Source: Amia ocellicauda (Eukaryota > Chordata > Actinopteri > Amiiformes > Amiidae). From it: DNA of 64,000 nt. The translations under genes and the position numbers were made by a program. The stretch's first letter is position 1. The number at the start of each line of letters is the position of its first letter. Positions 1 to 64,000 of the stretch are shown one piece after another. Location of the stretch: the NCBI RefSeq assembly GCF_036373705.1, contig NC_089857.1, forward strand, positions 30,300,284 to 30,364,283, written 5' to 3'. The notes under the pieces are model-generated. The model saw only the letters and a list, made by a program, of their open reading frames with translations. It ran no database searches and was not told the origin of the DNA.

Positions 1-464
1 GGATGTACAATAACTCTTAGAAAATGATTCCCAATGAAACGGTTGTGTGATGTAAGACTTCCCTAGCAGTATATTCCTGAACTAACAATCCCACCAACAC
101 ATAGAATAGGGTGTTTAGAGAATACAAAATATACAATTTCAGATGAGTCATTTATTTTTGCATTTTCAGTCGTCCTGCGTACCCCCTACTACACTTTCAA
201 GTATCCCCTGTTTGAAAACCTCTGTACTATTATATAGAATAAACATATAATTGCATGTTAAAAAAAATATATATATATACTTTTTTTGTGATACCATTGT
301 GCATGAAGAATCTCTTTCTATTGCATGAAGACAGATTTTTTAAATACATAATGTTGCTTCTTATTAAATCAAGCTTGTTTCACATAATGTATTATCATTA
401 TTTTTACTTCAGGAAAATGTGCATCTAACTAACTAATCAAATATTGCTGGTGTTCTGCTGATAG

Positions 465-1367
465 GCCATCCCAAGACCAAGGCTTTCATCACCCATGGGG
501 GTACCAATGGGATATACGAAGCTATATACCATGGCATCCCCATGGTGGGCATCCCAATGTTTGGTGACCAGCCAGACAACATGGTCCACATGAAGAGTAA
601 AGGGGCTGCTGTGGTCCTAGATTTCAACAAGATGGAATCCAAAGACTTGGTGGAAGCCCTCAACACAGTGCTATATGACAAATCGTGAGTGTCATTTTCA
701 CTGTGGTTTGTACAAGCGGTACCAGAGCTGTGTCAATACACCATCATGTGGAATAATGCGCTGTTCTGAAACAAAATGTTTTAGCTTTTAATTTCAATAG
801 TTGAATTTGTGGAGATTAGATTAGATTACTAATGTGACATTTCAGAAGGTATCTGTTACAACAGTTATTAAAAGATGTACATGTTTTACAAGAGTACAAT
901 ATAATTTATATGCAGAATGTTCATATTAAAGATATTCACATATATTAAACATATTCACATTGCAACATAGCCTTCCATGAGACTCAATGGTTAACAGAAC
1001 CTGAAACCTTGCATGTGCTATTCAGGGCTTCATTTCTGTATTTTTTTCTTGGGTAAAAATTCTTCCATTCTTTTTTTTTACTAGGTACAAAGAAAACATC
1101 ATGAAGCTATCAAGAATTCACCACGACCAGCCGATGTCACCGCTGGACACAGCTGTGTTCTGGATTGAGTTTGTGATGCGCCACAAAGGAGCAAAGCACC
1201 TGCGAGTACAAGCCCACAACCTGACCTGGTATCAGTACCACAGTCTGGATGTCATTGCTGTGCTGCTGGCCTGTGTGGCGGCAGTGACGTTCATCTTTAT
1301 AAAAACGTGTAGCTTCTGCTTCCGGAAATGCTGCAAGAGATCCAAAACAAAAAGCAAGAAGGAGTAA
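465..1367 (+). CDS. UDP-glucuronosyltransferase (UGT2-type), 3' end only: exons 5 and 6
   Basis: Two coding exons, 465-684 (220 bp) and 1085-1367 (283 bp with TAA stop), with AG/GT borders and matching phases; earlier exons lie left of the window. Exon 5 carries the glycosyltransferase signature (ITHGGTNG, then a DQPDN core) that binds UDP-glucuronate. Exon 6 ends with one transmembrane helix (about [18 protein letters not shown]) and a basic tail ending KSKKE, a KxKxx ER-retention signal. Known of the family: type I ER membrane enzymes that conjugate glucuronic acid to lipophilic compounds. Exon sizes equal those of the second copy at 18209-19571, with only a few amino-acid changes (for example GDQPDN here, ADQPDN there), so this is a recent tandem paralogue. 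An ATTAAA poly(A) signal lies at 1411. Whether this copy is functional cannot be judged from two exons. Confidence 0.93.
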
Positions 1368-3365
1368 ATCTTTGCCACTGTGTTTGTGTCTTTTCACTTT
1401 TTCTCCTTTTATTAAAAATAATTTCTGAATATGTTGGATAAATGTGTGGTAGACAATTAGAAGTTATATATCCTGATCACAGTTCAGTATGTGAGTATTT
1501 GTTTTGGTCAGGCTTCTCTTATTGAGCTAGAGAACTTCATTGGTGAAAATCTAAAGATAAATTGTTAATTGACTGTTTTTCTTTTAGATACATTGACATA
1601 TATAATACATAGCACTGGGTGTAATGGCTTTTAAGATTATTTGATCTTTAATATGAACATTCTGATTATTATATATTAGATATTCTGTCTTTTATTGCTC
1701 TTATATACTTTTCCTTCAAGATTGCCTTAAAATCTGTACATAAATACAGAGACACTTGTTACATGTTCTAATTAACATTCATTTAAACTATTCAATTGAT
1801 GAAGTGATGGGAAATAAGATATTTTGCATTAGTGGTACTATTTACAGAACACACTCATCACACTAGAAGGATGCTATGCACTACTCTCTATGAGCATTAG
1901 CACCAAAGAAAAGCACTCTTACCTCTTCAGCACATTTGCCTAGTAGCACTTACTGTTCGAATTGAGGTAAGAGGTAAGGATAAGAGAGAAAACTTTGAAC
2001 TTGGGGGAGTCCCGATATTTCATTGAATAAAAATATTAGTTTTTGTCAAAATGAACGCCATGACACAAGACCACTTTATGGGTGGGTTTTTTGTTTGTTT
2101 ATTTGTTTTGTTTTCTTGGACACACCGTCTAAAACCTGTAAAATATGTTGTTGACTTGCGCATAGCTAAACTACAATCATAATAATCATAGACATATATT
2201 ACTATTATAATTATTACCCCTATTGTTATAATGATGGTGATAATAATGTGATAGATTTATTTTCATTATTGTGTATTTGATAAGTTGTGTTTGGGTGAGG
2301 TGAATCTGCTGGAGAACATGAGAAGTTAGTTGGGCCATTGATGTCAGGAGAAGGGGGTCACACTGAGAGAGGTCAGAGTGGAGGGGAGTGTTTGTGCTAA
2401 GCTGCACATTGTTCCAGTGCGATCGTGTCTAATAAACACCATAATTCTTTGGGAAAATGAGTTGTTTGCATTAAACTCCTGTCTGGTATATTTTACATTC
2501 GAACCATCTTACAATTATAATAATAATAATAACAATAATAATAATGTGTTTATTGTTATTATTTCGTACAATAACAGGGAAGGGATTACGTCTGTTAACC
2601 ACTAAGTAGCCTATATAGTTATGTCTTATATATAAAAAATAATATTAAAAAACAAGTATTGAAGTGTTCATACAGTTTCTGAGGTCCGGACCACTGCGTC
2701 GCTGTGGCTCGGTCCTCCTCGAGTTTTCACCAGCTGAGTAAGTGTAACATAACACTCTTCTGAGTTAGGATTGTCTACACTTCAGATACTATAACTATCA
2801 CATTTCTCACCTTCGGGCTGAAGAACAGCTCATTTGTAACGTAGCCGCTAGCTGATTTTATTAATCTATCAGACAGTTGTAGGTAGCTATGCTAACTTTA
2901 CTCTGAAAATAGCAATTACATGGAGCAAACTTTATCATTCTGAATGAAATTATTCAAGTTATTAATCTCTCCTCATTATGATTGAAAAGAAAATAATGCT
3001 TAGACAGTTTGACACTCATCTTTCATTTAATGTCAGCCTATTTGCATGTATGATTGTGCTCTGCAAATAAATGTTTTACCAACTTTTTTTTTTAATTGTC
3101 ACCTAAACCATATCCTCCTTATTTTATCATTGTGAGATCTAGGAACATCAAAAACAAAACCATAGGTTGTTTTGTTTATGTATGGTTATCATTGTAATGG
3201 TTGCTGTTTTAAAGAGAGTTTAGAAGAGATGTATTAACGTATTTATGGCCATAGTCTTTTCTTGAAGGATATGTCTTTACGAAAAAGATACAATTAAAAA
3301 AAAAAAAAATTGGGCAACAGGCCGACAGGATTATGGGACCCCCCAATTCGAACACTGGTAGCACT
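1368..3365. other. intergenic DNA absent from the paralogous flank
   Basis: About 1.9 kb without a supportable gene. Copy B's 3' flank resumes similarity only about 100-170 bp after its stop, whereas here the similar sequence resumes near 3365, so this stretch is an insertion here or a deletion there. It holds an AT-rich first part, TAA/AAT microsatellite tracts near 2505-2565, and a GC-richer patch near 2680-2740. No inverted termini or protein match was recognised. Confidence 0.5.
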
Positions 3366-3720
3366 GGTCCAATTCCAAGGTTTGCCACTTAACACATACA
3401 TAATACTAAATAACTGTTATTATGATCCATGATTCACTTGTAAAGTGACAACATTGATGTGCATTGATGGATAGAAAAAATGAATGTGTTTGGAATCTGA
3501 TGTGGAGGTCAGAACTTCAGGGCTCTATAACTCTGCAGAATGTGTATGATAGATATACCAGCAAAGAAGAGGACAAGGCAAAGCACTGACACTGGAAGAA
3601 TATAATCTGTCTTCTAATAATCTGTCTTCCTTGCCATTTTAATGTCTTGAAGTGAATTCAGAACAATCAGCAGATGTATAAAGAAAATACCATCAATACA
3701 TAAAGCATAATTGGTTATTC
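3365..3720 (+). repeat. segmental-duplication block shared with 19735-20050
   Basis: A stretch running through 'CTCTATAACTCTGCAGAATG' and 'ATACCAGCAAAGAAGAGGAC' is repeated almost unchanged downstream of the second UGT copy at about 19735-20050. The duplicated unit therefore included 3' flanking DNA as well as exons. No open frame is supported. Confidence 0.75.
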
Positions 3721-4033
3721 ATTAATTTATGTATGCACTTAATTACTTATTTAATTATTTATGTATTTGCTTACATACTTATTACTTGCTTACTAACTTA
3801 ATTATTTAATTGTTTTACTTTCTTGCTTGATTTAAAAAGCATGTGACTCTCTGAAGATATTTGCTTGACACGGTTGATAATTTCCTGACATGCAGTAAAC
3901 CAAAACCAATTTATTTCCTTTCATTGTATCCTTCTTTCTTTATACTTTAAATACATCCAACAACATGCAAACAACCCTTAGACAGTGACAGGTAATAATA
4001 ACATCTGAGTTTTAGGAATGCCAAAAAAAAAAA

Positions 4034-4045
4034 AATAATAATAAA

Positions 4046-4092
<47 letters not shown>
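4034..4092. repeat. A-rich tract followed by (AT)n microsatellite
   Basis: Poly-A interrupted by TAATAATA, then an uninterrupted run of about 20 AT dinucleotides. Confidence 0.9.
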
Positions 4093-4096
<4 letters not shown>

Positions 4097-4254
4097 CATG
4101 CACACATAGTCAAATATGTATGCCAAAGGAATTTAGGGCAGAAGCCTCAGCTAATCAGGAAAACAGAGTTCAAAGTGTGCTCTGTACAGAGGTGCAGATT
4201 GTGATCGCCATGGTAGTTTTACCTTTAATGCACATTCTAGCGTCAACCCTCGAG

Positions 4255-4795
4255 TTAATATTTTATGGAAGCACCTCTGGCAGCAATTGGATTTACATTA
4301 GGGCTCTGACTGGGCCATTCATAGACATTAACCTTTTTGGTCCTTTGCCACTCCAGTGTATCTGTGGCTGTGTGCTTGGTGTTGTTGTCATGAAGAAAGG
4401 TGAACTTCATCATAGATTCAGATTTCTTGCAGAGGCAGCAGGTTTTTTTTAAAGATTTTTCTATACTTTGTTCCATTCATTTTCCCTTCTAGCCTGACAA
4501 GTGCCCCAGTCCCTGGTGATGACAAACATACCCATAACACGATGCTGCCACCACCGTGCTTCACAGTAGGGATGCCATTCTTTGGGTGATAATGCTTTGC
4601 ATTAAGGCCAAATAGTTCCATTTTCGTTTTGTCAGACAATAAAGCTTTTTGCCACATGGGTACAGAATCTCCTGAGTGTTTTTTGCATACTTCAAATGGG
4701 ATAAAAGGTGAGCTTTCTTTAGTAACATACAAGCCAGATTTGTGGAGGGCTTGATATATTGTCCCATGCAGCTAAATGTTTTGGGGGGCACATTT
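4255..4795 (-). pseudogene. decayed Tc1-like transposase fragment
   Basis: On the minus strand two overlapping open stretches in different frames (4418-4732 and 4255-4476) read as pieces of a Tc1/mariner transposase. Recognisable are a [10 protein letters not shown] segment (aligning with the first catalytic Asp region), [12 protein letters not shown], and HDNNTKHTA followed by EWPSQSPNVNPI. The third acidic catalytic residue region is lost, the frame changes near 4450, and the N-terminal half is absent. This is an old dead copy, clearly more degenerate than the element at 14256-15838. Confidence 0.8.
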
Positions 4796-5364
4796 GGAAA
4801 ACAAATTATGATTGTTACAAATAGTTCCTTCTTTCTTTATACCTTCAACCCATCCAGTAAAATGCAAACAACTCTTAGAACAATGACAGTTAATAGCACC
4901 TGGGTTTTAGATGTGCCAAAGTATGATAAAGGGAAATAGTAAAGACTTGAATCTAATAAGACACAAAATGCTTGAAAGTTTCTATTATGTTTATCTATAT
5001 TCATATATGCCTACAATTATCTTAAATAAATTAAAACGGATAAAAGTGGTCTGAAAGTGTTTTAATACTAATATTTACATGTATTTAACATTTTATTTTT
5101 GTACTTCGTTATATGAATGCAACAGGGTATATTACTAAGTCACAGCATTGAGTGTGTGTTGGAAAGGGACATTTGGAGGTGTGATTTCTTTCCCCCTCTG
5201 GAGTCTGGACCTTGACTATATCTTGACCAAGAAATAATTGACAACCATTCCTTATCTTTTCTTCCCACTGACCTTGGGCCCTTGGATCATGTAAATAAAC
5301 TCTTCACTGCAAGAGTGTCCCCTGCCTGTGCTCAACTACAGAAAGACCTGGATGACAGTCAGTC

Positions 5365-6088
5365 ATGGATCCTCCCAGGAACCTTCTCTCTGTGCTCTTG
5401 CTACAACTTTTCCTGACACACAGCACGTTCAGCGGCAAGGTATTAATATGGCCTGGAGAATACAGCCACTGGCTCAATATGAAATGTATAATGGAGAAGC
5501 TGGTGGACAGTGGCCACACTATTACCGTACTGACTCATTCTGGTGCACAAAGTATCACCTACAACCAGACATCCAGGTATCACTTTGAAGTCTTTCCGGT
5601 TCCTTTCACAAAGCAGATGGCAAAGGAGCTCCTGGATAAAATGCTGAGGTACTGGACATATGACCTGCCCCATGATTCCTTCATTCAGGCCTCTCTGAAA
5701 ATCAAAGCCATGGTGGAGAAGCTCACTGACCAGCAACAGCAAATATGCAGGGCTCTCTTCAGAGACAAAGAGTTGCTTCACAAATTGAGACAATCCCAGT
5801 ATGATGTTCTCCTCTCCGATCCGATGACTTTCTGTGGTGACCTCTTAGCAGAGACCCTCGGGCTGCCCTTTATCTACACACTGCGGTTCTCCTTTGGCAA
5901 CACAATGGAAAGGATGTGCGGGCAAATTCCAGCACCTGCCTCATATGTCCCAAGTGTCGGTATGGAGTACACGGACAGAATGAGCTTCGTGCAGCGACTC
6001 AAGAATTTGCTGTTTTATTGGTCTCAGGACTTTATCTTCTATACTTTGGCAAGTACGAAATGGGATGCATTGTACACTGAGATTGCAG
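5365..6088 (+). CDS. UGT2-type variable first exon 1 (intact)
   Basis: A single 724-bp exon from ATG to a GTAAGT donor at 6089. The N-terminal hydrophobic stretch (about residues 7-18) is the expected signal peptide. The mature start GKVLIWPGEYSHW places the catalytic base His at residue 35, and YDVLLSDP places the partner Asp at 152, as in UGT2B enzymes. The exon also carries the acceptor-binding domain up to WDALYTEIAG. It ends one base into a codon and matches the start of exon 2 at 16387. No copy of exons 2-6 lies between this exon and that set, so splicing across about 10 kb is inferred. Joined product about 531 aa, normal for UGT2. The start is chosen because it gives the same leader length as the next first exon. 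Confidence 0.9.
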
Positions 6089-7016
6089 GTAAGTTATGTT
6101 GTTGTTTTTATAGGAGGGGCTGGTCTTTTTTGTTGTGGAACAACACATTTCAAAGGAGATGTAAGATATGTCAAATAAGAGGTACTGGTACCTCAAATTG
6201 TTGTGCAATGTGATTCTGAATCAATGCTTTTATTCAGTGCTATCCAGTAGCATTGGTTTGTTTCTAAGGAGTGGTGCACGGGGAATGGCATATTGCTTCA
6301 AGTCCACATTTTCCCCTCCTCTGCTCCTCGCTAATATACTGCAAAATAATAAGGCATAATTGAATGGCAGGAGCTGAAAATACATATTACAGTCATCAAG
6401 CTTCTTAGACATTTTTTTAAAGAAATCCCTGTTTATTTCATATATAAAATAAAATATTTAACCTAATACAATCCAATAGTTACTAACTTTCAATGTCATA
6501 AGCTTAATCGAGGTCGGAGTCCTGACAATTACAGACCCCTTTGAGAGAAGAGAGCACTTTAGATTTCCCCTTAAATTGAAATCAGTTCTAGTTCACATTT
6601 TATGAATTGCAAATTATTGCCACTGAGAGGCAGCATCATAATGTGGAATGAAATAAATGAATTGGTTTCTATAGTCACCTACCCGTTCATAACCATATAA
6701 TTCTAATTTGAATCCCCTTTAAAGTGGTTCAGTGGACCTGATCTTTGGAAAGGATCCTTACAGCTTGTGTTAGCAAGGAGTAAAGCCATTTTAATGGTTT
6801 CATCAGGTTGGCACAATATACATCTTACAAAACTCATGTTGAAGATAAGTTGATCTGTCCTAAAATATTCTAGGTAAGAGGTAATAACCCTGTCTGTAAC
6901 TGCAGTCCAAAAAGTTGTGTAATGTAGCTGTTGGCAGTGAGCCTGTTGGAATTTGTGATAAGATTGTGTGTAGCTTTAAAATGACATCTGCCGTTATCTT
7001 TCTGACAATTGCAGTC
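6089..7016. other. spacer between first exons; presumed promoter region of second first exon
   Basis: No coding sequence is supported beyond short chance frames. An alternative first exon would need its own promoter here. I saw no convincing TATA box or HNF1 palindrome by eye. Confidence 0.4.
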
Positions 7017-7740
7017 ATGACTCTCTCGAAGTGGGTCTTGTCAGTGCTCTGTCTGCAGCTGTGTACGACACAGACAGTGCTGAGTGGCAAGGTACTGATC
7101 TGGCCTGGGGAATTCAGCCACTGGTTGAACATGAAATCCATCATTGAAGAACTGCTGAACAGGAATCATTCGGTGACTGTTCTCATTCACTCTGGGTCTC
7201 CATCCATAAACTACAGGGAAACAAAAAACTACCATTTTGAAGTCTTTGATGTGTCTTTTCCTAACACCTCCTATTCAGATCTCGCTGATGAAGTGCTAAA
7301 CTTTTGGATGTATGAAAGCATGCAAACATCTTTTATTGGCATTTTTCTTAAGATCAGAGATATACTTCAGAGAATGCTCACTCTAAACAAGGATATCTGT
7401 GAACATTCAGTTAAAAACAAGGAGCTGATGGCCAAATTGAAACAGGCCCAGTATGATGTTCTCCTCTCAGATCCCGTAACACAATGTAGTGAAGTCTTAG
7501 CAGAGCATCTTGGCCTGCCCTTTATCTACTCAATGAGGATGTCTTTTGCCAATGTAATGGAGAGACTGTGTGGACAGATGCCTGCTCCTCCCTCGTATGT
7601 TCCAGCCACCCCCATACAGTACACTGACAAGATGAGCTTCATGGAGAGACTGAGAAATTTGAGATTTTATCTCATTCAGGACTTGCTGTTTTATGAGTGG
7701 ACATTTTCAAAATGGGATACTTACTACAGTGAGATTTTAG
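7017..7740 (+). CDS. UGT2-type variable first exon 2 (intact)
   Basis: A 724-bp exon, the same length as the first exon at 5365, ending at a GTAAGG donor at 7741 in the same phase. Residues about 7-18 form a signal peptide. GKVLIWPGEFSHW puts the catalytic His at 35, and YDVLLSDP carries the paired Asp. The frame is open further upstream, with in-frame ATGs at 6915 and 6981. I take 7017 because it gives a leader equal in length to the neighbouring paralogue. The protein segment differs from the first one through the substrate-binding half (for example SGSPSINYRETKNYHFEVFD) but keeps GLPFIYS and CGQMPAPPSYVP. It probably splices to the shared exon 2 at 16387. Confidence 0.9.
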
Positions 7741-8742
7741 GTAAGGTAACACTAATTAAAACTGTTGGCTGTTGTTGTTGTTGTGGTTGAAATAATATTT
7801 CCGAAAAGGTCTGATGTAAGAGTTCTAAAAAATCTGTCTAATATGATACATCAACTTATTTTGGTTTAAGACCCAATTTCAGTATTTAATGTTACTGGAG
7901 CCTTAATTGTTAACCTTGATTGTTAGTTAGATATTTTATAATAATTATAATAATAATAATAACCATGATAATAATATGTGGGGGCTTCCAGACAGACAGC
8001 TCTCAATTACCTGTATATTCTAAGGATATCATTTTATGGCCAAACCTCAGTAGCTGACATTTACCCTAAATAGGGAGGGGTGTCTTTTCACCTGTAGATT
8101 GTCTTCAGTAGATTGTCTTCAAAAAGTGCATGGTCAGGATACCTAGTGTGAGGTGTGAGCATAACAAATCAGGACAAGAAATCTGTCTTCCCATTCTGAT
8201 TCCTGTCCAGCTGCTCAACACTATTCTCCGTGTTTAACTAAGAGGGAGACTGTAAGCAGAGGGGCTCCTGGTAAATAAAAGTTAGTTTAAATTGCAAGTC
8301 CCTTCAAATGGATGATGGCCAGCAATGGTGGTGTGATTTTATTTAAACAAAGCTTGCACAGAGTACACTGGATAACACATAGAAATCAAGACTCAATCGG
8401 GAAGTGCTCTGCAGCCCACCTTGCATCCCCACCCCCGCCCGAAGCCCATCCAACAATCCAAGTGAGCACCTCTACACCACAGGTGGACTGGAGTGCAAAA
8501 CCAAATAAAACATGCAGACAAAGTGAAAACTGAATACAAACTGTAATTTAAACAAAGTGCAAATATAGAAATAAACAACGTAATAAAAAGTGAAGTGTAA
8601 CTTAAATACAGTGTAACTTGAACCCAATTAAATCACCAATCCAACCGCAGTGCAAAAGTGTACACCACGCCCACCAAACAGCCTCACGGCTTAGGCAGAG
8701 ATATACAGCAGAGCTGCAGAAAACTAAACAGGTGGGCTAAAA
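7741..8742. other. intergenic DNA with ATA microsatellite
   Basis: No gene seen. An AAT/ATA tract lies near 7938-7975. The rest is unique-looking AT-rich DNA up to the hAT-type element end at 8743. Confidence 0.5.
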
Positions 8743-9606
8743 CAGGGGTTCCCAAACCGGTCCTGGAGGACCCCCTGTCCTGCTGTTATCTTCGGAAGCA
8801 CTGCTCAAGGGGGAGGGGTTTCTGTGCACTTCCATAGGAACCCGATCGAAACGTCACTCTATCAAAGCTACCATTGGCCCCTGCGCTCGTCACTCAGAAC
8901 AGGTCCCTTCCCACATCCTGTTCTATAAAACGTGACGTCAGCGCAAGTTTGTCCTCTTTTGCCACTTCGCCACAGACGGAGAACGTGAGCTCTCTGTGTC
9001 TTGTTTGTGCATTAGACCTTATTATTATTTTTACAATAATTATGATTGCTGTTCGGTTGGCTGACTTTACAGCTGTGCTGTCACCACCGTTTACATCCGA
9101 CTCTGTTCCGTCCATGCTCCAGGGCTCCGGTGCGCTTTCGGTTTTAGTTTCGGCTACAAATAGCACACTTTAAAAATAATAGTCATGTTTATATAGTGCC
9201 TTATATATTCCGACTGCTTGCAGTGTTGGTTTTTTGTCCACAGGGCTTTTCTTCCACAGCAGGAGCGCTAGCAGCGGCAGTAAATCCAAGGCCCGGCTGC
9301 CCGGCCTGAGCCTCGGTGTGTCGTAAGAGATCTCACCCGTGTGAGGTGCTGCTCCTCCGGCTTGCTGGATCTCCACCTCTCCCCGGGCCCCTCTGTCTCC
9401 TCCTCCAGAGCTGCACCCCTCCTGCCTGTAATGCCCACGGTGCGTGCCCCCCACGCGTGTGCACGTGAGCAACAAGGAAGAGTGGCGGAGCGATGCCCCC
9501 GGGCTCCCTCCCCCTCTTCTGAGTCTTTGAGCCGCGCCGTCGGTGAAGGAGGTCGGGCTTAGCGGACAGGGAGCTTGATGAGGCCATCCTTGCTCTCAAC
9601 AGCAGG

Positions 9607-10437
9607 ATGGACCAAATCTGCGCTCTCCTGGCTGCGCAGGCAGTGCAAGCAGTGAAACAGTGCCGCCCCCCCCACACCTTGACGGCTCACACCGCGCCGG
9701 TGGATACTGAAGGGAGTCTGTCTGCCCCATCCCAGGAGGAGGGAAGCAGACGGGCCACCTGGGAGGAGGACTCTGGGTCCTCACGAAGACTCAGAGCTCA
9801 AGGCGGAGCTCATGGAGGAGGATCTGGTCGCTCCCCTCCGTTGAGCGTGGACGCCCCTCCTGCTCCCACAGGATAGGACAGGGAGTTCTGGGCAGTCATC
9901 CAGAGGGCTGTGGAGTCTCTTCAGCTCCCCTGGCCCTCTGATCCTGCCCCACCACGCTCCAGGTTCGAGACGGGTCCCACACGGGCCCTCCCACTGCTGC
10001 CTGACCTCCTCAATGAGCTGAGGGCTACCTGGGACCATCCGGTAACAGCCCCCGCCCTAGCCAGGAGAGGGGAGGCTTATGCCAGGACCCAGTGCATGGC
10101 AGAAGCGGGCTTGGTGGATTTTCCCTGTGTGAATTCCACCATAACCGCGCTCGTCTCCCTACCTCCGCTGTCCACAAAGCCACGTGACCTGGCCTGCCCC
10201 AACAGGCAGTGTCGCGTCATGGAGACACTGCTCCGGAGGGCATATGAGGCTGGAGTCCAAGCGGATCGCCTCCGAAATATGGAAAGCCTGCTGGCCTTGT
10301 ACTTGGCTCAGCTGGCGGAGCCCTCGGAGCAACATGGCGCATCACCCACTCCGCCCCCTATCTTGGTGGATCAGCTGGTCACGGTGATGCGCCAGGGGGC
10401 AAGGGCTTTGGCTGTCCCAGGCATGGCGGGTCCCTGA
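9607..10437 (+). pseudogene. DIRS gag-like ORF with premature stop
   Basis: One frame runs 9607-10437 but for a TAG at 9874-9876. The start is uncertain. The product has no recognised catalytic motif. Its position ahead of the reverse transcriptase and its proline-rich, Leu/Arg-rich composition fit the gag-like first ORF of vertebrate DIRS elements. Confidence 0.6.
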
Positions 10438-10456
10438 GGCGCACAGGACTCGCCTC

Positions 10457-12006
10457 ATGGACACCCCTATCTCACCAGGCTTTACTTTTGGCCCTTCTGT
10501 GGAGGAGATGCTCTCGCACACCCTCCAGGAGAGGGAGCAGTCCCTGCAGCTGGCCCGAGTGTACCCAGTGGTACCTCAGGTCCAGCAACCCAGGCCACTG
10601 ACCGGACCACAGCCCAGGTCACAGCCCCGCCCACCTGCCGATCTTTGCCAGCTTCTCACTGGCAGGCAGGCGCCACCCCAGTCTATATCAGTTGGCTACT
10701 CCCTGCAATTTCAGACACGTCCACCCCCCTTCCAGGGCATGGTGTGGACACGAGTGAGGGACCCGTTGCAGTGTGCCCCGCTGGGGCAGCACAAGAGATT
10801 TGATTCCCCATACTTCCTTGTGCCCAAGAAAGATGGTGGTTTCCACCCCATCTTGGATCTGAGGCACCTGAACCGCCAACTTCAAGATGCTCAACCTGCG
10901 CACCATGTCCCAGGCCATCAAGCCTGGCAACTGGTTCACCACAGTGGATCTGAAAAATGCTTACTTTCACATCCCCATTGCGCAGGCACACAGGAAGTTT
11001 CTCCGCTTTGCCTTCGAGGGCCGAGTGTTCGAGTTTGCTGTTCTCCCCTTTGGGATGTCGCTAGCGCCACGCACTTTTTCCAAGTGCATGGACGTCGTGT
11101 TAGCCCCCTTGTGTTGCCAGGGGGTCCGTGTCCTCAATTATCTAGACGACTGGCTGGTTTGTTCTCACTTGACGGAGCAGCTTCGGATAAACAAGGACCT
11201 GATTTTAGGTGGCCTCTCCGAATTGGGAGAATTCTTTGGACTGTGCCTCGATTCCATTGCCACGCTGGTGCCAGCGAGAGTTGCCTCAATACACACGTGT
11301 CTCTCCCTCTTCCGACTGAAAGCTCGTGTCAGGGTGTCCCTTTGCCAGAGGCTGCTGGGCCTCCTAGCGGCTGCATCACAGACCCTACCCCTCGGCCTCC
11401 TCCAGTTGAGGCCGTTGCAGTGGTGGTTCAGGTCTCTCAGGGTGCACCCTCGCCGCAATCGAACACGCCCAGTCATAGTCACTCCGGCGTGCTGGAAGGC
11501 GCTCCGCTGGCCCCTGGGGCCAGTCTACCACCGAGCAGTCATGATGACAGATGCCTCCAACCAGGGTTGAGGAGCAGTCTGCAACGGACTGCAACGCACG
11601 GGCCCTCCATATCAACATCCTGGAGTTACAAGCAATACTCCTTGGACTGTCTCATTTCCTGCCAGTCCTACGGGACAGACATGTGCTGGTTCGGATGGAC
11701 AACACAGCGGTGGCTGCCTATATCAAAAGGCAAAGAGGTCTCCGGTCACATAGATTGTATTGTCTAGTACGCCATCTGCTTCTGTGGGCGCAGCCATGGT
11801 TCCTCTCCATCAGAGCAGTTCACCTCCCAGGCCTGTCCAACACGGCGGCGGACCTCCTCTCTCGGGAAGGCCCCCCGGTCTCGGAATGGCGCCTTCACCC
11901 GCTTGTGGTACAACAACTGTGGAGCCAGTTCGGCAGGGTGGACGTGGATCTCTTTGCCTCGGCAGAGTCCACACACTGCCCACTATGGTTCTCTCAGGAA
12001 CCCTAG
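10457..12006 (+). pseudogene. DIRS reverse transcriptase and RNase H, frameshifted
   Basis: The frame opening at 10457 contains SPYFLVPKKDGGFHPILDLR (RT fingers). A frameshift near 10880 moves the continuation into another frame holding VDLKNAYFHIPI, LPFGMSLAP and the YLDDW catalytic motif (near 11140). A TGA at 11568-11570 stands where a Trp is usual after TDASNQG-type sequence. Another shift near 11595 leads into RNase H (HINILELQAILLGL, then MDNTAVAAYI, ending near 12006). YxDD followed by W and this domain order fit DIRS rather than LTR retroelements. Not translatable as one protein. Confidence 0.85.
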
Positions 12007-12069
12007 GGATCGACGCGCAAGCCCACACATGGCCGCGCTGTCTCCTTTACGTGTTCCCACTGAACTCAG

Positions 12070-12580
12070 CTGAGCTGAAGCTGGTGTCACTTAAGACTGG
12101 GTTTTTGCTGGCAATCACCTCTGCAAAACGCATGAGCGAGTTACACACCTGTCCGTACACCCATCGTGTGTCCGTTTTGCAGGAGATGGCTCCAGGGTCA
12201 CGCTACGGCCTAACCCTGCGTTCCTCCCAAAACTGCTGTCTCCATTCCATGTCAATAGGCCTATTGAGTTGATGGCTTTTAATCCTCCTCCCTTCGCTTC
12301 AGAGCAAGAGAGACAGATTCACCTGCTCTTCCCTGTGCGGGCCCTCAGGTGCTATTTGGAACGCATTAAGGACATTGGGCGCTCAGACCAACTGGATTGT
12401 AGACTCCAATTCCATGGCCTACGAGTCCACCGGGACCCCGGTGCCTGATCACCTGGTAGCCCACTCGACTTGAGGCGTTGCCACATCATGGGCCCTTTTT
12501 CAAGGTGCCCCCTTGGCAGACATATGTGCGGCTGCAGCTGGATCAGCTCGCTACCTCCTCCTTTGCGATGGTTTTGTTAT
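12070..12580 (+). pseudogene. DIRS tyrosine recombinase remnant
   Basis: A segment with KLVSLKTGFLLAITSAKRMSEL matches the beginning of the DIRS recombinase catalytic domain; further on, frames read CYLERIKDIGRSDQLD and then VAHST-stop-GVATSWA. The TGA at 12471-12473 falls on the Arg of the HxxR catalytic box, the change expected when a CGA codon decays at its CpG. At least one more frameshift lies between 12240 and 12430. Non-functional. Confidence 0.7.
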
Positions 12581-12586
12581 ACAGTA

Positions 12587-12690
12587 ACCTCTCCCCCTTG
12601 GGCAGTGCTTCCGACTTGAAAGATAACGATAGGTTGCGTATGCAGCCCCGGTTATCTGAAAAGTGAAGTACTGCCCAAGGGTTGCAAGGT
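12587..12690. repeat. DIRS internal complementary region
   Basis: 12587-12614 (through CTCCCCCTTGGGCAGTGCTT) is the reverse complement, with one or two mismatches, of 8791-8819. A related block, GAAGTACTGCCCAAGGG, follows at about 12664-12681. In DIRS elements this region templates completion of the termini from a circular intermediate. Confidence 0.7.
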
Positions 12691-12906
12691 CTCGTGGGAG
12701 TCCCAGCTCCCACCAAAAGAGGACGAACCTGTGCTGACATCACGTTTTATAGAACAGGACCTGTTCTGAGTGATGAGTGCAGGGTCCAATGGCAGCTTTG
12801 ATAGAGTGACGAATGCAGTATAAGGCTCAACTATATAATTTAGAGCTAGGTTGGAACAAAAACCAGCAGAGCAAAGGGTCCTCCAGGACCCGTTGGGAAA
12901 CCCCTG

Positions 12907-13702
12907 GCCTAAAACACTAAAATGGTTTTATAAATAAAAGGCACAATAATACAATTTAAAAACCCTCAAGGAAGATTAATAGTTCTAAAATATCTAAAAC
13001 CCAATAAAAGAAAAACAGCAAGATTGAAACAGACTTGTTCATATGGGCAGGTGGGGCAGAGTCTCATAAACTCATTATCCACATCAATACATCATACAAT
13101 CAAATTTTGACACAAATGGAATTAGAATTTGATTAATTGCTACAGATTACAGGAAAAGGTGTGAACAAGAACTTGTTGCAAAAATATCTTTAAACAGTTC
13201 TAAATAGTGACACTAATTAATAGGGCCCAATAACAGGATAAGTTTTACATTACTCATACCTTTATGTTTTATATGTAGACAGCTAAACCCTGGAATACAT
13301 AATACAGTTAAATCACAGGTAAGATTCACAAGCACACACCTCTCTGATACAACCACAGGCACTCATAAAACTAATGCATTTCTGAAGTTTCTCTCTGATC
13401 TGAGGCTGGAGACTGAGACCTCATGTGCCCTTTGTCCTACCATAATAATAATTTGCACTTCCTTGCAATCCTTTGCATTCCTCATGTAAGAAACAAAACC
13501 TAATAACCTGTCATCTGATCTCTTACATGTTCTCAAGTGACCATAAACTTTGCTAGGTCAGATAGTGTTTAAACTTGACAGTTGTATGAAATTTGCTACC
13601 TGATGCACTTAACTTTTTTTTTCGATTTAAGTTAATCATTAAATTGTTCACAATATTGTAGGGTGATATAGAGAAGCCAGATCTTGGCTCTAGGCACAAT
13701 AC
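12907..13702. other. intergenic DNA upstream of dead first exon
   Basis: AT-rich with no supported gene and no repeat end recognised by eye. Confidence 0.4.
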
Positions 13703-14462
13703 AATGAAGGCTGTACTCTGTCCACAGGCTTTTCTGTTTCTGCAGATTTGTATAGGCAGCAGTGACTGTGGCAATGTCTTAATATGGCCCACAGAAGGGA
13801 GCCATTGGCTTAATTTGAAACATGATAGAAACATTCACAAGCAGAGGACACAATGCCACAGTGTTGGTAAGTAATGCCACTCTTCTCATGGACTACACCA
13901 GTTTTTCGACCTTCAGCTATGAAGAGACCATGCAATACTGGTTGGACGAGTTTTTCAAATTTTGGATTTACGGGTCTGAGCATATGAGCTACTGGCAGAC
14001 TTTCCGCACATTCATGGATATGATGTCCAACGACATAAAAATTAGTCTTCAGATTTGTGATGGTGTACTGCGTTCTGAGCTGCTCATGGAGAAACTGAAG
14101 GAGAGCAAGTTTGACCTCATGCTCACAGATCCAATTTATCCCTGCAGTGAACTTGTGGCTGAAATACTTGGTGTCCCCCTAGTTTACTCCTTCAGGTTCT
14201 TGGTAGCCAACACCATGGAGAGACACTGTGGACAAATACCAGCTCCCCCTTCATACAGTGAGGGAAAAAAGTATTTGATCCCCTGCTGATTTTGTACATT
14301 TGCCCACTGACAAAGAAATGATCAGTCTATAATTTTAATGGTAGGTGTATTTTAACAGTGAGAGACAGAATAACAACAAAAAAATCCAGAAAAACACATT
14401 TCAAAAAAGTTATAAATTGATTTGCATGTTAATGAGGGAAATAAGTATTTGACCCCTTCGAC

Positions 14463-15469
14463 TTAGTACTTGGTGGCAAAACCCTTGGCAATCACAGAGG
14501 TCAGACGTTTCTTGTAGTTGGCCACCAGGTTTGCACACATCTCAGGAGGGATTTTGTCCCACTCCTCTTTGCAGATCCTCTCCAAGTCATTAAGGTTTTG
14601 AGGCTGACGTTTGGCAACTCGAACCTTCAGCTCCCTCCACAGATTTTCTATGGGAGTAAGGTCTGGAGACTGGCTAGGCCACTCCAGGACCTTAATGTGC
14701 TTCTTCTTGAGCCACTCCTTTATTGCCTTGGCTGTGTATTTTTGGTCATTGTCATGCTGGAATACCCATCCACGACCCATTTTCAATGCCCTGGCTGAGG
14801 GAAGGAGGTTCTCACCCGAGATTTTACGGTACATGGCCCTGTCCATCGTCCCTTTGATGTGGTGCAGTTGTCCTGTCCCCTTAGCAGAAAAACACCCCCA
14901 AAGCATAATGTTTCCACCTCCATGTTTGACGGTGGGGATGGTGTTCTTGGGGTCATTCCTCCTCCTCCAAACACGGTGAGTTGAGTTGATGCCAAAGAGC
15001 TCGATTTTGGTCTCATCTGACCACAACACTTTCACCCAGTTCTCCTCTGAATCATTCAGATGTTCATTGGCAAACTTCAGACGGGCCTGTACATGTGCTT
15101 TCTTGAGCAGGGGGGCCTTGTGGGCACTGCAGGATTTCAGTCCTTCACGGCGTAGTGTGTTATCAATTGTTTTCTTGGTGACTATGGTCCCAGCTGCCTT
15201 GAGATCATTAACAAGATCCTCCCGTGTAGTTCTGGGCTGATTCCTCACTGTTCTCATGATCATTGAAACTCCACGAGGTGAGATCTTGCATGGAGCCCCA
15301 GACCAAGGGAGACTGACAGTTATTTTGTGTTTCTTCCATTGGTAATCGCACCAACTGTTGTCATCTTCTCACCAAGCTGCTTGGCAATGGTCTTGTAGCC
15401 CATTCCAGCCTTGTGTAGGTCTACAATCTTTTCCCTAACATCCTTGGACAGCTCTTTGGTCTTGGCCAT
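14463..15469 (-). pseudogene. Tc1-like transposase, one frameshift
   Basis: The start ATG at 15469 ([16 protein letters not shown]) leads through a paired-like helix-turn-helix ([16 protein letters not shown]). The frame then shifts near 15345. The main part, open to 14463, contains the catalytic residues: WSDETK (first Asp), HDND (second Asp) and [11 protein letters not shown] (Glu), a DD34E arrangement. [12 protein letters not shown] is intact, and the protein ends GFATKY. Apart from the single frameshift the reading frame is whole, so loss of activity is recent. The product would cut and paste the element at TA sites. Confidence 0.9.
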
Positions 15470-15524
15470 GGTGGAGAGTTTGGAATCTGATTGATTGATT
15501 ACTTCTGTGGACAGGTGTCTTTTA

Positions 15525-15600
15525 TACAGGTAACGAGCTGAGATTAGGAGCACTGCCTTTAAGAGAGTGCTCCTAATCTCAGCTCGTTACCTGTATAAAA
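15525..15600. repeat. perfect hairpin inside the Tc1-like element
   Basis: TATACAGGTAACGAGCTGAG with its continuation is repeated inverted after a spacer of about 10 bases, arms of about 35 bp. It lies between the transposase start and the right terminal repeat, and could form a stem in DNA or transcript. Confidence 0.8.
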
Positions 15601-16386
15601 AAGACACCTGGGAGCCAGAAATCTTGCTGACTGATAGGGGATCAAATACTTATTTCCCTCATTAACATGCAAATCAATTTATAACTTTTTTGAAATGCGT
15701 TTTTCTGGATTTTTTTTCTGTTATTCTGTCTCTCACTGTTAAAATACACCTACCATTAAAATTATAGACTGATCATTTCTTTGTCAGTGGGCAAACGTAC
15801 AAAATCAGCAGGGGATCAAATACTTTTTTCCCTCACTGTATGTACCTGATGCTATGGGGAAGCTTACAGACCACATGGATTTTACAGACAGACTGATCAA
15901 TATGTTATTCTATTGATCTCAGGACATTTTGCAAATGTACTCTTGGACAGAAATGGACTCATATTATAGTGAAAACTTAGGTAAGAAACAAATATTTTTA
16001 TTTTGGAGGGATGAACATATTTCAATGCAAAACAAAACCAAAATTAATTGCATACCTGTTGGGTACTGTTTTGACAGTGTTTTGGTTCATGTCTGGGTCC
16101 TGGTTAAACCCTTCATCATTACCCTCATAGCTTGGCCAATGAAAATGCTAAGGTCTCTTTCCAAACGAATTTGTGTGTGATTATTGTTCTCTTAATATCA
16201 TTTTTTTTTACATTCGTGTATATATTGCCATTGTGCACAATATTGAAACAGAACAAACCACAAAGGTTTGAAAAGATGACACCAGCCCTGAATTTGTGTG
16301 ATGGTTAGCTTTGTAAATTGTTTGGCTTTACTGTGTGAAAATGTGAAGGAATTGCTCCATAACTTAACCTTCTCTCTTCCAAAAAG

Positions 16387-19300
16387 GGAAGCCCACCACA
16401 TTCTGTGAGACCATGGGGAAGGCGGACATCTGGCTGATCCGTACCTACTGGGACTTCGAGTATCCTCGACCCTTTCTGCCCAACTTTCAGTTTGTAGGAG
16501 GACTTCACTGCAAACCAGCTAAGCCACTTCCAGAGGTAACACTCAAAATTGATCTTATTTTCATTAATTTGCAGACAGAGATATGAGAAATGTGTAGGGT
16601 CAACATGTACAGTCAGGAAATATGGGTTTAGATGAGAAACAATGCAGTCATTACATTACAGAGCTGAAGAATGAGAGAAACAGAACCCCCTGAACAATGT
16701 TTTTTTTCTGTGTGAAATATTGTAATGTGAGACTGACTGCTCTTTCAGGCCATGGAGGAGTTTGTGCAGAGGTCTGGAGATGACGGCATCGTGGTGTTCT
16801 CTCTCGGATCGATGATCAAGAATCTAACCAGCGAGAAAGCTAACATGATTGCTTCTGCTCTGGGACAAATAAAGCAGAAGGTGTGTTTCATTTTATACAA
16901 GTATCTAAAAGAGAATAAACATTTTTCTTTCCCCTTGTGTTGAAACAGCTTTTTCTGTGACATCCTGATATTTGTTCATGCCATTTTTAAATGCTCGATT
17001 ACATCTCAAAGCAGTGCTATGAAACACAATGCAATACAGTTTGTTGATTTATTATATTTGCTCAAAACCTTGAACCATTCACTTGGCGGAATACCCAATG
17101 GTTTCATAGGGAACACAATAAGCCGAAGCAATTCATAAGGAGTCAAAGGGCACAGGCTTAGCCTCTACAAGGTTTTTGGCAAGGAAGGGTATTGGTTTGT
17201 TACTTAATCTTAAAGGACTCTAGCAGCATTCATGGATTCATGAACCCCCCAACATGCACACCTTGTACTTTAATAAGAATTGAGTCTCCAGTGTGTGTAT
17301 TAGACAGTCCTATTACAAATTGCTCATCCTCCTGTGTTTTCAAAACAAGGTAATAATGTGAACAAATATATAAGCTACATTTATTGCATGTGTGAATGTA
17401 AAAAATATTAAATAAGGACAGGTCATTTTGTTTAAATCCTGGGCAAATCTGGGAGTGTTGTCAAAGCATTTTCCAGAGGGTCCAAATGATTGCAAGTAAT
17501 CTGTAATTTGGAAACCTCTAGTAATAGTTTGGTCATTGCATTACCCTAATTTCAAACTTGGTCCAATGTCCCACTCTCTAGAGGGAGTTTCAATGGTGCT
17601 GATCTAATCAGTACAGTTTGTCAAGGTCTCGGAGCACGGCTTCATGCCTGTTGGTGTTTTTGTGATTGACAGGTTCTGTGGAGGTACAGCGGGAAGAAGC
17701 CAGACACCCTGGCTCCCAACACCAGAGTTTATGATTGGATTCCTCAGAATGACCTGCTGGGTAAGGCTTTCTCATTTGAAGTCTTATCTGATGAAAGCAC
17801 AAGGGGGCAGTTTGGCCCATGAGCTGTGCTTTTTACCTGTAGTATTAAGCACACACCACAACACAACACAAACCAATGAAGCACTTACAATTACTGTGTA
17901 ATTACAACCCCAAACAGGTAATAATACACACTGAGAGAATGTAAATTCTGATATAGCTTTAATGCATACAGTAGCATAGTGATGCTCAAAACCATTCTTC
18001 AAATAAACATTTCATTTCCAATGTATTTATACACATACAACATGTCTTCTAAATGCAAAATGACAGGAAGTAAACTTGGAAAGTATTTTTATACAGAGAA
18101 TGCATTTTTTCCCAGTGCAGCTAACTCTTTCTGCACAGATTTTTACATTATTCACTGTAAGCTTATTTTAAACAAACTAAACTAATATTGCTGGTGTTCT
18201 GCTGATAGGCCATCCCAAGGCCAAGGCTTTCATCACCCATGGGGGTACCAATGGGATATACGAAGCTATATACCATGGCATCCCCATGGTGGGCATCCCA
18301 ATGTTTGCTGACCAGCCAGACAACATGGTCCACATGAAGAGTAAAGGGGCTGCTGTGGTCCTAGATTTCAACAAGATGGAATCCAAAGACTTGGTGGAAG
18401 CCCTCAACACAGTGCTATATGACAAATCGTGAGTGTCATTTTCACTGTGGTGTGTACAAGCTGTTTTCTATACACCCTCATCTAGAATAACAGCATGTAA
18501 CACATCTTTTTTTTTTGTTCCTGGGTAGTAAGTGTTATTTCCTAATTGCTTATGCCTCAAAGTATAGAAAATGGCTGTTATTCCCCACAAACTTTGCTTT
18601 TGTGACCAGGACAGTGATATTTTGAAATGTAACTATTTCCAATGAGAAAACAGGCAAATTTGTGTCTTTTCGTTCACATAAAGTCAGAAAAAAAAATATG
18701 AATCCAAATTAACATTTATTTATACTAAAGTAATACAAAAATGACTACAGAAGATTTAGAAGTGAGTAGTTTTTTGAGATGTACATATATTCATATGTCG
18801 TTTTTTTCTGAATTTATGTGAACGAAAAGACACAAATTTGCCTGTTTTCTCATTGGAAATAGTTAAATTTCAAAATATCACTGTCCTTGTCACAAAAGCA
18901 AAGTTTGTGGGGAATAACAGCCATTTTCTATACTTTTGTGGCATAAGCAATTAGGAAATAACACTTACTATCCAGGAACAAAAATTGTGTTACATAGTGT
19001 AATGTGCTGTTCTGAAACACACTGTTATTGCTTTTTATTTTAATACAACTTGTGGAGATTAGAATACTAACGTGGCATTTCAGAAGGCATTAAGAAAGTT
19101 ACTCAAAGATATACACGTTTTACAAGAGTACAATATAATTTATATGCAATACCATATTCACATTGCAACATAGCCTTCCACAAGACTCAATGGTTAACAG
19201 AACCTAGAACTTTCCATGTGCTTTTCAGGGCTTCATTTCTGTACATTTTTTCTTGTGTTAAAAACTTTCATTAATTGTTGTTAACTAGGTACAAAGAAAA

Positions 19301-19571
19301 CGTCATGAGGCTATCAAGAATTCACCACGACCAGCCGATGTCACCGCTGGACAGAGCTGTGTTCTGGATTGAGTTTGTGATGCGCCACAAAGGAGCAAAG
19401 CACCTGCGAGTACAAGCCCACAACCTGACCTGGTATCAGTACCACAGTCTGGATGTCATCGCTGTGCTGCTGGCCTGTGTGGCGGCAGTGACGTTCATCT
19501 TTATAAAAATGTGTAGCTTCTGCTTCCGGAAATGCTGCAAGAGATCCAAAACAAAAAGCAAGAAGGAGTAA
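16387..19571 (+). CDS. UDP-glucuronosyltransferase (UGT2-type) shared exons 2-6
   Basis: Five exons: 16387-16535 (149 bp), 16749-16880 (132), 17673-17760 (88), 18209-18428 (220) and 19289-19571 (283, stop TAA). These are the classic UGT2 exon sizes with AG/GT borders throughout. Exon 2 begins in the phase left by the first exons ([19 protein letters not shown]). Exons 3-5 form the C-terminal nucleotide-sugar domain: [11 protein letters not shown], then [27 protein letters not shown] and DQPDN. Exon 6 has one transmembrane helix, then a basic tail ending KSKKE for ER retention. Added to a 724-bp first exon the CDS is 1596 nt, 531 aa. An ATTAAA signal lies at 19615. Intron 5 carries the foldback element at 18491. 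The enzyme should glucuronidate lipophilic substrates in the ER lumen. Confidence 0.93.
18491..18999. mobile_element. foldback MITE with ~200-bp inverted arms
   Basis: The left arm 18491-18695 is the near-exact reverse complement of 18800-18999 (for example AAAATGGCTGTTATTCCCCA on the left and its complement on the right). Ends read CAGCATGTAACACA and, inverted, CACTATGTAACACA. TAA flanks both sides (18488-18490 and 19000-19002). The paralogous intron near 751-756 has a single TAA with no insert, which proves insertion. A 3-bp TAA duplication suggests a PIF/Harbinger-type element. No transposase inside. Confidence 0.88.
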
Positions 19572-21804
19572 ATCTTTGCCACTGTGTTTGTGTCTTTTCA
19601 CTTTCGTTCCTTTTATTAAAAATCATTTCTGAATCTGTCTTTTCAAATCATCTGAATTGCAAATCACTTATTTTAGTGGGCTAGAGAACTTCAGTTTTGA
19701 CAATTTTAACAAGTGCCTTTATTCCCGCCCCTTTTTCCAGGATTGTCCATGTAACACACACATATTACCAAATAACTATTATTATGATCCATGATTCAGT
19801 TGTAAAGTCTCACTTTGGTTTGCACATGTATAGTAAAATAAATATGTTTGGAATCTCATGTGGGGGACAGTCCTTGAGGGCTCTATAACTCTGCAGAATG
19901 TGCATGATAGGTATACCAGCAAAGAAGAGGACAAGGCAAATCACTGACACTGGATGACAATAATCTGTCTTCTTTGCTATGTTCGGATGTTGGAGTGAAT
20001 TCAGAACAATCAGCAGCTCTCGGAAATACCATGAATCAGTCTGAAATCAATGTTTAAAAAAATAGTTTCTGCTGGGTTTCTTTATTAATATATACTGTGT
20101 GTTTACAGTGTAGAGAGTGTAAAGTTTGATTATGGTTTAAAATTTCCAGTTTAGAAAGTAATCTGAATTTTGTTTTTGATAGCATTTAGGGCTTTTTCTC
20201 ATAAACAACTAAACTATATTGCTCTGAAATATAAATGGTCTGTTTATAATCTTATTGAATACAAAACCTAGCCCTGGTCCAGATTTTTTTTGTTTTCAAT
20301 ATTGTTGAGATTTACTAAACCGTAAGATTAAAAACTCCTAGAAGTAAAATTGAGGACACAATTTACACATCCAATGGTTCTACTATCTGCTTCCCATAAA
20401 ATAAAAATACACTTCCCCCAGATTACGAATTCCTCTATAGAAAAGGTTCTAGTGCTTTTGCTGGGATACTGTGCCTTGGAAATTGATCTTGCTTTGTTAA
20501 CACCCATCAAGTGGTACTGTATATTGCCTGCTCGGGTCAACCACCAGGGGGCGATGCACAAATTGCACGAATAGTGTAGCTATATCCTGCATTGGTAAGA
20601 AATGCATAACCAGATGCCTTAATCTGATAGTTTTTAAAACTTCGTGAATCCCAATAGATTTTATTTTACATATTTACATAGATAAACTGAACCCTTCTGA
20701 AAGAGAATACAATTGTACATTATGGTGTAAAATATGAACACATGGGGTTACTTCAACCTTTTGTTCAACAGATGCAATCAGATTAATGCACATTACATGT
20801 ATTGGGGAAATGTTTCAGGGTGTATATTTTGAGGACTATGAAAATAAGCATTATGATTAAATATACACATACACATATATATATACACACACAGTGCTGT
20901 AGTGATTTTTGTGCGTGTCAGGATACACGTTCCCTGCTTTATTGATGCATTTTGAAATTGCAAGAGAATACTGTTTTATTGTTTGAAGTATTTTACATTT
21001 TCAAATAAAAACATTTCAATTTTTTTAATACTTAGGATTAAAAAAATTAAAAAATCAATTCTTAAAATCACTTAAAAATTTTAAAATCTGTGTGATTTAA
21101 CGAAAACAAAATACTTAACTTCAAATAAACAAGTGCACAAAACAACAAAACAAACGTGATTAAAGCAAAACTGCTACCAACAAAAAGGTCAAATACATTG
21201 ATAATAACTGAAAATGCACTGGACAAAATAAAGAAACAATTAAAAAGGTAAAAATAAAAAACAAACAAAAAAGGTCCAATGCATTTAAAATTAAATCCAA
21301 AACGGACAATGTATTTGACAAAAGAATATAACAAAACTAAACCAAAAAAACCCTAAACAATTAGTGATTTAAAAACAACTCAATCTTTAAAAACAGTTAA
21401 GATTCATTTTAAAATCGTTTTAAAAACAATCATCCATAAAATAATTAAAAGATCATTTTTAAAAGAAGGGAAGACAGAAGCACGCAGTTCCGTGCCGCTT
21501 TCGGCGTCGCTTTGCCCGAGAAGGAAGCACCGAAATACGCAGGCGTGAAATCCGGGGGACGGGAAAGCAGCCCAGCGGCAAAAAGCCTTTGTGATGCAAT
21601 CGATGCAGTGGATTGTGGGGGATCGTATTAGAGCAAAGAGAGAAGTCGGGCGCCATTTTAGTAGTGGTGGGGTAAAGACAGCCGACCGTAGGCATTTTCC
21701 AATCTTGTTTCTTACACCTTTTTAAAATTATAACTAAGGTCATTACAAGAGGAGGCAAAACGAGTCCACTGAAATTAAGCGCCAGGCAGAGAAAGGGGGG
21801 GAGG
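19572..21804. other. intergenic: UGT 3' end to YTHDC1 promoter
   Basis: Begins with the UGT 3' UTR, then the segmental-duplication block at about 19735-20050. An AT-rich stretch follows, with a CA/TA tract near 20865-20895 and an A-rich zone 21000-21470. From about 21480 the composition turns GC/CpG-rich: the YTHDC1 promoter and 5' UTR. Confidence 0.6.
21480..21804 (+). promoter_or_regulatory. YTHDC1: YTHDC1 CpG-rich promoter and 5' UTR
   Basis: There is a sharp rise in CpG content just before the ATG. GCCATTTT at 21652-21659 matches a YY1 core, common near housekeeping start sites. No TATA box was seen. The exact transcription start is unknown. Confidence 0.55.
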
Positions 21805-24800
21805 ATGGCGGTCGACAGGCGCGACGAGAAAGGTAACTAGATTTTATTCCGAGAGGTTGTTTACGAGCCGGAAAAAGGGGTGGTGGTGGTGGTGGTGGTG
21901 GTTGGGGGGGAATACCATTGTTATGTTTCTGTTTTTTCCGTTTATTCATTTGATAACTGGAATAAAATGAACATCTTCTGATCCCACTTGCTTATGAATG
22001 CATATCTGTTGAAATATGTAACGAAGTCTACCGATAAACAAACATGGCGGCCTCCAAGAGTCATTGTTTACACTCTTGTGTTCAGCTGCACTGATAATCG
22101 TTGTTTTAAACTAAAGGACCTCAAATCTGGACATATTTTACCTGGCGCCTGGAAATGAAATGCACTACATAAGAAATCTGCTGCAGTGTTCATAGCGTAA
22201 GTTTGCAATCGATACAGATTTGCTGTATCTGTACGATGCTGAAAACCACATACACGAAGCGTTTCAGTATCGTAGTTTATGCTCGTTTGTTAATCCATCA
22301 GTATCGTAGATTGCAAGGGAAATATGCAGCGCTCTCGTTAAATAAGCACATTTGTAATTCACTTGCTGCTGTCGTCCAGCAGTACGTCGTTTGTCGCCAC
22401 ACCACCAGGCTGCCATGCAGACTGCGACCCACAACACGTCCGGATGAAGCATAATCCTGCCCCGATTGTCTCAGCGTGCTGCCCTGTGATCACACATGTC
22501 ATCTTTTGATTCAAAGCACGTTACTGCTAATATGTACAATCCGTGTTTTCGGACACATTCTTAATTCTTGAACATTTGCAAATGTCTTGAAAAGTCACCG
22601 AATTTGAAAACATGAAATTGAGTGTGACTGGCTTTGAAAACGATAACTTGATAAACTAGGTGGCGATGTGGGAAGCAAACTAACACTATCTTTTCAACAT
22701 TGACTACATTATCTTTTGTGATGCATGTACCCCCAACTTTTGTAAACACACATACACATGGATAGATAGATCACATGCTCCTACATAATTCCTAGTATCT
22801 TGACTCTCCTAAATTGTTCCATGATTTAATGTGACATAGCAAGCTTTTTCACAGTGAGACATCTCTTTTCTACATTGTCATATTTTAAAATCTAGAGTAC
22901 ATTATACATTTGTGGTACTCTGAGCAGCAGGTGGCAGTCTCCAGTGAAAAGGTAAATGAAGACAAGGCAGTTTAGATTTCTTAGCATCCCAAATTCCTTT
23001 TAGAGACGCATAGTCTTAACTAAATATTTAAATTCCATTGGAGCAAAAGCACATATACTCCAATCTGCTCTATGCAGATACTTTAGGAATTGTTTGTCTT
23101 TCATGTAATTCCATGGTTTTCCTATCCTACCCATTTTGAACTCCTCTTTCCATTACGTACGCCAAGTTGGAGCCCCTTTTGGTCAGTAAGATTTCAGATC
23201 AGTGCTAGAATAAGAATATGTACTTGCTACCATTTTAGACATTAATTCCAAAGACAGTCCCTCCGAAACTCAAAGGAACTGTGGTTAACTTTCAGATGGG
23301 GAACTCAATGTGCTGGATGACATCCTGACCGAGGCGCCTGATCAAGACGATGAGCTATACAACCCTGAGAGTGAGCATGATATCAATGAAAAAAAAGGTA
23401 GGAACCATAAGTTTATTTAAATTTCATATAATAAAACCACTACTTCAAAAATCTATGGAAGAAACTGGTTGCATATGTTCTCTGGAAGATCATGTCAGTT
23501 TGAATCTGAAGCATTGTGTGATCAATGCCACAGACGTTAAGAGTTATATTCACACTGAAAATGTTCTGCTGCAGGGTCAAAGAGGAAGAGTGATCGAGGG
23601 GACAACAATGAGAACAAAAGGCTACGGTCTACAGGACACTCGACCAGGCAGGCGGTCAAGAGATCTTCAGCTGCCACCGGAGCCAGTGGCAAGAAGCCCC
23701 TGAACCCCCGGGGCAGACACTCTTCAGAATACAAGGGTGAGGAATATCATTATGACAGAACGAAAGACTCGGGGGACAGGAAGAATCATTCAGTCAGAGG
23801 AAACGGTTCCAGGGATGCCCATAAAATACACCACGACAAGCCCATGGGCAGGAGGAGGGAGGCAGATTCCAGGAGGCCGAAGCCGCTGATGGCAGATGTG
23901 GCAGAAGTAAGTCCTGATCGATTCAGGAGTTCAAATATCTGGTGCTAACCACACCTCAGTTATTCCAATATATGTAACTTGTTTTTCATATCACTTTACA
24001 TGGTATGTTGTTGGATAAAACAAGTCATAAACTCATTTTTTGTTTTTTAAATGTTATTTCATGTCTTGTAGTTCTGTTACATTGATTGAGCCCACAGTCT
24101 TTTGCAGCATTTGAGGAATTGGGTATTACATGTAGATCTGAATTTCTTATTTTATTTTTTGGTAAACCAATATTGGTTTTCTGTGATAGCTTGGTTAGAA
24201 ATACTGCCCTAACTGTGATGTCGTAGCATTTGAGACGTCACAGATATCTTGTAGTTGGAGGATGACTCAGACCAGTCCAGTTTGCTAAGATGAAAATGTC
24301 CCCCCCCTTTATTCTTCCTTAAAGCAGAAACTGCGGCGCACCAGCGAGGAGAGTGTGGGCAGGGTGAGCCGCTCCTCTAAGGAGGAAGGAGACTCAGAAT
24401 ACGGCTCGGAGCAAGAAACTGGCAGCTCGGGGGCTTCCTCTGAGGGCAACGCCTCCGAACTGGAGGAGGAGGGCATGGAGGACGAAGAGGAGGAAGGAGA
24501 GAAGGGAGCAGAGGAGGAAGAAGATGAGGAGGAGGAAGATGAAGAGGAGGAAGGGGAGGAGGAGGAAGAGGAGGAGTATGAGCTGGAAGAAGGGGACCAG
24601 CGGGAGGGCAACGAGCAGAATGACTATGACACCCGCAGCGAGGCCAGTGACTCCCAGTCCGAGTCGGTCTCCTTCTCTGAGGGTGAATCTGTGCGCTCTG
24701 GCTCGGGGTCTGAGGCTTCAGGTAACTGAACCCTCTGTGTTATCAGTGTTGTTCTTTTCCCCTCACCTGTGCCTTAAAAACCCTGCTCCTAGTTACAGTT

Positions 24801-27800
24801 TGGATGAGATGACATTTGATTTAAAATAAATAGGCTAAGCTCTTCTCAACCATGGTAAAATTGACAGCTGAGATTTTACATTTTAAGTGATTTTTCCTGA
24901 AATGAAAATAAGAGCTTATGACTTCTGCTACTACCCAGCCCTATGTGCCAGCATTTCCTGTTCCTAAGAGACTCGTAAGGTTATTTTCCCCTTCTTCTCT
25001 CCCCTGATTGAAGTCTGTTCATCGGTAATTGTGGGTTGACTTGTGTTAGAAGTTTTCACTATGGGTTGCTACTTGGATGTGTCAAAAATATAGGTGAATA
25101 TAGGAAAGGAAGGCTGAGTCCTTTATACAATTGCAGTTTGAGAACTATAGAGCAGTCCTTTACAGTGCTAAATGGACACTCTAACATGAGGGACATGTTT
25201 TCCAATTTACTGTTCAGATAAGGACATTAAAGAGAAGAAGCGGGCTAGAAGGATTTCTCCAATCGTTTTTGATAGAAGTGGAAGCTCAGCTTCAGAATCC
25301 TATGCAGGTATTAAAGATCCCCAAACAGTTTTATCTGCACATATGCTTAGGGTGCTGAGGAGAAGTTTAGGTTCCCTTTATCATTTCCTAACCACTGTAG
25401 TTCACTGCTTTTGAGTGTAAACTAACCTGCTTTTGTCTTTCCCGAAGACTTCTGGTGTACCTGGTCAAAATGGGTACTAGATAATGGTTTCATCCCTGCG
25501 TTGACATTCTTGGATAACTGGCAGGTTTAAAGAAAGTACAATGTCTAACTGTAGAATCAATTGTATGGTCCTTTTGAATTAACATCCAATAATAGTGCTT
25601 TTGCGAATACAAATGTATTTGTTATTTACTAGATGTAGTTGTTTTTTGTACAATTGGAGTGTATATTGTTTTTTCCATGACTTTTGTTTTTGTGCTTTTA
25701 AGCATGTAAGCTTTGTAATTTGCATAATGCAGGGTTGAAACAATATACATAATGCCAATCTGAGATATTTTAACCAGTTTATATAGTAGAACCATATGTA
25801 TCCCTGGAAAAGCAGGTCGGATTACCTTAACTCCAAGGCAGGACAGAGCATGTCTGGGTTCTCCATGAAAAGCCCTGTAGATTCACCAGTGAGTCCTAGG
25901 CTAATGGATGCCTTTTGTTTTGCACTTGACAGATTCAGATTTTGGATTATGAAGGATTTCTTACACAGACAAGTTGTTTTAAACTGTAGCAGTTATCAGT
26001 AGATTTCAGCAAGCTGTCTATAGATTGCAATTTGATACCAATTGTTTATCCTTGTGACTACTGGCAGTGTTATACTCTCCCCTGTTGGCTACCTCACATA
26101 GTGTAAATTTCATACATCAGAGTTGATCTTTTGATTTCAAACCTGTATTTAAGATCTACCCAAAAATGCCTTAGATTTATTGCACAGTCATGCCAGTATT
26201 TAGTTTGTACAGAATCTAACTTGTTCATGTAAGTTTTTTTTTGTTTGTTTCAAGCATTAGTGATAGTTTCTCATTTCCAGAGTTGTGTAGCCCTGCATTT
26301 GGGCAATAAGCTAAATATGTGTTCTGCTTTAAAGTGGTTTGCTTGTGTTGTGCTTGCAAATGTAATATGCAGTATTTTGTTATACAGGGTCTGAGAAGAA
26401 GCATGAGAAACTTCCTTCTTCCGTTCGAGCTGTCCGCAAAGGTAGGCGATGGGGAACTCATGGGGAGGATTTATAAAGATTTTTTTGTTTTTCTCTCCAG
26501 GGTTTTAGACTGCCAGGTTTTCCCAAAGTAAAATATTTTTGGAAACTCAACGTAAAATCATCCAGTGTATGTACAAATAGATTGGTATTTATTTTTGTTT
26601 TCCCTCAATTATTTGAAATCATAAACTGTTCTGTGTCAATGTACAGCCACACATACAGTCATTACTTATAATCAATATGGAAATGTCTTGTTAAAACATT
26701 TTTGGCAGTTACAGTAATGTGGTGGTTTGAGACTGTTTCAAGGGGGACTTCTATTAAAAAATAATCCTGTTATCTCAAGGCATTTTCTTGCTTTGCGTTG
26801 TTCCTTTGGGAGTACTAAGCATGTTTGCACTTCTGCACAAAACTGGGTAACCTGCTGACAGTTCCTCAATTGATCATTTACTGCAGACAAGATGCAATCC
26901 TTTAAATAACTGCAACATCTAATAGCACTGCAGTCTGTGTGACTGCTTTGTCAGTTTGTGAGGAAGAGATGGCCAGTCATTATTGATCTGTCAGCATCTG
27001 GAAATCTTTGTGGCTTCTCTGTGAATTCAGGATGAGGATGAAGTTCTCACCTGTTGTAAACCTTTAACTATAAAGAATTTAATGTGATTGATATTTTCAT
27101 TTAATGTCCATTTAATGTATTATTTCTAAGGGAAGTAAAATATACCCCTTTTTTGCCCTTTTCCTATTAAAGCAGTGTCTTATGTTGCTCGTACTTATAG
27201 ATCAGACAAGTAAATTGAAGTACGTCCTGCGTGATGCCAGGTTTTTCCTGATTAAGAGCAACAACCATGAGAATGTTTCACTGGCCAAAGCAAAGGTAGG
27301 TCTTTTATGAAGTTTGAACATTTTCATCTTTCTCTGTGTAGTCAGAATGAAGAGCACAGTTTTCACTTTCTGTGTTTTGTCCCTTCCACTTTCTCACTGT
27401 TTTTCTGCTTTTTCAAAATTCCCTATAGCCATTTTAACTTTCTCCCTTTTTTGTTAATGTATTTAAGGGTGTTTGGTCCACACTGCCAGTCAATGAGAAG
27501 AAGCTTAATGCTGCATTCAGGTCGGCCAGAAGTGTGATCTTGATTTTCTCCGTGAGAGAAAGTGGAAAGTTTCAAGGTAAAAAAAATTGGCTGCTATTTG
27601 AATTAAAGAAACAAAACTTATGTCATATTTTCAGTGTTTTTATGTATTGCCTTGCTTTCTTTTGCTGTAGGTTTTGCAAGGCTATCATCAGAGTCTCACC
27701 ACGGTGGATCACCAATACATTGGGTTTTACCAGCTGGAATGAATGCAAAAATGCTTGGCGGTGTATTCAGAATTGACTGGATATGCAGGTAATAGAAACT

Positions 27801-30800
27801 AAAAGCTAAGTTTTGAAAGGAAATATTTGATGATCCTGTCTGACCGTTTGATAATTAGCTGCCTTTTTATGAAATTGTTTTTGGGGGGGGACATTTAGAT
27901 TTGTTGGTCATGTAAGTTTGTATCCATTTCTGAAATTAAGGCTCTATTTAGACTGTTTGGATCCAAGATAAACTTTCATAAATTTATTTGGAGTGGATGG
28001 GAGAAGTGGACAAATTGATTAATTGTATTTCTTTATCTGCAGACGGGAACTACCTTTTACAAAAACTGCACACCTCTCAAATCCATGGAATGAACATAAA
28101 CCAGTGAAAATTGGTCGGGATGGACAAGTGAGCATTGTTTAATGATTTTTAACTGTTTTGAGGCCAGTCTGTATAAGATCAGTGAGGCTTGCATGATTTG
28201 TAACTAGTTCAGTACAAACATCTAATATGCAGTGAAAACCTATTATGTGACCTTTTTTTGGTTAATCAAAAAGCATATTTCCTCGGTCTTTATTGCAATA
28301 CCTAGCTAAAATTGAGTTAAATGAGATTCACCGTTTATTTTTTATTTTTTATTTTATGCCTACTTGTCTCATCCTTCGGTTACTTTTTCAACATTAGCTG
28401 ATTATAATTTGATGTGCTTTACAAATGGGCTAGTTAGGCCTAAGTGTTTTCAAATGGAGATTTTAATGAAGTTCTAAGACACAACCTGCAGTGTTTTTGG
28501 AGCATTTAAATTAATAGCTGATGCCCCATATGTGCCATATTTCTTTCTGTAATAAGCAGTGACATTTGAAATCTACATTTCACTTTCAAACTGTGCTAAA
28601 TAAATGCATTTTATTCAGAAACCAGCAAACAAACTTGGTCTTAACTTAAATAGTTTTTTTTTTCCACAGAATTGTTTTGATAGCTTAAATTAGTACTTTT
28701 TAATGCTGATGTATCACACTGATTTTTATTTTTATTTTTTCCCCTCACTACCCTACCATCCATGCTGTCCCTGAAAAGGAAATTGAACCAGAATGTGGAA
28801 CGCAACTCTGCCTGCTTTTTCCCCCTGATGAAAGTATTGACTTGTATCAGGTTATTCATAAAATGCGTCACAAGAGGAGGATGCACTCACAGCCCCGGTC
28901 CAGAGGACGCCCGCCTCGCAGAGAGCCAGGCCGTGACCCGGGAAGGTTAGAAACGTTCTTTGGACTGCTAATAAGCACTTGTGTTGGAGTTACGTGATGG
29001 AGTTCTTGAGATGCGCCAGCCTCAGTGCTTTCACCATAAAAGAAGAACGAGAATATGAAATCCTCAAATCAAGCTGCACGGACGTCATGTGGCTTCATTG
29101 AGGATTGTTCACTTTTTTCCTTTACCCCTTTAAAATCAGATTGAAATGGAGTTTCCTTGCTGAATTAGTAAGATTTAAAATGCCCCAACATCTGATAGAA
29201 ACTAGGTTTCAACTGTAAAATGCTTTGTTGGTTAGGAGGTGGGAGTAACAGTGCATGCTTTTTGTTTTGTTTTTTCAATTCTAGAATCGTTGTTTTTAAT
29301 TTGTTCCCGAAGCCTTTTCTTTCAGGTGTATCCCTGTGGATAAACCTATTCAGATATGGGACTTTTTAAAAGGAAGCCATAATAATTAAGCAGAAGATGA
29401 CGTCTCGATTTGAGGGGGGAAAATGCTCATTAAAAAAAAAAAAAAAATGCTTTCAAGAGGAGCATTTTTGCGGGACTTTTCAATCCAAAGCAGAGATCGA
29501 TTAATTAAGTATATATATATATTTATATATATATACACCTGTATATAGCCACAGAATGAGAGCACGCGTCCTTCTGCCAAGCTGAGGAAAAGTGATAGGC
29601 CAGTTTGGAAAAGGGAGTCGTTGGCCTTTGGGAGACCCGGCAACAAACCAATGGCGGGCTGTTGCTGTGTCTGTAAACAGTCTTTCCTGGTACCTGTCGC
29701 AGTGCCTGTGGACTCAAAGTGTTCTCAGGGATCATCTTAATTGAGCACTGCTATATTTGAACTGTGTATATGTGCCACATTCTTTTCAGTGAAAAAAGGG
29801 GGTTTTAACATATTCCAAAAGCTTTAAAATTTAAATCTAAAATACAACACAAGGAGATCTGTGGTCAATGAACTGAAATATCCAGTGCTCCTTAAAGCAT
29901 TCCCACCCCCCACCCCCCCACATGCAAGCATAAAAGGAAATGTTGGTTTACACTGCTCGCTGCTCAAAAGGACTGTGGATGTTTATATTGTGATGGTTCA
30001 AAAGGCCTTGGTAAAGTATCCCCCTCTGGAAATGCATCCTTTGTTAGGTAGGAATACCCCAAGGAGTATACCCAATTCCTTACCCTAAAGGACTGCTCAA
30101 GTAAGGTAGGAGGCAACCTGGCACTACCCCCATTTCCTTAAAAGGCTTAAATGGACTGAGAACCCAAGAGAAGTTGTGAGCCATGGGGTTCACATTGCTG
30201 TTTATAGAGAGAGAAAAAAAACGGAATCCCCCTTCCTTTTTGTTTGCAATGGACTGCAAAGTGTCAGTGCTACCAAAATGGCACCCCTTCTCTGCCTTGC
30301 CAGGCCCTCCTTGTAATGTTTGTGGCTTTAACCCTAAATGATAAGCTGGACTGCTTTTATGAACTTTTACTGTCATAATTATTGCCATCGTTAACAGTCA
30401 CAAAACTACAAGAAAGCGGTATGTTACTACTTTAACGAGCTTCTTTCAATTTCCTGTAGATGTTTATTTCTGGGTTTTGGACAATCTGTAGCTTTTATTT
30501 TCAAATAAAGCTTTCAGGTATTGAGTAAACCTTAAATAAAGAACAACTCAGCATTTTGCCTGTAATAAATGCAAAGTGCTATAGATACATTTTTGTAGTA
30601 AATGTTTAAGATGTAAATTGTGTTCATTGTTTATAAATAATAGTTAAGATGCTTTATATTTCAACAAAAAGCAGTTTAGTTTGCAGACATGTCTGCATTC
30701 CTTTTTACATAACATTTGGTAAACATGTATTTAAATATTTTGTACAAGATTAATGTGATAAAGCATGGTATTTTACTTTTTATGTAAGGTCTCATGAGGA

Positions 30801-33800
30801 CATTTTTTCTTTCTTTGAGCATGGTTATAGCTCTTGTGCAAGTATTTTCACCATTCACTTCCTGCATTTGTTGTAAAGGATTTTACAATACACTATTTGG
30901 ACTGAAGTAACTGTAGAAACATATGCAAATGGTTTCACTTCTAAAATGGCAGCAAAAAGCTTTTATATATATATATATATATATATAAATGGAAGTTTTG
31001 ATTCACTTTGTTTCCTTGTGATTTCAAAGCCAAATATAGCATTAAATGGTTTAGGGCCTGAAAGGTACTCAACTCCAGTATTGCTTTCCCTCTAATTGGA
31101 ATTTTACCAGTCTTGAAATTTGGATTCTAAGTGATCAGGGAACAAAAACAAAAGACCAAATTTATTAAAAAAAGAAAAAAAATATAGAAAAATGTAATCT
31201 CCACTCCCCCAACAAAAGGTTTTATGTTGCCATTACATGTTGAAACCATCAGACATCCGAATTTGATACATCCAAAAGTTCCCATTTTTGTCACTAGTTT
31301 AAAAAAAAAAAAGTCCTCATGTTTGTAGTCTGAAGCTTGATTTACATGTACACGACTTAGAGCTGAGCAACGTGGACAGTGCAAAGAGCTGCTGTTTGGG
31401 TAAATGTTTACACTTACAAAGGTGGTGTCTGAAGCAAGAATATATTTTTCCCCACTTTATTTATCAACTGTTGTAAATTGTGGTCATTAAGAAGTAAACA
31501 TGTTTAGATTAAAAGTAGTGGAGATCCACAGAAAATAAGTAGAATAAAAGTCTAATTACTATTTATAGAATTTGTTTGTATGATCAGAAATTCTGATGTC
31601 TTCAAAACAGACTACATATGCAAAATGTCCATGAATTTATATTGTTAAATATGTATTTGAAGCATGCAAATGTGACCCCATTTTTAACTATGTAACAGTG
31701 TAGTTGCAAATTATAGGGCCCTGTGTTTTGCGTGATCTGTATCTTACAGTAATAATACCAGTACATAAGACTACAGATGTTTGTTATACCATTTCCACAG
31801 CTCATTTAAATTTGTCTTGCCATAGCCTCCCTCAAGTTGTGTATATGTAAATCTGCTTATGAGTAATAGAAAATTAAGAACTTTCCAGATTGTCCTTCAA
31901 TTATTTACAGAAAACTTAATGTCAGTCTGAGAAACTGTGATGCAAAAATGTTAAAGCAAATGTTCTGTATTGTGAAAGCTATTGTTCTTAATTTACCTAA
32001 TTCATGTAGGCGTCGACCAGAGGAATATGACATGCACAGCAGAAAAAGACCAAGGATTGACTATCCACCAGAGTTTCCACAGAGACCAGGTCATTATAAA
32101 GAATTTACAACAGTGAAATTTCCAAAGCATTGATCTCAAATGGACAATTTTACAGTGTCCTCAACAATTGCACTCTTACTGAATTTTATTTGTCCTTGTT
32201 TGAATGAAACGGGTCTAAAAGTCTTTTAAAAAAAACACGCAAGCATCTCGCAACCCAATAGCATTACTAATGAAGAGCTTTGGGTCTCATTAACAAGTTT
32301 AGTTAATTTTGCGTTTTTTCTGATAAAAAACTGGAGGACTGCATCCTTTTGGTAGCGTTTAAAAAGTGAGCAAGGCCTTTGTTTCATTTGAATTTGGGAA
32401 ACTTAAAATGTTAAATTTAAGGTAAAGAACGTTTTGATTTATCTAATGCAAATCCTTATTCCATGGCAATATTTAAACATGAATAAAATAGAAAATGTTT
32501 TATAATTCGATTATAATGCTCAACTTGATGGTTCTAAGGTAAGCTATATTAACCAAAATTATAGCTTTTCTAGTTTTTAAATATTCTTTCATAGAGTGTT
32601 TACTTTATAATGACGTCCCATACTCATTACTCTGACAAAGCTATTAACAATGGGTTATCCAAGTTCAATACTGACTCCTGATTTCCCAGTCCCTCCCTTG
32701 CTTGACACATCAGTAAGTTGTCTTTTTGGTCTCTTATTATTTTTGGTTTGGAAAGTATTCTGTTATACATGCTGAAATGTTTTAATGATTTTACTCCAGT
32801 CTAATGTGGTACAGTTTATGAAAGGAAAAGTAGAAGTGTAAAACTAAAATGTCAGATTTACACAATTATTTTTGTATACATTGTGCTGCAAGATACATTT
32901 TGGAATCTAGACCTTAAAATCTTAACTACAGGTCTAAATATCTAAAACAACCTATACTAAGCAGCAGCATGTTTTTTTTTTTTAGAAAGGATAATGTGTA
33001 TTCTAAGTAAAAATCTACTTGGTATAATTGTACTTTTCATGTAATCAAGCTTTTAAAGGTCAAGCACCTCAACCAATACTTCTAAATACTTTAAAAAGCC
33101 TTTTCAAATATTTAAAATATATACTTATTTTTCTTAAATGCAAACAACTAAAGCAAACATTTATGAATTGATGTATACTAACATGGAGGTGAATGTTAAT
33201 ATTTTTCCACAAACTTATTTGGCAAAGGCCATGTTGTTTTGTCTGTATAATCAACTGTGCTGTTTTGGAAATGTTCTATATACGTTTATCTTGCATAAAT
33301 AACACAAGGTTTATCTGTGCCACTGTTTAAGACCCCAGAAATGTTACATTTGAGTTTTGTTACTGTTTGAAATGAATGAGTGCTGACTTTGTACTGAGAC
33401 CAAGTGTAACCCATTCATTGGTATTTAAACAGGTTTCATGAAAGATCCTCGAAATCAGCCTGAAGAGAGGTAGGTTGCAGATAAGTTGTATCTAAAATGT
33501 TTTTTGTTTTTTTTCCTCTTTCCCTTCATCATATTGATAGATCCGCTTTTAACAAGTAACTTCATTCCCAACAGACGGTTTCCTGGAGTTCGTCGGGATG
33601 TGTTCCTCAATGGGGTGAGTTATAGGCTATCAATTCTATTTCATTATATTTTTCTACAAGTTCTGAGGTCACCTGCAGCTGTTTACAGTTTATTCCACTA
33701 CATGGATATACATTTACATTTCTGGTAATGGTAGTATGGTTAATCTATTCTCCCAGCTGTTCAATAGTGAATATCTGTAGTGAGTTACTGATGAAATTGA

Positions 33801-35733
33801 AAATGTCTGAGACTGACATGATTTTAAGGTTTACATAAACTTGGGAAAACATTATGGAAATTAGCAACGTGTTTAACTGTCTGAAGATACAATCTTCCCT
33901 AAAATAAGATTCCATCATTTTGAGTTGAGGATTTGGTAACTTTCCTTTTCCTTTCAGATTTTCTTTGAAGAAACTGCTGCTTTAGTTTACTTTTTCAAAT
34001 GTTTAGATCAGATTCTCTGTAGTAGATAGTGCCAATGTTTGGAACAAACTTAATGGAAATTCCTGATTTGCATCCAGTTAATATAACATCCATGTTATTT
34101 CCCTTTTCCACACCCAGCACTTTATTTTTTCATGCATGATTAATGTTTTGATACTAGCATTGTTTTTTTTCCAGTCTTACAATGATTACATGAGGGAATT
34201 TCACCATAACATTGGGCCGCCCCCTCCCTGGCAGGGAATGGCAAGTATCTTCTTTTCCCTCTTGGTGCTCTAAAAAGATATATTCCAGAAAACCTCTTTA
34301 TTTTATCTCAGTGTTGAAATTTGTAAGCTTGAAATTGCAACCTCTTTAACCGGAAAAGCTCAACAACCTTTATAACTATATAGTCTCTTACACAGCTGCT
34401 GTCTTTCGTTAAGCATCGTTTTGTGTGCAACACATTTAGAAATAGGACATGGTATTCTGAATGGTCCAAGCTGTGTTTACACTACACACCTGCCAGATTA
34501 TCTTCTGAAACATTGTTAGTTTACATTGCAGGTGTACTACCAGTAACTTAAAGCTTAATGCTGCCTGATGTTAGCTCTGAAACAGTTTCATCAAGATGAC
34601 TTCATGATGCCCTTACCATTTCCAGGCACCCTACCCTGGAATGGAGCAGCCACCACACCATCCCTATTACCAGCATCATCCTCCCCCACCTCAGGCTCAC
34701 CCCCCGTACTCTGGCCACCACCCAGTGCCACATGACGCCAGATACAGAGATAAACGTGTTGTACGTTCCTTTACTTCCAATCCGGTAACGAACATTCCAA
34801 CCCTTTTTTCCCTTTTGTATTTATCATAGTATTCAGCATTTCTTTTGGTCTAACTTTCTTTAAATGTCAACACATCAATTCTGTTCTGGGCAGGTTTTTG
34901 TTCTCCATAACAATTAAAAATATGAATACATGTTTGGCTTTGCACATTCTAAACTTATTTCAAAGTGAATACATAACTTAGATCATAAATAGTGTGATAC
35001 ATATTTATACTTTCAGATGTGATTGACTTGGCATTTTTAAAGGCAGCTAGACCAGTTGAACCAAAAATCTTTATTTGAACTGAAGTTAAAACTAGCTTTC
35101 ACTTTTTGAAATGTTCAGTTTAACAATTAACCTGTAAATGTACTTCACTTAAGAACATTTTGATTAATTACTGTAATTTGTATAGTCCACGTATACTGAT
35201 AGTTGTTTAATTCACAATTTCTTGCACTAATGGTCTTCAAGATGTTTTTACATAATTACTATAAATTTAATCGTAAAGGCTTTTTAGTCATAACATTCAA
35301 GAGACCACATACAAGACTTTCTGTTTGCAGATTATTTGGTATATATATAGTTTCAATGTATTGTTAGTGCAGTGGATACATTTAGTATCCCTATTTAAAG
35401 ATCTATAATCACTGTACACATTTAGAAAAATAATTTAAATTTTGGTGTAGATAATAAAAATGTGAAAAAGTGGGGAGATGATAAGGTTGTAATGCTCTGT
35501 TTTTATGGCAGCATGACTATGACATGAGGGTGGATGACTTCCTGCGGCGAACTCAGGCTGTAGTCAGCGGGCGGCGGAGTCGCCCCAGAGAGAGGGACCG
35601 GCAGAGGGAGCGCGACCGTCCCCGAGACGCACGCCGAGACCGAGAACGAGACCGGGGACGTGAGAGGGAGCGCGAGCGAGAGAGGATCAGGGACCGAGAG
35701 AGGGAGAAGGAGAGAGGCCGATACCGAAGATAG
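21805..35733 (+). CDS. YTHDC1: YTH domain-containing protein 1, nuclear m6A reader, 17 coding exons
   Basis: Exons: 21805-21832, 23296-23397, 23575-23906, 24328-24721, 25218-25307, 26388-26441, 27201-27295, 27468-27576, 27671-27788, 28043-28127, 28779-28945, 32010-32089, 33433-33469, 33575-33614, 34175-34240, 34626-34760, 35512-35733. All phases join to give 717 aa against 727 in human. Order: acidic N-terminus ([20 protein letters not shown]), basic stretch, long Glu-rich run, Ser-rich patch, then the YTH domain (about residues 340-500). Next come a basic linker, a Pro/His-rich region ([20 protein letters not shown]) and an Arg-Glu/Arg-Asp tail ending GRYRR. The m6A cage residues are kept: Trp368, Trp419 and Leu430, each nine below human 377, 428 and 439. 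Known role: binds m6A in nuclear RNA, guiding splicing and export. The donor at 34241 is GC rather than GT. UGT2 lies next to it, as in human 4q13. Confidence 0.96.
28946..32009 (+). other. YTHDC1: YTHDC1 intron 11, with possible intronic poly(A) end
   Basis: A 3.1-kb intron, the longest in the 3' part of the gene. Reading past the donor at 28945 adds about 16 codons and a stop near 28997. AATAAA occurs at 30504 and 30535, 26 bases apart. This would permit a shorter isoform that keeps the YTH domain but lacks the Arg-rich tail. TA repeats lie at 29512-29535 and 30962-30988. No separate gene seen. Confidence 0.4.
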
Positions 35734-38467
35734 TGACATCACTGATTTAAAGAAAATAGAAGAAAAAATAAAAAACAATTTATGGTAGTTGGCCACCCTT
35801 TTTTTTTTTTTTTCCTTTTTAAAAAATACATTATTTTCCACAAATTTGCAGTTTGTCATTTTATCAGAAGCCCACGTGTTTCATGCATGCAGTATAACAT
35901 AACCGGAGTAAGCCAACCAAAAATGCATATTTTGAATTTTTATTTTTTATCTGGGGAGGGTGGGGCAGTAAAGAGCCTGCAGGGGAGGTGTAACAATATG
36001 TAACATACGCGTTTATTTTTTATTTCTGGACACATCTACCTGTTTATTGCCTTTACCTGTTACCCAATTTTGTATTAGTCTTAGAAGGAAGGGATGACAA
36101 TTCCGTGCTCGCCACAATGTCTTTGTTGTTTGTAATTGCACATGGTTATAAATGAAGATATTGCAGATACTTAAACTGGCATTGTTGTAGCAAGAACATT
36201 TTTATAGTCCTTTTGAGTTTGAGCCATGCTTCATCTAGTGTTGAGCAATGAATGCAATATGAAGACACTATTCCCTTTTTTCTTTTCCAACAGAATCTAA
36301 CTTACGTCTCCAATCAGTGCTATATGGCTTTCCATTTTGAATCTACTTGTACAGTGACTTGCTATGTTCACAACTAGTTTCTGGTTTAAAAAGAGCAATG
36401 GTATCTTTTAGTGATGCATTTTGTATAAAACAAAATAAAAACAAATGATCCCTTACAACATGTCGTACAGGTTCTCCAGTGTGGTACTTTATATATAAGA
36501 TATATAAAGCTGTAGCAAAGTGTCTTGTCACTGCTGTGTGAATGTATTAATCTCCTTTGTATCATGCGCACTTCTGAGAGTGTATCAAATGTCAGTATAT
36601 TGGGGTGGAGGGGGATTTGGCCCATCCCCCACCCCCTCCATAGATCATCTTTATAGTGTTGCTAAATTGTTTTCAATTGACAGTTTAAAAAAACCCTCCT
36701 AAAATGCTGTTTGAATGATCTGAAATGGGCAGGTGCAGAATTAGTAAAGAAATCTCTGGTTGATTCCTCAATATTTTGTATGTAGAATTTGACTAGCTTA
36801 AAGGTATATTTGGGTTACTCATGTGAACCATTAAACTTATGTTTGCAATATGTTTTAGTTAAACAATTTGGATTATATAATTGATAATATACACATTACT
36901 TTCAACATCGTCTTAATGATTTGCCCCTTGGCACCTACTAGTGGCCTCCTCCATGTACAAAGGAAGTCAGACGGGAGGCTACTGGAACTGTACAACTCAT
37001 CACAGCCTTCAGATGGCACTAGCTGTCTTGCTGAGAAGCCAATGCTTTTAGGAAGATTTACTCATTTGAGACCAATAATCACTTTAGGCCCTTAGTAAAT
37101 CTCTGATTTTTCCAATCAACTTACTTTTGTTTTTTAAATTGTCATATTTTTTGTGAATATGGTTCTTGTCACGTGATCTTTAATATTTTCCTGCAATAAG
37201 TTTGCACCCTGTTTTCAAAATGAATTATAATTACAAAATTGCAACAACATATTTCCCCAGTGTCCCCGTGTACTGACAACCTGTGACTAAATGATTTCCT
37301 TTAAATTGATGACCAATCCACTAGTTATAAACCATTTCAGTGGCCTCACTGGGTAAAGAAAAACGCCTTTCCAGAGCCCCAGTCTGGAGTTTAAGAGGTA
37401 TGCATACATGTTTCAAACGTTATAGGAAAAACCTGGTTAAACCTTTTACTTTTCATTCCACACATGAAAGGCATTGTGTGTCATTTAAAAAACAAGTTCA
37501 TATAGCTAAATGTTGAGGGAATACCCTACCACCAACTCTCCAGGGAAAATGCGCATCTTTCCAATCATAAAATTAGACCTTTGTAATATGTATGATTTAA
37601 AATGTGTTCTACTATGCATTTTAACACTAGGAGTTTTCTGCTTGTATTTACCATACTGTAATCTGTGCCACTTTATAGTTACACTAATGACATCAAGACC
37701 ACACGACTTCCCTTTTGAGAATTGTAGGATTAAGCCTATGGTGTCAAACGTGTGCTATTTAGTTTCTACATATCTGATGATTTGGGGGGTCTTTTAAAAT
37801 AAAACCCTTTGAAACCTGAAGTGCCTCACATAAGTATTCGATATTTCACACACATCCACGTTTATTCTATAAATAGCTCGACTTGCTTTTTTGTTGTTTG
37901 CAATAAATACATGTACTATGACTAAACAAAAAAGCAGTGTGTTTCTTAGGGCAGACTCGGGTATCCCAGCCTGTCCGCCCTATACAGACATGGCAGTTTC
38001 TTCCTCTTTTTGTGGACAGAGGAGGGACAGTTAAAAATAACAAAACGGTACCAATAGGTGGGGGACACGTCCACTCCGGCGAGGGCTGTTCAACTTCCAC
38101 ACATGACAGATTTCCGACAAAAACCAGAACTAAGTAGACCTTAATGTCTATACATTTACGGGTTCTGCAGAATTGTAAAGTGTCTAACATACCAAATAAA
38201 TACACATGAGGACATTTGTTTTGTATTATTATACGTTAATTCTAGGTTTATATCATGTACATAAATTATATCATAAATCCCTCGGAAAGCATTAAGAAGA
38301 ACCACGATTCCGAACGGAGCTAGATCGACAGCACATAAACAGGTCGCGTCTTTGTAACGCGCATTTACGCAGGTCTGCACAGATTTGCAGAAGTCCTACG
38401 ATCCTATTGGTGGAGCTGCGCAGAACTGCGGAAATGTACGGAATACGAATGCGACCAAAAATCCCGA
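35734..38467 (+). other. YTHDC1 3' UTR and intergenic spacer
   Basis: T-rich UTR follows the stop. AATAAA at 36434 is a plausible poly(A) signal, and another A-rich signal lies near 37795. No supported gene in either strand. CpG content rises towards 38300, the DNAJC25 promoter. Confidence 0.5.
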
Positions 38468-38486
38468 ACTACCCTTCCCGGCAGCC
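38468..38486 (+). promoter_or_regulatory. ZNF143/THAP11-type site in DNAJC25 promoter
   Basis: ACTACCCTTCCCGGCAGCC, 52 bp before the ATG, resembles the SBS consensus (ACTACAATTCCCAGCATGCC family) bound by ZNF143/THAP11 in many vertebrate promoters. It matches at the ACTAC and TTCCC-GCA cores. Confidence 0.55.
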
Positions 38487-38508
38487 CTTTCGCCGTCTCT
38501 TCCTTTGA

Positions 38509-42170
<3,662 letters not shown>

Positions 42171-45100
42171 ACAGGGACAGCCAGCCAAGCTTCAATGCCA
42201 ATGTATACAAATATATATATAGATGACTATATAAATACATCTGTTTATAGAAGATATCTCTACAAATTATTTTCATAGGTAAATTATATCAAGAGCGTTA
42301 GCATTTAGTGGTTGACTCAGGTATCTGTATGACATGCCTCTTTAGATCTTGCAGTTTTGGGAATGAGAGTGAATGTGAAGATGTGCCACGCAGCTGCCAA
42401 CGGGCACCGGTGTACTGTGTCCTGGGCGGCACAATGATGCCATGCTGCGATTCCTTCAGCGGCATTAGGCCTTAAAAGCAATCATCTCTCTCTCCGGTCA
42501 TCTCTTCTGCAGTGTTCGATTTAACAGCGTTTGTTAGCTCGAGCAGTAGTGCTTCATTCTTTCGTCCTTGTTTTGCATAATCTGCAAATTGTGCCTCTCA
42601 TTAACAAAACCTATGTGGAGTTGATGAGGGTTCTATGGCTTTATTATGAAGCCTGTTCAGAGAGATATGTAGGATTACTTTGTAAATCACTGGACTTACG
42701 AGCGTTTTTGCAACCTGCATGCTGCATGGTACTTGCTATTGAACCGAGCATGCCAGGCCTTTAAAAAGCCCAGCATTTTATAAATCAGTTGTGGGTTTGT
42801 CAAACCTCATTTAAAAAAATGTCACCAATATTCCTGCTGAATCTCTTTATAACTGAATTTGTATTTTAAATGTTTTTGACAAATCCCCTCACCCCCATTC
42901 CACTGAATTCTGGATCATACAGTGAATGTAAATTGGGTCTGATATAATCCAAGTATCTCCATTGTAATGCTCTATTTTCAATGGATACCTGTCTTTTTAC
43001 CTTGCATATCCTCTTTAAAACCTACGCTTGCTATCAATTTAATTTATCAAACTCTACTTTCACACCAGGAGTTGTATAGGCCAGCATTACCACCAAGCAT
43101 AAAATCTGCAATGATCATCACTTCATTGTCATCATCATCACTAATGTCCACCATGTGAATATGAAACCATCCAGAATGAACAGTGGTAATTGTAAACTAA
43201 GGCAGTATCTGAGTGGTTCCTTCATGAATATGGTTTAACAGGTAATCAGTTTCAATCTCTATATAGCAAAGGAGCATCACTCAAGAACATGAAGCTCTGT
43301 ATGAAATAATGGGTGTCTTAAATTTGTGACCTTTTCCTCAGTTTCCAAAGTAAGGGGGATGTGATTGAAATTTCCCAAGTCTGTCTTTTTATCATGAAGG
43401 AAACCAGGTGTTTTATGCCTATGGCCCAAGTGCTTTTAAATGGTTGAGATTTGGAATCAGACTCTTCTCAGTAATGTGCACCAAAAACACCTTGCACTTT
43501 TATTTTATTTTGTTTTGTTTTGTTTTTGTGTTCGTATTATTTTGTGTTCGTTTTTTTAACTTGCTATTTTTGTCTGTCGTCATCATTTTATCAAGAGGAA
43601 GGGGACAATGGATTTCTCCATATGCTCTTTTGTGACAGAAGCCGAGACAGTAGTAGCTCTTGTATGACAACTTATTGAAAGGGTGAAATATTGATGGAGT
43701 CCACCTGTAGTGATTTCTAGCAAGTTATTCACATTGTTTATTCACAGATAGAAGCGGTAGCACAGTGAAGTTTTGGGTTGATTTTGGTCTTGCTTTGAAG
43801 GGTGGGTAATTAATAATAGGAAGAGGAGTAGCTGATTTTAGCTTGGTTTACGTTTTATACCTTCACGATGTTGGAAGCCAACTTAATGTACTTATTTGCA
43901 GGGGTGGTGTTTACATTCATTTTTTTGTATTTATTAACTTACTTTAGCCTTGCATCCAATAAATGTTTTGGCATCTTCAGGGATTGCAAATACACACAGA
44001 CACACACACACACACACACACATACCACATACATACATACAAGAGAGTTGGCAGTGAGTCCAAATGCAAACTTCTTGAAAGAAAAGTAGACATTGTATTC
44101 AGATGTGGCCAACAGAACTGCCTTCATTTCTTCATGTCTGTGTTACTGTTTTTCTTTTCTTTTTAATTTTTAATCATTTTTTCTTGGCTTGGAAAGTACA
44201 GACCTTGTAGCCTTTTGAAGTCTACCACTGTAGGTTTCTATTTGGCACAACTATCTGTTGTGCTCTTACACAAAAGGTTTACTTATATCAGTTCCCAGCA
44301 GCTGTCTTCTAAAAAACACTGTCCTTGAGACTTGGATAAATACCTGCATTGTACTGAAGCCCTATTTTTAAAAACACATTCTGCACCATTTGAAGCTGAT
44401 CCATATCAAAGGACTTAATTTCTACATAAAAACAACCCCCAGACTTTCCTTTGATTATGTTTCCTTTTAAGCAAGTCTCATTTCACTTGTTTTTGCCATT
44501 ATTCTCAACTTTCCCTCAATATGACCCAACACCCAACTTGTGATCTAAGAGGTTAACAAACGGAGTTTCTGTCTTTTCAGAATAGATCCTGCACATATTC
44601 TGTATAGTGTAACTGTTGTTGACTGCAGAGTCCAACAAAGGACAGAGTGCTTCATCTAGGAAGACTTTGAAAGACAGTCAAGTCAATGGTTTTTAATCTT
44701 TGGTCACCTCTGGTGAAAGACCATTCAGTGTTCCCTAACCCTACTGTGTTACACTTCTTAATCAATTTAATTTATGCTTTTCTGATGGTTGTGAGTAATG
44801 TCTTTCAATACTGGAATAGACTTCTATACAGTAAGTCTTTCTTTAAACCATCAATGTCATAGTTTTACATCTCAGATGTCAGTTTGTCAGTAAAAATAAT
44901 GAGCATCAATGGCCTCTGCTTTAGACAGGAGCTTTCCCAATTTCGTGGGTTTGTTAGAAAGTCTCCTGAAAAATGTGTCATTGGATATTTGCTGTAACCT
45001 AGATGTTGTTGTGTATCAGCTCAATAACCAGAGATCTGGAATTTGAGAAGTTGGACATAGAAAACACCATGATTTTGATGGCAGTGTGAGATTCCCAATA

Positions 45101-48100
45101 TCTGTATGTCATTACCTGGTATTGTATTAAGAATAGTTTAGATCAATAAGCAGCAAATATTTATTAGACAAATTGAGAACAGACTCTTCTGTTTATTAAG
45201 CTGCTTGGCAATAGTACATCTAGTGTTCGGGAAACAAGGACTGAGTAGAGTAAACATTATCAAAAATATTAGAAACACAAGTCATTGGCCATCCAGGAGC
45301 AGGGCTGAATATGCTCTACGTCCGAGATGTAGACAATGGATGTTCAGAAGCTGAAATCTCTTATGTCAGTTCAGAACACTGCTCATTTTGAGAAAAAAAA
45401 AAAATATATATATATATACTAAAATACACTAAAGCTGTATATATAATGCCCAAAATAAGGTGATTCTCACTGGATATATGTTGACTTAGGTTTGATTAAA
45501 AGCCATCATTTGAAGGCAGACATTCGATGCTAAAACAGGTTAGGTTTGAACATAAAGGAACTTGTTTGTTCACTCTGGGCTTCATTTCCATTCCAGTGGT
45601 AACACCTCACACTAATTCTATACTTATTTTGCTGTGAGGATGAATAAAGTTCTGTTGATCTGTACTATTAAATATCAAATGTATTAAGATAATCCAAGGT
45701 TTAATGTAGTTTTTACATCTTGGTCAGAACAAATAGAACCTTACAAGTGGTGTCAGAAATCTGTGTTTTTGTAACCCATATAGACCTCCTGTCATCCCTT
45801 CAAAAGCAAATGAAACCCCATAAGCATATTATATCATTCTCATTTTCCCGGTTTCTTCAGTCACTCAAGTCTTAATCAATCCCATTTTTTTTCTTTATTT
45901 AAAAGTGTTAATCCTTGTTGATTAAATCATAGCAACACATTGCATGTCTTTTACATTTCAGTTGCATGCAGTAGACATTAGCCATTTGTTTACTAGTATT
46001 ATTGTTTATGCATGACAAATTATACCCTTGACGACCTTAGCTAAGTCTTGCAGGACAGTGAGGCACAACTGAGTGAGTAAACTGTGCTCTCTTTTCTCCT
46101 TTCAATCCTTCTGAGTAGTAAAACAGGGAACCGGTAAACTTTAGGAAAGCAATTGTGGAAAGTTGAGCAGACCTATACTGTGTAGTGTGTACACTTAGCC
46201 TTGCTGTGACTGTTAACAACAATATCAACCAAAAACCAAATCTGAACCACTGACTTACTTGGAAGTGTATTTGCGGAGCACGCCTGTTTTGTGTCAAAAT
46301 ATTTGGGAAAACAAATGTTGACAAAAGACAAACTGTAGAAAAGGGCTGAGTTGTCACTTTGCTGTTTCTCAACAGCACCACACTTTGTATCCAGTGTGTA
46401 AATTACTTTTAAGGGGGAAGTTAAAACAAGGGGACATCATTTGTTTTTAGTTTTAAATATTTACAGACTCATTCTGCAGCCTCCCCCAGAATTCAAGGTC
46501 TCATAGTGTATGCATACATTAAGACTGTTAAGTGTCAATTCCTCAGACTTTATTCTGCATTCTTGTAGATTTAGGCGGTTGGTTGGGGGAAATTAAGGGT
46601 TGGCCATCTGCGTTACGCTGGTGATGCAGAACTTGAATGTTTGTGTTTGTAGCTAAAATCCTGTGTCTGAAAAGTACGGTAACTTTTTTTGTACATATTT
46701 ACTGAACTACAGCCAAATATTTGTGTGATTGATTTATTTCATCAGCTTATAAAGCAAAACAACTTGCATTCACCAGCACGTCTGAAAGATACTGCATTTT
46801 TACAGGTGATTTCTTACATTTGTTTCCTTGACAAAATTTCTTATGTATCATATGTCATGACTCAAGAGGTTTTTCAGAGTTTATCAATGTACTGTATGCA
46901 GCATAAAACAAATGTGATTCCCTTTATTTGAAACTTTCATTAAAAGGAATTTTGGATGGAGGGATGTGTGTGAGGGATTGGAAAATCTTATTGAAGACTG
47001 AAATGTCTGCATTATGTACATCACAATATTGTAACCTCATGTGTCAATATGAATATGATTGGTTACACTGGGATTTATTTTCCTACAGCTATTTAGTTTT
47101 CTCCTTTCCTTTCATTCTTAAAATGACCAGGTCAAGTCTCTAGCCTTTCTAGCCCAAACAGAAATATAATAGCAAATTTCCAAATGGGATTTAGGATCTT
47201 CTCACAGGTTGTCAAGAGGTTGTTACACCTTCAGAGATAAAGCATTGAATAGTAATGATGATGTATGACACCTACATATAAATTATAGAGAATCTATTAC
47301 TAAAGTCAATCTAAGCTAGATAATAAACATATCTAGTTTTTTCCACTAGAGGTCTCAAGAGGCACATTTTTCAATTTTACTGTTTAGCAAATATCACCAA
47401 AGACCTGTTTCCCATACTTGGTGTTAAGTTTGAGAACTGCAAAACACCAAACAGCGGGAGTTATAGCGCTTTCCAACCTATAAATACTTTAGACAAAACA
47501 ACCCTCCTCCCTCCCAAAAAATAATTCACGTCTCCTCCATCTGTGTTCTTGGGTGCTACGTTCTGTGTTGAATGCTGTACTATTTATTATCAGGTTGAAT
47601 AGTAAATAGGATACATGCATTACTTACAAACATAACAAGGGTCACAAATAATTCAATCTTGCTCATCTTCAGTAGCTCACAGAATTAAATACAGTGGTTT
47701 CTTGTGTGTGGTTCCATAGTGATGTGGGACCCATTGTAGTCATGGCTGAAGCGATCCAGTTTAACATTGAAAAAGAAATTGTTTTACAGGAGAAACACAA
47801 CATTTCAACTGTCACAGTCCATTACTCTTGCCCTACTTCCTGGCATTTCCTGTCCCTTCAAAAGCAAGTTTGCTGATTTCCTTCTGACTTGAAGAAAGGT
47901 CACATTTCCCGTTCTCATGAGGGCTGTTCTTGACCCAGAACAACGATGACAACCTGCTTCTTTTCTACCCAAATCCATTGACTGAATGGTTCACCACGGC
48001 CCAGAGCCTGACAGTCTCCAGTCCGTGTGGTGACTCTGGTGTGTACTCTCTGCTCATTCACTTTCCCTTTCTCTTGCACAAAGGAGTGAACCAAATTCAT

Positions 48101-48560
48101 GGCACAAATATGTCTCTTGAGCTTGCCCTTCTTCGGAGTGTCTAAATGATCAGTGCTGGGCATCAAATTATGCATTGTAACAATAGTTTACATCATTAAC
48201 AACTACCACATTCATAATAATATTATCTTTAAATTTCTGTCATAATGCATCAGTCGCTTATCTCAGCCTGACTCCATGCAGGGTTGCCAGATTTGGGGAA
48301 AAGCCCAAAGACATGGGGCCAAGAAAAGGGCGATGGGAGGTTTCAGGGGGGATTGTATGTGGGGAAATCATTTTCAAATTGGTGGGGGGGGGGGATTTTA
48401 TGTTCTCTATAATTAGGTTTCCAGCAGTGATGGACAACACCTGCTCCCTGGTCGACAATTCACGGCAATGCATGGAGATGGGAAGCATTGCTGGAAAAAG
48501 CTGACAATGTGGGAATTTGCAGAGAAGTGTCCGACTCCATGCCCGCAGATGGTGTTTTGC
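42171..48560 (+). other. DNAJC25 3' UTR and spacer to GNG10
   Basis: 6.4 kb with no supportable gene. AATAAA signals at 43958 and 45643 could end the DNAJC25 mRNA. A (CA)n microsatellite lies at 43991-44022 and a poly-G run near 48382-48393. The rest is AT-rich. Short frames here look like chance. Confidence 0.5.
43991..44022. repeat. (CA)n microsatellite
   Basis: About 15 CA units, slightly interrupted at the start by an AGACA, followed by ACATACATAC. Confidence 0.9.
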
Positions 48561-48599
48561 CCGAAACGCTGGCATTGCCGGCTGCTGGCGGAGGGCCTC

Positions 48600-48737
48600 C
48601 CACAGGGGTGCGGGGTGCGGGGTGCGGGGGGCGGATGAGCTCAGTTCCTGTGAGGCGCCGCTCCGCTCCGCTCCGCTCCGCTCCGCTCCGGACTCCGCGC
48701 CGAGCCACCGTCCACCGCCGGCAGAAGCACAAGAAAC
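48600..48737 (+). promoter_or_regulatory. GNG10: GNG10 GC-rich promoter with CTCCG pentamer repeat
   Basis: G-rich GGGTGCGG repeats at 48606-48632 and five tandem CGCTC/CTCCG pentamers at about 48659-48689 lie just upstream of the ATG in a local CpG island. No TATA box was seen. The transcription start is not determined. Confidence 0.55.
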
Positions 48738-54267
<5,530 letters not shown>

Positions 54268-54436
54268 ACTCCAGGTATCTCTCCCTCTACTGTTGGCCTG
54301 GCTACCAAATTGCAACCCATATTCCAATTTTTTTAAAATAAATAAATAACCATAGTGTCATGAAAAGGTTATACCTTAATTTGCATATATATCAAAACAC
54401 ATCAAGATTATAGTCATTAACTGATCTCAATCTATA

Positions 54437-55050
54437 CAGTGTCTTACAGTATTCAAAAACATTTTGTTGCTTTAAAGCTTGCAGTTGTGACACTCTAACA
54501 TGGGAATTAAGGTGTTATACAACAGCCTACTCCACACAAAGCGAAAACAAAAATAAGTAAATTGAGAATGCATATGAAATTAAAATGGTAAACTTATGAC
54601 TGGATAAGTATTCAAAGCCTTTCAATTCAGGTGCACAAAATGACCCAGAGACAGCCTAGATTAAGCCATCTTTCCAAACTGAGCAGCTGGGCAAGGAGGA
54701 AACTGGCGAGGGATGCCACTGTGAGGCCAACTACAACTTTGAAAGAGCTACAGACATGGGGGGGGGAAATGTGCATCAGTCAACAATATCCAGAACACTT
54801 CACCAAACTAGCCTGTATGGCAGGGTGGCAAGAAGGAAGCCATTTCTAAAAATAAGCATCTCGAAGCCCACATGAAATATGCAACAGTGCACCCAAGAGA
54901 TCCTGCAAAAATGATGAAATTGAATTGGACCTTTTTGGCAAGTTTGACGAGTTTTATTTATACAATATTAAGTTCCAAAATGTGTGTGCATCATTTTGTA
55001 ATTTCACAAAATGGGACACCATAGGAAGGGTCTGAATACTTTATTAAGAT
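54437..55050 (+). mobile_element. decayed Tc1-like transposon relic
   Basis: The left edge (TACAGTGTCTTACAGTATTC) and right edge (GGGTCTGAATACTTTATTAA) resemble Tc1-type ends. An internal plus-strand frame 54631-54849 reads SKLSSWARRKLARDATVRPT and CISQQYPEHFTKLACMAGWQ, recognisable as N-terminal transposase sequence of a common fish Tc1 family. FDLDEFD-type continuation after 54900 is out of frame. No catalytic triad remains. Confidence 0.55.
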
Positions 55051-55667
55051 ACCAGATTGAATTCACCATGTGTTCAGACTGCCTGTTATAGTTCGTATTA
55101 GGGATTATGTTACATATTCAGCAGCCATTTCTGCTGTACTTCTTCCCCCCAGTAACCTCACCAGTTTGTCTAGTTTAATTTAGTCTGTTATCTGTTATCA
55201 GGCCTGATACTTTGCTTAGATATGTGTCCCTGACTGTGTAGTATTTAGTGCCGTGCAGCGGGAGTTTTAAATTGCTCTGTTTCTCTATACTCTGGGAACA
55301 TTTCTCCTCCATTGTTCTGTACAATACAGTTGGTTCCCGGATGTATACTTTACCCATCACTTAGGCCTAGACTACATCATAACTTTGACCTACCCATGAA
55401 ACTTGTACCCAATCTCAGAAGACACTTTCTACTACTTCTAAATAAACATCACAACAGAGTACGGGTTTGGTCATTTGTGATTAGTGCACAGGTCAGCTGG
55501 TCTATGCCTTAGTTGAGTTTTATTCCTCAATACTGGTCTCTCAGTCTTCGAAGGTTCGTTCAATCTCCAGAACTTCGAAGGTTTTAACAAACCTTTGAAC
55601 GTTCGTCACATGACAATCAAATCAATTTCTTTCTCTTGTTAATAGAAACTGACAATGTTTGAATACT

Positions 55668-55873
55668 GTTGTGTGCCACCACAGCAGATAAAGGGTTAAT
55701 GGGGTACAGGCGGTGCGGTGGGGAGGATAGGGAGAGGGGATAACGAGTTAGTGAGAGAGTGTTCAGTCCCTGAGTCCTGTGTGTGCTGCAGTAATAATAA
55801 ATAAAACGATTTGTTGTTGGACCCGCAATGATGGGTTGGGTCTCCTCCTTGGAAACCCCCGCAAGCGATTTGT
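55668..55873 (+). mobile_element. possible solo LTR-like insertion
   Basis: A GC-richer 206-bp block starting near TGTTGTGTGCC and containing AATAAATAAA at about 55798 is flanked by the 5-bp direct repeat ATACT (55663-55667 and 55874-55878). A promoter/poly(A)-like block with a 5-bp duplication fits a solo LTR, but the termini are not a clean TG...CA. Confidence 0.3.
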
Positions 55874-58800
55874 ATACTGCCCATTACTTAACTAAACGTT
55901 GATGGAAATAGCAAAGTTCAAAACCGTCAAAACCACCACTGCTATGTCAGCAGACATTGGACCAGATTAGTTTTTAACAATGTATTTTGAAACTATACAA
56001 TTACACTGACAATGCTCTAGCTTTCGGCATACCTGTAGACCACTCTGCGTTATTGCTTCTTCTGCCATCTTTACAGCAAAATGTGGTGCGATATAATGGA
56101 AATGTAAAACAAAACAAAAAATGAATGCTTTTCTAAATGCACAGAAGAACCCCAAATAGCTTAATTTAAGCTGTGCAATTGAAAATTGGTACATCACGGA
56201 GGAAAAAGCAAACTCCGGGATCATTTAGCAAGTTTAAATTATGATGTATTATTTATTTGGCTTAATGGTCAATTGCATAAAATTGAATAGCAGCAAACTA
56301 ACTGGAGATGATGCCATGCTTAGTACTGCGTACTAATTCTGAAAGTTTGTTTATAATCAACCCATTATTATTATTAATAATAATATACCAAACAATATAT
56401 AATGTTGACGCAAACTCTGAACTGTAGAATGGAGTATTTTTATTATAGTTAATCCAAATGTTAAGGTTACTGTGTTCTGGTGTCTTTAGTATTTACTAAC
56501 TTCAGTATAGTGTTATTGAACACTGGGGTATAGGCTACTCATCAAGGGGTTTACAGCAAATCGCAATTTCCGACACTTTCTGTACTGGATAAAATACAAA
56601 TTAAAGTTAACATACATATGTCACCGTGCATACAGTTTATTATGAGTAATGCTTTAACAGGAACATAAACATGTTTCATGCAAGTAAAATCAATACATAA
56701 AAACATGATAACTGTTCGAGATTATTTTATACTTCAAGGGGATGTTTTATCTTGTTTATATGGGTTACCTGTAAAAACTTAAAAGTAGGATTGGCATTGA
56801 AATCTATACACTGGTAGCAACTGTGATGTCATCATTAAATTATGCAAATTATCACCAATGACGCTTCTAACCTTTGTCGATAATGTTCTGAACATTCGAA
56901 GGTAAAAATGTACCCTTCGGGACAGCCCTAAAAAGCAGGATAATTTGTTAAAATAGTAAATGAAATTGTCAACAAGTACAGTCAGTTCTGTCTGTGTATA
57001 TTGTACATTCAGATTTATTTAAACATATACACGTAATGCAGACTCCTGGGATTCCCCAGTGCTCCAAGACATATGATTTAAGAGCAGCTGTGGCTTGTCT
57101 CATCACTGCAGAAGTTTATTTTTATAATCTAAAAGTATTTTAATCATATGCTGAATGCCAGTTCTAACTTCAGAGCAAGCAGGATGTCTATAGCAGTGTT
57201 TCCACTTCTTCCCCAACCAAAAGGGAAGGAATTGAAGCTAGCCACAAGAGTTTAAACTGACATAAATATAGTTTTGCATATCATTTCATTTTGAGTCTGC
57301 ATCTCTAGCTCAACCACATGATCTATTGAAAGCACTACTTATTACTGCAAAATCTGTTTCTAAGCTGCTGTGTCTTGTGTAAATTCCTGCTTTATTTCAA
57401 GGCAGGAACCTTACACAATGTGTTTTTTTTTTTTCTTCCCAAAACCATAGTAAAGGAAAACATTATTCATAGTCTTTTTATGAAATTGGTTGGAAATTTC
57501 CTTTATATGCTGCAGCTGAATGTATCTGTCTGCTTTGACACAAGAGGAACTAACATTGTCTTTGGAAAATTACAGGGTGGATCCTCCACTCTTCAAATGG
57601 TCTGTTTTCAGGGGACGTAGGCGAACCGTTTCCCAGTCTTGGACCTGCATAATACTCGACATGGTTAGAAGCCATAAACAGAAATGTAAATGAGAGTAAT
57701 TTAACTCACGAGAATCTGTACCCAACTTTGTCAGAACGTGAATCTGAAGCAAACTAGTTTATATTAGATACAATACATTAAAATATTAAGAATCTTAAGT
57801 TCCGTTCCTCTTAAGTAGTTCTTATGCCTTGTTAACATTTTCATTAAGAAAAAAATAAGTACATTATATACATTACAAGTAAGATTGTAAAACTTTAAAA
57901 AACACCAGATATTAAGTTTAGAATTTCTAGCAGGCTTTAAATTTTGAAATGCAATCCCTATAGGAAGTGCACACATTGTGGGGGTAAATAAAGCAGAGAG
58001 AAAAATAAATAAATGTTTTTGCAGTTTTTTAATTTGTAGTTATTTTTTTTTCCTGTTTGAGGATTAACATTCAAACCAGTGCAGGAGATACATTTGAGTT
58101 AAAGCAGTTTTTAAGATTTTGTTCTGTGTGTTTTTTTTTTAGGAAACTTGGCCATTCTGTGTCGGGACTTCACTGCAGCCTGTCCTTCACAAGGGAACAC
58201 AACTCCAGTGCCGTTAAACCCCCTTACGCTGACCTGTTTATTTATTAGCATCTTTTATAGTCTCCTAAAATCAACCATTTTGCTATGATTTGTATGGTAT
58301 TTTATATACAAATACAACAAGTATTCTGTAACACTCAATTTTAGTACATTTTTTACACAGTGTTTACAAGTATATCATACAAATGCCAACCCCCCCAACC
58401 CATGCATGTCTTTAGTATGACATCGTGCCTGTATTGACACTGAGTTGTTGAATGACAAGGTGTGAACTGAATTATTCCCCTGCACTTCACTTGTTGTCTG
58501 TTAATAATCAGTGATTGTCAAAGTGTACAGTAAATTGTCATGATTAGAGACAGGGAACGTCATTTAAAAATGAACCTACCTGTAACCTGGAGCAGGCCGG
58601 ACAACCGTTCCTGGAACCTGACTTTTTCAAAAGGATGACTAGGCACTGTTCTCTCGGTTCATCTGAGTGAGAAGATCTTTCCCTATGATGCATCTAAATC
58701 AAAATTCTTAATCTCTAATCCAGCTTCAGAGCATCCTTTTGACTACAGAGCACTTTCAGTCTATCTACAGGTGTTAGAGAGGACAGCTGTCTCTCTGTGG

Positions 58801-60779
58801 CAGGAATAAAGGATGGATACGTGTAATATAGTGAGTCATTTTTGTAATAAGATGGAATAAATAAACCTATATAGCTGTATTTTATAATTTTTTTACAAAA
58901 AAGTTAAAGGAATATAGACTATTTGCAAACAAGTTTTATGTGTTAACACAACAGACAAAAAGGGGCAAAATAACAAACAACAGCAATGTATAATATAATA
59001 ATAATATAATTAATAACAATAACTAGCAATCTAGGACCCCAGAAGTGAGCAAAGCCATTCTCATGGTACTTGAACCTACTATGAGGAAAGCCTACACAGT
59101 TTGTGTGCCATTTCATGTCGTGGCAGCAGTTTCATGAGCAAACTGCTGTTGATTCAAATTTTTCTAAGCAGCTCCAGCTATCATTAGAAGTCTATGCAAG
59201 CCCTGGTCAGGGAGTTCACCATCCGTAGGAGTGGAGACGGCATATATCACCATTAAGTTAGTATTGAAAATGTCAGTTAAAGCTCTGTAGTAAGCATTAC
59301 TCCGGGGGAAAAGGATGTACAATACTTATTCTATGATCATGGTAATTACTAGCTAGTTATTTTCTATGTAAAGTAAAAGACATCTGTCCCAGAAGTGGAT
59401 GTTAAAAAGACGGTATGCCTGGGATGAGACGTAAAAACAAAAGCTTCAGTCACTCTTTTGAAAAATAACAAATAAACTATGTTAAATGTAGATCTGTAAT
59501 CTTAGCTGTCAATTAGGGATGAAGATTTGATCATGTTATGCAGAAGCACATAGTGCTGGTCTTGTAAGGAGATCGCCACTAAAATTGTGTAAGTCCTGTA
59601 CTGAATTACAGAAGTGTTTCACAATCACACACTCTGCCTTTTGCCGCTTTATGTGAGGATAATCTTTTTATACAGTTAAGCAGTTTGTATCGTTTCCGTA
59701 TTTCTATATATTTGAAATAATTGCTTTGCTTTTGCTTTTGAAAGTATTTGGTTTGTGGACAATGTAATTTAATTTAATATAAAGATTCCTGGGGGGGAGG
59801 GGGAGCTCTTTAGAAACAATAAAAAATGTTCAAATGCCTCTTTCATTTCTTTGTAAGTGTCTAAAAGCAGCATATACTTTTTTTTTTTTTTTCCTGAAAA
59901 CACTAATCTGCTACATTAGTTTCACCAGTGTGCTGAGCTGGTTTGTTTCTGTTTAGTCTTCATTGAAACAAACCCTTAACCGTGGACATTCATGTTTTGT
60001 AGCACTGAGACCTGAATCTCTCACCAGAATAAGAGTAATTGAAAATAAACATGATAGGTTGTCAGGCTAAATCGATAGTTTGGTTCCCTAGTTTTAAACC
60101 CCAGAGTTCTCTTGTTTAGAGTGAGAAAATGGAAGTTCAGCCATAACTAGAAGGTACAGTTCTACCATTTTAACTTCATAAGAAGTAAGGAGTTACATAC
60201 AATCTACATTTTTAATTTACTTTATTTCACTAGTTCATGTATTTGTGTTAACTGACATAACTGCAATTGTGAAAAAATAAAACATCCAATAGCAATATGT
60301 ATAGAAGTCAAACTATATAATTTGAGTTGTAAAATGCGACATACTGGCACTTAAAATAACCAGAAAAAAATTATTTGAGGGCTCCCTGAAATTGAGGAAG
60401 CCGTGAGCAAATTCATCAGTCAATCGGAGGTCGTCCTGCCAGTCTGGTGTGTGTGCAAAGTCAAACTAAATGTAATTTATCTCTATGTTGCTGTCTGGAA
60501 AACCTGATACCTTTATACCTGCTAACCTTGAAATTCACAGCGTCACTATCTCAAAGAAGGAAACTTGTTAAATTTATATTCGTCATACAAACAGAATTTT
60601 TATAACTGGTTATATCCGTAATGCAACTTCAATAACTGGATGTATTAAAGCTGGGCAACGGGGCTAAAAAGTACAGAACAGTTAGCTTTGAAATGGTTTA
60701 GTTGGAAACAAGTCAACACTTGGACGAAGGCCTTATGAAAAATACCTTTTAGAACCGGAGTGGTAATTTTAATGCCTTT

Positions 60780-62859
60780 CTAAAAAAATGTAAGTCTAGT
60801 CTGGCCGTCACTTCTTCCTGGTACTTTTTCATAGGTCAGTTTTCTCCTCTTCATCTGAGGCAGAATCATAAATCCTTCTGGAACAAGAGAAACATGGAGT
60901 AAGCTCATCAAACCCTAAACAGCTGTTTGCTACTTATCTGTGGCACCTAAAAATTGATTCAGCTGAAGGTGTATTTATGATAAAATGTACAATTGCTACT
61001 TATAGAAAAGGGGGAGGTTGTTTTTTGCATTACTAACATGTTCAACTATATTTTCTACAGGGTGTTATTTGCAATTTAGCTTTGCACTGTAAATAGCACT
61101 ATTCTATGGGGCCTTGCTTTTATTCTCAGTTTCATTTGAATGGTGGTATAACTGATCTAACAAAGATGCAAATATACAAATGTGATTATCCTGACTCAAA
61201 CAGTAATATTACCACCCTAAGTTACAGACAAACAAACAAACAAATTGTAGATGAGCACCTATTGTGGCCTGTTCTACTATAAAAATATTCCCTACAGATA
61301 ATTTGATCTTTACAGCGCCAGGTGTGCAGTACCTGATGCCACCTCCTCCTCTGGGCTTCCAGCTCCCCTTTTCCTCTCTGATGTGCTTCTGATGGGCCCC
61401 ACCATGTCTTGGTGGCCACACAGCTGAGCGGAGTATTGGGTCTTGCTGAAGCCAAACACAGAGTCTGCTAGCAATCCCGAGGCACGGCCAAAGGGAGTGA
61501 TGCCGCCACCCCTCAGGGTTTCAGGTGACTTCCGTGGCATATAAAAGCCTTCACTGTGGCACAGGGGGTCAGGGAAACCCACGCTAAACTGAGACGCATG
61601 AGTAGGCTGCTGGGCATAGTAACTAAGGGGTCTCCTCTCAAAGAGACCATCGTGGTCGTAGTCCTGAAGGTCACTGTAGCCTATGGCAGACATCTCTGGC
61701 TGTGCTGGTCCTCCTGACCCCCTCTCAGAATGACGCCCCCCAAATTTAGAGGCCGGAAACTGCAGGGCACACTCCTCATCCATCCGTCTCAGTGTCTGAT
61801 CCCCACTGCATCCCCACTGCCTGGGGTATTGATCAGAGTATTGATCATGGCTGACACTATGTGTTTGCCAATAATTGTCATAGAAATGATCTAGCTGTCC
61901 ATTACCTTCGGTTTCTTCTGTTAGGTCAAAGGGTATCTGATCATGGTTGTATGTTGCCCAGTTTTCTGCACAGGCTGACCTACCTAAGAGGTCCACCTCA
62001 GAGTAGAACTCGTAATTTTGGTCTAAATCCTCTAGCCTGCTCTGAGGACCTTCTCTGCTGGGATCTGAGTACTGCTTAAGGGGATCTTGAGCCAAAGAGG
62101 TTGGAGGAGAGTGAGATCCGTTCAACTTGTAAAGAGCCGTGGTGTCGCTGAAGTGCTGAAATCACAGAGGCAGAAAAAACATTGTAAATGCATGAGACCA
62201 CCTTTCTTCTACAACCACAAAAGCGTGAAATAGCAGAAATTAATTTGAAGGTTCCCATTATGCCCATTAGTAACTGCTGTGAGTAACTGGAGCAACACTA
62301 CATGCAGAAGTTCTAACCTTTGTGTGAACAGGACCATTTAACCCAGCAAGTCTTGTGTGTATCGTTTCAACCTCGGTTTTACATCAGGCTTTCAAAACAA
62401 GGTAAATTAAATGGGATGGGAGTGTTATGGGTTTGAACAGTAATAGCAATAGTTATTACTGAGAATGGATACAACTGAGATCCACAACCCTGGCCCAGGA
62501 GAGCAGGTCACCCTGGGATCATCAAATTACAAACACTAGGGAACATTGAACACAGGTGCTCTGGTTAATTTAGTAAATTAGAGATCAATCCAAACACCCA
62601 AACTTTTGCCTTTTTGAAAATGGAAGCCACTTAGATACTGAAACTTTTCATCATTCAGTTGTGAAGCTCCAATTGGAGACCCATTGTGCAACAAAAAGGG
62701 TGACCTCACCTTGATGACTTTGGGGGGCACCTCTGGGAACAGTTTCTGTAGTGCTGTCAAGGTGGCCCCAAGAAGCCACTCCAGTGATGTGGCCCTTCGC
62801 AGCATGAGCTGCGCCACCAGAGGGTTAATACAGGGGAATGACAACAGGCACCTCTCAGC
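60780..62859 (-). CDS. SHOC1: SHOC1-like meiotic crossover protein, 3' end (three exons)
   Basis: Minus-strand exons in transcript order: 62859-62710 (150 bp), 62155-61333 (823) and 60877-60780 (98, stop TAG). Borders are AG/GT and phases join, giving 356 residues. The first exon is a helix-hairpin-helix module ([20 protein letters not shown] then [17 protein letters not shown]), continuing [12 protein letters not shown] in the next exon. This is the HhH pattern at the C-terminus of XPF-like proteins. The long second exon is low-complexity, Asp/Ser/Tyr-rich and probably disordered. The last exon ends [19 protein letters not shown] plus three residues. The position next to GNG10 on the opposite strand is exactly that of SHOC1 (C9orf84) in human 9q31. 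Known role: the partner of SPO16 that stabilises meiotic recombination intermediates. The nuclease-like core and N-terminus lie beyond the right edge. Confidence 0.82.
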
Positions 62860-64000
62860 CTGCAAGCAAGTGCACAGACGCAAGGGCACATAGTTTTTTT
62901 TTTTTTAGCTCATTTTCACTTCTTATGTAAATTATTTAGTTTTTTCTTTAGCTTGATCTCTGTTCATTTTTTTTTTTTTCCATGTGCTCATCATCGCTTT
63001 GTGAAAGGTCAGGAATAATGGGTTACAAAGACCCAGTTTTGTCTTCAGCTGAACAAGACAACCCTCAGGTCACACAGAGACAGCAGAGCAGCCCCAGTCA
63101 GCAGGCAGTCACATGGACACGTACCGCCCCACACTGCCATCTCTAGCTTGATCACACCACGGTGGTGTGGGAAGCAGATATAGATAAACACCAGAAAACC
63201 TGTTCCTGTGTTTTCTCACCAACTCTGACAGAGCTGGATGTTGTTCAACAGCAAAAAAATTAAATTAAAAAGACTAGATTCATCCCTGCAACCCTTTTGC
63301 GTTCCTCCAAGTTGGGTTTTCTCTCACTCTCTCCACTTTCCTTTTAGAGTGCTGTTTTCTTAATTGAGGAACATAAAACACCCATCAAATCTTGCACTGT
63401 TCATCTTAATGACCGAATTATGCCCTCACAGGGCTCTATGCTTACTTTTTCCTTAGGAGCACTACATTTTTTAATTTAGGGGCACACTCAAATACAGAAA
63501 CTAAAAACAATCACATCATCATAAATGATTCATATTTAATGCTCAAATGAAAAACAAATGCAACAATGTTCAAGATATGTAAATACAGTGCCACGCACAA
63601 CCTTGTGGGGAGGCAGTGGCTCAAACCAAAAAGGGGCAATTCGTCCCGAGGGGGCAGCTAGCAAAGTGCGGTTGGGGGGGAGGTTTTTTTTCTCATTTAT
63701 GATATATATTTATATTTTGAATTCAATATTTATGGCACTAGTTTTATCATATAGTCTGAACCTTCTGTAATAATGCACCACTTCCAGAGGCTCTGAGAAG
63801 CGCCCTACACATGATAGTTTAAAGAATTGTCTTTAAAATCACCTGGAAAAAGTTTTTAAGGATCTCTGTTAGTTAGAAGTATTAAAATCTTTTCAGCCTT
63901 TTTATTGCTCCCCTTTATTGACTAACCTAGCTGTTTTTCTTGCTTACTTTGTTTTGTCTGTTTGTACTGTACTGCATCTGTGTACTGTGTCTGTTTTGAC
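62860..64000 (-). other. SHOC1: SHOC1 intron (partial)
   Basis: 1.1 kb from the acceptor of the HhH exon to the window edge. No further exon could be supported: short splice-bounded frames near 63215-63260 are too small to call. Contains T-rich tracts near 62890-62990. Confidence 0.5.

Follow-up and report, generated by a model that had tools for sequence, protein, structure and literature searches.

A UGT2 locus of Amia ocellicauda with two intact tandem first exons and a dead copy ahead of a single set of exons 2-6

Anatomy of the locus

The window analyzed here, a 64-kb stretch of contig NC_089857.1 of Amia ocellicauda, contains two intact UGT2 first exons (1a and 1b) and one dead copy (1c), followed by a single intact set of exons 2-6 spanning 16387-19571 (Table 1). 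This is the arrangement that the original prediction, made from the bare sequence, had proposed: two intact first exons of 724 bp, a dead one and one set of exons 2-6, all of which turned out to be placed almost to the base. It had further read a partial copy at 465-1367 as suggesting a second unit of the same kind. Here, the presence of a second UGT2 unit stands, while its having several first exons is not something the window displays, as the first exon or exons of that unit lie outside it. Nor is the copy one span, consisting instead of an exon 5 and an exon 6 with an intron between them.

Table 1. Exons and inserted transposon of the UGT2 locus (positions are those of the window)
Feature	Position	Strand	Description
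Exon 5 of the neighboring upstream UGT2 unit	465..684	+	218/220 bases same as downstream exon 5
Exon 6 of the neighboring upstream UGT2 unit	1085..1367	+	278/283 bases same as downstream exon 6
Variable first exon 1a	5365..6088	+	724 bp; start codon; acceptor-binding half; His35 and Asp152
Variable first exon 1b	7017..7740	+	724 bp; His35 and Asp152
Dead first exon 1c, 5' part	13704..14255	+	Frame broken; ends at transposon insertion site
Tc1-like transposon in exon 1c	14256..15838	-	1583 bp; inverted ends; TA on both sides; transposase frame
Dead first exon 1c, 3' part	15841..15980	+	In-frame stop, then GTAAG
Constant exon 2	16387..16535	+	149 bp
Constant exon 3	16749..16880	+	132 bp
Constant exon 4	17673..17760	+	88 bp
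Constant exon 5	18209..18428	+	220 bp; part of donor-binding half
Constant exon 6	19289..19571	+	283 bp including stop; membrane anchor and lysine-rich tail, by eye

The splice signals of the constant set are complete, with an AG acceptor at all five exons and a GT donor at each of the four that need one. The acceptor of exon 2, to which both first exons would be joined, is AAG; this belongs to a weaker class of acceptors and counts against the set being shared. When either first exon is joined in silico to exons 2-6, the result is a reading frame of 1596 nt coding for 531 amino acids with one terminal stop, and both of these products cover positions 1-497 of the 499 in the UDPGT profile (E = 6.4e-222 and 5.3e-221). 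A separate feature of intron 5 of this unit is a fold-back element (18487-19003) whose arms measure 136, 50 and 27 nt (98, 96 and 78% complementary, respectively), where the upstream unit is gapped. Searches of the window against Rfam gave no match at the gathering score, and those against NCBIfam gave three sub-threshold matches across three proteins.

The assignment to the UGT2 family rests on the exon structure and the neighboring gene. The donor half is most like the donor domains of the solved human UGT2B15, 2B17, 2B10 and 2B7 (E = 5e-83 to 4.3e-82), and UGT2B donor domains are the only vertebrate UGTs among the best 60 of 114 structure matches; as those 60 include no UGT1 chain, the likeness alone cannot separate UGT2 from UGT1. 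The coding sequence is distributed over six exons of 724, 149, 132, 88, 220 and 283 bp, of which 149, 132, 88 and 220 bp are the usual lengths. By published definition, the UGT2 rule is six coding exons, of which the first two are equivalent to one UGT1 variable exon; UGT1 genes combine four constant exons with a single long variable one (861 bp in the euteleost Ugt1a genes cited); and UGT5 genes have their entire reading frame in a single exon, with one exception cited (PMC2819257). We accordingly rejected membership in UGT1, given a 724-bp exon 1 with five constant exons, and in UGT5, given a frame spread over six exons. On the same strand downstream lies an exon of YTHDC1 (frame 27438-27776), with a YTH domain (5.3e-11) and a best match to YTHDC1 chains (1.9e-17, versus 1.1e-08 for YTHDC2); it is called a neighbor on the subset of frames searched between 19571 and this exon. 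The SULT1 side of the cluster is beyond the window.

The first exons

The frames of exons 1a and 1b are open throughout, and both stop one base into a codon (phase 1) at a GTAAG donor (CAG|GTAAGT in 1a and TAG|GTAAGG in 1b). The original prediction had claimed this ending for all first exons, which holds for these two; the dead exon 1c retains the GTAAG (TTAG|GTAAG), but with a broken frame its phase is undefinable. Each intact first exon alone matches Pfam UDPGT (1.2e-51 for 1a and 1.6e-50 for 1b), which excludes chance as the source of either, and a signal peptide is predicted in 1a. His35 and Asp152 occur at identical positions in the two and are presumably the catalytic pair. One His and one Asp in the acceptor half are described as essential to UGTs, beyond which the cited source does not go (PMC2819257).

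Aligned without gaps, 1a and 1b are identical at 453 of 724 bases (62.6%). By the Nei-Gojobori method, 100.58 of 151.8 synonymous sites (pS 0.662) and 170.42 of 571.2 non-synonymous sites (pN 0.298) differ. With a dS of 1.61, which is near saturation, only the direction of this comparison is safe, namely that the sequences point to divergence under protein constraint.

Exon 1c has a frameshift in its 5' part and a stop in its 3' part, and is therefore dead independently of the Tc1-like element that splits it. The inverted ends of this element are about 200 bp long and 98% complementary, and its minus strand holds a stop-to-stop transposase frame of 301 codons with matches to HTH_Tnp_Tc3_2 (2.1e-23) and DDE_3 (3e-12).

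Upstream of 1a there is a TAAATA at -73 and upstream of 1b a TTTAAA at -42, neither of which is decisive for a promoter of its own. Compared by blastn, the 500 bp ahead of each first exon, 1c included, show no clear likeness to one another, with only matches of 15-18 bases (E = 0.36, 0.36 and 0.03). Within 300 bp of 1a or 1b we found no HNF1-like site scoring at least 9 of 12. Among 500 stretches of 300 bp drawn at random from the window, 30.8% have at least one site at 9/12. A palindromic HNF1-like site, matching at 11 of 12 positions on both strands, lies at 13631-13643, about 60-75 bases before the dead exon 1c.

A variable/constant cluster and its alternatives

A variable/constant cluster has two or more intact first exons of the same phase ahead of one constant set, as do exons 1a and 1b here with exons 2-6. 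We searched for further constant exons by tblastn, with both in-silico products against the whole window and E up to 10. Besides exons 5 and 6 of the upstream unit, this search recovered exons 2-6 and all three first exons, and to this E-value it revealed no convincing relic of exons 2-6 between the first exons and 16387. The sole constant-region match in the interval 6088-16387 (8978-9109; E = 2.6 and 3.1) falls within a retroelement, and we read it as chance, as we do the remaining weak matches dispersed across the window (E = 0.18 to 8.2). The earlier claim that no copies of exons 2-6 lie between the first exons is thus borne out, and the assembly gaps that might have hidden such copies are absent, with 0 N in the window. 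Likewise, the proposed UGT2 variable/constant layout fits the anatomy, the splice phase, the exon lengths, the absence of other constant exons and the YTHDC1 neighbor.

Hence, with a probability of roughly nine in ten, we interpret the locus as a UGT2 cluster in which exons 1a and 1b, each probably with its own promoter, are alternatively spliced to the shared exons 2-6 to give two glucuronosyltransferases. Under this proposal, a first exon would have been copied by tandem duplication and a third copy would have died, with a further UGT2 unit situated upstream. Transcripts would start at the separate promoters of 1a and 1b, and, going by the sequence signals, the donors at 6088 and 7740 would both be spliced to 16387 in Amia. 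The two predicted enzymes would then differ in the half that takes the substrate (aglycone) and have in common the membrane-anchored half that binds the UDP-sugar.

The best-surviving rival holds that only the nearest intact exon, 1b, is used and that 1a is the orphan of a gene whose constant exons were deleted. The use of 1a is predicted from sequence, and UGT2 units with their own constant exons do adjoin such clusters, as in zebrafish ugt2a5 and 2a6 (PMC2819257). However, the full openness of 1a, its GTAAG donor, the His and Asp it has in common with 1b, the protein constraint indicated by their divergence and the zero constant-exon matches in 6088-7017 combine to make an orphan improbable. 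More improbable still is an assembly artefact by which exon 2-6 copies belonging after 1a or 1b would have been collapsed. An identity of 98-99% between the neighboring units in exons 5 and 6 might mislead a short-read assembly, but the window has no N, the two units visible in it are clearly different in their introns and flanks, and the layout agrees with known clusters.

We also give very little credence to the last possibility, that besides its alternative use 1a splices into 1b, doubling the acceptor half in a protein of 773 aa. An acceptor-like CAG two bases before the 1b start (7010-7019) permits an in-frame join by phase, the chain of 1a, TC, 1b and exons 2-6 being in frame with one terminal stop, and the pyrimidine content of the site (0.65) is above that of the acceptors of exons 3-6 (0.53-0.59) and below that of exon 2 (0.76). 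This is a weak measure, however, as 20% of the window's AGs score equally well or better. In zebrafish, transcripts of these clusters begin immediately ahead of each variable exon, with no such splice described in the part of the source available (PMC2819257). The ATG of exon 1a is likewise preceded by CAGTC, which has few pyrimidines in front of it.

Comparison with other UGT clusters

The closest counterparts of the Amia locus are the zebrafish ugt2a and ugt2b clusters, where the variable/constant layout of ugt2a1-4 and ugt2b1-4 was proven by full-length cDNA cloning and a transcription start was mapped immediately ahead of each variable exon (PMC2819257). They have in common with it variable first exons arrayed in tandem (712-733 bp long in ugt2a), five shared constant exons, the death of some variable exons (2b2 and 2b4) and the presence of more six-exon units alongside (PMC2819257). 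With the zebrafish layout cDNA-proven, the Amia locus is a further example of a known organization, differing in having two intact variable exons and one dead one that is split by a Tc1-like element.

Similarly, the UGT2 genes of birds share exons 2-6 between SULT1 and YTHDC1 (PMC6209164), and chicken and zebra finch have three variable exons (PMC2819257). The shared exons and the YTHDC1 neighbor are paralleled in Amia, whereas its window also takes in the tail of another UGT2 unit, which has exons 5-6 of its own. Mammalian UGT2A1/UGT2A2 again offers two first exons and shared exons 2-6, the human first exons being 64% identical in DNA (PMC1885805) as against 62.6% in Amia. The UGT1 clusters have the variable/constant principle in common with this locus but differ in the number of exons and the length of exon 1.

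Among the teleosts studied, shared UGT2 constant exons were found in zebrafish only, according to the available part of that study (PMC2819257), and we counted this against the shared set proposed here. For the same reason, the known range would widen if the source of the window is a fish outside the group of the zebrafish. A literature search on UGT2 in the spotted gar returned nothing on this subject by title. Taken as proposed, the locus is one further instance of a vertebrate UGT2 variable/constant cluster, with a transposon-split dead first exon beside two live ones.

Likeness of the two constant sets

The upstream unit and the one described above (compared over 465-1434 and 18171-19638) are alike in a manner centered on their exons. 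Over exons 5-6 they differ at 1 synonymous site out of 104.0 and at 6 non-synonymous sites out of 394.0. In intron 5, by comparison, 44 of 349 BLAST-aligned bases differ, with many gaps and with the aligned parts being the best conserved by their very selection; a full alignment of the same intron agrees with this (295 of 357 bases alike). The disparity between synonymous and intronic divergence is significant (Fisher p=1.1e-4), in a test made post hoc on just two exons. Likeness drops beyond the exons; it is still 92-93% over the 38 bases that precede exon 5 and the 67 that follow the stop codon. Further out, 325 bases downstream of the upstream unit (3373-3697) match 19735-20036, downstream of this unit, at 78.8%, which suggests that the whole UGT2 unit may have been duplicated in tandem.

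The excess of intronic over synonymous differences is a hint of exon-centered homogenization, in which gene conversion is possible. The simplest reading would be ordinary conversion in short tracts, limited by the diverged introns; another would be a hidden constraint on synonymous sites. More doubtfully, we raise the idea that the constant exons are homogenized exon by exon, possibly with a spliced RNA (cDNA) as donor, even as the introns and variable exons diverge. If this were true, a concerted constant half and a variable half under birth-and-death would coexist within one array. Gene conversion is reported as not prevalent in the UGT1, GCNT2 and UGT2 clusters, the exception in the part of that paper available being the variable exons of dog UGT1 (PMC1885805). 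Our literature search on gene conversion or concerted evolution in UGTs found nothing beyond this paper. Set against it, the exon-centered resemblance between the constant exons of the two units is what, among the present findings, bears on an open question.

Other elements in the window

The intron between exon 1b and the dead exon 1c houses a retroelement of about 4.2 kb (8743-12906) with RVT_1 (6.5e-16), a weak RNase H-like RVT_3 match (2.1e-4) and inverted repeats near its ends that are 84-93% complementary; we take it to be a candidate DIRS-like element. On the minus strand, the frame 4418-4771 appears by eye to be part of a Tc1-like transposase; this frame and an open frame of 283 codons (61310-62161), also on the minus strand, matched no Pfam profile at E up to 1 and up to 0.001, respectively. 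Downstream of YTHDC1, an open frame at 38521-38865 encodes a DnaJ domain (1.6e-14) and presumably belongs to DNAJC25.
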